A DNA stretch of 64,000 nucleotides. It comes from Sulfurovum lithotrophicum (GTDB taxonomy: Bacteria; Campylobacterota; Campylobacteria; Campylobacterales; Sulfurovaceae). The position numbers and the translations under genes are program-made. Of this stretch, positions 1-64,000 are shown piece by piece. The notes beneath the pieces were generated by a model. It was not told the DNA's origin. It searched no databases and was given only the letters and a program-made list of their open reading frames with translations. The stretch covers positions 372,001 through 436,000 of the forward strand of contig NZ_CP011308.1 of the NCBI RefSeq assembly GCF_000987835.1, given 5' to 3'. The number at the start of each line of letters is the position of its first letter. The stretch's first letter is position 1.

Positions 1-189
1 CGGTACTGGAGTGAACACAATGTTCTGGTCATTACGGCTAAAGGCAAACCGTTCGATACGGGGATCGTCATAGATCCGTGGAGAAATTCAGGGAAGCTTT
101 ATTTCTCCAAAGTAAAAGATGATGTACAATATAAATGGAAAGAGCGTAAAGACAGATGTATATCAAAAAGGAAAAAAGATGACCGATGA
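1..189 (+). CDS. C-terminal fragment of an unrecognised protein
   Basis: An open frame enters from the left edge in frame 1 and ends at TGA 187-189, giving 62 residues. The visible part reads VLVITAKGKPFDTGIVIDPW, then a lysine-rich tail. The stretch with an aspartate-proline-tryptophan and a following GKLYF looks like the end of a small globular domain, but I do not recognise the family. It is the only gene here whose start lies outside the window, and it points towards the minus-strand pabB. Function unknown. Confidence 0.5.
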   Translation, partial: RYWSEHNVLVITAKGKPFDTGIVIDPWRNSGKLYFSKVKDDVQYKWKERKDRCISKRKKDDR

Positions 190-295
190 CGAACGTGCCC
201 GGTACGGAAGAGATAAAAGCCAAACTCTTCACGCCAAAAGCGGTGAGTTTTCCTTCGGAGTTTTTAAAACAACAATGATCTACAGCGGAAGATAG
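179..295 (+). CDS. Possible 38-residue small protein overlapping the preceding gene
   Basis: An ATG at 179 follows AAGGAAAAAAG, a usable ribosome-binding site, and overlaps the stop region of the upstream partial gene as in translational coupling. The product starts MTDDERARYGRDK and is polar. Its last 16 bases overlap the end of pabB on the other strand. It could be a coupled small gene or the remnant of a frameshifted C-terminus of the upstream gene. No family was recognised and coding status is uncertain. Confidence 0.25.
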   Translation: MTDDERARYGRDKSQTLHAKSGEFSFGVFKTTMIYSGR

Positions 296-1248
296 ACTTT
301 GTCTATCAGTTCCTCATATTCGCTTGTTGCATCTGAATCCAGAGTAATACCCCCGCCGCTTTTGTAGAAGAGTCTGTTGTTCTCTTTTTCGATGAAACGT
401 ATCATGACCCCGGAACGCAGGGATTCACCATCAAAAATACCGAATACACCGGTATAGAACCCGCGCTCATAGTTTTCAATATCACTAATGATCTCAACCG
501 TGGACTTTTTCGGGGTACCGGTAATGGAGCCGGCTGGAAGGATACTTGAAAGTAGTGTGCCGAGATCATCTCTCCAGTTTTCAGGGAGTGTTGCGGTGAT
601 CTTGGAACTGACCTGAAACAGCTCTTTCTTTCCTGCTTTGATCCTGTCAACATAACGGAACTTCTCTACCTTGACATTAATTCCGATAATCCCGAGGTCG
701 TTACGCATCAGATCGACGATCATGATATGCTCCGCCATCTCTTTCTCATCGTTCAGGATACGGTGTTCCGCATCGGGTATATCGGCATCTATTGTTCCTT
801 TCATCGGGTAAGTGGCGATGGTGTTTCCTTCTGTTTCTACGAACATTTCGGGAGAGAAGCAGATAAACTCATCTTTGAAATAGAGCTTGAATTTTGCTCT
901 GGCATAAGTAAAGATCTCCTTGAGAGTGAAACTGCTTTCGATGGGTGTTCTAAAGGTAAGGTTCAGCAGATAGGTATTGCCCGAACGTATCTCTTCGAGT
1001 ATTTTTTCCATACTGTTCCTATAGATGGGAAAATCGACGGGTATTTTTGAAAAGGTAAATGCCTCAGTTCTTTTTTTGACCGGGTAGTTCCGCCAGTCCT
1101 GCAGTTTGTAGAATATATCGCTCTCAAGTGTTTCGAGAGGCTGGGCGAAGATCTTTGTTTTATCGTAGGAGATGATGAAGAGGAATGGGGTGCGGTTTTG
1201 ACCTAATTGATTGATTTGGGAAAAACCGTCTTTTGAATTCAGCCACAC
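280..1248 (-). CDS. pabB: Aminodeoxychorismate synthase component I (PabB), compact form
   Basis: The 322-residue protein is a chorismate-binding domain of the anthranilate synthase/PabB family. It converts chorismate, with ammonia from a glutamine amidotransferase partner, to 4-amino-4-deoxychorismate for folate synthesis. Visible family motifs are MKGTIDA in the middle, DLMRNDLG, the LPAGSITGTPK loop and a C-terminal GGGIT. It lacks the N-terminal region of ~450-residue PabB proteins, a length I associate with epsilonproteobacterial PabB. The start is GTG at 1246-1248 with AGGGG upstream. No pabA or pabC is adjacent. A salicylate- or anthranilate-type enzyme is possible, but the MKGT motif and compact length favour PabB. 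Confidence 0.85.
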   Translation of the reverse strand: MWLNSKDGFSQINQLGQNRTPFLFIISYDKTKIFAQPLETLESDIFYKLQDWRNYPVKKRTEAFTFSKIPVDFPIYRNSMEKILEEIRSGNTYLLNLTFRTPIESSFTLKEIFTYARAKFKLYFKDEFICFSPEMFVETEGNTIATYPMKGTIDADIPDAEHRILNDEKEMAEHIMIVDLMRNDLGIIGINVKVEKFRYVDRIKAGKKELFQVSSKITATLPENWRDDLGTLLSSILPAGSITGTPKKSTVEIISDIENYERGFYTGVFGIFDGESLRSGVMIRFIEKENNRLFYKSGGGITLDSDATSEYEELIDKVYLPL

Positions 1249-1280
1249 TTCTTCGTTCCCCTATTGTTATTTTCTACTTT

Positions 1281-1310
1281 TTAAACGCTACGCTTAACAC
1301 TCAACGCTAA
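1281..1310. repeat. Degenerate heptanucleotide repeat at the pyrB 3' end
   Basis: Between pabB and pyrB the sequence runs CTTAACA, CTCAACG, CTAATTA in 7-base steps, after TTAAACGCTACG. It supplies the pyrB stop codon (CTA at 1307-1309 on the plus strand). The same motif in opposite orientation occurs inside dnaX near 22558-22592. It belongs to the dispersed 7-mer repeat family described in the findings. Confidence 0.5.
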
Positions 1311-2197
1311 TTATTGCTGTCCAACATCAATAATTTCAGGATTGCCATTCGCATGTATACACCGTTCTTTACCTGTGTGAGTACTTTGCATCTGGGGTCT
1401 TCAAGCATTTCGTCGGAAATGTCGATGTTTCTCATGACGGGTCCGGGGTGGAGAATGAGGATGTTTCTTTCACCGAGGCGTTCTTTGGTGATGCAGTAGT
1501 GTCTGGCATATTCGCCATAGTCATCAAATATTGGTGAGGCATGACGTTCAAGCTGTGCTCGCAAACTCATAATAACATCGATCTTGTCCAGTACATCTTC
1601 AAGGTTCTCATATTGCGGCAGGTCACTTTGGGGCATGAAGGGTTTGGGTGCGACCAGGATGATGTTCATTCCCATACGTCTCAGCAGGCGGATACCCGAA
1701 CTTGCCACCCTTGAGCTAACGATGTCCCCTACAATGGCGATGGTTTTTCCCTCTATATTTCCGTCAAAATGTTCCATCAGTGTGAAAAGATCGAGCAGTG
1801 CCTGGGTAGGATGGGCATAATTCCCCGCACCGGCATTGATGACTGAAGTCATCTGCATGTCGGCAAGAATGCTCGGAGCCTCATTCTCTTCATGGCGGAT
1901 GATGACACCGTCGGGCTCCATGGCACAAAGGTTGGCAAAGGTGTCTTCAAGAGATTCCCCTTTTTTGGTCGAACTTCTGCTGGGGTCAAGATGCACCACA
2001 GCAGCACCCAGACGTTTTGCAGCGACTTCAAAAGAGCTCCTGGTACGTGTCGAAGCTTCGAAAAAGAGAGTGATGATCAGTTTGTCCCTGAGCAGTTGGG
2101 GAGGACGCTGTGCTTTGAAAGCTTTGGCATCATGAAGCAGTTGAGCTATCTGGGCGTCGGAAAAATTGCTGGTATCGACAAGATGTTGCATGCGCAT
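1307..2197 (-). CDS. pyrB: Aspartate carbamoyltransferase catalytic chain
   Basis: The 296-residue protein catalyses carbamoyl phosphate plus L-aspartate to N-carbamoyl-L-aspartate, the first committed step of pyrimidine synthesis. The carbamoyl-phosphate loop FFEASTRTRSSFE is intact near residues 45-58. HPTQALLDLFT and the C-terminal HPGPVMRNIDI are further family signatures. Length is normal for the catalytic subunit, and no regulatory pyrI is nearby. The start could be MRMQHLV or the internal ATG two codons later. The 3' end lies in a heptanucleotide repeat, so the last residue or two may be lineage-specific. Confidence 0.95.
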   Translation of the reverse strand: MRMQHLVDTSNFSDAQIAQLLHDAKAFKAQRPPQLLRDKLIITLFFEASTRTRSSFEVAAKRLGAAVVHLDPSRSSTKKGESLEDTFANLCAMEPDGVIIRHEENEAPSILADMQMTSVINAGAGNYAHPTQALLDLFTLMEHFDGNIEGKTIAIVGDIVSSRVASSGIRLLRRMGMNIILVAPKPFMPQSDLPQYENLEDVLDKIDVIMSLRAQLERHASPIFDDYGEYARHYCITKERLGERNILILHPGPVMRNIDISDEMLEDPRCKVLTQVKNGVYMRMAILKLLMLDSNN

Positions 2198-2280
2198 CCT
2201 TAATGAATGAAGTATTTACTTGGTGCGGTAAATAATTATGCTGTGATTATATCAAAGCTGTGGTAAAAAGGGAGTGTAGC

Positions 2281-2913
2281 CTATAGGGATCGGGCAAACT
2301 TCTCCATCCCTTCTTTGTCACTCCACCACGCCGAAAAAACTGCATCATAAAAGGGTTGTGTGACTTCTGCAAAACTTTCTGCATCCTCGTAGAGGTTTAC
2401 ACACCAGTCAAATGCCATATTACGGGACTTTAATGCTTCCATGGAGAGAAGGGTATCATTGATACATCCCAGTCTGCTGGGAGTGACAAGAAGTACTCTG
2501 GTTTGCAGTTCTTTGATGAGGTCTATCATAAAAAAGTCTCTGCTAATCGGGACCATCAATCCACCTGCTCCTTCGACAAGTAGGATGTCGCAAAGCTGTG
2601 AAAGTTGATGATATTTTTCGAGGATACGGTCTATACGGATCTTATGGTTGGTATCGGCACAGAATGGTGCAGCGGGAAGCGGGAAGGTATAGGCTGTGAT
2701 ATCTTCTGTTTTAAGACCTTCGAAATTCCTGTTAACCTTTCGGCAAGATTCAAGTAGTATAGTGGCGTCAGGAGCACTCTCTAAGACACCTGTTTCGATA
2801 GGCTTGAAGACACCGACTGACCGGCCTTTGGCCGCCAGTGCATCAAGGAGCTTGAGTGTGGTGTATGTTTTGCCCACATTGGTACCGGTTGCAGTGATGA
2901 AAAGGGATGACAC
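2281..2913 (-). CDS. bioD: ATP-dependent dethiobiotin synthetase
   Basis: BioD closes the ureido ring of dethiobiotin from diaminopelargonate, CO2 and ATP in biotin synthesis. The N-terminal P-loop TGTNVGKTYTT and the EGAGGLMVPI motif are both clear. I place the start at GTG 2911-2913 because TTAGGAG lies eight bases before it and the protein then begins VSSLFITATGTNVGKT as expected. A longer reading from TTG at 2952 adds 13 unlikely residues and has no better site. The result is 210 residues, normal for the family. It stands alone between pyrB and the divergent clpS, with no other bio gene in the window. Confidence 0.9.
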   Translation of the reverse strand: MSSLFITATGTNVGKTYTTLKLLDALAAKGRSVGVFKPIETGVLESAPDATILLESCRKVNRNFEGLKTEDITAYTFPLPAAPFCADTNHKIRIDRILEKYHQLSQLCDILLVEGAGGLMVPISRDFFMIDLIKELQTRVLLVTPSRLGCINDTLLSMEALKSRNMAFDWCVNLYEDAESFAEVTQPFYDAVFSAWWSDKEGMEKFARSL

Positions 2914-3004
2914 TTGAAAATCTCCTAAGCCTGGATTTTGCAATATAGACAAGCACCAGCAAGATATTTTGTGATTCTATTGCAAAATCCGGGCTACTTT
3001 TATG

Positions 3005-3010
3005 TATAAT
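3005..3010 (+). promoter_or_regulatory. -10 box for clpS-clpA-aat
   Basis: TATAAT follows TATG in an AT-rich gap between divergent bioD and clpS, 38 bases before the clpS ATG. No convincing -35 is seen, as is usual for the vegetative promoter in this group. Confidence 0.5.
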
Positions 3011-3047
3011 AGTATAAACCATTAATTATAAGGAATATTAACACAAT

Positions 3048-3347
3048 ATGCCAAAGTTTGAAGTTGAGTCGGATGTAGAGTTGGAACTATGGGAACCGCA
3101 GATGTACAAGGTACTGCTGCATAATGATGATTATACCAGTATGGATTTTGTGGTGGAAGTATTAACTTCGATCTTCCATAAGACCCAGGAGCAGGCGGTA
3201 CAGATCATGCTGCAGATACATGAAAAAGGAAAAGCGATCTGCGGTGTATACAGCTTTGAGATCGCCCAGACAAAAGCCCAACAGGTCAAGCAGCTCGCGA
3301 AGAAGAATGAGTTTCCGCTATTGGCTACAATAGAAGAAGATGTATAA
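3048..3347 (+). CDS. clpS: ATP-dependent Clp protease adaptor ClpS
   Basis: The 99-residue protein is the adaptor that recognises N-degrons (N-terminal Leu, Phe, Tyr, Trp) and hands substrates to ClpA. The ClpS core is evident: YKVLLHNDDYTSMDFVVEVL near residues 20-40, then the helix HKTQEQAVQIMLQIHEKGKA and GVYSFEIAQTKA. The N-terminal extension needed for ClpA delivery is present. It is followed after ten bases by clpA, and the same run continues to aat. AAGGA sits 13 bases before the ATG, rather far, so initiation may be modest. Confidence 0.95.
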   Translation: MPKFEVESDVELELWEPQMYKVLLHNDDYTSMDFVVEVLTSIFHKTQEQAVQIMLQIHEKGKAICGVYSFEIAQTKAQQVKQLAKKNEFPLLATIEEDV

Positions 3348-3357
3348 GGAATAAAAA

Positions 3358-5547
3358 ATGATTAGTATAGCACTCAATGATGTATTTAAAAATGCCGTAA
3401 AATATGCCAAAGAGAACAGACATGAGTACCTGACAGTGGAACATGTGTTTCTCTCTGTGGTCAGAAGCGAAGAGGGGATAGAGATACTTTCCACACTCGA
3501 TGCGAATCTTGAAATACTTGAAGAAGGGATCGTGGAGCATATCCACAAGACCATTCCTTCACTGAAAGAGGCGGTGGAGCCTTTTGAGACCGTGGCGCTT
3601 TCAAGGGCGATCAACGATATGATGACACATATCCACTCTGCGGGGAGGACGGAAGCAAGCATAGGGGATATGCTTGCGGCGATCTTCATGCAGGAGCACT
3701 CCTATGCGGTCTATTTGATGAAAAAAGAGGGGATCGCCCGTGTGGATATACTGGAGGTGATCTCCCACAACAGAGAAGATCATGCCCAGACTGAAATGGA
3801 CAAACCTGCCAAAGAAGAAACTGTTCTGGAGCAGTTTACGATGGAGCTTGTGGCTCTGGCAAAAACCGGTAAGATAGACCCTGTGGTCGGACGTGTGGAT
3901 GAAATAGACCGTGTGATGCAGACCCTCTGCCGCCGCAAGAAGAACAATCCGCTGCTCGTCGGGGAACCGGGAGTGGGTAAAACGGCCATTGCGGAAGGCC
4001 TGGCACTGAAGATCTCCGAGGAAGATGTCCCCGATGTGATCAAGAATGCAAAGGTCTACGCGTTGGATATGGGTGCCCTGATCGCCGGGACCAAATATCG
4101 GGGTGATTTCGAGAAACGCCTCAAAGGGATCATCAAGGAACTCAGCCGGATGGACGATGCTATTCTCTTCATCGATGAGATCCATACGATGGTAGGTGCA
4201 GGTGCGACAAGCGGAGGGAGCATGGACGCTTCCAATCTGCTCAAGCCGGCATTGGCAAGAGGGGACCTCAAGTGTATCGGCGCAACGACGTATGCGGAGT
4301 ACAGGAATTTTTTCGACAAAGACAAGGCACTCAGCCGAAGATTTGCCAAGATAGATGTGGAGGAGCCAAGCACGGAAGATACCTTTACCATCCTCAAAGG
4401 AGTACAGCACAAATACGAGGATCATCACAATATCAAGTTCACCGACGAAGCGCTACAGTCGGCGATCGACCTTTCCGTAAAATATCTGCATGACAGATTC
4501 CTCCCGGACAAAGCGATGGATATCATTGATGAGGTAGGAGCACACTTCATGCTGAAAGGTACAGAAGGAGTTACTGTCAAACGCAAAGATATAGAAGAGG
4601 GTGTTGCCAAGATGATGAAACTGCCCTCAACTGTCATTGGTACGGATGATACGAAGAAGCTCAAGACACTGGAAAAAGACCTTTCTGCGCATATCATCGG
4701 GCAGGATGAAGCGATCGAAGAGTTGGCAACAGCGATCAAGCGTTCCTATGCCGGGCTGAATGCCCCAAACCGCCCTATCGGTTCCTTCCTTTTCGTGGGG
4801 CCCACAGGTGTCGGAAAGACCGCTTTGGCGACACAGCTTGCAGGGACGATGCATGTGCATTTCGAGCGTATCGATATGAGCGAATACATGGAAGCGCATA
4901 CCATCAGCCGCCTGGTTGGTGCACCTCCGGGCTATGTAGGGTATGAACAGGGTGGTCTGCTCACAGAGATGATCAAGAAACATCCTCATACCGTACTGCT
5001 GCTCGATGAGATAGAAAAGGCACATCCTGACATTATGAACATTCTGCTTCAGGTGATGGATGGTGCCAAACTGACGGACAACAACGGTGTGGTGAGTGAC
5101 TTCAAGAATGTCATTCTCATCATGACCTCCAACATCGGGACCAAAGAAGCCAACGTGATGGGCTTCAACAAAGATAACTCCATGAAAACAGACAAGGCGC
5201 TTAAGGCCTTCTTCGCTCCGGAGTTCATGAACCGTTTGAGTGCTGTGGTGGAGTTCAATACGCTTGATCTTGAGACACTGGTCTCCATTGTGGATGTGGA
5301 GCTTGATAAGCTCAACTTTATGCTCAAACCGAAGAATATCAAAGTGAAAGTAAGCAAAAAAGCCAAAGAGTATCTGGCAAATGAAGGATATGATGAACGT
5401 TACGGTGCAAGACACATCGCCCGTGTAATCGACGAGAAAATAAAAGAGGCATTGACAGAGGAGATACTGTTCGGGAGACTGAAAAAAGGCGGTTTGGTCA
5501 AGGTCGGTCTTAAAAACGGGAAACTGACATTTGATTTCGGGAAATAA
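3358..5547 (+). CDS. clpA: ATP-dependent Clp protease ATP-binding subunit ClpA
   Basis: This 729-residue class I Clp/HSP100 unfoldase feeds ClpP. It has an N-domain (about 1-145, the ClpS-binding part), AAA-1 with Walker A GEPGVGKT and Walker [15 protein letters not shown], and AAA-2 with [11 protein letters not shown] and [12 protein letters not shown] followed by a C-terminal D2 small domain. There is no long coiled-coil middle domain, which separates it from ClpB and ClpC. It follows clpS directly, as in many proteobacteria. No clpP is in the window. Several long antisense frames across it are coding shadows. Confidence 0.95.
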
Positions 5548-5570
5548 AATGTTTCTCTTCTACAAAATAT

Positions 5571-5645
5571 GTAGGGTGCTGTGTCCTCACAGCACCACCA
5601 GAAACAACTCACAAATATTGGTGCCGTCGGGAGACAGCACCCTAC
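5571..5645. repeat. Paired palindromic repeat, copy A (between clpA and aat)
   Basis: Two 26-base arms, 5571-5596 and 5620-5645, are inverted copies of each other with about five mismatches. The outer ends are GTAGGGTGCTGT and its complement ACAGCACCCTAC, and each arm can also fold on itself (GGTGCTGTG...CACAGCACC). A second full copy with the same architecture lies at 47330-47403. The element sits in a 129-base gap inside the clpS-clpA-aat run and could reduce read-through into aat. It resembles REP/MITE-like non-coding repeats; no transposase is nearby. Confidence 0.75.
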
Positions 5646-5676
5646 GGTTGATTGCGGCTAAAATGGAGAGTTTATA

Positions 5677-6420
5677 GTGTCTTCAATATTTGATGAGGAT
5701 TGTTTCATACCACCCCTGAGTAACTACTCTTATAATTTTCCCAACCCGCGTTTTACTTCAGATGAGGGGCTTTTAGCCTATGGCGGAGACTTATCCTCCT
5801 CCCGTCTTTTGACGGCGTACAGAAAGGGTATTTTTCCCTGGTACAATGAAGGCGATCCGATACTATGGTGGTCTCCCAATCCCCGGCTGCTGCTCTACCC
5901 CGGAAAATTCAAAGTAAGAAAATCATTTCGACGTGTGCTGCGCAGCGGCAAGTATACAGTGACGTTCGATAAGGCTTTCCCTGAAGTAATACATCACTGT
6001 GCCACGGTACATCGTCAAGGGCAGGACCATACCTGGATCATACCGGAGATGCAGGAAGCGTATATCAGGCTGCACGAAGAGGGTTTTGCCCACAGTGTGG
6101 AGGTTTACAGGGAGGGAGAACTCGTTGGAGGTCTCTATGGACTGGCTATGGGGAAAGCCTTTTTCGGGGAGTCGATGTTCTCCCTGGCATCTGATGCTTC
6201 CAAGGTCGCTTTTAAAGCACTAAGTGATGTTTTAGGCGCTAAAGGTTATGATTTTATAGACTGCCAGATGAAAACGGACCATATGGTCGGACTGGGTGCC
6301 GAGGTCATTGAGAGGAACAGGTATCTTGATGAACTCGAATCGGCACTCGAAAAGCCCAGTGATCTGGGAAGCTGGCAGCATTTCAGATGGACTTATCCAT
6401 ACAAGGAAGAGGAATGGTAG
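5677..6420 (+). CDS. aat: Leucyl/phenylalanyl-tRNA--protein transferase
   Basis: Aat adds Leu or Phe from charged tRNA to proteins with N-terminal Arg or Lys, making primary destabilising residues that ClpS recognises. The 247-residue protein has the family hallmark GIFPWYNEGDPILWWSPNPR near residues 50-70 and GGLYGLAMGKAFFGESMFS later. The start is GTG at 5677 with GGAG upstream. Its position after clpS-clpA makes a physical N-degron cluster. The ATG of tal overlaps its stop, indicating translational coupling. Confidence 0.93.
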   Translation: MSSIFDEDCFIPPLSNYSYNFPNPRFTSDEGLLAYGGDLSSSRLLTAYRKGIFPWYNEGDPILWWSPNPRLLLYPGKFKVRKSFRRVLRSGKYTVTFDKAFPEVIHHCATVHRQGQDHTWIIPEMQEAYIRLHEEGFAHSVEVYREGELVGGLYGLAMGKAFFGESMFSLASDASKVAFKALSDVLGAKGYDFIDCQMKTDHMVGLGAEVIERNRYLDELESALEKPSDLGSWQHFRWTYPYKEEEW

Positions 6421-7409
6421 ATAGAGAATTGAAGTTCTCGTTATGGTTGGATTTTGTGGAGAGAGATTATCTTAAAAATGAATTTTCAAAGCTGATCGAG
6501 GCAGGGGTCATCAATGGAGCGACGAGCAATCCTTCCATTTTCGCCTCCGCGATCACAACTTCTCCGGCCTATAAAGAGCAGCTTGAAAGTCTTGCAGGCA
6601 AAAGTGCCAAAGAGAAATATGAAGCAATGGCGATCGAAGATATTCGTACTGCGGCACAGGCGCTGCAAAGTGCTTACAAAAGCGGCAATGACGGGTATAT
6701 CTCCATTGAAGTAGACCCTTTCCTCTCCAATGATACCCAGGGGACCATCGAAGAAGGTAAAAGACTTTTTGAAGTGATCGGCGAACCCAATGTGATGGTA
6801 AAGGTCCCTGCTACCAATGCGGGATATGAAGCGATGAAAGAGTTGCTCTCCATGGGGATCTCCGTCAATGCAACACTGATCTTTTCTCCTGAACAGGCAC
6901 GGCGCTGTCTTAAAGCGATGACCGCCGGTCTCCATAACTATGAGGTTTATGGCGGGGGAAAGGTCAATGCGGTCATTTCCGTTTTTGTCAGCCGTTTTGA
7001 CCGTCTGCTCGATCCGGATCTTGCTGCCGAAGGTATGGAGACGGGCAGGACAGGCATCTACAATGCAGCCAGGATCTACAATATCATAGAGAAGAACCAT
7101 ACACCGAGTATTCGGACACTTTTTGCCAGTACAGGGGTAAAAGGGGATGACCTTCCGGCAGATTATTACTTACGGGAACTGCTGGCACCGCACTCTGTCA
7201 ATACCGCACCGTTGGCAACCATTGAAGCCTATATTGCCAAAAAAGCGACAGCACCGAAACTGCCGATCGAAGAGAGTGAGATCAATGGATACTTCACCAA
7301 GCTGAAAGACTGTGGGTTCGATATGGAGGAGGTTTATGCCTCATTGCTTAAAGACGGGCTTGAAGCCTTTGAAAATGCATTTCTGGATATGTTGAAGAGC
7401 ATTGAATAG
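6414..7409 (+). CDS. tal: Transaldolase
   Basis: Transaldolase moves a dihydroxyacetone unit between sugar phosphates in the non-oxidative pentose phosphate pathway, through a Schiff-base lysine. Motifs seen are TSNPSIFASA, SIEVDPFLSND, MVKVPATNAGYEAM (the lysine here is the expected Schiff-base residue), SVNATLIFS and FVSRFDRLLDP. I start it at ATG 6414, which has AGGAAGAGGA just before it and overlaps the aat stop. An in-frame ATG at 6387 would lie inside aat without a good site. This gives 331 residues. Confidence 0.92.
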   Translation: MVDRELKFSLWLDFVERDYLKNEFSKLIEAGVINGATSNPSIFASAITTSPAYKEQLESLAGKSAKEKYEAMAIEDIRTAAQALQSAYKSGNDGYISIEVDPFLSNDTQGTIEEGKRLFEVIGEPNVMVKVPATNAGYEAMKELLSMGISVNATLIFSPEQARRCLKAMTAGLHNYEVYGGGKVNAVISVFVSRFDRLLDPDLAAEGMETGRTGIYNAARIYNIIEKNHTPSIRTLFASTGVKGDDLPADYYLRELLAPHSVNTAPLATIEAYIAKKATAPKLPIEESEINGYFTKLKDCGFDMEEVYASLLKDGLEAFENAFLDMLKSIE

Positions 7410-7434
7410 TCAATAAATAGCAGGGAGAAAGAAG

Positions 7435-8574
7435 ATGGAAGAGAAACTTAAATTGTATCTGCGTACACTTGTTAGCCATGAGGGAAGTGATCTTCACATT
7501 AAGTCTGCCTCTCTGGTACGGGTACGTATCCAAGGTGTTATAAAGGTATTGGGAAAAGATATGCTGACGCCTGAAATGGTCGAACAGATGGTTCGGGAGA
7601 TCACGAATGAAGCGCAGTATGAAAAACTCGTCAATGACAGAACACTTGATTTTAGTTACAGGCTGGGAGATGAGTATCGTTTCCGTGTGAATGTCTTCTA
7701 TCAGATGGATGGCCTCTCCGCTGTTTTCCGTCTGATCCCGGTTAGAATAATGACACTTGATGAACTCAATCTTCCGGAAGTGATCAAAACCTTTACAGAG
7801 ATACAGCGTGGCCTGGTACTGGTGACAGGGGTAACGGGTTCAGGTAAATCGACTACACTTGCGGCAATATTGGACAAAATCAATAACGAAACGAAAAAGC
7901 ATATTATTACGATCGAGGATCCTATAGAGTTTGTCCATAAAGATAAAGGATGTCTGATCAACCAAAGATCGGTAGGCCAGGATACACACTCATTCTCAGA
8001 TGCACTCAGGGCAGCACTGAGGGAAGATCCCGATATCATCCTGGTCGGGGAGATGCGGGATCTGGAAACCATCGATATTGCGCTACATGCGGCAAATACA
8101 GGTCACCTGGTATTTTCAACACTGCATACGCTCGATGCCAAAGAGACCATCGACAGGATCGTCGGTATGTTCAGCAATGAAGAACAGAACCGTATCCGTA
8201 TGTCCCTGGCTTCAGTGCTTGAAGGGGTTATTTCACAAAGACTTATCCCAAATAAGCGTGGCGGAAGAGTTGTGGCTGCTGAAATATTGAAGAAGACAGC
8301 AAGGATCGAACAATTGATTATGGAGAACAGGGACCTGGAGATCCCAGATGCTCTTTTTGACGGTAAAGAGATCTACGGAACACAGACCTTTGACCAGGCG
8401 CTGCTCGATCTCATCAAAAAAGGAGAGATATCCAAGGAAGTGGCACTGGAATATGCCACGAATCCTGCCGACCTTAAACTGAAAATGCAGGGTGTCGGTA
8501 AAGGTTCCATCGTAGATGAAGAGACAGTCAAAGGTAATGAAGATTTCTTTGAGTTCAAATCTGAGGAGGAGTAG
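7435..8574 (+). CDS. pilT: Type IV pilus retraction ATPase PilT
   Basis: The 379-residue secretion ATPase has an N-terminal PAS-like domain (about 1-100) and a RecA-like core with Walker A GVTGSGKSTT near residue 135, the Asp box, GEMRDLETIDIALHAANTGH, and the His box STLHT. GEMRD with the short length identifies the PilT retraction branch rather than PilB. It powers pilus disassembly in twitching motility or DNA uptake. No other pilus gene is in the window. A PilU-like paralogue or a different retraction role cannot be excluded. Confidence 0.88.
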   Translation: MEEKLKLYLRTLVSHEGSDLHIKSASLVRVRIQGVIKVLGKDMLTPEMVEQMVREITNEAQYEKLVNDRTLDFSYRLGDEYRFRVNVFYQMDGLSAVFRLIPVRIMTLDELNLPEVIKTFTEIQRGLVLVTGVTGSGKSTTLAAILDKINNETKKHIITIEDPIEFVHKDKGCLINQRSVGQDTHSFSDALRAALREDPDIILVGEMRDLETIDIALHAANTGHLVFSTLHTLDAKETIDRIVGMFSNEEQNRIRMSLASVLEGVISQRLIPNKRGGRVVAAEILKKTARIEQLIMENRDLEIPDALFDGKEIYGTQTFDQALLDLIKKGEISKEVALEYATNPADLKLKMQGVGKGSIVDEETVKGNEDFFEFKSEEE

Positions 8575-8601
8575 CTTCAACTTCTCTTAAAACTGTTTCG
8601 A

Positions 8602-8607
8602 TATAAT
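8602..8607 (+). promoter_or_regulatory. -10 box for rplY
   Basis: TATAAT in the context TTCGATATAATCC lies 30 bases before the rplY ATG, with TTTAAGGA as ribosome-binding site. The same TTCGATATAATCC string precedes leuS at 29921. Confidence 0.6.
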
Positions 8608-8636
8608 CCGCTTCTATTTTAATTTAAGGACAAAAT

Positions 8637-9173
8637 ATGTTAGAAGGTATCGTTAGAGAGAGTATCGGAAAGACTACTGCAAAGAAGCTTAGAAGAGATG
8701 GTTATCTGACTGCAAACCTTTACGCAAACGGCGTAGAGAACATTCAAGCCGCATTCAAACGCGGTGAGTTTATGAGAGCAGTCAGAAATAAGGATAGCCT
8801 TGCTTTCCCTGTAAAAGTGGGTGACAAAGAGTTGAATGTAGTGATCCAGGAGTATCAACTGCACCCTGTTCACGGAGAAGCGGTACATGTAGACCTTAGA
8901 GTCACGGTTCCAGGTCAGGTGACAGACTTCCTTGTACCTGTAGTAACACACGGAACACCGGTCGGTCTCAAGAACAAAGGTGTACTCGTTATGTCAAAGA
9001 GAAGAGTAAAAGTAAGAGGGGCTATTGAAAATATGCCTGCGAAATTCGACCTTAACGTTGAGCCGCTTAACAGAGACGACTCTATCCTCATCAGAGATAT
9101 TGAAGTACCGGAAAACTGTAAAATGATGGATAGACCTGATGTTGCAGTTTGTGGTGTAATTAAATCCAAATAA
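8637..9173 (+). CDS. rplY: 50S ribosomal protein L25 (Ctc form)
   Basis: The 178-residue protein has an N-terminal L25 domain that binds 5S rRNA (about 1-92) and a C-terminal TL5/Ctc beta domain (about 93-178). It begins MLEGIVRESIGKTTAKKLRR, with the positively charged start typical of L25, and contains the conserved HPVHGEAVHVDL. The long Ctc-type form is the usual one outside Enterobacteria. Its own promoter lies just upstream and pth follows after 13 bases. Confidence 0.93.
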   Translation: MLEGIVRESIGKTTAKKLRRDGYLTANLYANGVENIQAAFKRGEFMRAVRNKDSLAFPVKVGDKELNVVIQEYQLHPVHGEAVHVDLRVTVPGQVTDFLVPVVTHGTPVGLKNKGVLVMSKRRVKVRGAIENMPAKFDLNVEPLNRDDSILIRDIEVPENCKMMDRPDVAVCGVIKSK

Positions 9174-9186
9174 TGAAAGTATCATC

Positions 9187-9756
9187 GTGACACTCTTCGT
9201 AGGTCTGGGAAATCCGGGATCAAAATACGAAGAGACACGGCACAATATCGGCTTTAAAGTTATCGACAGTCTTGTCGATGACCTTGGAGCCAGAAATATC
9301 TCCAAAAACGCCTTTCAGGGCGAACTCTTCCGCAGTGCCAATACACTTTTTTTAAAACCTACCACATTCATGAATCTGTCGGGAAAATCTGTCGAGATTG
9401 TCAAGCAGTTTTTCAAGATAGAACTGGAAGATATCATCGTGATACATGACGATATCGATCTGCCTTTTGGTGCAGTACGTTTTAAAAAGGGCGGTGGTCA
9501 TGGCGGGCATAACGGATTGCGGTCTCTTGATGCGCATATCGGCAAAGAGTATATCCGTGTCCGTGTCGGAGTGGGGAAACCGGAATACAAATCACAGGTA
9601 GCGGATTATGTGCTCCAGCCCTTCAACGAGGATGAACAAAAAGAGATAGAGAGACTTGTGGCGCACGTCTCTTCAGCCTGTAAAGCACTGCTGTACGAAG
9701 ACCTCAATACCGTCAAGTCACACTACAGCCTGAAGTCCATAGAAGGGCTGGAATGA
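9187..9756 (+). CDS. pth: Peptidyl-tRNA hydrolase
   Basis: Pth frees tRNA from peptidyl-tRNA dropped by ribosomes. The 189-residue protein has GLGNPGSKYEETRHNIGF with the catalytic histidine in TRHN, KPTTFMNLSGKSV, HDDIDLPFG and GGGHGGHNGLRS. The start is GTG at 9187. Its stop overlaps the ATG of the following permease gene, so the two are translationally coupled. Confidence 0.95.
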   Translation: MTLFVGLGNPGSKYEETRHNIGFKVIDSLVDDLGARNISKNAFQGELFRSANTLFLKPTTFMNLSGKSVEIVKQFFKIELEDIIVIHDDIDLPFGAVRFKKGGGHGGHNGLRSLDAHIGKEYIRVRVGVGKPEYKSQVADYVLQPFNEDEQKEIERLVAHVSSACKALLYEDLNTVKSHYSLKSIEGLE

Positions 9757-10838
9757 TCCGTATTTTATATCCTTCATTGCATTTCCGCTATCTGGCAAAA
9801 CATTACATCAAAAATCTTTTTTCTATTCTTTTGGGACTCTCCTTTGCCTTTGCCGCTATCGATTACTTTCAACATGTTCAGGAACTGAATGTCTCTTCCA
9901 ATTACAAGATACTTTATATTTTCTATATGTGGCAGGAGGCATTAGGCCTGTTATACCCTCTGGCAATCGTCTTTGCGGTGATCATGACCAAACTGACTTT
10001 TGTCAAGAACAATACAATGGGAGCGTTTCATGCTTTCGGATATACCAAAAAGAGACTTTTTTTCCCTATCTTTGTGGTAGCTTCTTTTACCTATGCCCTC
10101 TTTATCTATCTGCATACGACAGAGTTCTCCTATGCCAAGGACAAAGCTAACATGTTGCTGAAGAATCAGCTCCATGCCTACAATGTCAATGATGTCTTTT
10201 TTAAGTACAATGACACCTTTGTCTATATTAAAAAACTCGATCCTGTCAAGAAAAGGATCGAAGGGATCACCATCTTCAAAGTATCCGGATACCAGGTACG
10301 CTATACGATCAAAGCGCCTGTGGCTGTTTTTAACGATGAGGAGTGGATCGCACAGGATGCCATAGTAAAGACACATATCTACCGGAAGGGAGAACTGGTC
10401 CGTTACAGTGTAGATCAGAAGGAGCGTATCGCAACGCTGCACGGTTATAAACCAAAGATCATCGAATCGCTTTATGAGGGGAAGGCACTCAATATCATTG
10501 ATGCCTATAACACTTGGAAACTGCTTAAGGCGCAACACCTTGATTCGGAGAAGATCCGTGCAGCAATGTATAGCAAAGTAATCGTTCCTCTTTTTGCCAT
10601 AGCACTCATGCTGATCCTCTTTTTCAAGCTTCCTTTCCATGCCAGAATGATGAATTTCGGAGCGGTGGTCGCCCTCTCACTGGGAGTGACTTTCCTTACT
10701 TGGGGAGTACTTTTCGGCCTCGAACAAATAGGCTCGAACGGGGTGCTCAGTCCGGAATTTACCGCAGTGATACCTATTATGCTTTTATGGATCTATGCTA
10801 TGTATGTCTACTTTACGGATGAAAGAAGAATAGCCTGA
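9753..10838 (+). CDS. LptF/LptG-family (YjgP/YjgQ) permease
   Basis: The 361-residue inner-membrane protein has the LptF/G layout: three N-terminal membrane helices (about 20-40, 52-78, 100-120), a periplasmic beta-jellyroll-like region of about 150 residues, and three C-terminal helices (about 272-292, 298-318, 332-352). Such proteins pair with LptB to extract lipopolysaccharide and pass it to LptC/A. F and G cannot be told apart from sequence alone, so no symbol is given. It overlaps pth by four bases, a neighbourhood familiar in epsilonproteobacteria. Confidence 0.82.
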   Translation: MIRILYPSLHFRYLAKHYIKNLFSILLGLSFAFAAIDYFQHVQELNVSSNYKILYIFYMWQEALGLLYPLAIVFAVIMTKLTFVKNNTMGAFHAFGYTKKRLFFPIFVVASFTYALFIYLHTTEFSYAKDKANMLLKNQLHAYNVNDVFFKYNDTFVYIKKLDPVKKRIEGITIFKVSGYQVRYTIKAPVAVFNDEEWIAQDAIVKTHIYRKGELVRYSVDQKERIATLHGYKPKIIESLYEGKALNIIDAYNTWKLLKAQHLDSEKIRAAMYSKVIVPLFAIALMLILFFKLPFHARMMNFGAVVALSLGVTFLTWGVLFGLEQIGSNGVLSPEFTAVIPIMLLWIYAMYVYFTDERRIA

Positions 10839-10883
10839 ATTACCAGTCAAACGGTGCTTTGCTTCCGTCTATAACTCCCTCTT

Positions 10884-10906
10884 AGTGATTTTTGGATAAA
10901 ATCACT
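10884..10906. promoter_or_regulatory. Inverted repeat over the lysA promoter region
   Basis: AGTGATTTT at 10884-10892 and AAAATCACT at 10898-10906 form a perfect 9-base inverted repeat with a five-base spacer. It overlaps a candidate -10, TAAAAT at 10897-10902, before lysA. It could be an operator for a dimeric regulator or a weak terminator for the upstream permease gene; no U-run follows, which favours an operator. Confidence 0.4.
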
Positions 10907-10948
10907 CTAAAATCTATAGCATCACGGATAAGAACAGGAGCAGATCAA

Positions 10949-12166
10949 ATGGATATCGATTATAAAGCACTGGCCAAAAAATACGGTACACCGCTCTATA
11001 TGTATGATTTTGACTATATTGAACATCGCTACAATGACCTCAAAGAAGCCTTCGCCGGAAAAAAATCCCTGATAAACTATGCAGTTAAAGCAAACTCAAA
11101 CCTGTCGGTCATTGCACATCTGGCCAAGCTGGGTGCAGGTGCGGACTGTGTGAGTATCGGTGAGGTCAGACGTGCTTTAGACGCAGGCGTTAAGAAGTAT
11201 AATATCATTTTCTCCGGTGTAGGCAAACGTGATGATGAGATCCGTGAAGCCCTGGAAAAAGATATCCTGATGCTGAACCTTGAGAGTGAGGCGGAGATGA
11301 AGCGTGTTGAGATGATTGCCAAAGAATTGGGTAAAGAGGCCCGTATTTCCATCCGCGTCAATCCGAACATCGATCCCCAGACCCATCCGTATATTTCGAC
11401 CGGACTGCATGAGAATAAGTTCGGTGTCGAGATCGATATGGCCAAACGTATGTATATTTATGCGAACAAGTCCGAATATCTCAATCCGGTTGGGATCCAT
11501 TTTCATATCGGTTCTCAGTTGACCAAGCTTGATCCTATCAGGGAATCCGCCCAGATCGTAGCAGATCTGGTCCGTTCGCTTAAAGCGATCAAGATCGATA
11601 TCAAGTTCTTCGATGTTGGTGGAGGGATCGGTGTGGTCTACAGCGATGAGATAACAATTCCTGTACGGGACTACGCCGAAGCGATTTTTGATGCGACCAA
11701 GGGGCTTGATGTGACACTGCTATGCGAACCGGGCCGCTATATGGTTGCGAACGCAGGAGCCTTCTTTACCTCTGTGCTGTATGAAAAGGTCAATGCTGGC
11801 AAACGTTTCGTGATCGTAGATGGGGGAATGAATGACCTGATACGACCGAGTCTCTACGATGCTTACCACAAGATTGATGCAGTGATGGTCGAGGGTGAAA
11901 AAAGTTTTGCCGACGTAGTTGGACCAGTATGTGAAAGCGGGGATTTTTTCGGAAAGAACGTACTGCTGCCGCCTTTGCAGCACAATGACCTTCTTGTGGT
12001 ACACTCCGCAGGTGCCTACGGCTTTACAATGGCAAGCAATTATAACACCCGTCCGAAACCTGCAGAAGTGGCGCTTGAGGCAGGCAAAGACAGGCTGATC
12101 CGAAGACGCGAGAGCTATGAGGACCAGATACGTTTGGAAAAAGAGTTCCTTCACAGGGACCAATAG
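10949..12166 (+). CDS. lysA: Diaminopimelate decarboxylase
   Basis: LysA is a PLP enzyme that decarboxylates meso-diaminopimelate to lysine. The alanine-racemase-like barrel has the PLP lysine in NYAVKANSN, HIGSQLT, the glycine loop GGGIGVVY, EPGRYMVANAG, and the C-terminal catalytic cysteine in CESGDFFGK. I start at ATG 10949, eight bases after AGGAG, giving 405 residues. An in-frame TTG at 10892 lies in the promoter repeat and is rejected. pheA follows 22 bases downstream. Confidence 0.94.
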   Translation: MDIDYKALAKKYGTPLYMYDFDYIEHRYNDLKEAFAGKKSLINYAVKANSNLSVIAHLAKLGAGADCVSIGEVRRALDAGVKKYNIIFSGVGKRDDEIREALEKDILMLNLESEAEMKRVEMIAKELGKEARISIRVNPNIDPQTHPYISTGLHENKFGVEIDMAKRMYIYANKSEYLNPVGIHFHIGSQLTKLDPIRESAQIVADLVRSLKAIKIDIKFFDVGGGIGVVYSDEITIPVRDYAEAIFDATKGLDVTLLCEPGRYMVANAGAFFTSVLYEKVNAGKRFVIVDGGMNDLIRPSLYDAYHKIDAVMVEGEKSFADVVGPVCESGDFFGKNVLLPPLQHNDLLVVHSAGAYGFTMASNYNTRPKPAEVALEAGKDRLIRRRESYEDQIRLEKEFLHRDQ

Positions 12167-12188
12167 CATTCAGGACAGAGGAGAGCAG

Positions 12189-13247
12189 ATGACATTAGAT
12201 GAACTCAGAGAAAAGATAGACAGGCTTGATGATACCCTTTTGAAGCTCTATAATGAGCGGATGGAACTGGTACATCAGGTTGGTGAACTGAAAAATACCA
12301 CTGGTGCTCCCATCTACCGTCCCGAGCGTGAACAGGCGATCCTCAACAGGCTCAAAGCACAGAATGACGGCAAGCTGACCGATGAGGCCATTGATGCGCT
12401 TTTCCTGGAAATGTTCGCAGTCGCAAGAAATCTTGAACTGCCTGAAGCAGTTGCCTTTCTGGGCCCGGAAGCGAGTTTTACCCATCAGGCGGCAGAGAGC
12501 AAGTTCGGTGCGTTGAGTACTTATCTGCCTATCAGTTCCATTCCGGGTGTTTTCAGAGAAGTAGCAAAAGGAACGGCCAAGTTTGGTGTGGTTCCCATCG
12601 AGAACAGTTCCAATGGTATCGTAACAGATACGATCAATTGTCTGGACGAGTATGATCTCAAGATCATTGCCGAAGTGGTAATGGACATACATCTCTGTTT
12701 TGCTACGATATGTGAGGATATCAAAAAGATCACGAAGATCTATTCCAAAGATATCGCTTTCGGGCAGTGTAGAAAATTTCTGCAGGATCTGGGACTGGAT
12801 GAAATAGAGCAGATACCGGTTGAGTCGACTGCCAAAGCAGCCAAGCTTGCTGCACAGGACAAGCATGCGGCAGCACTCTGTCCTTCCATAGCGGCAAAGA
12901 TGTACAATTTACCGATCCTCTTTGAAAATGTAGAGGACGATATGAACAACAGGACACGCTTCTTTGTCATATCGAACTTCGAGAATGCGCCTTCCGGGGA
13001 CGACAAAACGTCGATGCTGGTAAGGCTTGCGAACAAACCGGGTGCCCTGGTCGATTTCCTGAACGATTTTGAAAAAGCCAAAGTGAACCTGACCAAGATC
13101 AAATCGCATATCGTTGGTGGCCAGTCCGTCTTTTTCCTGGAATTCAACGGACATAAAGATGACAAAGATATCGCAGAGATACTGGCAAAACACAAAGATG
13201 AGATCAAAGTGCTTGGCTCTTACGTGAAAGAGCGGGACGATATCTGA
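12189..13247 (+). CDS. pheA: Bifunctional chorismate mutase/prephenate dehydratase (P-protein)
   Basis: The 352-residue protein joins an AroQ chorismate mutase (about 1-85; LREKIDRLDDTLLKLYNERM), a prephenate dehydratase (about 95-270; PIENSSNGIVTDT and the catalytic TRF in NNRTRFFVIS) and an ACT domain (about 280-352). It makes phenylpyruvate from chorismate. The start is ATG 12189 with GAGGAG upstream. The ACT domain keeps NKPGALVDFL, but the usual ESRP phenylalanine-binding motif reads KSHI, suggesting changed feedback control. hisC follows and may act as the aromatic aminotransferase. Confidence 0.93.
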   Translation: MTLDELREKIDRLDDTLLKLYNERMELVHQVGELKNTTGAPIYRPEREQAILNRLKAQNDGKLTDEAIDALFLEMFAVARNLELPEAVAFLGPEASFTHQAAESKFGALSTYLPISSIPGVFREVAKGTAKFGVVPIENSSNGIVTDTINCLDEYDLKIIAEVVMDIHLCFATICEDIKKITKIYSKDIAFGQCRKFLQDLGLDEIEQIPVESTAKAAKLAAQDKHAAALCPSIAAKMYNLPILFENVEDDMNNRTRFFVISNFENAPSGDDKTSMLVRLANKPGALVDFLNDFEKAKVNLTKIKSHIVGGQSVFFLEFNGHKDDKDIAEILAKHKDEIKVLGSYVKERDDI

Positions 13248-13285
13248 TAGGTACAATGTACATACACATATCAGAAGTGAATAAT

Positions 13286-13305
13286 GTAGGGTGGATTTAT
13301 CCACC
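13286..13305. repeat. Short GTAGGGTGG hairpin (repeat-family relic)
   Basis: GTAGGGTGGATTTATCCACC lies in the pheA-hisC gap. GGTGGAT pairs with ATCCACC to form a 7-base hairpin. The GTAGGGTG head matches the ends of the paired palindromes at 5571 and 47330, so it is probably a single-arm member of that family. Confidence 0.5.
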
Positions 13306-13322
13306 GGATAAAAGGTGAAGAG

Positions 13323-14417
13323 ATGAAATTTAATAAAGTGCTGGAGAACATTCAGACCTATGAAGCAGGTAAACCGATAGAACTGGTAGTGCGTGAATTT
13401 GGTATTGCTCCGAAAGACGTAGTCAAACTTGCTTCGAATGAAAACCCTATTGGAACAAACCCTGCAATAGCAAAGGTAATAAGATCTAATGCAGATATAG
13501 CACACCTCTATCCGGATGACAGCATGTTTGAACTTAAGGCTGCTTTGAGTCAAAAGTTCGATGTAAATGGGGACAATATCATTATCGGTGCGGGATCGGA
13601 TCAGGTACTGGAGTTCATTTCCAGAGCACTTTTGAATGAAGAGTCTTCTGTACTGATGTCGGCGGTGACATTTGCCATGTATGAGATCTATGCAAAACAG
13701 ATGGGTGCCAAAATAATAAGAACAGAGAGTTATGCACATAAATATGATGAATTTATGGAAGCATACCGGAAGTATCAGCCAAAGATCATCTATCTATGTA
13801 CTCCGAATAATCCTACAGGTGATGCGACCAGCAGAGAGGATGTACTGAAAATCATAGAGTCTGTTGATAAAGACACTTTGATCGTTGTGGATGGTGCCTA
13901 TATGGAATATGCGGCGGCAAAGGATGAACGTTATGCTGTTACTCCCACAGATCTTATCGGTTATGATAATGTGATCTATCTGGGTACATTTTCAAAAGCA
14001 CATGGTCTTGGCGGTATGCGTGTAGGCTATGGTATTGCGCAGGAAAAGCTTATTAAAGAGTTGTATAAGATGCGGCCACCTTTCAATATCACGACGCTCT
14101 CCCTTTTGGTTGCTATTGAAGCCTGCAAGGATGATTCATTTGTTGAAGCATCTATCGCATTGCATCAGGAGCAGATCAAACGGTATGAAACGTTCGCCAA
14201 AGAAAATGGTATAAGTTACATAGAGAGTTATACGAATTTTATTACCTATCTGTTTGATGAGAATCTTGATTCGACAGAGATATCTGATGCGTTGCTCAAA
14301 AGAGGAGTGATCATCCGAAATCTTGCTTCCTATGGGATGAACGGTGTACGTATCACGATCGGTACTGAAGTACAGAATGATGTTTTCTTCAGACATTTTG
14401 CTGAGGTCATCTCGTGA
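13323..14417 (+). CDS. hisC: Histidinol-phosphate aminotransferase (HisC family)
   Basis: The 364-residue fold-type I PLP aminotransferase has the HisC signatures [10 protein letters not shown] near the N-terminus, [19 protein letters not shown], and the PLP lysine at about residue 225 in [16 protein letters not shown]. It would convert imidazole acetol phosphate to histidinol phosphate. Because it lies directly after pheA, a second role in transaminating phenylpyruvate or hydroxyphenylpyruvate is plausible. GGTGAAGAG precedes the ATG. Its stop overlaps the next ORF by four bases. Confidence 0.9.
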
Positions 14418-14632
14418 AAAAAGTAACAGTGGTACGGGCAGAAGAGGTGGAAGTGAAGCCGATTGACCTGCAACTTTTTACCGTACAGAGTGTAAAGAAG
14501 AAAATGTGTAAGAGGGTCAGTAAAAAAGAATTGAAAGAGATCGCGGAGAACCTGGGATTATCCTATGATGATATCCAGATAAGCTTTACCAAAAAACTGA
14601 TTAACGCCTATATGGAAAAAGAGATAAAATGA
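14414..14632 (+). CDS. Small hypothetical protein coupled between hisC and dxs
   Basis: A 72-residue frame starts at GTG 14414, overlapping the hisC stop, and ends at TGA 14630-14632, overlapping the dxs ATG at 14629. Both junctions are four-base overlaps, strong evidence for a real coupled gene. The product is basic and mostly helical ([18 protein letters not shown]), with one cysteine and no signal or membrane segment. I do not recognise the family. The middle resembles a small helix-turn-helix-like fold, but this is weak. Confidence 0.7.
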
Positions 14633-16455
14633 CAGATATCAGCGCATACAGCATAGAAGAACTCAATACCCTGTCAGAAAAGATCAGGGAGAAAATACTG
14701 ACGACTGTGAGTCAGAATGGTGGACATCTAAGCTCGACGATGGGTGCAGTGGACCTGATCGTTGCTATGCACAAAGTCTTTGATGTTAAAAAAGACCCGT
14801 TCATCTTTGATGTAAGCCACCAGGCTTATGCGCACAAACTGCTTACGGACAGATGGGACCGCTTTGATACCCTACGACAATTCGGTGGACTCTCGGGCTA
14901 TACCAAACCGAGCGAATCACCCTATGACTATTATGTGGCGGGACACAGTTCAACTTCCATCTCTCTGGCAGTGGGTGCAGCCAAAGCGATAGCCCTCAAA
15001 AAAGAAGAGCGTATTCCGGTAGCGTTCATCGGTGACGGCAGTATGAGTGCAGGAATGGTCTATGAAGCACTCAATGAACTGGGGGACAGAAAATACCCTG
15101 TGGTGATCATCCTGAATGATAACGAGATGAGTATCGCCAAACCGATCGGAGCGATCTCAAAGCTCCTTTCCCAAACGATGGCGGGCTCGTTCTACCAGAA
15201 ATTCAAAGGCAAAGTAGAAAAAGTACTCGACCATTTTCCCGATGGTGCAGCCTATATGGCAAAACGTTTTGAAGAATCGTTCAAACTTATCACGCCTGGT
15301 ATCCTTTTTGAAGAGATGGGTATCGAGTATATCGGACCGGTGGATGGACATGATATAGAAACACTGATCGAAACGATGGAAGTGGCCAAGGCTTTTGGTA
15401 AACCTGTGATCATTCATGCCCAGACCACCAAAGGCAAAGGGTACGAGATAGCAGAGGGAACAAAGGAACATTGGCATGGTGTCGGTGCATTCGATCTTAA
15501 GACAGGTGAATCTGCAAAAAAAAGTGGCTCGAAATCGGCTACGGCAATTTTCTCCGAAACCCTGCTTGCCTTTGCAGATGAAGATGAAAAGGTCGTAGGG
15601 GTGACTGCTGCAATGCCAAGTGGTACAGGTATGAACGTAGTAATGGAAAAATATCCTGAACGCTTCTGGGATGTTGCCATCGCCGAACAGCATGCGGTTA
15701 CTTCCATGGGACCGCTGGCCAAAGAGGGTTTCAAGCCTTTCTGTACGATCTATTCCACTTTTTTACAAAGAGGATATGATCAGGTTATCCACGATATCGC
15801 TTTGATGGATCTTGGAGTGGCATTTGCACTGGACCGAGCGGGAATCGTTGGTGAGGATGGTGAGACCCATCAGGGGGCATTCGATATCTCCTACCTTAGG
15901 GCTATTCCCAATATGACACTGTTGGCACCCTATAACGAAACGACGATGAGGCTGGCAATGGCTTTTGCCAAGGAGTATGAACACCCCTGTGCTTTCAGGT
16001 ATCCGCGGGGAGCCTTTATTGCCGAAGACTGCAGTGCCCCTGCATTTGAACGGGGGAAAGCAAATTTGCTACAGGAGGGTGAGGAGGATATACTTTTCAT
16101 CGGATACGGAAACGGCGTGGGACGTGCACAGAAGACAGCAGAACTGATGGAGAGAGAACCGGCGATACTTGACCTTCGTTTCGTCAAACCGCTCGATGAA
16201 GCGATGCTGGAAAAACTGGCACAGAACTATAAGAAGTGGTTCGTATTCTCCGATTCTGCCAAACAGGGTGGTGTAGGCTCAGCGATACTTGAACTCCTGA
16301 GCCAGAAAGGGATGTTGGACATAACTTTAACCTCTTTTGAGTATGATGATGCCTTCATTACGCACGGCAATACGAAACTGGTGGAAGAGAGCCTGGGGCT
16401 GCTTCCCGAACAGTTGGCAAAAAAAATCAATGAGAAATTAGAAGATAGAAATTAA
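14629..16455 (+). CDS. dxs: 1-deoxy-D-xylulose-5-phosphate synthase
   Basis: Dxs condenses pyruvate and glyceraldehyde 3-phosphate in a thiamine diphosphate reaction, the entry step of the MEP isoprenoid pathway. The 608-residue protein shows GHLSSTMGAVDLIVAMH, the ThDP/Mg motif GDGSMSAGMVYEALN with its downstream asparagine, GPVDGHDI, and a transketolase C-half with DRAGIVGEDGETHQG and VAIAEQHAVT. It is slightly shorter than the usual 620-640. It is the last gene of the coupled hisC-ORF-dxs run, and a hairpin follows. Confidence 0.95.
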   Translation: MTDISAYSIEELNTLSEKIREKILTTVSQNGGHLSSTMGAVDLIVAMHKVFDVKKDPFIFDVSHQAYAHKLLTDRWDRFDTLRQFGGLSGYTKPSESPYDYYVAGHSSTSISLAVGAAKAIALKKEERIPVAFIGDGSMSAGMVYEALNELGDRKYPVVIILNDNEMSIAKPIGAISKLLSQTMAGSFYQKFKGKVEKVLDHFPDGAAYMAKRFEESFKLITPGILFEEMGIEYIGPVDGHDIETLIETMEVAKAFGKPVIIHAQTTKGKGYEIAEGTKEHWHGVGAFDLKTGESAKKSGSKSATAIFSETLLAFADEDEKVVGVTAAMPSGTGMNVVMEKYPERFWDVAIAEQHAVTSMGPLAKEGFKPFCTIYSTFLQRGYDQVIHDIALMDLGVAFALDRAGIVGEDGETHQGAFDISYLRAIPNMTLLAPYNETTMRLAMAFAKEYEHPCAFRYPRGAFIAEDCSAPAFERGKANLLQEGEEDILFIGYGNGVGRAQKTAELMEREPAILDLRFVKPLDEAMLEKLAQNYKKWFVFSDSAKQGGVGSAILELLSQKGMLDITLTSFEYDDAFITHGNTKLVEESLGLLPEQLAKKINEKLEDRN

Positions 16456-16459
16456 TGCA

Positions 16460-16479
16460 GGGTGCGTAATCACGCATCC
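16460..16479 (+). terminator. Hairpin after dxs, possible terminator/REP relic
   Basis: GGGTGCGT (16460-16467) pairs with ACGCATCC (16472-16479) around an AATC loop, with one G-U pair, and TTTGTTGAATTT follows. It begins five bases after the dxs stop. The GCAGGGTGCG head resembles the GTAGGGTG repeat family, so it may be a repeat element serving as terminator. Confidence 0.5.
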
Positions 16480-16480
16480 T

Positions 16481-16544
16481 TTGTTGAATTTAATAAAGAG
16501 ATATATGATCTTTTTCTTAAGTTCAGTGACAGTGGACGAACTTA
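16481..16544 (+). promoter_or_regulatory. metK promoter and leader hairpin
   Basis: TTGTTG (16481-16486), 17 bases, then TATGAT (16504-16509) form a plausible promoter. Transcription would begin near 16516. The transcript would start almost at once with a hairpin: TAAGTTC (16518-16524) pairs perfectly with GAACTTA (16538-16544) around a 13-base loop. AAAGGA and the metK ATG follow within 20 bases. I match it to no known SAM riboswitch class; it may be an untested regulatory leader. Confidence 0.4.
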
Positions 16545-16563
16545 TATCTAAAGGAAAGAAAAA

Positions 16564-17724
16564 ATGGCTAACGAATACATTTTTACAAGTGAATCGGTAA
16601 CCGAAGGTCACCCGGACAAAATGGCTGACCAGATCTCTGATGCGATCCTTGATTACATCATTGAAAGAGATCCGCAGGCAAGAGTCGCCTGTGAAACGTT
16701 GCTGAGTAATGGTTTTTGTGTTATTGCCGGTGAGTTAAAAACAATTGCCTATGCACCAATGCAAGAGATTGCAAGAGAGGTTGTCCGTGAGATCGGTTAT
16801 ACCGATGCAGCGTATGGATTTGATTATAGAAGTGCCGGTGTGCTCAATGGTATCGGTGAACAGTCCCCTGATATTAATGTCGGTGTGGACCAGAAAGGCG
16901 GAGAGATCGGTGCTGGTGACCAAGGCTTGATGTTCGGATATGCCTGTAAAGAGACGAAAGAGCTGATGCCGCTCCCTATCTCCCTGGCACATCACATCAC
17001 CGGCAAACTGGCTGCTGTCCGTAAAAATGGTACGGTACCTTTTCTACGTCCCGACGGCAAGGCGCAGGTCTCCGTTAAATATGTTGACGGAAAACCAGTG
17101 GCGGTAGATACTATCGTTGTCTCTGCACAGCACCACGAGACCGTTTCGCTTGAACAGGTACAAAAGGCGGTCAAAGAAGAGGTAATAGACTCGGTATTGG
17201 CAGAGTATGATATTGATATTTCGGATATCACTTACCATATTAACCCGACCGGACGTTTCGTGATCGGCGGGCCACAGGGAGATGCCGGTCTGACAGGACG
17301 CAAGATTATCGTAGATACTTACGGAGGAAGCTGTCCTCACGGTGGGGGTGCTTTCTCTGGGAAAGACCCTACGAAAGTGGACCGTTCCGCTGCCTATGCT
17401 GCACGGTATGTGGCAAAAAACCTGGTAGCCGCAGGCGCCTGTGACAAGGCAACGCTTCAGATCGCCTATGCCATCGGTGTGGCAAAACCGGTTTCAATCT
17501 ATGTTGATACGCACGGGACAGCACAGACAGAAGAAGAGAAGATCGTAGCCTGTGTGGAATCCCTCTTCGATCTGACACCCAAAGGTATCATCGATTCCCT
17601 TGACCTTCTCAAGCCGATCTATAAGAAGACGGCAGCCTATGGACACTTCGGAAGGGAAGATATGGGGTTTTCCTGGGAAAAGACCGATAAAGTCGATGAG
17701 ATCAAGGCATTTTTGGGACTATAA
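16564..17724 (+). CDS. metK: S-adenosylmethionine synthetase
   Basis: MetK makes S-adenosylmethionine from methionine and ATP. The 386-residue protein begins with [20 protein letters not shown], and has [12 protein letters not shown] (the GAGDQG signature), [19 protein letters not shown] and [19 protein letters not shown] (pyrophosphate loop). All three family domains are complete. AAAGGAAAG precedes the ATG. It stands alone between a possible terminator and the ferredoxin gene, with a possible leader hairpin upstream. Confidence 0.97.
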
Positions 17725-17743
17725 ATATAGTCATTATCAATTA

Positions 17744-17770
17744 GGAAAGTCCCGGTGTACGGGAATTTCC
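17744..17770. terminator. Inverted repeat after metK
   Basis: GGAAA-GT-CCCG (17744-17754) pairs with CGGG-AA-TTTCC (17760-17770) around GTGTA, leaving a two-base internal loop. It lies 20 bases after the metK stop. No U-run follows, so it may be a weak terminator or mRNA-stabilising hairpin. Confidence 0.4.
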
Positions 17771-17866
17771 AAGAAATACCGGAATTATGAAAATTATTAA
17801 AATATTAAAGGATTTCTTAAAAATCTTTTGATATAGTTTGAGCATATTCAATTAAAGGAGAAATAG

Positions 17867-18142
17867 ATGGCAGTAATTATTACAGATACTTGTATCAACT
17901 GTGCAGCTTGTATTGACGAATGTCCGGTAGAAGCAATTGTAGATGAGGATGATAACCCAACAGGAGAAGAGATCTATTATGTCTATCCTGACAAATGTGT
18001 AGAGTGTGTAGGATACCACGATGTTCCTGCATGTGCCGAAGCATGTCCTACAGAGGGTTGTATCCAGTGGGATGACCCAGTTGAAGGTATGCCTGTATCT
18101 GAGAACAGAGGTGCAAAAGGCGAACCGGTCATCGAAGACTAA
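17867..18142 (+). CDS. 2[4Fe-4S] ferredoxin, Alvin type
   Basis: The 91-residue soluble ferredoxin has one standard cluster motif, CINCAACIDECP (Cx2Cx2Cx3C), and a second with an eight-residue insertion, CVECVGYHDVPACAEACP. This is the pattern of the Allochromatium vinosum (YfhL-like) ferredoxins, which have very low redox potentials. It would act as a cytoplasmic electron carrier; in anaerobic or microaerophilic epsilonproteobacteria, candidates are 2-oxoacid oxidoreductases and reductive TCA enzymes. AAAGGAG precedes the ATG, with TATAGT near 17832 as a possible -10. It is monocistronic and a strong terminator follows. Confidence 0.92.
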   Translation: MAVIITDTCINCAACIDECPVEAIVDEDDNPTGEEIYYVYPDKCVECVGYHDVPACAEACPTEGCIQWDDPVEGMPVSENRGAKGEPVIED

Positions 18143-18160
18143 TTCGTTCCAGCTTCCATG

Positions 18161-18181
18161 CCGGCGAGCATTCCTTGCCGG
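18161..18181 (+). terminator. Terminator after the ferredoxin gene
   Basis: CCGGCGAG (18161-18168) pairs with CTTGCCGG (18174-18181) around CATTC, an 8-base stem with one G-U. An AT-rich tail (TAATAAACTATTTATT) follows. It begins 19 bases after the stop codon. Confidence 0.65.
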
Positions 18182-18275
18182 TAATAAACTATTTATTATT
18201 AGTGTATTACTCCCAAAACAACTTCTTATTAACTCTTTCTATTGTATTTTAATAAATTCTTAAACCATTTTTCAG

Positions 18276-18281
18276 TATAAT
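18276..18281 (+). promoter_or_regulatory. -10 box for ndk
   Basis: TATAAT in CAGTATAATCCC lies 59 bases before the ndk ATG, in an otherwise gene-free 197-base gap that also holds the ferredoxin terminator. It would drive ndk, the DUF177 gene, rpmF and plsX. Confidence 0.55.
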
Positions 18282-18339
18282 CCCGCCCTAATACTTTAGT
18301 AGCAGGTCTATAAAGTAAATTATCGCTTAGGAATGAAGT

Positions 18340-18753
18340 ATGGAACAGACATTATCGATCATTAAACCGGATGCAGTAGCAAAGAACGTTGTGGGGCAGA
18401 TCCTTGCAAGATTTGAAGCAGCCGGACTCAGAATCGCCGCGACAAAGAAGACAAGACTCTCAAGAGTGGATGCTGAAGCATTTTATGCGATTCACGCTGA
18501 GAGACCTTTTTTCAAGGACCTTGTAGATTTTATGATCTCCGGTCCTGTTGTCGTCACGGTTCTTGAAGGTGAAAATGCTATGGCAAAGAACAGAGAACTG
18601 ATGGGTGCAACAAACCCTGCTGAAGCAGAACCGGGTACGATCAGAGCAGATTTTGCAGATAGTATCGATGCCAATGCGGTTCATGGAAGCGACTCTTTGG
18701 AAAATGCCAAGGTCGAGATCAGCTTTTTCTTTGCACAAAGAGAAATCCACTAA
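18340..18753 (+). CDS. ndk: Nucleoside diphosphate kinase
   Basis: Ndk transfers the gamma phosphate from ATP to other NDPs through a phosphohistidine. The 137-residue protein starts [16 protein letters not shown] and has the active-site histidine at about residue 115 in [12 protein letters not shown]. Length is standard. It heads a tight run with the DUF177 gene (8-base gap), rpmF, plsX and fabH. Confidence 0.96.
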
Positions 18754-18761
18754 GTTAAAAT

Positions 18762-19136
18762 TTGAAAATAGTTTTTGATAGGATCGGTTCCACAGCCAAA
18801 CCTTTTGAACTTGAGGTTCATAGTGTCTCCATGGTAGGAACCCTACAAAAAAGCGGTTATCATCGAGTACTTCTGGATGCGAAAGTATCTGGAGAGCTGG
18901 AACTTGATTGCGATAGATGCGGGGTGGTATACACCTCTCCATCAGAGTATGCACTCAAGCTGACACTGAGTGATATGGTTTCAGAAGATAAAGATGATTT
19001 AGATATAATTGAGTTTTTAGATGGCGTAATAGATCTTACGTACATTCTCGAAAGCGAAATTAATGCACTCAGAGGAAATTATCACTATTGCAGCCAATGC
19101 AATAACAGTGATGAAGACTTTGAAATAGAATACTAA
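18762..19136 (+). CDS. DUF177 (YceD-like) protein, likely 23S rRNA/ribosome-associated
   Basis: The 124-residue acidic protein is a short member of the YceD/DUF177 family, nearly always found just before rpmF. YceD is thought to help 23S rRNA accumulation. Two cysteine pairs, DCDRC near residue 50 and CSQC near the C-terminus, would form a zinc site. The likely start is TTG at 18762, without a strong ribosome-binding site, so translation may depend on coupling to ndk. Confidence 0.82.
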
Positions 19137-19158
19137 AAATTTACACAAAGGATATACC

Positions 19159-19320
19159 ATGGCAGTACCTAAGAGACGAGTGAGTCATACTAGAGCAGCG
19201 AAAAGAAGAACACACTACAAGTTGACACTTCCAATGCCTGTAAAAGATGCAGACGGAACATGGAGAATGCCTCACCATATGAACATGACAACCGGTGAGT
19301 ACAAAACGACCAAAGCATAA
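19159..19320 (+). CDS. rpmF: 50S ribosomal protein L32
   Basis: A 53-residue frame begins [17 protein letters not shown], the unmistakable L32 start, and ends [10 protein letters not shown]. It is very basic, as expected for a small ribosomal protein. This version lacks the zinc-binding cysteine pairs of C+ L32 proteins, so it would be zinc-independent. AAAGGA precedes the ATG. plsX begins five bases after its stop, the usual rpmF-plsX-fabH order. Confidence 0.95.
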
Positions 19321-19325
19321 TCGCA

Positions 19326-20315
19326 ATGATTAGAATTGCCATTGATGCAATGGGTGGGGATTTCGGTCCCGAACCTATTATTGAAGGTGTTGTTCAAGCA
19401 CTCGAAGAGAAAAAATTCATGCCTATTCTTGTAGGCGACAAAGAAGAGATTCTTTCACTCCTCCCCCAGTATTATATAGACAAGGTTGAGATTATAGAGG
19501 CCGGCGATGTGATCGATATGAGCGATCAGGCGACCAATGCACTTAAACGCAAAGATTCCTCTATTTATAAAGCGGTGGAACTGGTGCGTGACAAAGAAGC
19601 CGATGCTGTGCTTTCTGCAGGGCACAGCGGTGCGACCATGACATTGGCGACACTGCGTATCGGACGTCTGCCGCACATTTCCAAACCGGCTTTGGCTACC
19701 TTGATGCCAAGTTTGGGCAAGAACAAAACGCTTGTACTTGACGTGGGGGCGGTAACGGACTGTACACCTCAGAACCTCTATGAGTTCGGTGCGATGGGTG
19801 AAGCCTATGTAGAGAAGATACTCAAGCTGAAAAATCCGCGTGTAGGATTACTTTCAAACGGTTCGGAAGACAGTAAGGGGAATGCTCTTACCAAAGAGGC
19901 GTTCATTCTTCTCAAGAATCTTCGCGGATTTGTCGGGAATGTTGAGGGGAAGGATATCTTCAACGGCAAGGTAGATGTAGTCGTCTGTGATGGTTTCACC
20001 GGTAATATCATGCTCAAGGCAAGTGAAGGTGTCGTCACGACTGTGTTTGAACTAATGAAACAGTATATTCGAAAGTCCCTGCCCGCCAAGATCGGTGCGC
20101 TGATGATGCGTAAAAAGGTCTTTGCCAACATGAAAAGGCAGGTGGATAAAGACGAATATGGCGGTGCCCCGCTGCTTGGTGTCGACGGCTGTGCCATTGT
20201 GTCACATGGTGCCTCCAACGCCAAGGCGATCAAAAATGCCATTTTCCAGGCAATTCTCTTTGTACAGTCAGGTGTGAATACACAGATCGAAGAGCTTCTC
20301 AGCGAGGAAAAGTAA
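19326..20315 (+). CDS. plsX: Phosphate acyltransferase PlsX
   Basis: PlsX converts acyl-ACP to acyl phosphate, the donor for PlsY in phospholipid synthesis. The 329-residue protein has [17 protein letters not shown] at the N-terminus, [40 protein letters not shown] and [15 protein letters not shown]. Length is normal. It shares the operon with rpmF and is followed by fabH after a 127-base gap that includes a hairpin (20332-20349) and a possible -10. Confidence 0.95.
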
Positions 20316-20442
20316 TTTTTGTTATTATGCTCCTGCTCCAAAGAGCGGGAATGTAACGGCTTTTATTCCTACAAACCCATTTTTTTAGAATCCTCCTTAG
20401 AATATTATGGTAAAATATGACACTTATGTGTTAAGGATAACT

Positions 20443-21459
20443 ATGTCTCAAACAAAACAGATCTATGCTTCTTTCCGCTCCATTGGAGCCTATGTCCCCT
20501 CAAAGATCCTAAGCAATGCAGACCTCGAAAAGATGGTTGATACCACCGATGAGTGGATCGTCAAACGTACGGGTATCAAAGAGAGGCATATTGCAGCCGA
20601 TGATGAATATACCAGTGATATGGCTGCCAAAGCAGCAGAACTTGCAATAGAGCGTGCGGGAATAGCCAAAGAGGAAATCGATCTGGTACTCTGTGCCACC
20701 GTGACACCGGATTATTTCAATATGCCATCAACAGCCTGTATTATCTCCGATAAACTGGGAATCAGAAACGTACAGGCCTTTGATATCTCTGCGGCATGCA
20801 GCGGTTTTGTCTATCTTCTCTCCATAGCAAAAGCCTTTATTGAATCAGGGATGAAAAAGAATGTGCTGATCATCGGCGCTGAAAAGTTCTCTTCGATAGT
20901 GGACTATACGGATAGAAGTACCTGTATACTTTTTGGTGACGGTGCAGGTGCAGCTGTCATTTCGGCTAGTGAGAAACAAGGGGAGAGCATTATTGACATT
21001 CATGCGAGCGCAGATGGATCTTATGCTGATTTTCTTGTTACACCGGCACCGGGAGCTATTCATCCCGCAAGCCAGGAAGTGATCGACAAGGGGTTGAATT
21101 TTGTACAGATGAAGGGAAATGAGACCTTTAAGCTGGCAGTGAAGACCCTTACGAAAGATGTCAAAGAGATACTTGAAAAGAATGGTTTTGTATCAGATGA
21201 TATTCCGCACTTTATTCCCCACCAGGCTAATTACCGTATTATCAAGGCAGTGGGTGATGCATTGAAGATGAGTGAGGAGCAGGTGGTCCTTACGGTCGGA
21301 AAGTATGGGAATACTTCCGCAGCGTCTATTCCCATGGCGATCAATAATATCTGGGAGTCAGGCAGACTGAAAAAAGGTGATCTGATGTTACTCGATACGT
21401 TTGGCGGTGGGCTCACCTGGGCAAGTGCATTGTTGCCGTTTGCCGGAAAAAGCAAATAA
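20443..21459 (+). CDS. fabH: Beta-ketoacyl-ACP synthase III
   Basis: FabH starts fatty acid synthesis by condensing acetyl-CoA with malonyl-ACP. The thiolase-fold protein has its catalytic cysteine at residue 119 ([10 protein letters not shown]), the histidine in PHQANYRII and the asparagine in [13 protein letters not shown] start it at ATG 20443 after AAGGATAACT, giving 338 residues. An in-frame ATG at 20407 overlaps the likely -10 TAAAAT and is rejected. Confidence 0.94.
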
Positions 21460-21488
21460 AAATTTAAACCAGATTTCAAAGGTTTTAA

Positions 21489-22304
21489 GTGAAGGTAGGA
21501 TTCATAGGAGACATTGTCGGCAAACCCGGACGCCTCATGATCAAACGACACTTGAAACGTCTGCAGCAAGAACACTTCATCGACTTCACTATTGCCAACT
21601 ATGAGAATGCCTCGCACGGTTTCGGGCTGACACAGAAGAACTGTGAGGAACTGTTGGGGTACGGTATCGATATGATGACCGGAGGGAACCACAGTTTCGA
21701 TAAAAAAGAGATCTTTAACCTTTTTGAGGACTATCCGCTGATTCGTCCTGCGAATTATCCCAAAGAAACACCTGGAGAAGGGCTGTTTAGAACGACATTG
21801 CTGGGCAATGAGATCGCTGTGATCAATTTGATGGGACACTATACCATGCCGATGGTGGATAATCCCTTTACGATGATCAGAAGTATCGTTGCAAAACTGA
21901 AGGAAGATGGGATCAGGCATATCATCATCGATATGCATGCCGAAGCATCGAGTGAAAAACAGGCACTGCTGCATATGCTTAAAGAGGATGTCTCTGCTAT
22001 TTTGGGGACCCATACCCATGTGGCAACAGACGACTTGCATATTGCGGAAGGCTGCTGTTATGTCACGGATGTGGGGCTGACGGGATGCAGGGATGGGGTA
22101 ATAGGCATGGATAGTGAAGTGCCGGTAAAACGCTTTTTAACCGGATTGGGCGGCCACTTTGATGTACCTGACAAGTGTAAAGCTATTTTTCAGATGGTCG
22201 TTTTTGAGTTGGGTGAGAATGGCCGGTGTATTGATGCGGAGAAGATTAAGATTTATGATGATTATCCAAAAATCGTAATAAAGGCTTGGAACGAAGATCT
22301 GTAA
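21489..22304 (+). CDS. YmdB-like metallophosphoesterase (TIGR00282 family)
   Basis: The 271-residue protein belongs to the family of Bacillus YmdB, whose members hydrolyse 2',3'-cyclic nucleotides and influence RNA turnover. Metal-ligand motifs are GDIVGKPGR at the N-terminus, ANYENASHGFGLT, GGNHSFDKKE, DMHAEASSEKQAL and GTHTHVATDD. The start is GTG 21489 with AAAGG upstream. It is followed convergently by dnaX, with about 50 bases between the stops. The physiological substrate in this group is not known. Confidence 0.88.
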   Translation: MKVGFIGDIVGKPGRLMIKRHLKRLQQEHFIDFTIANYENASHGFGLTQKNCEELLGYGIDMMTGGNHSFDKKEIFNLFEDYPLIRPANYPKETPGEGLFRTTLLGNEIAVINLMGHYTMPMVDNPFTMIRSIVAKLKEDGIRHIIIDMHAEASSEKQALLHMLKEDVSAILGTHTHVATDDLHIAEGCCYVTDVGLTGCRDGVIGMDSEVPVKRFLTGLGGHFDVPDKCKAIFQMVVFELGENGRCIDAEKIKIYDDYPKIVIKAWNEDL

Positions 22305-22354
22305 GGTGCGTAATGCCGTAGAAAATACCTTGGGTGCACGCACTGTTATGGGCT

Positions 22355-24349
22355 CTACACATTCTTCTTGATCCTGACCTTTTTGGGATTCAAAAGTTCC
22401 ATTGCTGCTTTGACCATAGGCTCTTCGAGAAGTGTCGAGGGATCTTTTTCTTGGGCTGCTTCCGTTTCTCCTGCTTCCGGAGCAATACAGGAGCTTTTCA
22501 TCTCAACATCTTCGATCATAGATCCTGTATCAGCATCATTATGAACCGGCTTGGCCGGTTGAGTATTGAGCGTTGAGTGTTGAACGTTTAGAGAAGAAAT
22601 TTCTTCTGAATCAGCTCCTTCGTTGTTACCTGCTACCTGTTCACTACTCGTTGTTATCGTTTTTTTTTTGGCTATATTGACTATTTTTGTTTCATATCCG
22701 AAGAGCTCTTTGACGAACATATTGATGAGACCCCAATTGTTGACCAGCATCTTTTTTTCGTTACCTTCTGCGGTGGAGTTCCATGTCAGCCTGTTCTCGC
22801 TGAAACTTTCAAATTCGATATTTCTTTCAAAACAGCTTCCAAGATCGTAGTTTCGGTCATAGATCTTTGCAATAAGCTGTTTGAACTTCTCTTTGCTGCT
22901 ATTGTCTACCGGTTGCTGAGACTGCCTCGCAGGCTCTTTTGCTGACTCTGTCTTTTCAGGACTTGCTATGTTCTCTTCTGTTACAGAAGTTTGAACCTGC
23001 TCCTCTGCTTGGGTCTGTTGTGTTTCCTGTATGTTGAGAGGGGCGGCTGTCGTCTCTACGGATTGTTCAGTGACTTTAGTTGTCTCTTCTTTGTTCTCTG
23101 TTTCCTGTGCTCTGCTTTGGCTTGTTTGCTCGTTGACCGTTTCTTTTGCCTCACTGGGAGCCGGGGGTTCAACGCTCACCTTGGGAAGAGTTGCAACGAT
23201 CTCCTCTTCTGTAATGGTAATGACTTCGGAGGGAGTAGAGAGGTCTGGAACAGGTGTGGAGACCATGATCTCGCTTACCTCAACGCCTTTGAGTTCTTTC
23301 TCCAGGCCGCGTATCATAGTGTCGATATCTTTAATCTCAAGGGCTTCCATCATCTTAAAGAGTGCCAGAGAGAGGACAAACTCTCCGTCACTTCCCAGGG
23401 CCAGAAGGCTTTTTGACTCTGCAATGACACGGAAAAAACGTTCAATGATCATAGGATTAAGCTGGCCGCTTCCCGTCAGCAAAAGCTCCTTGAGATACAG
23501 GGTCAGTTCATCGAGGATCATCTCCGCTTCGTAGTCCGAGGCCAGTTTGATGAATTCGAGTATCTTTGTTATGTCTTTTTTTACGATATCGCCAAGCAGT
23601 TCCTCCAGCAGGCTGGGTTCGATGATCCCAAGCATACCGGTGACCGTACCGACATCTACGAAGTTCTTGGAGTAGACGATGGCTTGGTCTAAGAGGGTGA
23701 GTGAATCTCTCAGACTCCCCGCACCCGAACGGGCAATGATCTCAAGCGCTTCTTTTTCGTACTCAATCTTTTCAAGGTTCATGATATGCTCAAGGTGACT
23801 GAGTACAAGATTTTGGGGGATCTTCTTGAACCTGAAGTGTTGTGTCCTGGAGAGGATGGTCGCAGGTAGTTTCAGCGGATCGGTCGTTGCCAGAATGAAT
23901 TTGACAAAATCGGGCGGCTCTTCCAGGGTCTTAAGTAAAGCGTTAAAGGCCTGGTTGGTCAGCATATGGACTTCATCGATAATGAAGATTTTGTAGCGTG
24001 CAGAGCTGGGTTTGTATTTGGTATGCTCGATGAGGTCTTTGATATCGTCGATACCTCTGTTGGAGGCAGCATCCATTTCTATGATGTCCATATGGCGGTT
24101 CTCCGCAGCCATGATACAGTGGGTACAGGTACCGCACGGGTGAGAGGTGGTTCCCTCTTCACAGAGCAGCGCTTTGGCAAAAATACGGGCAGTGGAGGTC
24201 TTGCCGCTTCCCCTGAGACCGGAGAAGAGATAGGCATGAGAGAGTCTGTTGCCATCAAGTGCAAGCGAGAGCGTCTGGGAGACGGAATCCTGTCCGATGA
24301 GGTCATCAAAGGTGGCAGGACGATATTTTCTTGCTAAGGCTAATGACAA
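22355..24349 (-). CDS. dnaX: DNA polymerase III subunit gamma/tau
   Basis: The 664-residue clamp-loader ATPase has Walker A GLRGSGKTSTARI, the zinc module CEEGTTSHPCGTCTHC, Walker B IIDEVHML and sensor ILSRTQHFRF in its first 220 residues, then the collar domain III. From about residue 375 comes a long Glu/Thr/Gln-rich linker and a diverged tau-like C-terminal domain. Two stretches of tandem 7-base repeats (22558-22592 and 22625-22645) are read through in frame in the linker (for example NVQHSTLNTQ), suggesting lineage-specific insertion. No obvious internal frameshift site for gamma was found. Confidence 0.93.
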   Translation of the reverse strand: MSLALARKYRPATFDDLIGQDSVSQTLSLALDGNRLSHAYLFSGLRGSGKTSTARIFAKALLCEEGTTSHPCGTCTHCIMAAENRHMDIIEMDAASNRGIDDIKDLIEHTKYKPSSARYKIFIIDEVHMLTNQAFNALLKTLEEPPDFVKFILATTDPLKLPATILSRTQHFRFKKIPQNLVLSHLEHIMNLEKIEYEKEALEIIARSGAGSLRDSLTLLDQAIVYSKNFVDVGTVTGMLGIIEPSLLEELLGDIVKKDITKILEFIKLASDYEAEMILDELTLYLKELLLTGSGQLNPMIIERFFRVIAESKSLLALGSDGEFVLSLALFKMMEALEIKDIDTMIRGLEKELKGVEVSEIMVSTPVPDLSTPSEVITITEEEIVATLPKVSVEPPAPSEAKETVNEQTSQSRAQETENKEETTKVTEQSVETTAAPLNIQETQQTQAEEQVQTSVTEENIASPEKTESAKEPARQSQQPVDNSSKEKFKQLIAKIYDRNYDLGSCFERNIEFESFSENRLTWNSTAEGNEKKMLVNNWGLINMFVKELFGYETKIVNIAKKKTITTSSEQVAGNNEGADSEEISSLNVQHSTLNTQPAKPVHNDADTGSMIEDVEMKSSCIAPEAGETEAAQEKDPSTLLEEPMVKAAMELLNPKKVRIKKNV
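22558..22592. repeat. Heptanucleotide tandem repeat inside dnaX
   Basis: Five consecutive 7-mers read GTTGAGT, ATTGAGC, GTTGAGT, GTTGAAC, GTTTAGA. They lie in the linker-coding part of dnaX and are translated in frame on the minus strand. The reverse complement matches the TAAACG...AACACTCAACGCT tract at 1281-1310. Confidence 0.65.
22625..22645. repeat. Second heptanucleotide repeat inside dnaX
   Basis: GTTACCT, GCTACCT, GTTCACT run in 7-base register. On the coding strand this is AGTGAAC-AGGTAGC-AGGTAAC, the same core (GGTAGCA) found between lptE and folC and before the DUF4381-like gene. Confidence 0.55.
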
Positions 24350-24402
24350 AAGAGCTCCTCATTTTTAGTAATATATTGTAGTCTATTTTTACTTTTGATT
24401 GG

Positions 24403-24408
24403 TATAAT
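24403..24408 (+). promoter_or_regulatory. -10 box upstream of the 36-residue ORF
   Basis: TATAAT in TTGGTATAATC points rightwards, about 29 bases before the small ORF at 24437. The dnaX start lies on the other strand 54 bases away. Confidence 0.45.
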
Positions 24409-24436
24409 CAAAGAAATAAAGATTAGAGGCAGTACT

Positions 24437-24547
24437 ATGAAAGCTGGTGCAGTAGGGATAAAAAAAACAATGCCCTGCAAGGTCAGGGTTGAGTGGTTCA
24501 AATACGGATTTGAATCCGATAATGTGATACTTTTCAATAGAATATGA
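24437..24547 (+). CDS. Possible 36-residue small protein
   Basis: An ATG at 24437 follows AGAGGCAGTACT and a TATAAT box. The frame encodes MKAGAVGIKKTMPCKVRVEW and 16 more residues, ending at TGA 24545-24547. It is basic with one cysteine and no signal. A correctly placed promoter, ribosome-binding site and start support it, but short frames arise by chance and no family is recognised. The riboswitch promoter begins immediately after it. Confidence 0.35.
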   Translation: MKAGAVGIKKTMPCKVRVEWFKYGFESDNVILFNRI

Positions 24548-24553
24548 AAAAAA

Positions 24554-24582
24554 TTGCATAATTTTTAAAAATATGATATAAT
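24554..24582 (+). promoter_or_regulatory. Promoter of riboswitch 1 and the DUF1800-DUF1501 operon
   Basis: TTGCAT (24554-24559), exactly 17 bases, then TATAAT (24577-24582). This is the best -35/-10 pair in the window. Transcription would start near 24589, about ten bases before the riboswitch P1 strand. Confidence 0.7.
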
Positions 24583-24597
24583 GAGCTCGTAATAAAA

Positions 24598-24677
24598 ATA
24601 TTGTTGTGCCAAACCTATCGTGAGGTAGGGACGGAAAGCCACGAGTCTGAGGATTCAGATAGTCGGGTTGCCAATAC
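24598..24677 (+). promoter_or_regulatory. GEMM-I (cyclic di-GMP-I type) riboswitch 1
   Basis: The aptamer core is complete. P1 strands are TATTG (24599-24603) and CAATA (24672-24676), followed by GCCAAACC. A stem CCTATC/GGTAGG carries a GTGA (GNRA) tetraloop. Next come GGGACGGAAAGCC, a second stem with TCTGA/TCAGA, and the closing GTCGGGTTGCC. This matches the GEMM-I family known to bind c-di-GMP, or 3',3'-cGAMP in some members. It lies in the 5' leader of the DUF1800 gene. The base corresponding to Vc2 G20 appears to be C (24609). See findings for the expression platform. Confidence 0.88.
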
Positions 24678-24768
24678 TCTCTTTCATACTGTTGTGAATT
24701 TAGATAGTATTCTATCCATCCTGATTGTCTTAAACCTTGTACTTAAAAAATACAAGAAGGACATTAAA

Positions 24769-27700
24769 ATGAACTACATAAATACACAGCTGGAATTTCT
24801 TTATTCCATTCGAAGATTATTCAGTTTAGTACCTTCCCCCGAGTTATATATTGATCAAAGCATAAGGCTTAAATGGAATTATCCCATATTTTTCAGATCA
24901 CTCTTTTTCTATATGATTCTAACTTCGATTGTTTTTGCGACAGCTCCGACTATAGAAGGGGAATCTGTTCAAAGTGTTATACCCGGAGAAATGTACCAAT
25001 TTCAGCCAACAGCGAATGATGTAGACGGTGATTCGTTGATTTTTCGTATCAGAAATATGCCATCATGGGCAACATTCGACAAGAATACGGGTATCTTGCG
25101 CGGGACACCGACAGTATCAGATGTCGGCTATTATAGTCATATCAATATCGGAGCATTTGACGGGGAAACAGTAACATGGTTATATCCGGAGAAAACGGAT
25201 GGTTATACCCTTCTGGTAAATACGCCGCCAACGATCAGCGGTACTCCCGAAAAAGATAAAATATTGCCTGGGGAGACTTTTAGTTTTAAACCTGTTGCAA
25301 GTGATGAGGACGGAAGTCCTTTACGCTTTAAAATATACAATCAACCGGCATGGACGGTATTTAACAGTGAAACAGGAGAACTCACGGGTACCCCCACAAC
25401 AGACGACAGGAGACGATATACATTCAATATTGGTGTAACAGACGGTCTTGAAACACGATGGTTAAACGGCAGTAAAACGGATGGTTTTTATATCAAGGTA
25501 CTTAATACTGCTCCTGTCATCAGCGGAACGCCAGCGGCAGAAGTCCTGGTTAACGACAATTATGTTTTCCAGCCGGATGCGAACGATGCAGATGGTGATG
25601 CGATCACTTTTACCATAAAGCACAAACCGGTATGGGCCACATTCGATACCGAGACGGGAAGGCTGAGCGGTACACCGTCGAAAGCCTTCGCCAACCAGAC
25701 CTTTGAAGACATTATTATCATTGCCAAAGACGGCAAAGGAGGGAAAGCACCGCTTCCGGCTTTCAGTATTACGGTAGTGAACAATCCTCCTGTCATCAGC
25801 GGAACGCCAGCGGCAGAAGTCCTGGTTAACGACAATTATGTTTTCCAGCCGGATGCGAACGATGCAGATGGTGACACGATCACTTTTACCATAAAGCACA
25901 AACCGGTATGGGCCACATTCGATACCGAGACGGGAAGGCTGAGCGGTACACCGTCGAAAGCCTTCGCCAACCAGACCTTTGAAGACATTATTATCATTGC
26001 CAAAGACGGCAAAGGAGGGAAAGCACCGCTTCCGGCTTTCAGTATTACGGTAGTGAACAATCCTCCTGTCATCAGCGGAACGCCGCCGGCAGAAGTCCTG
26101 GTTAACGACAATTATGTTTTCCAGCCGGATGCGAACGATGCAGATGGTGACACGATCACTTTTACCATAAAGCACAAACCGGTATGGGCCACATTCGATA
26201 CTGAGACGGGAAGGCTGAGCGGTACACCGTCGGAAGCTTTTGCCGATCAGACCTTTGAAGACATTATTATCATTGCCAAAGACGGCAAAGGAGGGAAAGC
26301 ACCGCTTCCGGCTTTCAGTATTACCGTACGGAATGCAGCTTATTATGATCCTGCCATTCTTGTGGGTGAGCCTGCAACGATCGCCAGGGCAGGTGAAGAG
26401 TACAGTTTTGCTCCATTTGTAGATTATTCAGGTCCCGGTTCACTTACATTTAGTATTGTCAATAAACCGACATGGGCAATTTTTGATACGAAAACTGGCA
26501 AACTCAGTGGTATACCAGGATCGAATGATATCGGTAAAACCGCAGATATTGTTATCAGTGCTTCAGCCGAGAACGATACTACTTCAAGTATGAAATCTTT
26601 TGATATCAATGTTGTCGAAACTTCCGCATCCAGGAAAGATGCATTCAAACTTCTGATACAATCAACCTTTGGGCCTACGGAACAGAGTATGGAAGAGGTA
26701 ATGCAAATGGGTATCGAAGGTTGGGTAGATGCACAGCTTAATGCCCCTTCTGCATATGACAGCAATACGGATACACATCTGACATATTTGGAACGTCATA
26801 TTGAACTTGCAAAAATGGCTAACTCCATATGGGATCAGCCTATAGAGGATTATATTGACGGTACTGCCAAATTTACCCGAACCAGTCTAGGTATCTATCG
26901 AAGTGTCTGGTTTGAAAATGCGCTGAATGCTTCGGACCAGCTCAGACAGCGTGTTGCGTTTGCTTTGAGCGAGATACTGGTTATATCTGATGGAGAGCCT
27001 GCCTTTGAAAAAAATGCAGAAGCACTTTCATACTATTACGATCTTTTGGTAAAACATGCCTTCGGTAACTACAGAGATCTGCTTATTGACATTTCCCACT
27101 CACCCGCTATGAGTATCTACTTGACATATAACGGCAGTAAAAAGCATGATGACGTAAAGAAAAACCAACCTGATGAGAACTATGCCAGAGAACTTATGCA
27201 GCTGTTCAGTCTTGGTCTCTACAAACTTGAGCTGAATGGAGAAGTAAAAACAGACGGGAACGGTAAACCGATCCCGACGTATATACAGCAGGATGTGCAA
27301 GAACTTTCCAAAGTGTTTACCGGTTGGGACCTGTACGATTATGAGGGAGGTGCATATGGGCATATCTCATTACGCAACAGTGACTTTATTCATCCTATAG
27401 AATATACAGCTGATTTTCATGATGGGGGGACAAAGTATATTTTAGGAACGACGATTGGCGCAGGACAGACAGGTGACGAAGATATTGCCTCTGCTATAGA
27501 TATATTGATGGGGAATGAAAATATTGCTCCATTTGTAAGCAAACAACTGATCGTACGCCTTGTTACCTCTAATCCCAGTGATGCCTATGTCAGCCGTGTA
27601 GCAGCGGTATTTAACGATAATGGTAAAGGAGTCAAAGGTGATTTGAAAGCGGTTGTCAGAGCGATCTTGTTGGATGAAGAGGCCCGGAGTGAATATTCGG

Positions 27701-28362
27701 AAGAGAGTAATTTCGGAAAAATGAAAGAACCGCTTCTGGCCTATACACAACTGTTGAGATCATTTGATGTTTCTCCTTATCCCTCTTTTGATGGTAATAA
27801 GTTTAATCTGAAAGATGGAGCAGACGGAATGGTGACGAATGCCTATCTTTTCAGTGATGATCTGAAATATGGTCTTGGGCAAGCTCCAACAGGGGCACCG
27901 ACGGTCTTTAACTACTTTTCACCTGACTTTGTACCGAACGATCCATATTTTCAGGAGAATGGACTTGTTGCACCTGAAATAGAGATACTGAGTGCACAGA
28001 CCATTACAAATATGAGCAACTTGTTTTTATATGATACGAGACGTAATGACCGTATGGCAGAAGATATGGTGAACTTATGTATAATCAGCTATGACAACGA
28101 AGTTTCACTTGTTTTAAAAGCTTTGAATAATAATTATGACAATATGGCAAAAGATTCCTATAAAGAGAATGCAGCAACAGCATTGATTGAATATCTTGAT
28201 GCCAAGCTTGTAAACAATCGTTTAGGTGATCAGCGCAGACAGATCATTAAAGATCATATCATGGATACATTCTATAATACAAATAGAAATGGTGCCAGAC
28301 TGATGGTGATTGATGTAATCAATCTTATTACAGCGACTAGTATCTATATGGTACAGAGATAA
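24769..28362 (+). CDS. Secreted Ig-repeat protein with C-terminal DUF1800 domain
   Basis: I start this gene at ATG 24769 (AGAAGGA, good spacing), giving 1197 residues; a longer frame begins inside the riboswitch and is rejected. About 43 residues precede a hydrophobic segment (SLFFYMILTSIVFATA) that looks like a signal peptide with a long n-region. Residues 60-620 are putative Ig (He_PIG-like) modules with the pattern ISGTP, DADGD, F..KP.WATFD, SGTP. Three are nearly identical 92-residue copies. From about 625 to the end is a DUF1800 domain (RKDAFKLLIQSTFGPTEQ, ENYARELMQLFSLGLY, LGQAPTGAPTVFNYF). DUF1800 is of unknown function and typically paired with DUF1501, as here. Confidence 0.85.
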   Translation: MNYINTQLEFLYSIRRLFSLVPSPELYIDQSIRLKWNYPIFFRSLFFYMILTSIVFATAPTIEGESVQSVIPGEMYQFQPTANDVDGDSLIFRIRNMPSWATFDKNTGILRGTPTVSDVGYYSHINIGAFDGETVTWLYPEKTDGYTLLVNTPPTISGTPEKDKILPGETFSFKPVASDEDGSPLRFKIYNQPAWTVFNSETGELTGTPTTDDRRRYTFNIGVTDGLETRWLNGSKTDGFYIKVLNTAPVISGTPAAEVLVNDNYVFQPDANDADGDAITFTIKHKPVWATFDTETGRLSGTPSKAFANQTFEDIIIIAKDGKGGKAPLPAFSITVVNNPPVISGTPAAEVLVNDNYVFQPDANDADGDTITFTIKHKPVWATFDTETGRLSGTPSKAFANQTFEDIIIIAKDGKGGKAPLPAFSITVVNNPPVISGTPPAEVLVNDNYVFQPDANDADGDTITFTIKHKPVWATFDTETGRLSGTPSEAFADQTFEDIIIIAKDGKGGKAPLPAFSITVRNAAYYDPAILVGEPATIARAGEEYSFAPFVDYSGPGSLTFSIVNKPTWAIFDTKTGKLSGIPGSNDIGKTADIVISASAENDTTSSMKSFDINVVETSASRKDAFKLLIQSTFGPTEQSMEEVMQMGIEGWVDAQLNAPSAYDSNTDTHLTYLERHIELAKMANSIWDQPIEDYIDGTAKFTRTSLGIYRSVWFENALNASDQLRQRVAFALSEILVISDGEPAFEKNAEALSYYYDLLVKHAFGNYRDLLIDISHSPAMSIYLTYNGSKKHDDVKKNQPDENYARELMQLFSLGLYKLELNGEVKTDGNGKPIPTYIQQDVQELSKVFTGWDLYDYEGGAYGHISLRNSDFIHPIEYTADFHDGGTKYILGTTIGAGQTGDEDIASAIDILMGNENIAPFVSKQLIVRLVTSNPSDAYVSRVAAVFNDNGKGVKGDLKAVVRAILLDEEARSEYSEESNFGKMKEPLLAYTQLLRSFDVSPYPSFDGNKFNLKDGADGMVTNAYLFSDDLKYGLGQAPTGAPTVFNYFSPDFVPNDPYFQENGLVAPEIEILSAQTITNMSNLFLYDTRRNDRMAEDMVNLCIISYDNEVSLVLKALNNNYDNMAKDSYKENAATALIEYLDAKLVNNRLGDQRRQIIKDHIMDTFYNTNRNGARLMVIDVINLITATSIYMVQR
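25513..26340 (+). repeat. Three tandem 276-base repeats in the DUF1800 gene
   Basis: Copies begin at 25513, 25789 and 26065, each 276 bases (92 codons), and each encodes one Ig-like module. Copies 1 and 2 are almost identical at the DNA level. Copy 3 differs mainly near its end. The low synonymous divergence points to recent duplication or gene conversion. Confidence 0.9.
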
Positions 28363-28373
28363 AAGGATTTGAT

Positions 28374-29864
28374 ATGAAAAAAGAGAGACGAGATTTTTTA
28401 CGATTGATGTACAACAGTTCTATTACTGCGGCATTGGCCCCGATGCTTGCTCCTCAAGAGATATATGCGTCTGACTCACAAACCTTTGATGATTATAAGG
28501 CAGTAGTATATATATCATTATTTGGCGGCAATGATGCCATTAATATGATTTTGCCTACTGAGAGAAGTGGTGAGGCTGGGTATGATACATATGCAGATAT
28601 CCGAAAGAATTTAGTGGTTTCGTATGATGACCTTTCTGAAGGGTTGACATTGAATACAGAGGGCAAGCTTGATTTAAGCAGCGCAAACCCTTACGATGTT
28701 GCTTCAAACCTGAATGAAGATGCCTACCGTAAAGGTATGTATCATATTGGTGATACCGGTATCGGAGTCAATGGTATGATGCCTGAGGTAGCGCAAATGA
28801 TGAATGAAAACAAGTTGGCGGTCATAGCAAGTGTCGGGACACTGGTGGTACCAAAATTTGATCCTGTCAGCAAACAAAAACTCTCAGGTGTATTTCCTGA
28901 CCAGCTTTTTGCACATGATAGGCAGCGAAGACTACAAGAGACGGGACAGGCAGACAACCCAACAGGGTATGGATGGATAGGAAGACTTTTTGACAATCTT
29001 CAGGGCATTAATGGTTCTGGAATCATTACCCAAAATATCTCATTTTCAGGACATAATCACTCTCTGGTCGGGCAACATACCTATCCGTTGGAACTTGCAA
29101 CCAATCCTGCGCACTATCAAACCAGGGCAGCAGGTGAGATCCCAACACGTCAGCAACTCAATGAATCCCTTACAGGCAATCCATTTGAACGTTTATACAA
29201 CAAGATGATAGGTAAATCATACTCTTTGGTTGATGAACTAACTAATATTTGGGACAATGCCAGAATATACAGTACTTTGGACTCTTACGGAAATTCTCTT
29301 TTTTCTTTTCCTTCAGAGGCACAGATAAATATGGAAGAAGCCCCGAGCGTTAGTTTGATAAAAAGTTTTGAAGCCATAGCCAAGATGATTGACTATGGAA
29401 AACAAAACGGATTAAAAAGGCAAGTGTTTTATATTGAACATGGAGGATACGATACCCACAGTGCTCAACTGGATATGCATCCCAAATTACTACGCGAGCT
29501 CAGTCTTGGACTTGACAAATTTCAAAAAGCCATGGATGAGATGGGTATGTCAGATAAGGTTACTGCCTTTACCGTATCAGATTTTGGCCGAAGTGTAATA
29601 GAAAACGGTGACGGTACTGACCATGCTTGGGCAGGACACAATCTTGTAATGGGTGGTGCAGTAAATGGAGGTCAGATGTATGGGGATTTTCCTCTGCTAG
29701 TTGAACAGACTGTCGATGAGAGCCGTATTATTCCGACTATAGCTATTGAACAGCAGTTCGCAACGGTACTCAAATGGTTTGGCGTGGATGACACACTTAA
29801 CAATACACTTTTCCCCAACCTGAAAAACTTTAGTCAAAGTGATCTCGGTTTTATGAAAGCTTAA
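28374..29864 (+). CDS. Tat-exported DUF1501 protein
   Basis: The 496-residue protein opens with a twin-arginine signal, KKERRDFLRLMYNSS, and a hydrophobic stretch ending near APQEIYA. The body is DUF1501, a family related to the alkaline phosphatase/sulfatase fold. It has an N-terminal VVYISLFGGNDAINM, HGGYDTHSAQ in the C-terminal half, VSDFGRSVIENGDGTDHAWAG, and NLVMGGAVNGGQMYGDFP. The Asp/His residues in the last motifs are candidate metal ligands. It follows the DUF1800 gene by 11 bases with AAAGGA, so both share the riboswitch. The substrate is unknown; processing or anchoring of the partner is one possibility. Confidence 0.87.
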   Translation: MKKERRDFLRLMYNSSITAALAPMLAPQEIYASDSQTFDDYKAVVYISLFGGNDAINMILPTERSGEAGYDTYADIRKNLVVSYDDLSEGLTLNTEGKLDLSSANPYDVASNLNEDAYRKGMYHIGDTGIGVNGMMPEVAQMMNENKLAVIASVGTLVVPKFDPVSKQKLSGVFPDQLFAHDRQRRLQETGQADNPTGYGWIGRLFDNLQGINGSGIITQNISFSGHNHSLVGQHTYPLELATNPAHYQTRAAGEIPTRQQLNESLTGNPFERLYNKMIGKSYSLVDELTNIWDNARIYSTLDSYGNSLFSFPSEAQINMEEAPSVSLIKSFEAIAKMIDYGKQNGLKRQVFYIEHGGYDTHSAQLDMHPKLLRELSLGLDKFQKAMDEMGMSDKVTAFTVSDFGRSVIENGDGTDHAWAGHNLVMGGAVNGGQMYGDFPLLVEQTVDESRIIPTIAIEQQFATVLKWFGVDDTLNNTLFPNLKNFSQSDLGFMKA

Positions 29865-29870
29865 GAGTAC

Positions 29871-29894
29871 AGCGGTATTTCTAAAGATACCGCT
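29871..29894 (+). terminator. Hairpin after the DUF1501 gene
   Basis: AGCGGTAT (29871-29878) and ATACCGCT (29887-29894) form a perfect 8-base stem with an 8-base loop, seven bases after the stop. No clear U-run follows, so termination strength is uncertain. Confidence 0.5.
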
Positions 29895-29920
29895 ACAACT
29901 CCCCCTAACCCCATCTTCGA

Positions 29921-29926
29921 TATAAT
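29921..29926 (+). promoter_or_regulatory. -10 box for leuS
   Basis: TATAAT in TTCGATATAATCC, 39 bases before the leuS ATG, identical in context to the rplY promoter at 8602. Confidence 0.55.
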
Positions 29927-29964
29927 CCTTTCTATTAAATAATCACGAAAATAAGCGAGATACA

Positions 29965-32406
29965 ATGAGTTACAACCCAAGTGAGATTGAAGCCAGGTGG
30001 CAGAAGAAATGGGATGAAGAAGAGGCATTTGAACCGTCGGATTCGTATGAGCAGAAGAAAAAATATATCCTGAGTATGTTTCCGTTCCCAAGCGGGCGTC
30101 TGCATATGGGACATGTACGAAACTACGCTATTGGAGATGCTTTTGCGCGCTATTACCGCAAACAGAACTTCAATGTCCTGCATCCTATTGGCTGGGATGC
30201 ATTCGGTATGCCTGCAGAGAATGCGGCTATCAAACATGGACGCCATCCAAAAGAGTGGACCTATAGCAATATAGATTATATGCGAAAAGAACTCAATACC
30301 TTGGGACTCTCTTTTTCAAAAACACGCGAGTTCGCTACCTGTGATCCGCTCTATACCAAGCATGAGCAGAAGTTTATTATTGAAATGTACGAAAAGGGAC
30401 TGCTTTACCGTGAATCGACCACAGTGAACTGGTGTGAAAGCTGTCATACGGTCTTGGCAAATGAGCAGGTTGAAGAGGGATGCTGCTGGCGTTGCGACAA
30501 TGAAGTAGAGCTCAAAGAGATGCCAGGATATTACCTCGATATCATCAAGTATGCCGATGAACTGCTGGACGATCTTGCACAGCTTGAAGGGAAATGGCCT
30601 TCGCAGGTCATTGCGATGCAGCGCAATTGGATCGGAAAGTCGCAAGGGCTGGAATTCACCTTTGAACTGAGTGAAGAAAGCAAAGCCAAACTGGACGGTA
30701 AGTTTGACGGCTACAAAGTCTTTACCACACGTCCCGACACGATCTACGGTGTGACCTATTCGGCTTTGGCGGTGGAGCATCCTATTACCAAGTATCTGGT
30801 AGAGCATGATCTTCTGAGTGCCAAAGTTGCAGAGAAGATCACAGCAATCAGTAATATGACGGAAGTAGAGCGTGCACAGGAGGGCAAAGAGGGATACCCT
30901 TTGGGCATTACTGTGATCCATCCTCTAACTGGAGAAGAGATACCGGTGTGGACAGCGAACTTCGTACTGGCCTCCTATGGCGGCGGTGCAGTCATGGCCG
31001 TACCTGCACATGATGAGCGGGATTTTGAATTTGCCACGAAATACGATCTACCGATCAAACGTGTCATTCAGGGGGGTGACGAGTTGCCTTATACTGGAAC
31101 TGGTGACCTGATGGACAGTGGCCGTTTCTCCTGCGTGGGCAGTGAAGAGGCGAAGATTGCGATCATCAATATCATGGAAGAGGAAGGCAAAGGGAAAGGC
31201 ACAACCAATTATAAGCTCAGAAACTGGGGTGTAAGCCGTCAGCGTTACTGGGGTGCGCCAATTCCGTTCGTGCATTGTCCAAACTGTGGCCTTGTACCGG
31301 AAAAGAAAGAGAATCTGCCGGTTGCACTGCCTGACGATGTAGAGATCACAGGAGAGGGGAACCCGCTGGAAAACCATCCGACCTGGAAATACTGCTCTTG
31401 TCCACAGTGTGGTGCCGATGCGGTCCGTGAGACCGACACACTCGATACCTTTGTTCAGTCAAGCTGGTACCAGTTCCGTTATGCAACCAATCCCAGGAAG
31501 TGGGAAGAGGTGGGCATCGATAAAGAAGATGCGAATTACTGGCTGGGGGTGGACCAGTACATCGGCGGTATCGAACACGCGATTTTGCACCTGCTTTATG
31601 CGCGTTTCTTCACCAAAGTACTGCGTGACCTCGGACATCATGATATTGATGAGCCGTTCACAAGACTGTTGACGCAGGGAATGGTACTGATGGACGGTGC
31701 CAAGATGAGCAAGTCCAAAGGCAATACCGTCGATCCGGACGCACTGGTCGAGAAGTATGGCGCCGATACGGCAAGACTTTTCATCCTTTTTGCCGCACCG
31801 CCGCAAAAAGAATTGGAGTGGAACGATTCGGCGGTAGAGGGTGCCTTCAGGTTCATCAAGAAGCTTTATGACAGAAAAAGCAAAGTGACAGGCAACATGC
31901 TGATAGATATCGACCACAGCGGGCTATCCAAAGAGAGTAAACTGGCACGTGTCAAAGTCTATGAGGCTCTGCAGAAATCAACGGATGTCTATGAAAATAC
32001 ATTTGCGTTCAATACCTTGATTGCAGCCTGTATGGAAGCACTCAATGCTTTGGACAAGCAGGACAACGGCGATGTCTGGATAGAGGGGATGTACATCATG
32101 CTCAATTTGCTCGAACCGATCATCCCGCATGTGACTGCAGAATTGAGTGAACAGCTTTTCAACAGAGAGAATCTTGCTGCCGTACTCAAAGTCAAAGAGG
32201 AGGTCTTTGTGCAAGAGAGTATTCTTTATGTTGTTATGATCGGTGGCAAGAAACGGACCGAAATAGAGGTCAGTCCAGGTGCATCAAACGAGGAGATACT
32301 GGTTGCTGCCAAAGAGGCTGGAGACAAGTGGCTACAGGGTATGCAGGTCGTTAAAGAGATCGTCGTACCCAATAAATTAGTGAACCTGGCGGTGAAACCA
32401 ATTTAG
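29965..32406 (+). CDS. leuS: Leucyl-tRNA synthetase
   Basis: The 813-residue class I synthetase charges tRNA-Leu. The HIGH-type motif appears as [18 protein letters not shown] near residue 40 and KMSKS as [13 protein letters not shown] near residue 580. The CP1 editing domain lies between them ([24 protein letters not shown]), and zinc-ribbon cysteine pairs are visible ([15 protein letters not shown]). The C-terminal anticodon-binding domain is complete. It heads leuS-lptE-folC. Confidence 0.97.
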
Positions 32407-32424
32407 TGAAGGGTAAATAACAAA

Positions 32425-32438
32425 GAGTGAAGAGTGAA
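32425..32438. repeat. Heptanucleotide repeat GAGTGAA x2
   Basis: Two perfect GAGTGAA units lie between leuS and lptE. An inverted counterpart (CACTCTT units) lies about 100 bases downstream inside lptE, so the two flank the lptE start as an inverted pair. Confidence 0.6.
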
Positions 32439-32483
32439 AGTATGCGGTGCAGTGGCTCCGTTTTTATTGAAAAAGGTAAAAAG

Positions 32484-33086
32484 ATGACAACACTAAATAG
32501 AAGTTTTTCAAAGAAAAACAAACCACAACTTTCCACTCTTCACTCTTCACCCCAAGGGCACTTGTCACTTCGTTCGGGCGCACTCTTCACTTTAATAGCA
32601 GCAATGCTGCTATTAACCGCGTGCGGCTACAAACCCTCTTCTCATCTCATCCGTAACGTCTTTTCTGATTCGGTCTATGTCGAAGTGGTCATTGACAGGG
32701 TAGAACCGGAAAATGCGCCGTATGTCAAAGATGAGATGAACCGTCTGGTCTATACGCGTTTCAAAGGGCATATCGTTCCCAAAGATCAGGCAGAGAGCCA
32801 GATAAGCATCGATTATAAAGGCAGTACCTTTACCCCTTTGACTTATGAAGACGGATATGTGGTCCGTTACCGTGCCAACATCAGAGTGAAGTTCGATATG
32901 GTAACCAAAAAAGGCAAGCTCTCCAAAACGATCGTTTCGGTATTTGAATCTGATATCGAAAAGAGTTCCATCAGTTCTTCAGCCCTCAGAACGGAAGCGA
33001 TCCGTAAAGGACTGGAAAAATCACTCAACGAATTCCTTGCCTATGCCAGTGCGAAGGGAATGTTGATAGAAAAAAGTAGTAGGTAG
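32484..33086 (+). CDS. lptE: LPS-assembly lipoprotein LptE-like
   Basis: A lipobox LLLTACGYKPSS marks a secreted lipoprotein, and the position directly after leuS is the classical place of lptE. With ATG 32484 (AAAGGT upstream) the product has 200 residues, but the n-region before the hydrophobic core is unusually long (about 33 residues). Part of it is encoded by CACTCTT heptanucleotide repeats. An in-frame TTG near 32562 would give a normal 20-residue lipoprotein signal and is an alternative start. LptE plugs LptD in the outer membrane. The mature domain is short, with the alternating beta pattern expected of the family. Confidence 0.7.
   Translation: MTTLNRSFSKKNKPQLSTLHSSPQGHLSLRSGALFTLIAAMLLLTACGYKPSSHLIRNVFSDSVYVEVVIDRVEPENAPYVKDEMNRLVYTRFKGHIVPKDQAESQISIDYKGSTFTPLTYEDGYVVRYRANIRVKFDMVTKKGKLSKTIVSVFESDIEKSSISSSALRTEAIRKGLEKSLNEFLAYASAKGMLIEKSSR
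32534..32594. repeat. Heptanucleotide repeat CACTCTT inside lptE
   Basis: CACTCTT, CACTCTT, CACCCCA at 32534-32554, then CACTCTT, CACTTTA at 32581-32594, separated by a 26-base spacer. The reverse complement matches GAGTGAA upstream of the gene. It encodes the odd n-region of the LptE signal peptide. Confidence 0.6.
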
Positions 33087-33088
33087 CA
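33075..33088. repeat. Heptanucleotide repeat at the lptE-folC junction
   Basis: AGTAGTA, GGTAGCA form two 7-mers carrying the lptE stop. The 15 bases GGTAGCAGTGAAGGA (33082-33096) recur exactly at 48270-48284 before the DUF4381-like gene. Confidence 0.5.
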
Positions 33089-34276
33089 GTGAAGGATTTG
33101 ACATTTGCGGAATTCTTAGACAAAAAGCCGCTTTATTACAAAAAGATTGACCATGAGCGGGTACATGTCGCCTATAGGATGCTCAAGCCGCATATCGACC
33201 GACCAAAGACCGTGCATGTTGTCGGAACGAATGGCAAAGGATCGACGGGACGCATGATCAGCCACCTCGCTTACCAGGAGGCAGGGAGCAGGGAGCAGGG
33301 GGCAAGTTTGTCTGTTGGCCACTTCTCCTCTCCGCATATCCTGAAATTCAATGAGCGTATCTGGATGAATGGCAGTGATGCCTCTGATGAGGTTCTGGAA
33401 GCGGCACACCAAAAGCTTTTTGCTATTTTGGGTGAAAAGATGAGTCATGCACTGAGTTATTTCGAGTATACCACTCTGTTGGCATTCGTTGTATTTGAGA
33501 ATTGTGACTTGATGGTGCTTGAAGCAGGTCTTGGCGGAGAATTTGATGCAACCAATGTCTGTGACAAGGAGCTGAGTGTTATTACCCCCATCGGGATCGA
33601 CCATCAGGCTTTTTTGGGAGATTCTATAGAAGAGATCGCTGCAACTAAAATACGCAGTATCCAGTCCGGCGGTAAAGTGCTTATTGCTCCACAGCCTTAT
33701 GAAGAAGTAGTGGAGGTGGCAGCACAGATCGCAGAGAAGAAAGGAGTGGAGTTTTTTCTTAGTAAGCAGAAAGTAGAGACCAGGGAGCAGTTAGAGTATG
33801 TTGCCTTTGAAAAATCTTGGAGCAGTTATCTTGTGGATAATGCAATGGTGGCGTTGCAAGCACTGGATATTCTGAATATTCCATATGATATAGAAGCGTT
33901 TAGAACATTGGAACTTTTCGGGCGCTTCTATCCTTTAACGAAGAATATCCGTATCGATGTTGGACATAATCCTCTGGCGGCAAAGGCGATCGTCGGAGCG
34001 ATGGAGCCGGATACGGTACTTATCTACAACTCTTTGGATGATAAGGACTATGAAGAGGTTTTGAGAACATTGAAACCCAAGGTTAAACGGGTAGAGATTA
34101 TCAGGATCGATTCCCAAAGAGCGACAACGGTAAAGGATATTGAAGCTGCATTGGAGAAAGTTGGTTTACCGTACAGTGATTTTCAAAATAGCATGGAGGA
34201 TGATCAGCATTATCTGGTGTTTGGTTCTTTTTATACGGTGGAAGCATTCTTGAAAAAATTAAAAGTTAAAAGTTAG
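33089..34276 (+). CDS. folC: Folylpolyglutamate/dihydrofolate synthase
   Basis: FolC adds glutamate to dihydropteroate and folates. The Mur-ligase-like protein (395 residues) has P-loop VVGTNGKGSTGRM near residue 45, HFSSPHILKFNERIW, GLGGEFDATNV, and ITPIGIDHQAFLGD. The start is GTG 33089, two bases past the lptE stop. After the P-loop helix, residues encoded by a GGGAGCA repeat (GSREQGA) appear inserted into an otherwise conserved region. The C-terminal KLKVKS is encoded by TTAAAAG repeats. Both suggest repeat insertion tolerated by the protein. Confidence 0.92.
   Translation: MKDLTFAEFLDKKPLYYKKIDHERVHVAYRMLKPHIDRPKTVHVVGTNGKGSTGRMISHLAYQEAGSREQGASLSVGHFSSPHILKFNERIWMNGSDASDEVLEAAHQKLFAILGEKMSHALSYFEYTTLLAFVVFENCDLMVLEAGLGGEFDATNVCDKELSVITPIGIDHQAFLGDSIEEIAATKIRSIQSGGKVLIAPQPYEEVVEVAAQIAEKKGVEFFLSKQKVETREQLEYVAFEKSWSSYLVDNAMVALQALDILNIPYDIEAFRTLELFGRFYPLTKNIRIDVGHNPLAAKAIVGAMEPDTVLIYNSLDDKDYEEVLRTLKPKVKRVEIIRIDSQRATTVKDIEAALEKVGLPYSDFQNSMEDDQHYLVFGSFYTVEAFLKKLKVKS
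33284..33304. repeat. Heptanucleotide repeat GGGAGCA x3 inside folC
   Basis: GGGAGCA, GGGAGCA, GGGGGCA at 33284-33304 are translated in frame as part of FolC. Confidence 0.65.
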
Positions 34277-34285
34277 AAATTAAAA
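34258..34285. repeat. Heptanucleotide repeat at the folC-mfd junction
   Basis: ATTAAAA, GTTAAAA, GTTAGAA, ATTAAAA are four 7-mers that supply the end and stop of folC and run up to the mfd ATG. They leave mfd without a recognisable Shine-Dalgarno sequence. Confidence 0.65.
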
Positions 34286-37266
34286 TGATGTATCAAAGCA
34301 ATATCTATGAATATTTGGAAAATTTAAGAGAAGAAAAACTTCTTCTCTGCAAAGATGATAAAGAGTCAATACAGATAAGAGATGTAGCACAACTGCTTGG
34401 GTTTGATACGTTTGTCCTACCCGATATCAGGGTGAATGTAGGTGAAGACCTTCGTGCCTATACAGAAGACCTTCAGCTCTTTTTTGCACAGCTTTCCGCC
34501 TATCATGCTTCCGACAGAAAAAAGATTCTCATTTCTCCAGTCCGGACTGTACTGCTGCCCTTTCCAAAACCTGAATTTTTCAGGAAGAAAGTCCTGGAAT
34601 TCGGTGACACGGTCGACCTGAACGCACTGAAAGATACTCTGTATCAATGGGGATACCATTTTACCGATATCGCTGCGAGCAGGGGAGAGGTCTCTTTCCG
34701 TGGTGATATCATCGATATCTTTCCTATCGATGCTGAAAAACCCTACCGTATCTCCCTTTTTGATGACGAGATAGAGTCGATACAGCATTATGATGAAGCG
34801 ACACAGAAGCGTTTTGAAGAGGAGTTGGACACTGTAGCGTTTACGCCTGCTTTTCTTGCACTTGACAAGGAGCAGTATGAGGCCCTTAAAAACAGAGTAG
34901 AGAGAAGCCGGTACGACACTTTTGTTAAAGATATAGATTCTCTTGGACTGTGGCATCTTGAGGATCTTGGTCAGAGTGCACTCGAACAGTTCCCAGCTGT
35001 TTGGGCGAGTAATCTGGATGAGGAACTCAAAGAGATCTACGAATTGGGTGAACCGCTGATACCGCGTAAAGATTTCCTGCTTCCTTCCGTGCCGGAGAGT
35101 GACCGCTACCGTGACCTTGAAGTGGTGGAGCCCAACAAACTGCTTGAGGTCCACAAAAACAAAAAGATCACGGTCATCGCCAGGAACGAGAGTATCGTCA
35201 GGGGCTCTGAGCTGAGCAGTTTTGAGAATATTGAATTCGTTTATCAGGACGGTATCGTCAATATCATGGGAGATGACAGGCTTGTCATCTCTTTGAACAA
35301 ACCGCTCAAGAAGAAACGGGTCAAGAAAGCGACGATCATCCTTGATGAACTCAAACCCGGTGATTATGTGGTGCATGAGAACCACGGTGTGGGTATCTTC
35401 AAAGGGATCGAAAAGCGTGATGTGCTGGGGGCGACCAGTGAATTTGTGGTGATCTTTTATCAGAATGAGGATTCTCTGCTCATTCCGGTCTCCTCTCTTG
35501 AAGTGATAGACCGCTATGTGGCAGAGGGCGGAGCACTGCCGGTTCTGGACAGGCTTGGCAAGGCAAGCTTTAAAAAGCTCAAAGGCAAGGTAAGGGAGAA
35601 ACTCTTTGCCATCGCTTCCCAGATCATCAATCTCTCCGCCCAGAGACACCTGAAAAAAGGTATCAGGATGAAGATCGACAGAGAGGAACATACGCTTTTC
35701 ATGTCCAAAGCCGGTTTCCTGCATACCGAAGATCAGGAAAGGGCGATCAACGATATGCTCGATGACATGAGTTCGGGCCGGATGATGGACCGTCTGCTCT
35801 CTGCCGATGTGGGATTCGGAAAAACGGAAGTGGCGATGAACGGGATGTTCGTTGCCGTCAGGAACGGTTACCAGGCTATGATGATCGCACCGACCACGCT
35901 GCTTAGTTCCCAGCATTACAAAAGCCTCAAGGAGCGTTTTTATGATTACGGGTTCAAAGTGGCCAAACTCGACCGTTTTTCTACGACCAAAGAGAAAAAT
36001 GCCATCCTGAAAGGATTGGCGGAAGGGAGCATTGATGTAGTAGTGGGTACACATGCACTGCTCAAGGCAAAGTTCAAGAACCTTGCTCTGGTAATCATAG
36101 ACGAAGAGCATAAGTTCGGTGTAAAACAGAAAGAGGCACTCAAAGAGATGAGTATCGATGTGCATCTGCTCTCGATGTCTGCCACACCTATACCGCGTTC
36201 ATTGAATATGGCGCTTTCAGAGGTCAAGAGCTTTTCTGAGATACTTACACCTCCGACAGAACGCCAGGGCGTCCGTACTTTTGTGAAGAGTTATGATGAC
36301 AAAGTGATCAAAGAGGCCATTCTGAGGGAGATGCGGCGCGGTGGGCAGATCTTCTATGTCTTCAACTCCATTGCCGGGATAGACGAGAAGAAGAAACAGT
36401 TGCTTGAAATTCTGCCTAAGCTTCGTGTTGCCGTACTGCACTCCAAGATCTCCGCTAAAGAGACGGAAGACGAGATGCTGAAGTTCGAGGATGGAGAGTA
36501 TGACGTACTGCTCTCCACCTCCATCGTCGAGTCAGGCATCCATATGCCGCATGCCAACACGATGATCGTCGATGGGGCGGACAATTTCGGTATCGCCGAC
36601 CTGCATCAGCTCAGAGGCCGTGTCGGACGGGGCGGAAGGGAAGGTTACTGCTACTTCATGGTAACGGACAAGGACAGATTGACCGAGAATGCCAAAAAGC
36701 GCCTCATCGCACTGGAATCGCACTCCGATCTCGGTTCGGGTGCCGTGCTGGCTTTCCATGACCTTGAGATCCGTGGTGGTGGTAACATCATCGGGGAAGC
36801 ACAAAGTGGACACATCAAGCAGATTGGTTATTCGCTCTACCTGCGTATGCTTGAAGATGCCATCAAAGAATTGAGTGGACAGGACAAAGAGGTAGCGCAT
36901 AACATCGATATGAAACTCTCCATTGACGCCTACCTGAACGAAGAGCTCATCGAAGAGGACAGGCTGCGGCTCGAACTCTACCGCAGGCTCTCACTGTGCG
37001 AAACAACAGGAGAGGTCTACGAGATAGAAGCCGAGATTGCCGACCGCTTTGGTAAACTTGACACCATCACCAGACAGTTTATCGATGTCATGGTCATGAA
37101 AGTACTGGCAAAAGAGCAGGGCATTTCCAAAGTTTCTTCCTACGGGGAGAATGTCTTCATTGAGTTCAGGGAAGAGGGCAAAGAGCGCGTGGTTTTAAAA
37201 TCCAACTCCAAAGATGATGACGATATCATTGCAACCGCGATGGGATATTTGAAGGGGAAACAATAG
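34285..37266 (+). CDS. mfd: Transcription-repair coupling factor
   Basis: Mfd releases stalled RNA polymerase and recruits UvrA. The 993-residue protein has a UvrB-homology N-terminal part, an RNAP-interacting CarD/RID module (PGDYVVHENHGVGIFKGIEK near residue 355), and the RecG-like SF2 motor with SADVGFGKTEVAMNG (Walker A), IIDEEHKFGVKQKE (DEEH), SMSATPIPRSLNMAL, STSIVESGIHMPHANT and QLRGRVGRG. A TRCF C-terminal domain follows. It is shorter than E. coli Mfd (about 1150), mainly in the N-terminal half. Its stop overlaps the start of the response regulator gene. Confidence 0.95.
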   Translation: MMYQSNIYEYLENLREEKLLLCKDDKESIQIRDVAQLLGFDTFVLPDIRVNVGEDLRAYTEDLQLFFAQLSAYHASDRKKILISPVRTVLLPFPKPEFFRKKVLEFGDTVDLNALKDTLYQWGYHFTDIAASRGEVSFRGDIIDIFPIDAEKPYRISLFDDEIESIQHYDEATQKRFEEELDTVAFTPAFLALDKEQYEALKNRVERSRYDTFVKDIDSLGLWHLEDLGQSALEQFPAVWASNLDEELKEIYELGEPLIPRKDFLLPSVPESDRYRDLEVVEPNKLLEVHKNKKITVIARNESIVRGSELSSFENIEFVYQDGIVNIMGDDRLVISLNKPLKKKRVKKATIILDELKPGDYVVHENHGVGIFKGIEKRDVLGATSEFVVIFYQNEDSLLIPVSSLEVIDRYVAEGGALPVLDRLGKASFKKLKGKVREKLFAIASQIINLSAQRHLKKGIRMKIDREEHTLFMSKAGFLHTEDQERAINDMLDDMSSGRMMDRLLSADVGFGKTEVAMNGMFVAVRNGYQAMMIAPTTLLSSQHYKSLKERFYDYGFKVAKLDRFSTTKEKNAILKGLAEGSIDVVVGTHALLKAKFKNLALVIIDEEHKFGVKQKEALKEMSIDVHLLSMSATPIPRSLNMALSEVKSFSEILTPPTERQGVRTFVKSYDDKVIKEAILREMRRGGQIFYVFNSIAGIDEKKKQLLEILPKLRVAVLHSKISAKETEDEMLKFEDGEYDVLLSTSIVESGIHMPHANTMIVDGADNFGIADLHQLRGRVGRGGREGYCYFMVTDKDRLTENAKKRLIALESHSDLGSGAVLAFHDLEIRGGGNIIGEAQSGHIKQIGYSLYLRMLEDAIKELSGQDKEVAHNIDMKLSIDAYLNEELIEEDRLRLELYRRLSLCETTGEVYEIEAEIADRFGKLDTITRQFIDVMVMKVLAKEQGISKVSSYGENVFIEFREEGKERVVLKSNSKDDDDIIATAMGYLKGKQ

Positions 37267-38012
37267 TGATTGGCTACAAGAGACTTTTCGAACTGACCAA
37301 TGCGTATTCGGTGCTGTTGGTGGAAGATTATGAGCCGCTTCGCAACGATATGGCAGAAATGCTGGAAGATCTTTTTGAAACGGTGGTAGCAGCATCGAAC
37401 GGTGTGGAAGCTTTGGGACTTTACGATGAGTATCGTACAAAACGCCACCGTACCTTTGATATTGTCATATCGGATATACAGATGCCGCTGATGAATGGGG
37501 TTGACCTTTGTGAGGCTCTGCGTGAACGCAACGAGGAACAGCAGATCATCATTCTTTCTGCCCATACGGACAGTAAATATCTTCTCAGGCTCATCAATCT
37601 GGGTATTGCACAATTCATCAGCAAGCCCGTACAGCATGACCGTCTGTTCGATTCACTCTCTTTTGTATGCGGAAAGGTCAGTAAAGAAAATGCAACAGTT
37701 TCTCAAGGCAGTATGCTTGATCTGGGAGAAAAAATGTTTTGGGACAAAGAGAGGAGCCTGCTGACGCAGAACGGTTATCCTGTGCAGTTGACCCGGCATG
37801 AGACCTTTCTGATGCAGTTATTGGTAAGAAAAGCTGAACAGGTATGCACGGGAGAGGAGATATTGCATTATTTCTACCTTGAGAGTGTTGAGCTGGATGA
37901 AAAAAATATACGGAACCTGGTCTTCAAACTGCGTAAAAAACTTCCCAAGAGTGTGATAAGCAGTATTTATGGTATGGGATACAAGTTCTCATTGTTCAGT
38001 CAGTCCTTTTAG
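37266..38012 (+). CDS. OmpR-type response regulator
   Basis: The 248-residue protein has a receiver domain with the phospho-acceptor aspartate near residue 70 (VISDIQMPLMNGVDL), a switch serine (IIILSAHTD) and lysine (ISKPVQ). A C-terminal winged-helix DNA-binding domain follows (QLTRHETFLMQLL, NIRNLVFKLRKKLP, IYGMGYKFS). The start is GTG 37266, overlapping the mfd TAG. It converges with a histidine kinase gene whose likely intended stop lies inside its own 3' end. The adjacent adhesin promoter carries an 11-base direct repeat, the spacing typical of OmpR/PhoB-family sites. Confidence 0.9.
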   Translation: MIGYKRLFELTNAYSVLLVEDYEPLRNDMAEMLEDLFETVVAASNGVEALGLYDEYRTKRHRTFDIVISDIQMPLMNGVDLCEALRERNEEQQIIILSAHTDSKYLLRLINLGIAQFISKPVQHDRLFDSLSFVCGKVSKENATVSQGSMLDLGEKMFWDKERSLLTQNGYPVQLTRHETFLMQLLVRKAEQVCTGEEILHYFYLESVELDEKNIRNLVFKLRKKLPKSVISSIYGMGYKFSLFSQSF

Positions 38013-38029
38013 GCTTATTGAAAGTGAGG

Positions 38030-39049
38030 TCAAAGCAGACCCCCCCCGTTTTTGTTTCGCATCTTTATGGAACCGTTGTGGTGATCTTCCATAATGATCC
38101 TGGACATATACAGCCCAAGTCCTGTACCGACATTGTGCTCCTTGGTGCTGAAATAGGGTTCAAAGATCTTTTTGGCAACAGTAGCGTGAATTCCTCCGCC
38201 GTTGTCGTATATCCGTATGAGACACTGTTGTTTTTGTTGAAGCGTAGCGATAATGATCTTCGGGACTTGGATATTTTTTTCCAAAAAAATGTCTTCACTG
38301 TTTTTCAGCAGATTGAGTATGACCTGAATGATCTCATTTTCATACATCATGATCTCGGTATGGTCATTCAATTCTGTAATGACTTGAATGCCTTTGCCTT
38401 CAAGTGATTTTTGAATGATCATCAGGGCATTTTCAACGGGTTGGCTCAAGGGTGCTGTCGCCTTGCTTTTGTAGGGGTTGAAAAAGTTCCTGAAGTCGTC
38501 CGTCGTATCGGAAAGATAGCGCACATACTCCAGAATGCTGTCGTGTTTCCTTTGTAGATAAGCAAGGAACTTTTTTCGTTCGGTAGGTTGGGCAAGGTCG
38601 AATTTACCGCTTGCGATCTTCATGTTAACCCCTATGACAGCGGAATTTATGGCTCCAAGCGGCTGTTTCCACTGGTGCGAGATCATGCTGAGCATCTCTC
38701 CCATTGCAGCCATTCTCTGCTGTTGAAGTAGCAGTTCATCCTTGTGCCGCAACTCTTCCACCGCCAATTCCATCTGTTTTCTCAACCGTTTATTGTATTG
38801 GCGCTGTGCATAGAGGCTGAGCAGTATGAGCAGGACAAGCAGGGCAAAAGGAAAGAGCATTTTCAAAAGATTCTCAGCTGTATACCGGGTATTGTCGTCT
38901 GTATGCATGTTTTGTACCAAGCGTGCTTCACCCAAAGAGGTAAAGGTACTCTTTGGCTCTGATAGGTTAAGGTCTGAAGGCAGAGTTTTTGCATGTAAAA
39001 AAAGATGAAAGGTCAGGAAAAAAGATAAAAAAAGATATACAAATTTCAT
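38030..39049 (-). CDS. Sensor histidine kinase, 3' end out of frame at a G8 tract
   Basis: As read, 339 residues: a signal-like helix (about 1-20), a short periplasmic segment, a membrane helix (about 62-83), a coiled-coil, the phospho-acceptor ISHQWKQPLGAI, N-box VILNLLKNSED, G1 IYDNGGGI and G2 GTGLGLYMSR. No HAMP or PAS domain is seen. The frame ends abruptly (NKNGGGLL) in a run of eight G. With seven G the frame continues GGVCFDLTFNKPKRTD, the standard end of a HATPase domain, and stops at 37996-37998. The sequence is therefore either a phase-variant OFF/altered state or a homopolymer error. Confidence 0.85.
   Translation of the reverse strand: MKFVYLFLSFFLTFHLFLHAKTLPSDLNLSEPKSTFTSLGEARLVQNMHTDDNTRYTAENLLKMLFPFALLVLLILLSLYAQRQYNKRLRKQMELAVEELRHKDELLLQQQRMAAMGEMLSMISHQWKQPLGAINSAVIGVNMKIASGKFDLAQPTERKKFLAYLQRKHDSILEYVRYLSDTTDDFRNFFNPYKSKATAPLSQPVENALMIIQKSLEGKGIQVITELNDHTEIMMYENEIIQVILNLLKNSEDIFLEKNIQVPKIIIATLQQKQQCLIRIYDNGGGIHATVAKKIFEPYFSTKEHNVGTGLGLYMSRIIMEDHHNGSIKMRNKNGGGLL
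38040..38047. repeat. Homopolymer C8 (G8 on the kinase strand)
   Basis: Eight C on the plus strand, G on the coding strand of the histidine kinase, lie just before its C-terminus. Removing one base restores a conserved HATPase ending. Confidence 0.85.
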
Positions 39050-39108
39050 AGGCTGTCACCGGTGATGCTGGTTTTTATAAATGTACTATAGCATAATAAT
39101 ACTCTTTA

Positions 39109-39129
39109 CGTGACATTTGCGTGACATTT
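39109..39129. promoter_or_regulatory. 11-base-spaced direct repeat, putative response regulator site
   Basis: CGTGACATTT occurs at 39109-39118 and again at 39120-39129, an 11-base period placing both on the same DNA face. It ends six bases before a -10 box, over the -35 region. On the other strand it reads AAATGTCACG, like the TGTCA half-sites of PhoB boxes. Confidence 0.6.
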
Positions 39130-39135
39130 ATCTGT

Positions 39136-39141
39136 TATAAT
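39136..39141 (+). promoter_or_regulatory. -10 box of riboswitch 2 and the adhesin
   Basis: TATAAT in CTGTTATAATGC. No good -35 at 17 bases; the direct repeat occupies that place, as in activator-dependent promoters. Confidence 0.6.
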
Positions 39142-39189
39142 GCAATGTTATGTTATTCCCTTTCTAAATTGAAGAGAGGAAATACAGCA

Positions 39190-39280
39190 TATTGTCAAAG
39201 CCAAACCACCTGAGAAGGTGGGACGGAAAGCTACGGATCTCCCCCTTTTTTTTGAGGGCAGACCGCCGGGTTGCCAAAAT
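39190..39280 (+). promoter_or_regulatory. GEMM-I (cyclic di-GMP-I type) riboswitch 2
   Basis: It shares the core with copy 1: TATTG, then GCCAAACC, stem CCACCT/AGGTGG with a GAGA (GNRA) tetraloop, GGGACGGAAAGCT, a second, longer stem with a T8 loop, and CCGCCGGGTTGCC. Conserved positions match while the stems differ in sequence with compensating changes, which supports structure. It precedes the adhesin by about 30 bases. The base aligned with Vc2 G20 is again C (39201). Confidence 0.88.
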
Positions 39281-39311
39281 AAATATTTTACAAAATTACA
39301 AGGGGTTGTAA

Positions 39312-42300
39312 ATGAAGTTAATTTGGTCATGGTTGAGGGCGGTTGCCCTTTTTGGTTTTTTGTTTTTAGGTTTTGGGGTTCAGTTGCATGCTGAAGGTTC
39401 CTGGCAGATGGGGCTGAATGAAGATGTAACACATGAACAGCCATTGTTTCAATGGAACAGTACTTATAATAACTCAAGTACAGGTTTGGAAGTTAAAGAA
39501 CGACCTCTCTATGTTGATATCACAAATGCAAATGAAATTATAAATATTCATATTTGTGGAGAGGCAAATGGTGATAATCTGTCCATCGAGATTTATGATG
39601 AATCGGGTACAACCTTACTGGATTCCACGACAATGAATAGCTCAAATGTCGATTGTACTGATGATTTTAATGGTATATTGAGTGGAGGATATGAGTTTAT
39701 TCCAGGAGCAGTAGGTACCTATCAGATACGTTTAGACAATACACAAGGGACGCAAGATGTTTTAAAACGCTTTGATGTATTTGTCAAGACAAACCCTGGT
39801 GATGATGTGGACCCACGTATAGATCAAGGGCGGCTTTGGGCCTATAGATGGGCTTTTGATGCAGGTTCTTTTGGAGATAGCCACTCCACCAGTGCCAATT
39901 TATACGCTGTGGTTGACGGTGGGTTTAATGGCAGTTATTATACATGGGAACTTGATCTTGACCATTTTGCCGGATATGTATACGAATTAACAGCAAATAA
40001 TTTGGGACTTACGAGTCCTAATGCTGATGGAACGATTGTTGCCGCTTTGAGTGGATGTATTGATTCAGATAGTGCGGCACCCTGTCCTTCTGTATCTGGA
40101 AATAGAAACTATGTTGAAGCGCAATATAAACTTTATCTTTCCAACCCTGCTGCTTCTTACCCCAGGCCCACAACGCTGCCTGAGATTACAAATTTCCATT
40201 TTCTTGATGATCAAGGTGTTGATGATTCGATCTCACCAAGTGACACAGTGACAGTACAGGATACAGGAAACTTTCTCTTTACAACAAACTTGGCAATAAG
40301 TGGAACCTATACCATTATAATAGATGTAAACAATGATGATGTTTTTGGTAGTGGGGATGTATTTCTGAACGGAACAGCTGTACCTGGAGACAATAGTGTT
40401 AACTGGAATGGCGTAGATAATAGTGGTAATACCGTTCCTAATGGTACTTACAAAGCACAGATCGTTCTTAAAACAGGAGAGTTTCACTTTACTGCCGCGG
40501 ATGCAGAAACAAGTGGTGGTTCAGGTAATAATGGTTTGACAATCAATGCAGTTTTAGATAATGGTAGTATTGATACATCGAATAAAGTTTACTGGGATGA
40601 TAATAGTTATTTAGGGTTGACACATGCCGATTCATATAATGCAGACGGAACATATAAATACCACAATTGGGGTGATTTTACAAGTGGTGGTGATGGAAAT
40701 AAAGCATATTTGGATACTTATTCTATAGGAGCGACTTCCCAACCCGTCTTTCTTCGTTTGGCTATAGAACCTGATGATACGCCTCGGACCAAAATGACAG
40801 GCAAGGTATTTGACGATGCAAACGGCAACGGTGCATATGATTCTGGTGAAACAGGTTTCTCCAACATCACGATAGCTATTACAGATACGACAGGAACATT
40901 TTTTGTTTCAACAGATACAAATGGAGATTATGTAGCGTATACTTCGGCAACTGAATCCAGTGTAGTCATTGACGTAAATGAATCCACTCTCCCCGTAGGT
41001 TATGCCCAAACAGCGGGAACAGACCCCGAAACTGTTGATGTTTCAGCAGGCGGAACAATTTCAGTGGGAGATGATGGATATCAAGTACAAGCGGATCTTC
41101 GCACAACTAAAGTCGTGGATAAAGTATCTCCCAATGTTGGCGATACAGTTACCTATACGTTAACTGTCACAAATAATGGTCCCGCAGAAGCAACAAATGT
41201 AAGTTTGACAGATCAACTTCCAACTGGAATTACTTATGCTTCCAATACTCCAAGCCAGGGAACTTATAACTCTGGTACAGGTATTTGGACCATAGGAACA
41301 TTGGCAAATGGTGCAAGTGCGAACTTGACACTTTCAGGAACTGTTGATTCTGGAACATCTTTGTTGACAATTACTAACTTTACAACTTCGGCTACAGGAG
41401 ATCAAGCTGATCCAACTAATGTAAATGATGATCTTAATGAGTCTTTGACAGTAGTAAACAGGGGGCCTGCTGCAGTTAACGATAGTTATACAGTTGCTGA
41501 GGATAGTAGTGTGACTTTGTTACCATTAACAGCTGATAGCGATCCTGATGGTGACAGTATAGGGGTTGTTTCTATTAATGGTGTGACTTTGACCCCGGGT
41601 GTAGCACAAACGATTCTTGTAACAAACGGAACCGTAACTGTTGATGCAGTAGGTGTGATCACATTCACGCCAGATACAAACTATAATGGGCTGGTAAGTT
41701 TCCCGTATGTAATAAGTGATGGAAAAGGTGCTACAGCTACAGCAAATGAGAATATTACGGTCAACGGGGTGAACGATACACCAACAAGCACACCGATCGC
41801 CGACCAGACAAATGCCGATGCCGATACGCCAAGCGTGAATGTAAGCGGCAACTTCTCGGATCCGGACGGGGACACACTGACATACTCGGCGACAGGATTG
41901 CCAACAGGACTGAGCATCGATCCAAATACAGGAGTGATCAGCGGGACGATCGATAAATCGGCCAGCCAAAGCGGGCCGTACAGCGTCACGGTGACTGCAA
42001 AAGATTCAAGTAATGCAAGCACCAGCGAGACATTCAGTTGGACGGTAACCAACCCTGCACCGACAGCCAACCCGGATACAGGAAGCACAGCAGAAGATAC
42101 ACAATTGGTTGTGGCTGCGACAGGCGTACTGGGGAATGATACGGATCCAGATGGAGATACGCTTTCGGTGACTGGATATAATGTTGGTGCGAACACTGCA
42201 ACCGTAGGCAATCCGCTGGTACTGACAGAAGGTAACCTTACCATTGCAGCAGACGGTTCTTACACGTTTGATCCGGCAGCGAACTTTAACGGTCCTGTTC

Positions 42301-45300
42301 CGGCAGTAACCTATGCTATCAGTGACAGTAACGGCGGAACATCCAGTTCAACGCTTACAATTACAGTCACACCTCAAAACGATACACCGACAAGCACACC
42401 GATCGCCGACCAGACAAATGCCGATGCCGATACGCCAAGCGTGAATGTAAGCGGCAACTTCTCGGATCCGGACGGGGACACACTGACATACTCGGCGACA
42501 GGATTGCCAACAGGACTGAGCATCGATCCAAATACAGGAGTGATCAGCGGGACGATCGATAAATCGGCCAGCCAAAGCGGGCCGTACAGCGTCACGGTGA
42601 CTGCAAAAGATTCAAGTAATGCAAGCACCAGCGAGACATTCAGTTGGACGGTAACCAACCCTGCACCGACAGCCAACCCGGATACAGGAAGCACAGCAGA
42701 AGATACACAATTGGTTGTGGCTGCGACAGGCGTACTGGGGAATGATACGGATCCAGATGGAGATACGCTTTCGGTGACTGGATATAATGTTGGTGCGAAC
42801 ACTGCAACCGTAGGCAATCCGCTGGTACTGACAGAAGGTAACCTTACCATTGCAGCAGACGGTTCTTACACGTTTGATCCGGCAGCGAACTTTAACGGTC
42901 CTGTTCCGGCAGTAACCTATGCTATCAGTGACAGTAACGGCGGAACATCCAGTTCAACGCTTACAATTACAGTCACAGCAGTAGATGACCCGACAGTAGT
43001 CGCAGATGACAGTGCAACGACAGAAGAAGATACGCCGGTTGATATAGATGTTTTGGCAAACGATACTGATCCGGAAGGTACAAAGTCACCTGTAGCTTCA
43101 GTGACGGATGGGGAGCATGGAACAGTAACGATCAATCCTGATGGAACAGTAAAATATACTCCAGAAGAAAACTATAATGGCACAGATACCTTTACCTATA
43201 CAAATGAGGAAGGTAATACGGCAACGGTGACTGTTACAATAGACCCGGTTAACGATGCACCGGTAGCAGAAGATGACAGTCAGTCAACACCTATCAATAC
43301 AGCGGTATCAGTACCGGTACTGAACAATGATCATGATGTGGATGGTGATGTATTGGCAATAGTTGATGTTAATACGACAGATACCAATGGGACGGTGACA
43401 TTTGATGCGAATGGAACAGTAATCTTTACACCTGATACAGACTTTATCGGCACCACGGCATTTATCTATACAATAAGTGACGGAAATGGCGGGACAGATA
43501 TGGCAGTGGTGATCATTACTGTAACCGATCCTCAAGATCCGGAATCCAATTCCGTGGCGGCAGTTGCTGACAGTGCCAGTACGGACAATACAGCTTCTAT
43601 AGATATTCCGGTACTGAACAATGACTATGACCCTGAAGGCGATGAGTTTAATCTTACAACTATCATAACTCAACCATCCAATGGTACGGTGAGTATAGAA
43701 GATAACGGAACCCCTAATGATCCGTCGGATGACTATATTATCTATGATCCAAATACAGGATTTGTGGGTACGGATACGTTCGAGTATGAGATCACTGATG
43801 CAAACGGCAATACAGATGTAGCTATCGTTACTGTAACCGTTGTGGATCCTGCGACTGATGCTGTGCCGAATGCTGTGGCTGACGGTGCAACGACTGACCA
43901 GGAATTACCTGTAAGCATAGATGTATTGGGCAACGATACGCATCCTGACAATGATGATCTCAATATCACAGCATTCACCGAACCGTCAAATGGTACAGTG
44001 ACACTCGATGATAACGGGACACCTGATGATCCGACTGATGACAGGCTTGTCTATAGGCCGAATGCAGGATTCAGCGGCCATGATACCTTTATGTATACCA
44101 TTACTGACGAGAACGGTGATACTGCTTCAGCGGCAGTCACGGTAACTGTTGTTGCCGCTCCGGATGTCCTCATAGGAGATGCAATGATCGTAGAGGGTGG
44201 TGACCTTGTGTTTGATGTCAATCTTACACATGCCTATGGTGAAGACATTAACCTAACATTGACATTGGAAGATAATACGACAACCCAAGGTGAGGATTAT
44301 ATACCCACAACAGTAACAGTAGTGATCCCTGCTGGATCAACACATGTTACGGCATCAGTTAGCACAGAAGATGATGGACTGGTAGAGGCAGATGAATATC
44401 TTGATATCCATATCAGTACAGTCAATAGCGGTTCGGTAGGAGATAGTTCAGATACAGGAAGAGGAACAATTATTGATAATGACACACCGCCAACTGCTGA
44501 AGATGATAATGTGAATGCTACAAACGGAAGTGAGGTGACCATAGATGTCATACAGAATGATATTAATGGAACTTCAGACTTAAATGCATCAACGGTACGT
44601 ATTATAGATCCTGTTAATGGAGAGGTTACAACATATATTGTACCTGGTGAAGGTACCTGGACTGTCGACCCTGATACCGGAAAGATAACTTTTACTCCCG
44701 AACAAGGGTATGTGGGTGATCCAACACCGATTGAATATATCGTCTATGATGTAGACGGTAACAGTGATATAGGTAGGGTAACCATTAATTATATGCCGCT
44801 GGCAAACAATGATTCATATGGTCCTGTATTTGAAGGTGAGACTGCCACTCTTGATATCCTGAATAATGATATTAATACCTCATCACCATTGGATTCGACA
44901 CGCGTAAGTCTTGTACCTGGTACAGATGCAATAAATGTTTTGACGGATAGTGAAGGTGATGTGATAGGATTTACCGTACCTGATGAAGGAATGTGGTCTG
45001 TAGATGAAAGCACTGGTGAAGTTACATTTGATCCGGATGGAAATTTAGAGACTTCGGACCCGACACCGATTCAGTATACTGTCAGAGAAGAAAATGGTGA
45101 GGAAAGTAATAAAGCATTGATCAGTATTCACTATAGTGGAGGTCCAAATGCAACAGACAACCTTGATGTACCGGTCAGCTCTTATGCTCCGATAGTCATT
45201 GATGTATTGGCAAACAATGATGATTGGGGAGCGTTCGGTCCGGGAACGGAAAGCATCTCCTTTACCCAGCCGACATATGGTAATGTAGCATTGGATGATG

Positions 45301-45572
45301 GCGGTACACCGAATGATCCAACAGATGATGTATTGATCTATACGCCTGCAGCGGATATAAACAATGTAACAGATACCTTTACCTATACGATCACTGATGC
45401 AGAAGGCCATACTTCTACAGCGATTGTTACAGTCGATATAGATTGTACAAGTTCACAATCTTCTGATGGCGGTGATGCTTTAGGTTCTTTGGGTATGCTT
45501 ATGATGATGTTTATGACCCTGTTATCGGGATTCTATTTTGTTAGAAGAGAAGAAAGAAGAGGAGAGATATAA
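39312..45572 (+). CDS. Giant cadherin-like surface adhesin
   Basis: The 2086-residue protein has an N-terminal signal peptide (cleavage likely after LHA, residue ~27) and a unique N-terminal region. A FlgD-like Ig segment (about 290-400), an SdrD-B-like module (about 495-597; [17 protein letters not shown]) and a DUF11 module (about 597-717) follow. Then come many cadherin-like/Big_9 modules with DxDGD calcium motifs (about 717-1616), a Calx-beta module (about 1617-1727) and more cadherin-like modules. The C-terminus is [10 protein letters not shown], a hydrophobic helix and RREERR, a tripartite sorting-type tail. It is probably a calcium-rigidified adhesin. Start ATG 39312 after AAGGGG. It overlaps the next gene by one base. 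Confidence 0.88.
41772..42977 (+). repeat. 606-base tandem duplication in the adhesin
   Basis: Bases 41772-42371 and 42378-42977 are the same except for one synonymous change that I could find (CCAACA against CCGACA near the start). The unit encodes 202 residues: a dystroglycan-type Ig module plus a cadherin-like module. Confidence 0.92.
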
Positions 45573-46237
45573 TGAAAAAAATAATACTAATACCATGTGT
45601 ATCACTGCTTTTAGCAAGTACAGCACTTTTTGCAGGTGGGGGAAAGAATATGGCTCCGGCCATAGTACCGGTTATCCCAATAGAAACTGTGGAGATCTCT
45701 CCCTGGTATCTGGGGGCAGGTCTGGTCTGGGCAAAGTTCAGCGTGGATGACTGTGGAGGTGCTCCTGGTTGTACCTATGAAGATACGACCTACGGGGTCA
45801 TGGTACGTGGCGGATACGAGGTCAACCAGTACTTCGGGATCGAAGGACGTTTTATCGATACGTTTATGGATGAAGGTCCTTTCGGCGGAGCACCGCTGAT
45901 GCACGTAGGGCTGTTTGCCAAACCACAGTATCCAATAAGTGAAAGAGTGAATCTTTACGGACTTCTTGGGTACGGATATACGAAAAACCTTGGCAACGGT
46001 GCGCGCCTGAACTATTTTGACGATGACTGGGGATTCTCGGCCGGTGCCGGTCTGGAGTATGACCTGTCAGACCGTGAAGGTGACAGAGTGGAGAACGGCA
46101 ACTACGACAGGGCGTTTGATGGATACGCGGACCAGGGAAGAGGTTGGAGCCTTTTTGTGGACTATCAGCGTCTCCTGATCAAATCGGACGTACCGGATAT
46201 GGATGTTATCTCCGTAGGTGTCCGATACGATTTTTAA
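45572..46237 (+). CDS. Outer-membrane beta-barrel protein
   Basis: The 221-residue protein has a signal peptide ([21 protein letters not shown]), then alternating amphipathic strands typical of an eight-stranded OMP_b-brl/OmpA-like barrel (GVMVRGGYEVNQYFGIEGRF, SAGAGLEYDL). It ends in VISVGVRYDF, a phenylalanine-terminated BAM recognition signal. There is no peptidoglycan-binding domain. Its ATG shares one base with the adhesin stop, so the two are co-translated under riboswitch 2. It may anchor or assist the adhesin, but this is inferred from position only. Confidence 0.85.
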   Translation: MKKIILIPCVSLLLASTALFAGGGKNMAPAIVPVIPIETVEISPWYLGAGLVWAKFSVDDCGGAPGCTYEDTTYGVMVRGGYEVNQYFGIEGRFIDTFMDEGPFGGAPLMHVGLFAKPQYPISERVNLYGLLGYGYTKNLGNGARLNYFDDDWGFSAGAGLEYDLSDREGDRVENGNYDRAFDGYADQGRGWSLFVDYQRLLIKSDVPDMDVISVGVRYDF

Positions 46238-46251
46238 CTCTTTTTCTTCTT

Positions 46252-46273
46252 GAAGGGCAGCTATCTGCCCTTC
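46252..46273 (+). terminator. Rho-independent terminator of the adhesin operon
   Basis: GAAGGGCAG (46252-46260) and CTGCCCTTC (46265-46273) form a perfect 9-base stem with a CTAT loop, followed by a pyrimidine-rich TTCCTCTCTT. Confidence 0.8.
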
Positions 46274-46346
46274 TTCCTCTCTTATTAAACCTTAGTTAAC
46301 CTCACTCAAGTAAACTACTATTATCAAATAGTTTTAGGAGAAAAAC

Positions 46347-47294
46347 TTGAGTCAAATCATACAAAATATCAGAACGGAAATTTCCAAAGTATTGGTTGGC
46401 CAGGACAAGATGGTCGAAGGACTGCTTGCCGGGTTGCTTTGCCGTGGGCACATACTGCTTGAAGGTGTACCCGGGCTTGCGAAGACCACTGCGGTCAATG
46501 CGCTTGCGAAGACATTGGGGCTGAACTTCAAACGTGTGCAGTTCACACCTGACCTGCTGCCTTCAGACATTATCGGAACGGAGATTTATGATCCTTCCAA
46601 GAACTCTTTCAAGATCAAACAGGGACCTGTATTTACTAACCTTTTACTTGCAGATGAAATCAACCGTGCCCCAGCCAAAGTGCAGTCAGCACTGCTTGAA
46701 GTCATGCAGGAGAGACAGGTGACTATTGGAGATGAGACCTTCAAGATCGATTCACCATTCCTTGTTATGGCAACACAGAACCCGGTAGAGCAGGAGGGGG
46801 CATACGAACTTCCCGAAGCACAGCTTGACCGTTTCATGATGAAAGTGGTCGTGGGCTACAACACCAAAGAGGAAGAACTTGAGATCGCCAGACGTGTGGC
46901 GAACAACAGCTTTGAAACTATCCAGCAGGTAGCGAGCAGAGAAGAGCTTGAACAGATCCGTAAAGAAGCGCTGGAAGTGCATATGGACGAAGAGATCGAA
47001 GCGTATATCATCGAACTTGTCGCTGCAACGCGTGATCCAAAAGCGTATGGCCTTGAAGAGCTTGAACCGTACATTGAATTTGGTGCTTCACCAAGGGCGA
47101 GTATCGATATGTACAAGGCGGCACGTGCGATCGCTTACCTCAAAGGACAGGATTATGTTTCGCCTATTGAGATAGCCTATATCGCCAAAGAGATCCTTCG
47201 CCATCGTATCATTTTGAGCTACGAAGCACAGGCTGAGGATATTACGCAGGATCATATCATCGAGAAGATTTTGGCGGCAGTGCCAATTCCGTAG
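46347..47294 (+). CDS. MoxR-family AAA+ ATPase
   Basis: The 315-residue ATPase has Walker A GVPGLAKTTAVNALA near residue 40, Walker B LLLADEINRAPAK, sensor-1 MATQNPVEQEGAYELPEAQLDRF, and a C-terminal lid with GASPRASIDMYKAARA. MoxR proteins act as chaperone-like ATPases with VWA partners. It heads the Bat-type cluster below. The start is TTG 46347 after TAGGAG. It follows the terminator of the adhesin operon, so it has its own transcription. Confidence 0.9.
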   Translation: MSQIIQNIRTEISKVLVGQDKMVEGLLAGLLCRGHILLEGVPGLAKTTAVNALAKTLGLNFKRVQFTPDLLPSDIIGTEIYDPSKNSFKIKQGPVFTNLLLADEINRAPAKVQSALLEVMQERQVTIGDETFKIDSPFLVMATQNPVEQEGAYELPEAQLDRFMMKVVVGYNTKEEELEIARRVANNSFETIQQVASREELEQIRKEALEVHMDEEIEAYIIELVAATRDPKAYGLEELEPYIEFGASPRASIDMYKAARAIAYLKGQDYVSPIEIAYIAKEILRHRIILSYEAQAEDITQDHIIEKILAAVPIP

Positions 47295-47329
47295 GAATCG
47301 GGATGATGATGAAAAATGAAATAAAAAAT

Positions 47330-47403
47330 GTAGGGTGTTGTGCCCTCTCAACACCACAATATAGAAATATAGTGAGTGGTGCTGTCGGGGAACAACACCC
47401 TAC
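47330..47403. repeat. Paired palindromic repeat, copy B (between moxR and DUF58)
   Basis: Arms 47330-47355 and 47378-47403 are inverted copies with the outer ends GTAGGGTGTTGT and ACAACACCCTAC. Spacing and internal layout match copy A at 5571-5645, though the stems differ by compensating changes (CTG against TTG). It interrupts the moxR-DUF58 spacing. Confidence 0.75.
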
Positions 47404-47415
47404 GCAAGAGGTAGT

Positions 47416-48246
47416 ATGAATAAAAAAGCGAAAAAGATCGTTCTCAAAACGAAGAAGCAGGTGTACGGGGATATGCTCGGTAACAATGCTTCGATGTTCC
47501 AGGGTGAGGGCTTTGAGTTTACGGAGCTTCGTGAGTATGTCTACGGGGATGATGTCCGTAAGATAGACTGGAAGACGACGGCCAAACTGGGCAAGCCTTT
47601 TGTCAAGATCTACAAAGAAGAAAGAGAGCTCAATGTGGTGGTCGTTTCCATGCTGGGAGGGTCCACCTATTTTGGGACAGTAAAGCAGAAATCCGACATC
47701 ATCGCCGAAGTGGCGGGTACGCTCGGTTTCTCTGCGGTGAAGAATGCAGACCTCTTCTCCCATATGATCTTTGCGGACAAACTCTATGATCTGAGCAAGC
47801 CGAGTAAAAAACTTTTTTCCGTAAATAGAGCGGTTGAGAATATTGTCGATTTTGAACCCATCGGCAAAGAGGGTGACTTCAAAGCACTGGTCGAGACTTT
47901 GAACAACCGTTTAAAGAAGAAAGCACTGCTTTTCATCCTCTCGGACTTTGTGGGTGATGTGGACTTGAAACTGTTGAGCAAGAAACATGATGTCTTTGCG
48001 GTCATCGTACGTGACAAGTTTGAAGAAGAGCCGAGTGAACTGGGGTATCTCAGACTGATCGATATGGAAACGAAACAGAGTTTCGAAGGCAATATCGACA
48101 GCGGAACACTGAAGAACTATAAAAAAGCTCTTCTGAAAAATGATGAAAAACTTTACAAACAATTCAAGAAACACGGCATCAGGTTCACCAAAGTGTATAC
48201 GCACGAGGACGGAGCCTTGAAACTGATGAAGAGTATGAGGAGATGA
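47416..48246 (+). CDS. DUF58 protein of the MoxR/Bat cluster
   Basis: The 276-residue soluble protein shows the DUF58 core FTELREYVYGDDVRKIDWKTTAK near residue 40, followed by a degenerate VWA-like half (LLFILSDFVGDVDLKLL). DUF58 proteins accompany MoxR and VWA proteins and probably link the ATPase to the membrane components. It lies after repeat copy B. A short heptanucleotide tract follows its stop. Confidence 0.88.
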   Translation: MNKKAKKIVLKTKKQVYGDMLGNNASMFQGEGFEFTELREYVYGDDVRKIDWKTTAKLGKPFVKIYKEERELNVVVVSMLGGSTYFGTVKQKSDIIAEVAGTLGFSAVKNADLFSHMIFADKLYDLSKPSKKLFSVNRAVENIVDFEPIGKEGDFKALVETLNNRLKKKALLFILSDFVGDVDLKLLSKKHDVFAVIVRDKFEEEPSELGYLRLIDMETKQSFEGNIDSGTLKNYKKALLKNDEKLYKQFKKHGIRFTKVYTHEDGALKLMKSMRR

Positions 48247-48262
48247 CAGTGAGTAATGAGAA

Positions 48263-48276
48263 GATAGCAGGTAGCA
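48263..48276. repeat. Heptanucleotide repeat GATAGCA-GGTAGCA
   Basis: Two 7-mers lie just upstream of the DUF4381-like gene. GGTAGCAGTGAAGGA (48270-48284) is shared with 33082-33096 and supplies the ribosome-binding site. Confidence 0.5.
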
Positions 48277-48291
48277 GTGAAGGAAAATATG

Positions 48292-48699
48292 ATGAATGAA
48301 CAAAATTTGACAGCACAACTCAAAGATATCAAACCTTTATTGGAGATCCCGGATAACTCTTTCTACATTTACTGGGGACTGATAGGTTTCGGTGTTCTGT
48401 TGCTGCTTGCCGTGCTCTTTTTTGTCATCAAAAAACTCTGGGAGAAGAGAAAAATCAACCTCGCAAAAGGGTATCTGGCGAAACTCAAGGAGATCGACTG
48501 GAAAGATCCGAAGAAGTCGGCGTATGAAGCGACGCATTATGCAAGGCTGCTGGCAACCGATGAGAGAAGAAAAGAACTTTTTTCCCAGCTTGAACCGATG
48601 CTGGAAAAATACAAATATAAGAAAAAGGTAGATGAAGTGGATAGTGATACAAAAAATAAATTCAACCTTTTTGTGCAGGTGGCAGATGAGTCAATTTAG
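48292..48699 (+). CDS. DUF4381-like single-pass membrane protein
   Basis: With ATG 48292 (GAAGGA seven bases away) the product has 135 residues: a short N-terminal segment (LLEIPDNSFYIYWGL), one membrane helix (about 26-48) and a basic cytoplasmic helical tail. This is the layout of the small DUF4381 proteins placed between DUF58 and the VWA genes in Bat-type operons. The next gene starts inside its last codons. Confidence 0.72.
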   Translation: MNEQNLTAQLKDIKPLLEIPDNSFYIYWGLIGFGVLLLLAVLFFVIKKLWEKRKINLAKGYLAKLKEIDWKDPKKSAYEATHYARLLATDERRKELFSQLEPMLEKYKYKKKVDEVDSDTKNKFNLFVQVADESI

Positions 48700-49603
48700 T
48701 TTTGAATATCCGTTATTACTGTTGGTACTGCTGCTCTTTATCATATGCAGCAAATGGTGTAAAGAGCGAAGCCGGGCGATCTTTTTCCCGCATGTCAACA
48801 CGCTGATAGCCAAAGAGACGAACAAGTCTTCACTGCTTTCCTGGTTGAAATGGGTCGGAATTGTTGCTGCGGTGGTCGCGCTGGCGTCACCGATCCTGAC
48901 AAAGAATTATATCAATTCCAAGAAAGAAGGACGGGACATTGTCCTTGTCATTGACAGTTCTGACTCGATGAGACAGATGGGGTTTGACCCGAAAGATCCG
49001 TACAAGAACAAATTTGATGTGGTCAAAGAGGTGGTCGCCGACTTCATCAAGAAGCGTAAAAATGATCGTATCGGAATGGTAACGTTCGCGGATGTGGCAT
49101 TCATCGCCTCGCCTTTGACTTTTGAGAAGGATTTTCTGACCAACATTACCGAGATGCAGAAACTTGGAATGGCAGGAAAAAGAACGGCCATCAATGATGC
49201 GCTGGTCCAGGCGTACAATCTGATGAGCAAGAGTAAAGCCAAATCAAAAATAATCATTCTTCTGACAGACGGAAGGGACAATATGTCCAAGATCCCGTTG
49301 TCGGATGTGAAACATATGATCGAAAAAAGAGATGTGAAGCTTTATACCATAGGTATTGGCGGTCCAAGGGATTATGACGCGCAATACCTGAAAACACTTG
49401 CAAAAGCAGGAAAAGGCCAGGCGTATGCAGCACGATCGGCAGCCATGTTGAGCAATATCTATGATGAGATCAACAAACTTGAAGTCACGAAGCTCGATAG
49501 CAAGAAGATCGTAGAGCATACCTATCTGTATGTCTATCCTCTTTTTCTTGCTGTGTTGAGTTTATTGTTATTTGTTTATTACAGAAATTCGAAAGGAGTA
49601 TAA
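48686..49603 (+). CDS. VWA-domain membrane protein (BatA-like)
   Basis: The 305-residue protein has two N-terminal membrane helices (FEYPLLLLVLLLFIICS; WVGIVAAVVALASPIL), a von Willebrand A domain with MIDAS DSSDSM near residue 90, ILLTDGRDNMSK, and a C-terminal helix near 280-300. This is the BatA layout. ATG 48686 overlaps the upstream stop and has AGGTGG before it; an ORF beginning at 48632 is out of context. Confidence 0.85.
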   Translation: MSQFSFEYPLLLLVLLLFIICSKWCKERSRAIFFPHVNTLIAKETNKSSLLSWLKWVGIVAAVVALASPILTKNYINSKKEGRDIVLVIDSSDSMRQMGFDPKDPYKNKFDVVKEVVADFIKKRKNDRIGMVTFADVAFIASPLTFEKDFLTNITEMQKLGMAGKRTAINDALVQAYNLMSKSKAKSKIIILLTDGRDNMSKIPLSDVKHMIEKRDVKLYTIGIGGPRDYDAQYLKTLAKAGKGQAYAARSAAMLSNIYDEINKLEVTKLDSKKIVEHTYLYVYPLFLAVLSLLLFVYYRNSKGV

Positions 49604-50608
49604 ATGGAATTTGTAAACCCGTATCTTTTTTGGATCCTGCTTGTACCTTTTGTACTCTTTGCATTTTTGATCTCTACGAACAAAGAGCGTCTCTCACGTA
49701 TTTTTGACGAAAAAGTACTAACGCGTTTGACGGCAAGTTCTGAGGGGATGCCTCTCAGATTGAGAAATATCATCATGTTCGCAGCGATCTTTTTTATGAT
49801 CGTTGCATTGGCGCGCCCGGTCAAAGAGCTGGAAGACAAAGTGGTGAAAGTGCAGGGATTGACTCTGCTGACGGCATTGGATATTTCAGGTTCCATGCGA
49901 AGCAAAGATGTTTACCCGAACCGTTTGGCCTTTGCCAAAAAGAAGATGAATGAATTCTTTGATGCCATGCCGAGTGACGAGATAGGGGTTGTTGCCTTTG
50001 CCTACAGTCCCTTTGTGCTTGCTCCGTTTACCTCTGACAAAGAGACCCTCAAGATGATGGTAAAAGGGGTGGATGACTCCTACATCAATATGGGGTCAAC
50101 GGATTTCCTGGCATTGGGTGAACTTGCAAGCTCTCTGCTTGAAAAGAAAAACCCGAAGATCCTGGTACTCTTTACGGACGGCGGTGACGAAAAAGCCATT
50201 GCCGGTTTTGCGGATGTGCTCAAGGCCAACAAGATTGACCTGTATGTAGTACTCGTGGGTACGGAGAAAGGTGCACCGGTCATCGATGAAAACGGCAAAC
50301 CGATCATGCAGAAGGACGGTACTATCGCGATTTCACAGAGAAACGATACGTTGGGGCTATTGGCTAAAGAGAATGGCGGTGCCTATGTGATAGCCGGACC
50401 CGGAAAAGAAGATATTGAAAACCTGGCCGCAGTGATCAAAGGAAAATACAAGGAACAGCAGCAGGGTGAAGTCAGGGTCAAGCAGAGAGTGGAGTATTTT
50501 TACTATCCGCTTGGGCTGGGACTCTTTTTGCTGCTGATCGGATTGAGTTCGTTTCCCAGATTCAAAAGCCAAAAGAAAGCATCCGGCAAAGATGGAGGTA
50601 AAAAATGA
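49604..50608 (+). CDS. VWA-domain membrane protein (BatB-like)
   Basis: The 334-residue protein repeats the layout of its neighbour: N-terminal helices (LFWILLVPFVLFAFLI; NIIMFAAIFFMIVALARP), a VWA domain with MIDAS LDISGSMRSKD near residue 95 and LFTDGGDEKAI, and a C-terminal helix near 300-320. It starts directly after the stop of the first VWA gene and overlaps the TPR gene by four bases. In Bat systems the two VWA proteins are thought to associate in the membrane. Confidence 0.87.
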   Translation: MEFVNPYLFWILLVPFVLFAFLISTNKERLSRIFDEKVLTRLTASSEGMPLRLRNIIMFAAIFFMIVALARPVKELEDKVVKVQGLTLLTALDISGSMRSKDVYPNRLAFAKKKMNEFFDAMPSDEIGVVAFAYSPFVLAPFTSDKETLKMMVKGVDDSYINMGSTDFLALGELASSLLEKKNPKILVLFTDGGDEKAIAGFADVLKANKIDLYVVLVGTEKGAPVIDENGKPIMQKDGTIAISQRNDTLGLLAKENGGAYVIAGPGKEDIENLAAVIKGKYKEQQQGEVRVKQRVEYFYYPLGLGLFLLLIGLSSFPRFKSQKKASGKDGGKK

Positions 50609-51534
50609 AAAAACTACTATTACTGATACTATTCACTTTCCTGCATGCTGGGTTGACGGACTTCAAAACTATCGAAGCCGCAAAACAGGCATATGACAGT
50701 AAAGAGTACAGCAAAAGTGCGGCACTTCTGCACTCTTTGGACAAAGAGGCGCCGCAGAAAGAGTATGATATCGGAAATGCCTACTACAAGTCCAAGAACT
50801 ATGATGCAGCCATTCAGTCCTATAAAAAGGCAAAAGGGATAGACAAGGCGATGCGTCTGCACAATATAGGCAATGCCTATTTTCAGAAAAAAGATCTTGA
50901 CAATGCGATCAAAAGTTATGAAGAGGCTTTGAAGATCCGGGAAGACAAAGATACACGTTTCAACCTGGAACTTGCCAAAAAGATGAAGAAAAAAGAAGAA
51001 GAGAAAAAGAAAAAGCAGCAGAAAAAAGACCAGCAGAAAAAAGATCAGAAGAAAAAGAAAGATAACAAGAAGAACAAAGACAAGAAGAAAAATAAAGATC
51101 AGAAAAAGCAGGATCAGAAGAAGAAAGATCAAAAGAGCAAGAAAAACGATCAGAAAAAAGACCAGAAGAAACAGGGCGACCAGAAAAAGAAAGATAAAAA
51201 GAACCAGGAGAAAAAAGACCAGAAAAAGAAAGGCGATCAGCAGAAAAAGAACAAAGAGGGACAAAAGAAAGAGAAGAAAAAAGAGAATGATAAAAAAGAG
51301 GGCGACAAGCAGAAGTCGGGTTCCCAAAAAGAGAAAAAGCCCCAGAATAAAAAGGGTGAGCAGTCCTCAGGTGCAGCAAAAAAGCAAAAGAAAATGTCCA
51401 AAGAAGAGAAAATCAAACAGCAGGAACTCAAAAGGTTACTGAAGAAAATGCAGCAAAAAGGGACACCGACCATGATGTACCAGATGAGCAATGACAAAAA
51501 GTCAAAAAGGAGTGATGGTGCCAATCCATGGTGA
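50605..51534 (+). CDS. TPR protein with long lysine/glutamine tail (BatC-like)
   Basis: The 309-residue protein has a short signal peptide (KKLLLLILFTFLHAG), then about three TPR units (residues 25-125; YDIGNAYYKSKNYDAAIQSY, LHNIGNAYFQKKDLDNAIKS). From about 130 to 270 it is a low-complexity tract of KKDQ/KKKD repeats, strongly basic. A less biased end closes with DGANPW. BatC proteins often carry charged tails, but this one is extreme. A 232-residue antisense frame here is an artefact of the AAG/AAA richness. Confidence 0.82.
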   Translation: MKKLLLLILFTFLHAGLTDFKTIEAAKQAYDSKEYSKSAALLHSLDKEAPQKEYDIGNAYYKSKNYDAAIQSYKKAKGIDKAMRLHNIGNAYFQKKDLDNAIKSYEEALKIREDKDTRFNLELAKKMKKKEEEKKKKQQKKDQQKKDQKKKKDNKKNKDKKKNKDQKKQDQKKKDQKSKKNDQKKDQKKQGDQKKKDKKNQEKKDQKKKGDQQKKNKEGQKKEKKKENDKKEGDKQKSGSQKEKKPQNKKGEQSSGAAKKQKKMSKEEKIKQQELKRLLKKMQQKGTPTMMYQMSNDKKSKRSDGANPW

Positions 51535-53092
51535 TCAGGGTATCCAGAAACTACTGTTATTGATCCTGGCACTATGCACATTTGCAAATGCCAATGAAGT
51601 TGAAGTATTTTCATATGTTCCCGAAGCAAAAGCACTCGTTTCAGATACGGAGATCGTTGCGGGGCATATGGTACGGCTCAAGATCAGGGCAAACGGAGAT
51701 AAAGTGGTATTTCCGAAAATTGACGAGATAGACGGGGTAAAAGTGTTGGAAGAGCGTGAGATTGTTGTCAACAGGCCTCATTACATAAACGGTGTACTGA
51801 AAAAGGAACGTACCATACGGATCTACACGTTTGCGCCTCATCATGATGTGACCATCCCCTCCTATAATGTCGAGATAGACGGAAGAACGTATAGAACAAA
51901 ACCTATCAAAATAAAAGTAATGCCTGTAAACGCACAAAATACGGAAGACAGTAACAAATTTTTCCTCCATCTCGAGACAAACAAGAAATCTGCGATCATA
52001 GGCGAACCGATTGTGATCACGGTATCCCTTTCATTGAAAATAGGGACAAGGCTTTCAGAGAACCCCATATATACCAGACCGGCATTTGAGGGGTTTTTTT
52101 CTGAAGATCTCGGTGAGGAAAAGGTCTACATAAAAAGAGACCGGCAGATCACGGAAGTGAAATACCTTTTAACCCCACATTCTGCAGGCAGTTTTTCCGT
52201 GGGGCCGGCAAGAGCCAAGATAGGCGTGTCCGACAGAAGCAAACTGGATATGTTCGGAAGAGCTGTGCGTACCTATTGGGTACCGATCGCTTCCAACAGT
52301 GTCAAGATAGACGTTACAAAGAAACCGCAGGAGAGTGATCTTGTGGGGCGATTTACCATAGAGAGCTCGCTTGATACAAACAATGTAAAAGCCAACGAAC
52401 CGGTAACCCTTACCGTAAAGATAGCAGGGAACGGGACACTCGAAGGTTTTGAATTCCCCGATTTTGAGATGGATGGAGTAACCGTTTACAGTGACGATGC
52501 AGAGGTCCGGACTACACTGGAGGGAAATCAGGTTAAAAGCGATTATGTCAAAAGCTTTACCTTCATCTCAGACCATGATTTTACCATCCCGGCACGACGT
52601 ATATCCGCGTATGACACGAAAAGCAAAACAGTGAAATATCTGGAGACGCCTTCCTATGATGTGCATGTGGAGGGTTCACGGGGGATCGCCGCACAAAAGT
52701 CCCAAAGCCGGACAGCAGGTGCAGGCAAGGTGCACAGCGATTTGAAACAGCCCCAAAAATCGATGCTGGATACCGAAGAGGGCAAGAACATTTCCGAAGT
52801 GCAGCCTCCACCGTGGTGGATGATAGCCTCGGCTTTTGTTTTGGGTTTGCTGGCCATGTACCTGTTTCAGTATTTTCTTTCAACAAAACGGAAGAGAAGG
52901 AGAGCCGCAGTCAAAGAGAGCGAAGCGCTTCAAATACTTTATCCGCATACCAACAGATCCAAAGCAGTCGAAGATATGGTGCGTACATTGTATGCGAAGG
53001 AAAACGGCGACAAAACTATCGTGATCGATAAAGCGGTATTGAAGATGCTGGTAGAAAAATATGAAAATAATTTAGGAAAGAGAAGCAAATGA
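51515..53092 (+). CDS. BatD-like (oxygen tolerance) protein, copy 1
   Basis: The start is ambiguous: GTG-ATG-GTG at 51512-51520 follows AAAAAGG. ATG 51515 is given (525 residues), but GTG 51518 has better spacing. A signal peptide (KLLLLILALCTFANA) precedes several Ig-like beta domains of the BatD family (RLKIRANGDKVVFPKIDEID; TFAPHHDVTIPSYNVEIDGR). A membrane helix lies near 440-460, and the small cytoplasmic tail (AVKESEALQILYPH) is shared with the next gene. It lies in the periplasm, anchored at the C-terminus. It overlaps the TPR gene. Confidence 0.85.
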   Translation: MVPIHGDQGIQKLLLLILALCTFANANEVEVFSYVPEAKALVSDTEIVAGHMVRLKIRANGDKVVFPKIDEIDGVKVLEEREIVVNRPHYINGVLKKERTIRIYTFAPHHDVTIPSYNVEIDGRTYRTKPIKIKVMPVNAQNTEDSNKFFLHLETNKKSAIIGEPIVITVSLSLKIGTRLSENPIYTRPAFEGFFSEDLGEEKVYIKRDRQITEVKYLLTPHSAGSFSVGPARAKIGVSDRSKLDMFGRAVRTYWVPIASNSVKIDVTKKPQESDLVGRFTIESSLDTNNVKANEPVTLTVKIAGNGTLEGFEFPDFEMDGVTVYSDDAEVRTTLEGNQVKSDYVKSFTFISDHDFTIPARRISAYDTKSKTVKYLETPSYDVHVEGSRGIAAQKSQSRTAGAGKVHSDLKQPQKSMLDTEEGKNISEVQPPPWWMIASAFVLGLLAMYLFQYFLSTKRKRRRAAVKESEALQILYPHTNRSKAVEDMVRTLYAKENGDKTIVIDKAVLKMLVEKYENNLGKRSK

Positions 53093-53127
53093 TATTTCAG
53101 ATAAGAAAAAATAAAAAAGGATTAAAA

Positions 53128-54648
53128 ATGCAAAACTTTAATAATATGAGCATTCGTAAGTTACTAATATTCTTTGTGGCGCTGTTCACCATAGCCAATG
53201 CTGCCGGTGTTGAAGCAAGCCTCTCCGATACGGAAGTCGTACAGGGGAATATGGTGCAGTTAAAGATAAAAGCAACAGGAGACAGGGCGGAATTTCCCGA
53301 TATTCAGGAGATCGATGGTACAAAAGTGCTGGGACGTTCGCAGTCGCAGAACAATTCAATCACCTATATCAACGGAAAACTGACAAATGAACATTCGACG
53401 AGTCTCATCCTGACCTTTGCGCCTCAGCATGATATCATGGTTCCATCGTACGGCGTGACCATTGACGGAAAGGTTTACAGGACCGATCCTCTCAAGGTCA
53501 AAGTGGTCAAAGCAGCTGCGCCCGGTGTGGGAAGTAATGTGAAATATTCTCTTCAGATGCGTGCGAACAAAAAAGAGGTGATCGTCGGTGAACCTCTGAT
53601 TGTGACGGTCTATTTCAGTCTTAAAACGGGTGTCAGGCTTACGGACAATCCACAGTACACCAAACCGGAATTCAAAGGCTTCTTTGTCAAGGAAGTCAAT
53701 GATCCAAGGGCCTATATCAAAGGTGATCAGCAGATCCAGGAGCTCAGATATATCCTGACGCCGCAAAAAGAGGGAACCTACACCGTCGGGCCGGCAACGG
53801 CCGTCATTTCCGAAATGGACAGAAGCAGAAGGGATATGTTCGGAAGATTCTTCGGCGGAAACCAGAAATCGATTGCTTCGAACACTCTGACGATCACGGT
53901 GAAACCAAAACCGGAAGATACGGATCTGGTCGGGGAGTTCAAACTCGAAAGCCATCTGGACCACTCGGAGACCAAGGCGAACAAACCTGCCAATCTTACT
54001 GTGCGCATAGAAGGTAACGGGTCTCTTGAAGATTTTGACCTAAGTGACTACGAGATAGACGGAGTGACCGTGTACAGTGATGATCCAAAGGTGGAAAGCA
54101 AGCTTTCCGGAAATGCTCTCAAAAGTACTTTTGAGAAAAGTTTTGCCTTCATTTCAGATCATGATTTTACGATTCCTGCCAGAACCATTTCTGTGTACGA
54201 TCCAAAGGACGGTAATGTCAGCAGACTTGAGATCCCTTCTTATGAGGTGAAAGTGGCTGTCGGACAGAAAACGGCTGTGGCGGCACCGTCCGGGAACCAA
54301 ACAGTCGGTAAAGTACAGACCAATTTGAAGCAACCCGGCAGTACTTCTGGGAAAGTCATAGAGAAAAAAGTGGAAGTGGAGCGTGTGGCATGGTGGATGC
54401 TCCTGCTTGCCGTCATTGCCGGTGCCGTTCTCATGTACCTGTTTCAGCAGCTGCCGAAATTCAAAGGCAGGCATGCCAGTCCGTTCAAAGAATCGGAAGC
54501 CCTGAAGATACTTTATGCACATATCAATGATGACAAAGAGGCTGAAGAGATGGTGCGCAAACTCTATGCAAAGAAAAACGGTGATAAAAGTGTTATAATT
54601 GATAAAAAAGAATTGAAAGCATTGGTGGAAAAGTACAGAGTCCATTGA
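53128..54648 (+). CDS. BatD-like (oxygen tolerance) protein, copy 2
   Basis: A tandem paralogue of the preceding protein: same order of signal peptide, Ig-like domains (TFAPQHDIMVPSYGVTIDGK), C-terminal membrane helix (MLLLAVIAGAVLMYLFQ) and tail (FKESEALKILYAH). I start at ATG 53128, seven bases after AAGGA; the longer frame from 53089 overlaps copy 1 and spoils the signal peptide. It has 506 residues. Protein identity to copy 1 is moderate and spread over the full length, so the duplication is old and both copies look intact. Confidence 0.85.
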   Translation: MQNFNNMSIRKLLIFFVALFTIANAAGVEASLSDTEVVQGNMVQLKIKATGDRAEFPDIQEIDGTKVLGRSQSQNNSITYINGKLTNEHSTSLILTFAPQHDIMVPSYGVTIDGKVYRTDPLKVKVVKAAAPGVGSNVKYSLQMRANKKEVIVGEPLIVTVYFSLKTGVRLTDNPQYTKPEFKGFFVKEVNDPRAYIKGDQQIQELRYILTPQKEGTYTVGPATAVISEMDRSRRDMFGRFFGGNQKSIASNTLTITVKPKPEDTDLVGEFKLESHLDHSETKANKPANLTVRIEGNGSLEDFDLSDYEIDGVTVYSDDPKVESKLSGNALKSTFEKSFAFISDHDFTIPARTISVYDPKDGNVSRLEIPSYEVKVAVGQKTAVAAPSGNQTVGKVQTNLKQPGSTSGKVIEKKVEVERVAWWMLLLAVIAGAVLMYLFQQLPKFKGRHASPFKESEALKILYAHINDDKEAEEMVRKLYAKKNGDKSVIIDKKELKALVEKYRVH

Positions 54649-54677
54649 TCTTTTGATATCGAGGGGAGAGAAGTCAG

Positions 54678-56576
54678 ATGGAGCTCTCGCAGATTGCTTA
54701 TATCTACGGAAATATAGAAGAGGAATTTCTGGATACCTGTCGTAAAGCACTCGAAGATGAGAGGGTTACCTATATTCCTCTTGCCAGGATACATGCCATA
54801 GAAGAGGGTAAATACTCCCATCTTATGGTCTCAGGGCAGCTCGATGAAGTAAAAGAAGCCATTACTTATGCCGAGTCGGCAGGGATGAGTATCGGTATCG
54901 TACCGCTGCCGACACAGAAGAACCTTATGCGTACTTTTGCACTTCCCTCCAAACTTGAAGAGGGTATCGCTGTGGCAAAAGAGAAGGCGGAAAAAAAGAT
55001 AGACCTGCTTTTCTGCAATGATGAACTGGTATTACAGGAAGTGGTTATCGGTGATGCCCCGCCACTGGATATCTATGATACCGTACTGAAGCAGCAAAGT
55101 TTTTTCAGCAGAATACAGCTTTTCTTCCATACGCTGCGAAAAGTAAAACGTTTACATCATACCCGGGTTACACTGACTGACGAGAACGAACAGGAGACCA
55201 AAGTTTCTGCGGTAGGTTTGGTAGGAGTGGAGTATCAAAACAGTACTTTTGCCTCGAAGCTTATCGCTTCACAGATCAATGCAGCGGATGGTAAGCTTTC
55301 TTTGCTGATTTTGGCGCCGGTCTCTATTCTTCAGTATATGGGCTATCTTTTCAGGTCACTGGTGTCACAGTGGAAATCTGACCAGCTGCCGAGATCAGTG
55401 GGCTATATGCGCAGCAGTAAACTGGAGATCAAAACCGAAAGACCGCTTGAAGTACTGATTGATTCCTCTGTACCCTTTGAAACACCGGTGGTGCTGCGTA
55501 GTACCAAAGAAGATCTTCAGTTGAGTGTAGGGGAAGCATTCTGGGAAAAACAGAGTAAGGATGTGACGGGAAAAAACAGTGTCAAGATAGACCACCTTCC
55601 TCGTGATGAAGAAAGTGCAACTTATCTGGCAAAAGCCATTCCTCTGTTCAATCATGCCAGCCAGGAGCAGTATGCTTCGCTTTTTTCGAGCCTGAGGGAA
55701 GAAGGGCGGTTGAGCAGTACATTCATGGTACTGCTGATCCTGGCAACGATGATCGCAACATTCGGTCTTTTTATCAATTCAAGTTCTGTGGTCATCGGGG
55801 CAATGCTCCTGGCTCCCCTGATGCAGCCTATCGTCAGTATGAGTATGGGTGTACTGAGGCAGGACAGTGCATTGGAACTTTCTTCTGTGAAGACAATCGT
55901 TGTCGGGGTGCTTTCAGTACTGCTGACCGCGGCGCTGATCGCCTGGTTCATTCCCATTGAGAAGTTGACTACCGAAATGTCAGGACGGCTCTTTCCTACG
56001 ACCCTCGACCTTTTTATCGCCATAGCATCGGGGATGGCTGCTGCCTATGCCAAAAGCAACGAAAAGATCTCCGGTTCACTTGCAGGTGTGGCAATCGCGG
56101 TAGCATTGGTGCCTCCCCTTGCTGTGGCAGGTGTCGGTTTGGGCTGGGCTCAGTGGCATATGTTCAGCTCGGCTTTTCTGCTTTTTCTGACAAACCTGGT
56201 AGGCATCGTTCTGGCAGCGGCACTGACCTTTGTCGTGCTGGGTTACTCTCCCCTCCGTGTAGCAAAGAAAGGGATCATTACCTGGTTTATGATCGTAGCA
56301 CTTGTGTCTATTCCTCTTTACAGTTCTTTTGAACAGATGAAAGAGAATATTGCGATCCAGAAGACCCTTGCCAATATCCACTTCAAGCTGAACAAACAGG
56401 AAGTAGTTTTAACCCACATTCAGCTCATAGAACACAGCAAAGTACTTGAAGTACGCTGTGAAGTGATCGCCAGCGGTTTCCTCTCTCCCGAAGAGAAAAA
56501 ACTGCTCAAAGAGGTCATAGAGAAAACCATCGGCAGAAAAGTCGAAGTGATCGCCACTTTCAGATATAAGCTATAG
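54678..56576 (+). CDS. DUF389 (TIGR00341-type) membrane protein
   Basis: The 632-residue protein has a soluble N-terminal half (about 1-330, diacylglycerol-kinase-like in parts) and a DUF389 membrane domain with about five or six helices from residue 350. Conserved features are FGLFINSSSVVIGAMLLAPL, MQPIVSMSMGVL and GVAIAVALVPPLAVAGVGL. A short C-terminal soluble part follows. Function is unknown; transport is often assumed. GAGGGGAG precedes the ATG. It converges with tyrA, overlapping by six bases. Confidence 0.85.
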   Translation: MELSQIAYIYGNIEEEFLDTCRKALEDERVTYIPLARIHAIEEGKYSHLMVSGQLDEVKEAITYAESAGMSIGIVPLPTQKNLMRTFALPSKLEEGIAVAKEKAEKKIDLLFCNDELVLQEVVIGDAPPLDIYDTVLKQQSFFSRIQLFFHTLRKVKRLHHTRVTLTDENEQETKVSAVGLVGVEYQNSTFASKLIASQINAADGKLSLLILAPVSILQYMGYLFRSLVSQWKSDQLPRSVGYMRSSKLEIKTERPLEVLIDSSVPFETPVVLRSTKEDLQLSVGEAFWEKQSKDVTGKNSVKIDHLPRDEESATYLAKAIPLFNHASQEQYASLFSSLREEGRLSSTFMVLLILATMIATFGLFINSSSVVIGAMLLAPLMQPIVSMSMGVLRQDSALELSSVKTIVVGVLSVLLTAALIAWFIPIEKLTTEMSGRLFPTTLDLFIAIASGMAAAYAKSNEKISGSLAGVAIAVALVPPLAVAGVGLGWAQWHMFSSAFLLFLTNLVGIVLAAALTFVVLGYSPLRVAKKGIITWFMIVALVSIPLYSSFEQMKENIAIQKTLANIHFKLNKQEVVLTHIQLIEHSKVLEVRCEVIASGFLSPEEKKLLKEVIEKTIGRKVEVIATFRYKL

Positions 56577-57407
56577 GATATCGTGCAGTGTATTGGCTTT
56601 GGACATCCACCGGTTGAGGATTTCCCACTCTTCATTCTCTACCATGTTTCTGCATTGTTTGAGCTCTGTCTCGAAGGCTTCGATCGCTTCGATGAGGTTT
56701 GTTTTATTTTGTCTGAAGATGTCTTCCCACATCTTCGGAGAAGATTTTGCGATACGGCTCATGTCTTTGAACCCACCGCCGGCAAGAGCAACGATGCTTT
56801 CCGGGTCCTCCTGTTCCATCACGGAGTTAGCCAAGGCATAGGAGAGGGCATGCGGCATATGTGAGATAAAGGCCGCATGTCTGTCATGCTCTTTGGCACC
56901 CATATAGACGAGTTTCATTCCAATATCGGAGAAAAGATTTTTGGCGACACTTTGCTGATGTGCACCACTCTTTTCCATATCGCAAAGCACTACGACCTTG
57001 TCTTCATAGAGATCATCAAGCGCAGCGGTCGGCCCGAATTTCTCCGTACCGGTCATGGGGTGGGCGGTCACGAAGTTCTTTCTGATATTCTCTGGAATGC
57101 TTTCAGATATCTTCGCTTTGGTGCTTCCCAGGTCTATGACTGTACATTTTTCATCCAGTTCTCCCAGTTGTCTGGCGACAGAAATGATGCCGTCGACAGG
57201 AATGGTCAGAATGATGACATCGCACTTTTTTATCTCCTCGAGGGTACATACTATCTCATCGACAAGCCCTAGAGAAAGTGCCTGGCTACAGTGTTCTTCA
57301 TTGTGGTCGAGCCCTGTAAAATGGTAGTTTCCTGACGTTTTTTTCAGTGCGAGGGAGAGTGAACCTCCCATCAGTCCAAGCCCGATGATGCCGATCTTTG
57401 TTGCCAT
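56571..57407 (-). CDS. tyrA: Prephenate dehydrogenase
   Basis: TyrA oxidatively decarboxylates prephenate to 4-hydroxyphenylpyruvate for tyrosine. The 278-residue protein has the NAD-binding GIIGLGLMGGSLSLAL at the N-terminus, DLGSTKAKI, and the prephenate-binding HPMTGTEKFGP. The helical C-terminal dimer domain (HAAFISHMPHALSYAL, GGFKDMSRIA) is complete. It has neither an ACT domain nor a fused chorismate mutase, so feedback would have to act elsewhere. It is divergent from bamA. Confidence 0.94.
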   Translation of the reverse strand: MATKIGIIGLGLMGGSLSLALKKTSGNYHFTGLDHNEEHCSQALSLGLVDEIVCTLEEIKKCDVIILTIPVDGIISVARQLGELDEKCTVIDLGSTKAKISESIPENIRKNFVTAHPMTGTEKFGPTAALDDLYEDKVVVLCDMEKSGAHQQSVAKNLFSDIGMKLVYMGAKEHDRHAAFISHMPHALSYALANSVMEQEDPESIVALAGGGFKDMSRIAKSSPKMWEDIFRQNKTNLIEAIEAFETELKQCRNMVENEEWEILNRWMSKANTLHDIL

Positions 57408-57537
57408 TAGTACCCTTTTGCATAGACAGTATTTTGGATGTGATTATAGCATATTAACCAAAATCCGGAAATATCAATTAACTCCTCTCTTATTGAAAAA
57501 AAGATAAAATAATGCACTTAATGAACAAGGTTGACCA

Positions 57538-59913
57538 ATGATGACAAGGAAAATCGCTCTTTCGTGGATGCTGCTGGGCTCACTACTTCTGGCACAGAAA
57601 GTTACACAGATAAAATTTGAAGGTTTGGCACACCTTTCCCCTACTGTAGCCAAAGAGGTGGCCGGTGTCCATATCGGAGACACTATTGACAGTGAATTGC
57701 TTGACGAATCAGTGAAGAATTTTTTCGATCAAGGCTATTTTGAAGATGTATGGGTTGAGCAGAAGGGCGGTACGCTCATCTACCACTTCAACGAGAAAAG
57801 AGCTATTGCCAAAGTGATTGTGAACGGTTATGGTGACGACGGTAAGAAACTGCTTGAAAGTGCTGGTATCAAAAAAGGTGATCTTTATGACGAAATGCGC
57901 ATAGAGAGAGCCAAGAAAACGATGCAGAAGGCACTTGAAGCCAAAGGGAATTATGACTCTGTAGTGGAAGTGACTACTAAACCTGTCGGGAAGAACGCTG
58001 TAGCGGTGACCTTTGATGTAAACAAAGGTGAGAAGATCAAGATCAAAAAGCTTAACTTCATCGGAGCGAAAGCACTGGACAAGAGCGATCTGGAAAGTGA
58101 TCTTGTCAACAAAGAGGAGGATACACTCGGTTTCATTCCTTTCTTTTTTGACAATGGCGAAGTCAAGGTCGATCAGTTGGAGTATGATGCCTACAGACTC
58201 AAAGAGACCTATATGAAGCATGGTTATATCGATGCGGAGGTCAGTAAACCTTTGATGCGTGTGGATTACAGTTCCTATTCTGCAGAAGTGGATTACAAGA
58301 TCAATGAAGGAAAACAGTATAAGGTTGGGAAAGTGAGTATTGCCCAAAGTATCCCTGGCCTAAAAATGGAAGATCTTGTCTCAGATCTTGACTTACACTC
58401 TGGAAGAGTGTTCAACATCACCAAGATGCGTAAAGACATAAAAATGCTGGAGAACAAAGCGGGTGACCTTGGATATGCTTATGCCAAAGTAACGCCAAAT
58501 ATGCACAAAGATCCAGAGAAGGGTACTGTGGATATACAGTATATCATCACTCCGGGACAGAAAGTGACCATTGGGGATGTGCTCATTTCAGGGAATAACG
58601 AGACAAAGGACAGAGTCATCAGACGCTACATCTATCTTGCTCCGGGCGACCTCTACAATGCAACCGATCTTAAAGAGAGTAAAAATGCGCTTCAGAGAAC
58701 CGGCTTCTTTGAGAAAGTGGATATTCAGAGCCAAAGGGTTTCAGAAGACAAGATCAATCTCCTTGTCAAAGTCAAAGAGACACAGACCGGTACCATCTCT
58801 GCAGGTGGTGGATACGGCTCCTATGAAGGGTTCATGGTCAATGCTTCCATTTCCGACAGGAACCTGTTTGGATCGGGTATCAACTCTACATTTGGTGTTG
58901 AGTGGTCTAAAGTATCCCAGAACTTTAACCTCTCTTTTGTCAACCCAAGGGTTTGGGACAGTCTGTACAGTATGGGATTAAGTCTATATAAGAAGAAATA
59001 TGACTACAACTATGATCAGACAGATGGTTATACGATCGACCAGCTTGGCGGATCACTCAATGTGGGGCGTGAATTCTGGAGGCATTTCTATGCTTCAGTT
59101 GGGGTTGGTTATGTAGATAACCAGTCTGAGTACAGCGATGAATACCTGCAGAACCTGAATTCGATTTCCAGCCAGTTCTATAATGATCAGTACAAAAAGA
59201 TGTCTGGTTTTGCTTCTTTGAAGTTTGACAATACAGATGACTACCTTTTGCCAAGAGAGGGTTTTATTGCTTCAGTCAATGGGGAATTCTCACAGATGGA
59301 TGGTGATATAACACAGGAGAATAGAGATAGAGGCTATACGGATTTTGCCAGTTTCACGAAGATCAATGCACGTTTTGGTGCATTCTATGGTATGGAAGAT
59401 CTGATCGACTATGACCTGATCTTGCGATTCAAGGCGCGTTATACAAAGATCATCTCCGGAGATGACCAGTATATCCCTATTGGTGAACGACTTTTCATGG
59501 GTGGTGTTGGATCGGTCAGAGGATATAACCCATATTCTCTCTCTCCGGATGTTATAGGACAAGGTGGTATTCCCGGGTATCCGGGAAGTAGAATTGGTGG
59601 TACTGAACGTGAGTCAATCTCACTGGAAGCGAATATTCCTCTCTCTGATGCGGCAAAAATGAGGCTCTCAGCCTTTTATGATATCGGTAGGATAAGTACG
59701 GATGCCATACGCAGAACCCCGAATAGTAATGTGGATTTCCATGATCCAAGCCAGTCGTACTATGGCGATTCACTTGTAAGATCCTCAACAGGTGCCGTGA
59801 TAGAGTGGCAGTCGCCTTTCGGTGCGATCAACCTGATCTTCGCCTATGCAATCAATCCGGATGAGTATGATGATACGGCAACCTTTGAATTCTCGATGGG
59901 GAACCAGTTCTAA
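57538..59913 (+). CDS. bamA: Outer membrane protein assembly factor BamA
   Basis: BamA inserts beta-barrel proteins in the outer membrane. The 791-residue protein has a signal peptide (WMLLGSLLLAQ), five POTRA-sized segments (about 20-400; TQIKFEGLAHLSP, KKLNFIGAKALDKSDL, GDVLISGNNETKDRVIRR) and an Omp85 barrel with the lid-lock motif VRGYNPYSL near residue 665. The last residue is phenylalanine (EFSMGNQF), as required for barrel folding. A -10 TAAAAT is at 57505-57510. The stop overlaps that of ackA on the other strand by four bases. Confidence 0.95.
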   Translation: MMTRKIALSWMLLGSLLLAQKVTQIKFEGLAHLSPTVAKEVAGVHIGDTIDSELLDESVKNFFDQGYFEDVWVEQKGGTLIYHFNEKRAIAKVIVNGYGDDGKKLLESAGIKKGDLYDEMRIERAKKTMQKALEAKGNYDSVVEVTTKPVGKNAVAVTFDVNKGEKIKIKKLNFIGAKALDKSDLESDLVNKEEDTLGFIPFFFDNGEVKVDQLEYDAYRLKETYMKHGYIDAEVSKPLMRVDYSSYSAEVDYKINEGKQYKVGKVSIAQSIPGLKMEDLVSDLDLHSGRVFNITKMRKDIKMLENKAGDLGYAYAKVTPNMHKDPEKGTVDIQYIITPGQKVTIGDVLISGNNETKDRVIRRYIYLAPGDLYNATDLKESKNALQRTGFFEKVDIQSQRVSEDKINLLVKVKETQTGTISAGGGYGSYEGFMVNASISDRNLFGSGINSTFGVEWSKVSQNFNLSFVNPRVWDSLYSMGLSLYKKKYDYNYDQTDGYTIDQLGGSLNVGREFWRHFYASVGVGYVDNQSEYSDEYLQNLNSISSQFYNDQYKKMSGFASLKFDNTDDYLLPREGFIASVNGEFSQMDGDITQENRDRGYTDFASFTKINARFGAFYGMEDLIDYDLILRFKARYTKIISGDDQYIPIGERLFMGGVGSVRGYNPYSLSPDVIGQGGIPGYPGSRIGGTERESISLEANIPLSDAAKMRLSAFYDIGRISTDAIRRTPNSNVDFHDPSQSYYGDSLVRSSTGAVIEWQSPFGAINLIFAYAINPDEYDDTATFEFSMGNQF

Positions 59914-61100
59914 GAGAGTCGGCTGATGACCTCTTTTGTCTGCCTTGCTATCTCCAGCTCTTCATTGGTGGGGATGACAAGAAGGTCAATCCTGCTTTCA
60001 GGGTTGTGGATAGCAGACTTTTCTCCTGAAACAGAACGGTTTTTCTCTTTATCTAATATCATTCCAAAAGTCTGTTTCATCCCTTTGCATACCATTTTTC
60101 GTATCAAGTCGGCATGCTCACCTATACCTCCGGTAAAAATTATGGCATCTACATGTCCGAGTGATGTGGCATAGGCTCCGATATATTTTTTGATGCGATA
60201 GACGTACATTTCCAAGGCAAGTTGACTTTTATCATCGCCGCCGTTTATCTTTTCGATGATCTTTCTCATGTCATTATTCCCGCAGACACCCTTGAGGCCG
60301 CTCTTTTTGTTAAGCATAGCGTCAACAGCTTCAACATCCATTTCCTGTGTCTGTACAAGATAGGGGATGATCGCCGGATCAATGTCGCCTGAACGTGATC
60401 CCATCATCAGGCCTTCAAGCGGTGTCATGCCCATGGAAGTATCGATGCTTCTGCCCCCTTTGATGGCTGCGGCACTGGCTCCATTACCCAGATGCAGAGT
60501 AATCAGGTTGAGCGTTTCCAAAGGTTGCTGAAGCATTTTGGCCGCTTCTTTGGCAACATAAGCATGAGAGGTACCGTGAAAGCCGTAACGACGCACATGA
60601 GCTTCTTCATAAAGATCGTAGGGCAGAGGATAGCGTGCTGCATATTCAGGCATAGTCTGGTGAAAAGCGGTATCGAATACGGCGACCTGTTTGAGTGCCG
60701 GATAGGCTTTTGCAATGACCTCTATACCCTCAAGATTAGAAGGGTTGTGAAGTGGTGCCAGAGGTATGAGCGAGCGTATCTGCTCTATGACCTCTGTATT
60801 GATCAGTGTCGGTCTGGAAAAATACGGTCCTCCGTGTACTACGCGATGGCCTACTGCATTTAGTTCAGTGACATCTGTAATGATGTGAGATTCCTTTAAA
60901 AGGGAGAAGAGCGTCTCGAAGGCTTCATAGTGGTCTTTGATGGTTGAGGTATGTTCTCTTTGTTCATTGGCATATGTCAGGACTGTATAGCTCTCTTTCT
61001 CTCTGATACGTTCAATGGTGACGGAAGCGATACTCTCTTCATCGATGAAATACTGGCATTTGAGCGATGAACTGCCTGCATTGAGTACCAGGATTTTCAT
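59910..61100 (-). CDS. ackA: Acetate kinase
   Basis: AckA interconverts acetate plus ATP and acetyl phosphate. The 396-residue ASKHA-fold protein shows VLNAGSSSLKCQ at the N-terminus, GHRVVHGG, FDTAFHQTMP, YGFHGTSHAYV, LHLGNGASAAAI and FTGGIGEHADLIR. It overlaps pta by four bases (ATGA), forming a pta-ackA operon for acetyl-CoA/acetate exchange. No gene separates it from the convergent bamA. Confidence 0.96.
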   Translation of the reverse strand: MKILVLNAGSSSLKCQYFIDEESIASVTIERIREKESYTVLTYANEQREHTSTIKDHYEAFETLFSLLKESHIITDVTELNAVGHRVVHGGPYFSRPTLINTEVIEQIRSLIPLAPLHNPSNLEGIEVIAKAYPALKQVAVFDTAFHQTMPEYAARYPLPYDLYEEAHVRRYGFHGTSHAYVAKEAAKMLQQPLETLNLITLHLGNGASAAAIKGGRSIDTSMGMTPLEGLMMGSRSGDIDPAIIPYLVQTQEMDVEAVDAMLNKKSGLKGVCGNNDMRKIIEKINGGDDKSQLALEMYVYRIKKYIGAYATSLGHVDAIIFTGGIGEHADLIRKMVCKGMKQTFGMILDKEKNRSVSGEKSAIHNPESRIDLLVIPTNEELEIARQTKEVISRLS

Positions 61101-63196
61101 GATCTCTCCAGATGCTGTGCCTGTACGGCAGTAATGGCGACAGTGTTGACGATGTCATCGACCAGACAGCCGCGGCTGAGGTCATTGACAGGAAGTTTCA
61201 GCCCCTGTAGAATGGGACCGATAGCAATGGCACCTGTGGAACGCTGCACCGCTTTGTAGGTGTTGTTTCCTGTATTGAGATCTGGGAAGATGAATACGGT
61301 TGCACGGCCGGCAACCTTGCTGTTTGGCAGTTTCTTTCTGGCAACCTTCATATCGATGGCGGCATCGTACTGTATGGGCCCTTCGATAAGCATGTCAGGG
61401 CGCATCTTCTGGGCTATTCTTGTTGCTTCCCTTACCTTTTCGACATCAGGACCGCTCCCTGAATCCCCCGTAGAGTAGGAAAGCATGGCGACCCGTGGTT
61501 CTATGCCGAACTGTGCAGCGGTATCTGCCGAGGAAATGGCTATGTGCGCAAGCTGTTCGGCATTGGGGTCGAGGTTAACAGCACAGTCACCATAGACCAG
61601 TACTTTGGTATCGAGCAGCATAAAAAATATGCTTGAGACGATGGAAATACCGGGTTTTGTTTTGATGATCTGCAGGGCAGGACGGATGGTGTCGGCTGTG
61701 GTATGCGTTGCTCCTGAGACCATACCGTCCGCCATACCGTTGTAAAGCATCATCGTGGCAAAATAGTTCCTGTGCTCCATGGCATCTTTGGCGGCATTAA
61801 GTGTCAGTCCCTTGGAGGCACGGAGCGTTTGGAACTGCCGGGAGAACTTTTCAATCAGTCCACTTTTGGCCGGCTCCATGATCTGTGCTTTTGAAATATC
61901 GACTCTGAGCTGTGCCGCTCGATGATGAATGCTCTCTTCCTCTCCGAGCAGAATGATATCAACGATATCTCTCTGTAAGAGGATGGCTGTGGCTTTGAGG
62001 ATACGCTCATCATCACTTTCTGGCAGGAGGATGCGCTTGCGTAAGGAACGTGCCTGTTCAAAAAGGCTGTACTGGAACATGAGGGGTGTCATTACATTGT
62101 TTTGGCTCTGTCTGAATTTCTGGGCTATTCTCTCTTTGTCGACATATTTGTCGAAGAGCGCTTTGACCAGCGTGATCTTGTCTGTGTCTTCGGGACTGAT
62201 CTTTGCCCGAACCTCCGCCACTGCAATTGCTGTTTCATAGCTGTCACTGTGTATGGTAAAAATGGGAATAGGAGCAGAAGTGGAAAAATCCTTGATCAGA
62301 TCGATAATGGTATTGCTGGGTTCTATACCTCCACTGAGTATCATTCCGACGATGTTGGGATGATTCTTTGCTGCATAGGAGGTGAGAGAAGCCAGTATGA
62401 TGTCATTACGGTCTGCGGGTACGATGATGAGGTCCTCGTCCGCAATGCGCTTGAGATAGTTTTCTACACCCATCGCCACGATCTTAGTGCTGCGCACCAA
62501 ATGGTTGAGCTGCTCTTCTTCTCCCAAGATCATTTTGGCATCGAGTGTTTTGACGATCTGACGCAGTGTAGGTGTATCGACTTCCTTCACCTCGGGGAGA
62601 ATATAGACCTGTTTCTCTTTTCCTGAATTTTCTACTTCCTGCAGTAGGGTTTCCATACAGTCCTCATCACAGCGGTTGACAAAGGTGGCAAGTTCGCCGC
62701 AGCTTTCGGTTTTTATGGCCTCTGTGATGATCTGGATCTCATTGATGATCTCATCACTGTTCTTTTTCCAGGCATTGATCACAGGGATAAAAGCCGTACC
62801 GAGATTTTTGGCGATCTTGAGGTTGATATCGAAATCAAAGGTAGAGGCAAACCGATTTCTCGGATACCCATCCATCATAACAAAATCATACTCCCTGTGC
62901 AGCTTATCCACTTTGGCCATAAGCTCTTCAAAGAATGTCTCTTCACGGTCATCTGCAAAGGCCTGGATGACCTCTGACTCAGTGAATCCATAACAGGCTT
63001 CATAGGGGATTTTCAGCCCGAAATGTTCACGCATGAAACCGATGTGGGTCTCATCTTCTTTTCGGTCAGGAATGACGGGGCGGAAAAAAGCGACATTGGT
63101 ATAGCGCCCTTTCAGCATCTCCATGAAGCCTATAGCAATGATCATTGTGCCCGACTGGGGTTCCGTGGAAGCGATGTAGATGCTGGCATGTTGCAT
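61097..63196 (-). CDS. pta: Phosphate acetyltransferase (long form)
   Basis: Pta interconverts acetyl-CoA and acetyl phosphate. The 699-residue long form has an N-terminal P-loop-like BioD-related domain (about 1-200, YIASTEPQSGTMIIA), a DRTGG middle domain (about 215-330) and the catalytic C-terminal domain (about 370-699) with SYSTGDSGSGPDVEKV and GRATVFIFPDLNTGNNTYK. The N-terminal domains are regulatory in enterobacterial Pta. AAAAGGATCTGC precedes the ATG. It is divergent from the RelA/SpoT-like gene. Confidence 0.95.
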   Translation of the reverse strand: MQHASIYIASTEPQSGTMIIAIGFMEMLKGRYTNVAFFRPVIPDRKEDETHIGFMREHFGLKIPYEACYGFTESEVIQAFADDREETFFEELMAKVDKLHREYDFVMMDGYPRNRFASTFDFDINLKIAKNLGTAFIPVINAWKKNSDEIINEIQIITEAIKTESCGELATFVNRCDEDCMETLLQEVENSGKEKQVYILPEVKEVDTPTLRQIVKTLDAKMILGEEEQLNHLVRSTKIVAMGVENYLKRIADEDLIIVPADRNDIILASLTSYAAKNHPNIVGMILSGGIEPSNTIIDLIKDFSTSAPIPIFTIHSDSYETAIAVAEVRAKISPEDTDKITLVKALFDKYVDKERIAQKFRQSQNNVMTPLMFQYSLFEQARSLRKRILLPESDDERILKATAILLQRDIVDIILLGEEESIHHRAAQLRVDISKAQIMEPAKSGLIEKFSRQFQTLRASKGLTLNAAKDAMEHRNYFATMMLYNGMADGMVSGATHTTADTIRPALQIIKTKPGISIVSSIFFMLLDTKVLVYGDCAVNLDPNAEQLAHIAISSADTAAQFGIEPRVAMLSYSTGDSGSGPDVEKVREATRIAQKMRPDMLIEGPIQYDAAIDMKVARKKLPNSKVAGRATVFIFPDLNTGNNTYKAVQRSTGAIAIGPILQGLKLPVNDLSRGCLVDDIVNTVAITAVQAQHLERS

Positions 63197-63248
63197 GCAG
63201 ATCCTTTTTCAAGATATAGGTATGATTTTAACATAAAACATCAAAAGG

Positions 63249-63254
63249 TATAAT
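63249..63254 (+). promoter_or_regulatory. -10 box for the RelA/SpoT-like gene
   Basis: TATAAT in AAAAGGTATAATGTC, 41 bases before ATG 63296. The pta gene diverges on the other side of a 99-base gap. Confidence 0.55.
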
Positions 63255-63295
63255 GTCACTATTGTTTCATTGCCGCACAAATATTTAGGATAATC

Positions 63296-64000
63296 ATGCA
63301 TTCATATATAGAGATCTTCAACTTTACGCCAACCCCAGAATATAGACCGCTTGAAAGCCTTGCCCCCATCATAAGGGAAAGTATGCTTAACCAAAAGGCA
63401 GCAGCTGTTCTGGGAGAAGGTGGGCTGGATACATTTGCGCTAAAGATCCTGGAATGCATGCAAGTCTATTACCGCCTTGTAGGCATCAATGAAGAGGTGA
63501 TAGCAGGGAAGGGCAGTGTAGTGCCGCAGGGAATACTGCCAAGGTTCACTGAAGGGCTGATACACTATTTTCAGGCTCTCAAAGAGGATATGGCAGGGAA
63601 CAAAGAGATCGCAGTTCTTCAGAATTCCGGGATCACGACGATCAAAATACGTTACAAATATACGGAGAGTGTGATCAAAAAACTCGTCAAACTGGGGCTT
63701 AATGATCCGGCTCTACTAGATGATCCTCTCAGTATATTTATGAAAGGCGGGGCACTGCATGACCTGATCGGTATGCTTTTTATCTGTTCAAGCCCCTATG
63801 AGCGCGAGTGGGCGGCAAGGGCACTTTACAGCTTTTTTGATTATGAGCACCGAACGGATGACCATTTGCTGTACGGGTTTTACAGTGTGAAAAGAAAGAG
63901 CGGATACCGTGGCCTGCACTGCGACCATACCCGTTTCTATCCTCGTTTCGATACACGTTTCAAAGAGGAAAAACCATTGGAAGATGATATTTTTGAACTG
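63296..64000 (+). CDS. RelA/SpoT-like nucleotidyltransferase protein, 3' truncated by window
   Basis: An open frame runs from ATG 63296 (TTAGGATAATC before it) to the window end, 235 codons without a stop. The C-terminal part seen resembles a (p)ppGpp synthetase domain: HDLIGMLFIC near residue 160 (canonical DxxGxR) and VKRKSGYRGLHCDHTRF near residue 208 (canonical YRSLH). The first 100 residues are helical with no recognised domain and no HD hydrolase motif. The arginine expected after DLIG is replaced by leucine, so activity is uncertain. It could be a small alarmone synthetase-like enzyme or a diverged relative with another substrate. Confidence 0.65.
   Translation, partial: MHSYIEIFNFTPTPEYRPLESLAPIIRESMLNQKAAAVLGEGGLDTFALKILECMQVYYRLVGINEEVIAGKGSVVPQGILPRFTEGLIHYFQALKEDMAGNKEIAVLQNSGITTIKIRYKYTESVIKKLVKLGLNDPALLDDPLSIFMKGGALHDLIGMLFICSSPYEREWAARALYSFFDYEHRTDDHLLYGFYSVKRKSGYRGLHCDHTRFYPRFDTRFKEEKPLEDDIFEL

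Follow-up and report, generated by a model that had tools for sequence, protein, structure and literature searches.

A c-di-GMP riboswitch stands in front of a tight two-gene operon in Sulfurovum lithotrophicum, encoding a DUF1800 protein with Ig repeats and a DUF1501 protein, both predicted to be exported, and the same arrangement recurs within the order Campylobacterales. We propose that these genes encode an exported system under c-di-GMP control, with DUF1501 as a metalloenzyme whose substrates would be envelope polymers and the DUF1800 protein as its surface-targeted partner. This is the best-supported reading of the evidence and a prediction, to which we give slightly less than even weight. 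New here are another riboswitch-driven pair elsewhere in this genome, the order-wide association, the predicted fold of DUF1501 and the polysaccharide context of related pairs.

Results

The window analysed here, a 64,000-nucleotide stretch of a genome that forms a single contig of 2,217,891 bases, carries the whole unit on its forward strand. A c-di-GMP-I riboswitch aptamer (24599..24676), assigned by Rfam to the c-di-GMP-I clan, ends 92 nt before the ATG of the gene for the 1197-aa Ig-repeat and DUF1800 protein (24769..28362, ATG to stop). An intergenic gap of only 11 nt separates this gene from that of the 496-aa Tat-type DUF1501 protein (28374..29864), which has a predicted alkaline-phosphatase (AP)-superfamily fold. 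A sequence-only reading had described riboswitch, DUF1800 and DUF1501 as a tight operon, and the Rfam and Pfam matches together with the two spacings confirm it. The 5' neighbour, dnaX, lies on the opposite strand and the 3' neighbour, leuS, is 100 nt away, both names being given by the look of the sequences; the unit therefore most likely comprises the DUF1800 and DUF1501 genes only.

The aptamer belongs to the ordinary c-di-GMP-I type. It scores 62.0 bits against RF01051 (cut-off 35) and 59.2 bits against RF03167. Twenty-six homologous riboswitches align to one structure with 97.6% of cells paired, and across these 26 copies 14 of the 19 base pairs show changes on both sides, a result that none of 500 shuffles equalled. 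Columns G10 and A37 (numbered by the first sequence) are invariant in all 26 copies and are, we assume, the equivalents of G20 and A47 in the Vc2 structure, marking a pocket for c-di-GMP and not cGAMP. By this Vc2 numbering, a cGAMP-type GEMM riboswitch is ruled out, the G20 equivalent being G in every copy. The "GGC variant" label attached to RF03167 was likewise dropped, given the higher RF01051 score and an A at the A47 equivalent. c-di-GMP is the signal that tells bacteria to settle down.

Directly 5' of the aptamer lies a promoter-like sequence on the same strand, TTGCAT-N17-TATAAT (24554..24582). Its −10 element, TATAAT at 24577-24582, is 16 nt 5' of the aptamer; the −35 element TTGCAT is weak (3 of 6 positions match), and the promoter is absent from the consensus-scan listing. 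A comparable TATAAT precedes many of the homologous riboswitches, and from this placement, in the window and in the homologues, it follows that transcription is inferred to start only a short way from the 5' end of the aptamer. The forward-strand leader, or expression platform (24677..24768), carries a Shine-Dalgarno sequence, GAAGG, before the ATG. In the free RNA, folding predicts pairing of the aptamer's 3' arm with about 24713-24727, which is a plausible switch. Folding with the aptamer formed hints at lower accessibility of the Shine-Dalgarno sequence in the window leader, while other leaders show no difference or the reverse. The scan listing holds no intrinsic terminator in the leader.

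The first gene encodes a long protein of modular build. Pfam finds He_PIG in six stretches (E 5.7e-47) and a DUF1800 domain (PF08811) at residues 628-1190 (26650..28338, forward strand; 286.7 bits against a cut-off of 26.1, E 4.7e-85). Three tandem 276-bp copies of the Ig (He_PIG) repeat, at 25511..26328 on the same strand, are 94-99% identical, which looks like a sign of recent repeat expansion. A hydrophobic peak at residues 45-55, leaving an unusually long N-region, suggests a Sec-like signal. The DUF1800 domain is modelled as all-alpha (pLDDT 86.9, pTM 0.91) and has no Foldseek match at E<=0.001. Its top VIA-align match, the Caulobacter S-layer protein RsaA (Z 5.2, rmsd 7.6), falls below noise level and was not used as a likeness. 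Other long DUF1800 proteins carry PA14, GLEYA, F5/8C, CBM-like, PKD, cadherin and CHRD domains.

The second gene product matches DUF1501 (PF07394) at 104.3 bits against a cut-off of 27 (E 1e-29). It bears a Tat-type motif, RRDFL, TatC is encoded in the genome (E 2.7e-70), and an RRxF-type Tat pattern occurs in 59 of 65 DUF1501 sequences, all of which points to a predicted Tat substrate. The split between a Sec-like and a Tat route proposed earlier is thus borne out at sequence level, by the hydrophobic peak in one partner and by RRDFL with TatC for the other.

Structure prediction relates DUF1501 to the enzymes of the AP superfamily. All 40 Foldseek matches of the model (pLDDT 85.5) at E<=0.001 belong to the AP superfamily, with a lowest E of 6e-5, and they include carrageenan sulfatases, MCR-1 and LtaS. 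Against NPP enzymes, VIA-align gives a Z of about 18 and an rmsd of 3.0-3.5 over about 245 residues. These matches argue for an AP-superfamily fold. By sequence, neither DUF1800 nor DUF1501 had a convincing solved relative (ENPP4 only, E 0.56). Of the two separate structure predictions that the sequence-only reading had proposed, one was productive, giving the AP-type fold of DUF1501, and the other returned an all-alpha DUF1800 domain with no reliable solved match. With this predicted fold, an enzymatic role for DUF1501, as that reading guessed, becomes plausible.

Conservation outlines a candidate active site of unusual composition. Nine positions (D54, H181, R349, D360, H362, D/E403, R406, D416 and H417) are invariant in 65 of 65 sequences from many phyla; D54 is lost in a divergent, often riboswitch-driven, DUF1501 clade. 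No invariant Ser, Thr or Cys (formylglycine) nucleophile occupies the expected place, where the best candidate, T156, is present in 36 of the 65 sequences and replaced by Pro in 18. The SDHG-type motif of AP enzymes reads SDFGR, with Phe for His. As for the Asp/His set that binds metal in AP enzymes, many Asp and His residues are invariant, but DF stands in place of the DH pair and no metal is present in the model. Because the nucleophile is not conserved and SDFGR stands for SDHG, AP-type chemistry may not apply. We regard the predicted fold as one that DUF1501 has in common with the AP superfamily, and AP chemistry as only a candidate.

The pair is not the only one of its kind in this genome. 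There are five c-di-GMP-I riboswitches in all, and two of them drive DUF1800(-like)-DUF1501 pairs; the five targets are the window pair, a 2086-aa adhesin, a PilJ-like gene run, a PAS protein and the operon L009. The adhesin, an Ig/cadherin/DUF11 surface protein (gene at 39312..45572, forward strand), is encoded behind the second riboswitch of the window (39191..39279, same strand; Rfam), presumably as part of the same regulon. In L009 the riboswitch is followed by a gene for a 527-aa protein and then by the second DUF1501 gene. The 527-aa family matches no Pfam model. Profile comparison aligns it to DUF1800 with 96.9% probability, and the DUF1800 motif PDENYARE appears in it as PEDNGRE, features that suggest a divergent DUF1800. 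The second DUF1501 (positions 4839-6227 of L009; Pfam 41.7 bits) keeps GxDxH, (D/E)FGR and G(T/W)DH. Genes for a GGDEF protein and pilin-like proteins adjoin the pair.

Across 219 Campylobacterales genomes, the riboswitch and the pair are strongly associated. DUF1800 occurs in 18 of these genomes and DUF1501 in 39; riboswitches over the cut-off number 81, in 37 genomes. Of 65 DUF1501 genes, 19 have a same-strand riboswitch 2.2-4.8 kb upstream where chance placement expects 0.17, and in the loci fetched the riboswitch sits directly 5' of the DUF1800-type partner gene. Most of the riboswitch-driven cases come from one genus, so that the 19 are not independent events. On the DUF1501 tree the riboswitch label appears in a divergent and a canonical clade, which are deeply separated from each other, and in three families, requiring 7 changes, a number as low as which was reached in none of 500 shuffles. 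Since the two clades are so deeply separated, riboswitch control of the pairs was probably acquired at least twice. Canonical riboswitch-driven pairs occur in the window and in genome G034. The latter adds a further case, a six-gene operon in which genes for an MtrC/F-like multihaem lipoprotein and for a DUF2202 protein precede two pairs. Outside families f1, f4 and f16, most pairs of the Campylobacterales have no riboswitch.

Pairing itself extends much further than this control. In a scan of named genomes (80 loci, mostly from other phyla), DUF1501 comes directly after DUF1800, or nearly so, at 78 of 80 loci, one of the two exceptions being cut by a contig end; the claim that the two DUFs are widely paired is therefore sound. 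No third gene is constant beside the pair across these loci, and none of the 80 contains a DUF1800-DUF1501 gene fusion (overlapping long open reading frames lie in other frames). A riboswitch precedes the pair at 0 of the 80 loci, several of whose contigs stop short of where one would be expected. A proposed survey for co-occurrence with GEMM riboswitches was accordingly positive in Campylobacterales, at 19 against 0.17 expected, and negative at the 80 named-genome loci, mostly of other phyla, and we dropped the idea of a general association across bacteria. The link to the riboswitch goes beyond what the sequence-only reading could have shown, but in the genomes examined it is confined to one order.

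Gene neighbourhoods connect part of these pairs to surface polymers. Polysaccharide clusters surround about half of the divergent pairs that a riboswitch drives, the genome's own second pair among them, and several of these pairs have sulfate-activation genes beside them; about half of the riboswitch-driven divergent loci have no polysaccharide genes nearby. The L009 pair is convergent with a capsule-type cluster that encodes KpsS-like and other Capsule_synth proteins, a rhamnosyltransferase-like protein, RmlA and further Rml-type proteins (RmlB, C and D named from sequence appearance), and CysD, CysN, CysC and CysQ. The four Cys proteins supply and recycle activated sulfate. For scale, stretches no more than 5 kb from a family-2 glycosyltransferase make up about 4% of the genome. 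Three other genomes (G040, G140 and G093) show the same sulfate-activation genes, then the pair, then a WecA-like gene (CysD and CysN recognised by eye). Neighbours elsewhere are MBOAT and Rml-type genes (G173), Rml-type genes and glycosyltransferases (G003), or an epimerase, DegT and apparent sialic-acid-type genes (G215). CysC/CysQ, RmlA and RmlB-type genes are among those that adjoin riboswitch-driven pairs outside this genome. Riboswitch-driven pairs in G067, G080, G117, G130 and G205 have no polysaccharide neighbours within the stretch examined. The window pair, flanked by the housekeeping genes dnaX and leuS, is outside any polysaccharide cluster, and the genome's only Sulfotransfer_1 match lies far away. 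The surface or matrix role hinted at earlier thus finds support in the company of riboswitch targets, in the polysaccharide clusters of related pairs and in the carbohydrate-binding or adhesive domains of long DUF1800 proteins, and none in the window pair's own surroundings.

Discussion

The following model joins these observations. A shift in c-di-GMP level would change expression of the two-gene operon through the riboswitch. The DUF1800 protein would leave the cytoplasm by a Sec-type signal, as a lipoprotein in many relatives, and DUF1501 would leave already folded, by Tat. Outside, DUF1501 would act as a metal-dependent AP-fold enzyme, a hydrolase or transferase for phosphoryl, sulfuryl or related groups of a polymer in the envelope or outside the cell, such as a capsule, O-antigen-type or matrix polysaccharide, and the DUF1800 protein, through its N-terminal Ig or other binding domains, would hold or target DUF1501 at the surface. 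Enzymatic activity, a polymer substrate and complex formation are what we infer here; the AP fold of DUF1501 and the all-alpha fold of DUF1800 are predictions. Counting against a polymer-active enzyme are the missing conserved nucleophile, the loss of D54, the housekeeping flanks of the window pair, the lack of a constant third gene, the distant Sulfotransfer_1 match, the half of divergent loci without polysaccharide genes and the families without riboswitches.

In a non-enzymatic alternative, DUF1501 would be a metal-binding scaffold of AP fold that builds, with DUF1800, a layer for adhesion or structure (of matrix or S-layer-like protein), controlled by c-di-GMP as the window's 2086-aa adhesin presumably is. 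The Ig repeats, the adhesive domains on relatives, the surface adhesins among other riboswitch targets, the want of a conserved nucleophile and the top but unreliable DUF1800 match to RsaA all lean that way. In the AP-type loops nine polar residues are strictly conserved across phyla, which, combined with folded export by Tat, speaks instead for a cofactor-bearing enzyme, and DUF1501 itself has no adhesive repeats; we consider a scaffold rather unlikely. DUF1501 might also be an enzyme whose substrate is its partner, attaching a group to the DUF1800 protein (or to its glycan) or taking one off, and so activating or anchoring it. Near-obligate adjacency (78 of 80) with short gaps, export of both proteins and the absence of a third constant gene would be expected then, but adjacency fits a complex equally, and the polysaccharide genes around related pairs point to a polymer outside the cell; we hold partner modification to be decidedly improbable.

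The same context could mean that the pair assists export or assembly, helping to secrete or attach a capsule that is sulfated or phosphorylated, and catalysing nothing on the polymer once it is finished. CysDNC, CysQ, Rml, KpsS-like and WecA-like genes near related pairs are consistent with this, as is the chitin synthase operon of other bacteria (PMC5122149), but the pairs of many genomes, the window's among them, have no such neighbours, and we give an accessory role an equally small chance. It is very improbable that the riboswitch link is incidental, with one ancestral leader copied before one pair and then inherited or duplicated to no functional end. Such a history would account for the concentration of cases in one genus (g9), yet riboswitch control spans two deeply separated DUF1501 clades and three families, includes the canonical pairs of the window and G034, and has been kept over long divergence with strong covariation.

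A bolder version of the polymer-enzyme proposal, which we hold to be speculative and on balance improbable, is that DUF1501 represents a new class of exported AP-fold enzyme with a rebuilt active site that dispenses with a Ser/Thr/Cys nucleophile. With DUF1800 as targeting subunit it would remodel polysaccharide that is sulfated or phosphorylated, within a c-di-GMP attachment programme in Campylobacterota, and would serve other polymers in other phyla. Riboswitch ligand, fold, candidate active-site residues and polysaccharide context together yield a short assay list for a pair found in many phyla, and they extend the c-di-GMP riboswitch regulon in Campylobacterota.

The earlier statement that no function is assigned to the pair agrees with the papers found, a handful of open ones naming either DUF; as of 2015, DUF1501 was without any biochemical characterisation (PMC4452313). 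In the literature searched, mostly open-access, we found no c-di-GMP riboswitch linked to DUF1800 or DUF1501 or to Campylobacterota. The aptamers described here resemble those of known c-di-GMP-I (GEMM-I) regulons in scoring over the cut-off and in their other targets (adhesins, PilJ-domain and secreted proteins), and differ in having DUF1800-DUF1501 as a recurrent target, which we did not find in that literature. DUF1501 shares a predicted fold and Asp/His-rich conserved loops with the polysaccharide sulfatases, MCR-1/LtaS-type transferases and NPP enzymes of the AP superfamily, whereas its nucleophile position is not conserved as Ser, Thr or Cys and SDFGR replaces SDHG. Measured against the PF08811/PF07394 operon, the window unit has both domains over the curated cut-offs, the same order and the short gap, but a c-di-GMP riboswitch stands in front and the genome's second DUF1800 partner is missed by Pfam. 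The closest described relatives are operons of Pectobacterium, Dickeya and Agrobacterium vitis that combine DUF1800-DUF1501 with bacterial chitin synthases, where the Tat motif was noted and no function given (PMC5122149). Gene pair and Tat motif are common to both; there a polysaccharide synthase adjoins the pair, whereas the window operon has no chitin synthase and is under riboswitch control instead.

The window holds a second c-di-GMP-I riboswitch, which with the gene for a 2086-residue Ig/cadherin/DUF11 surface protein occupies 39191-45572; the ATG of this gene lies 32 nt past the riboswitch. Two surface operons, both riboswitch-driven, fall within 15 kb of one another in the window. At the N-terminus of the DUF1800 protein (24769-24906), the hydrophobic signal core starts only at about residue 40, and inspection of this segment by eye revealed no other ATG, GTG or TTG start ahead of the core. 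The N-region of the signal is accordingly unusually long.

Elsewhere in the S. lithotrophicum genome, a c-di-GMP-I riboswitch precedes four consecutive genes (locus L010, 6720-10106; C1:598719 onward). The first encodes a PilJ domain, the following genes resemble it in sequence, and a large sensor-like gene lies downstream of the run. The same genome carries CysD-CysN-CysC-CysQ and Rml-type genes within a capsule-type cluster (locus L197, 6078-10483, with 609-3912 of L009, the locus of its second riboswitch-driven pair), which points to a sulfated capsule.

Near a Photobacterium sanctipauli DUF1800-DUF1501 pair, a c-di-GMP-I riboswitch (L121, 5231-5311) faces away from the pair and precedes a 226-residue secreted-looking protein, and in genome G202 (L073) another precedes a DUF4214-repeat protein. 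The divergent pair is tandemly duplicated in G173 (L092, 2431-8764), with a riboswitch directly 5' of the second copy only. In G034 (contig C2; L090, 1895-12729), a riboswitch leads a six-gene operon encoding an MtrC/F-like multihaem lipoprotein, a DUF2202 protein with a Tat signal and then two DUF1800-DUF1501 pairs, which connects the pair with possible extracellular redox proteins.
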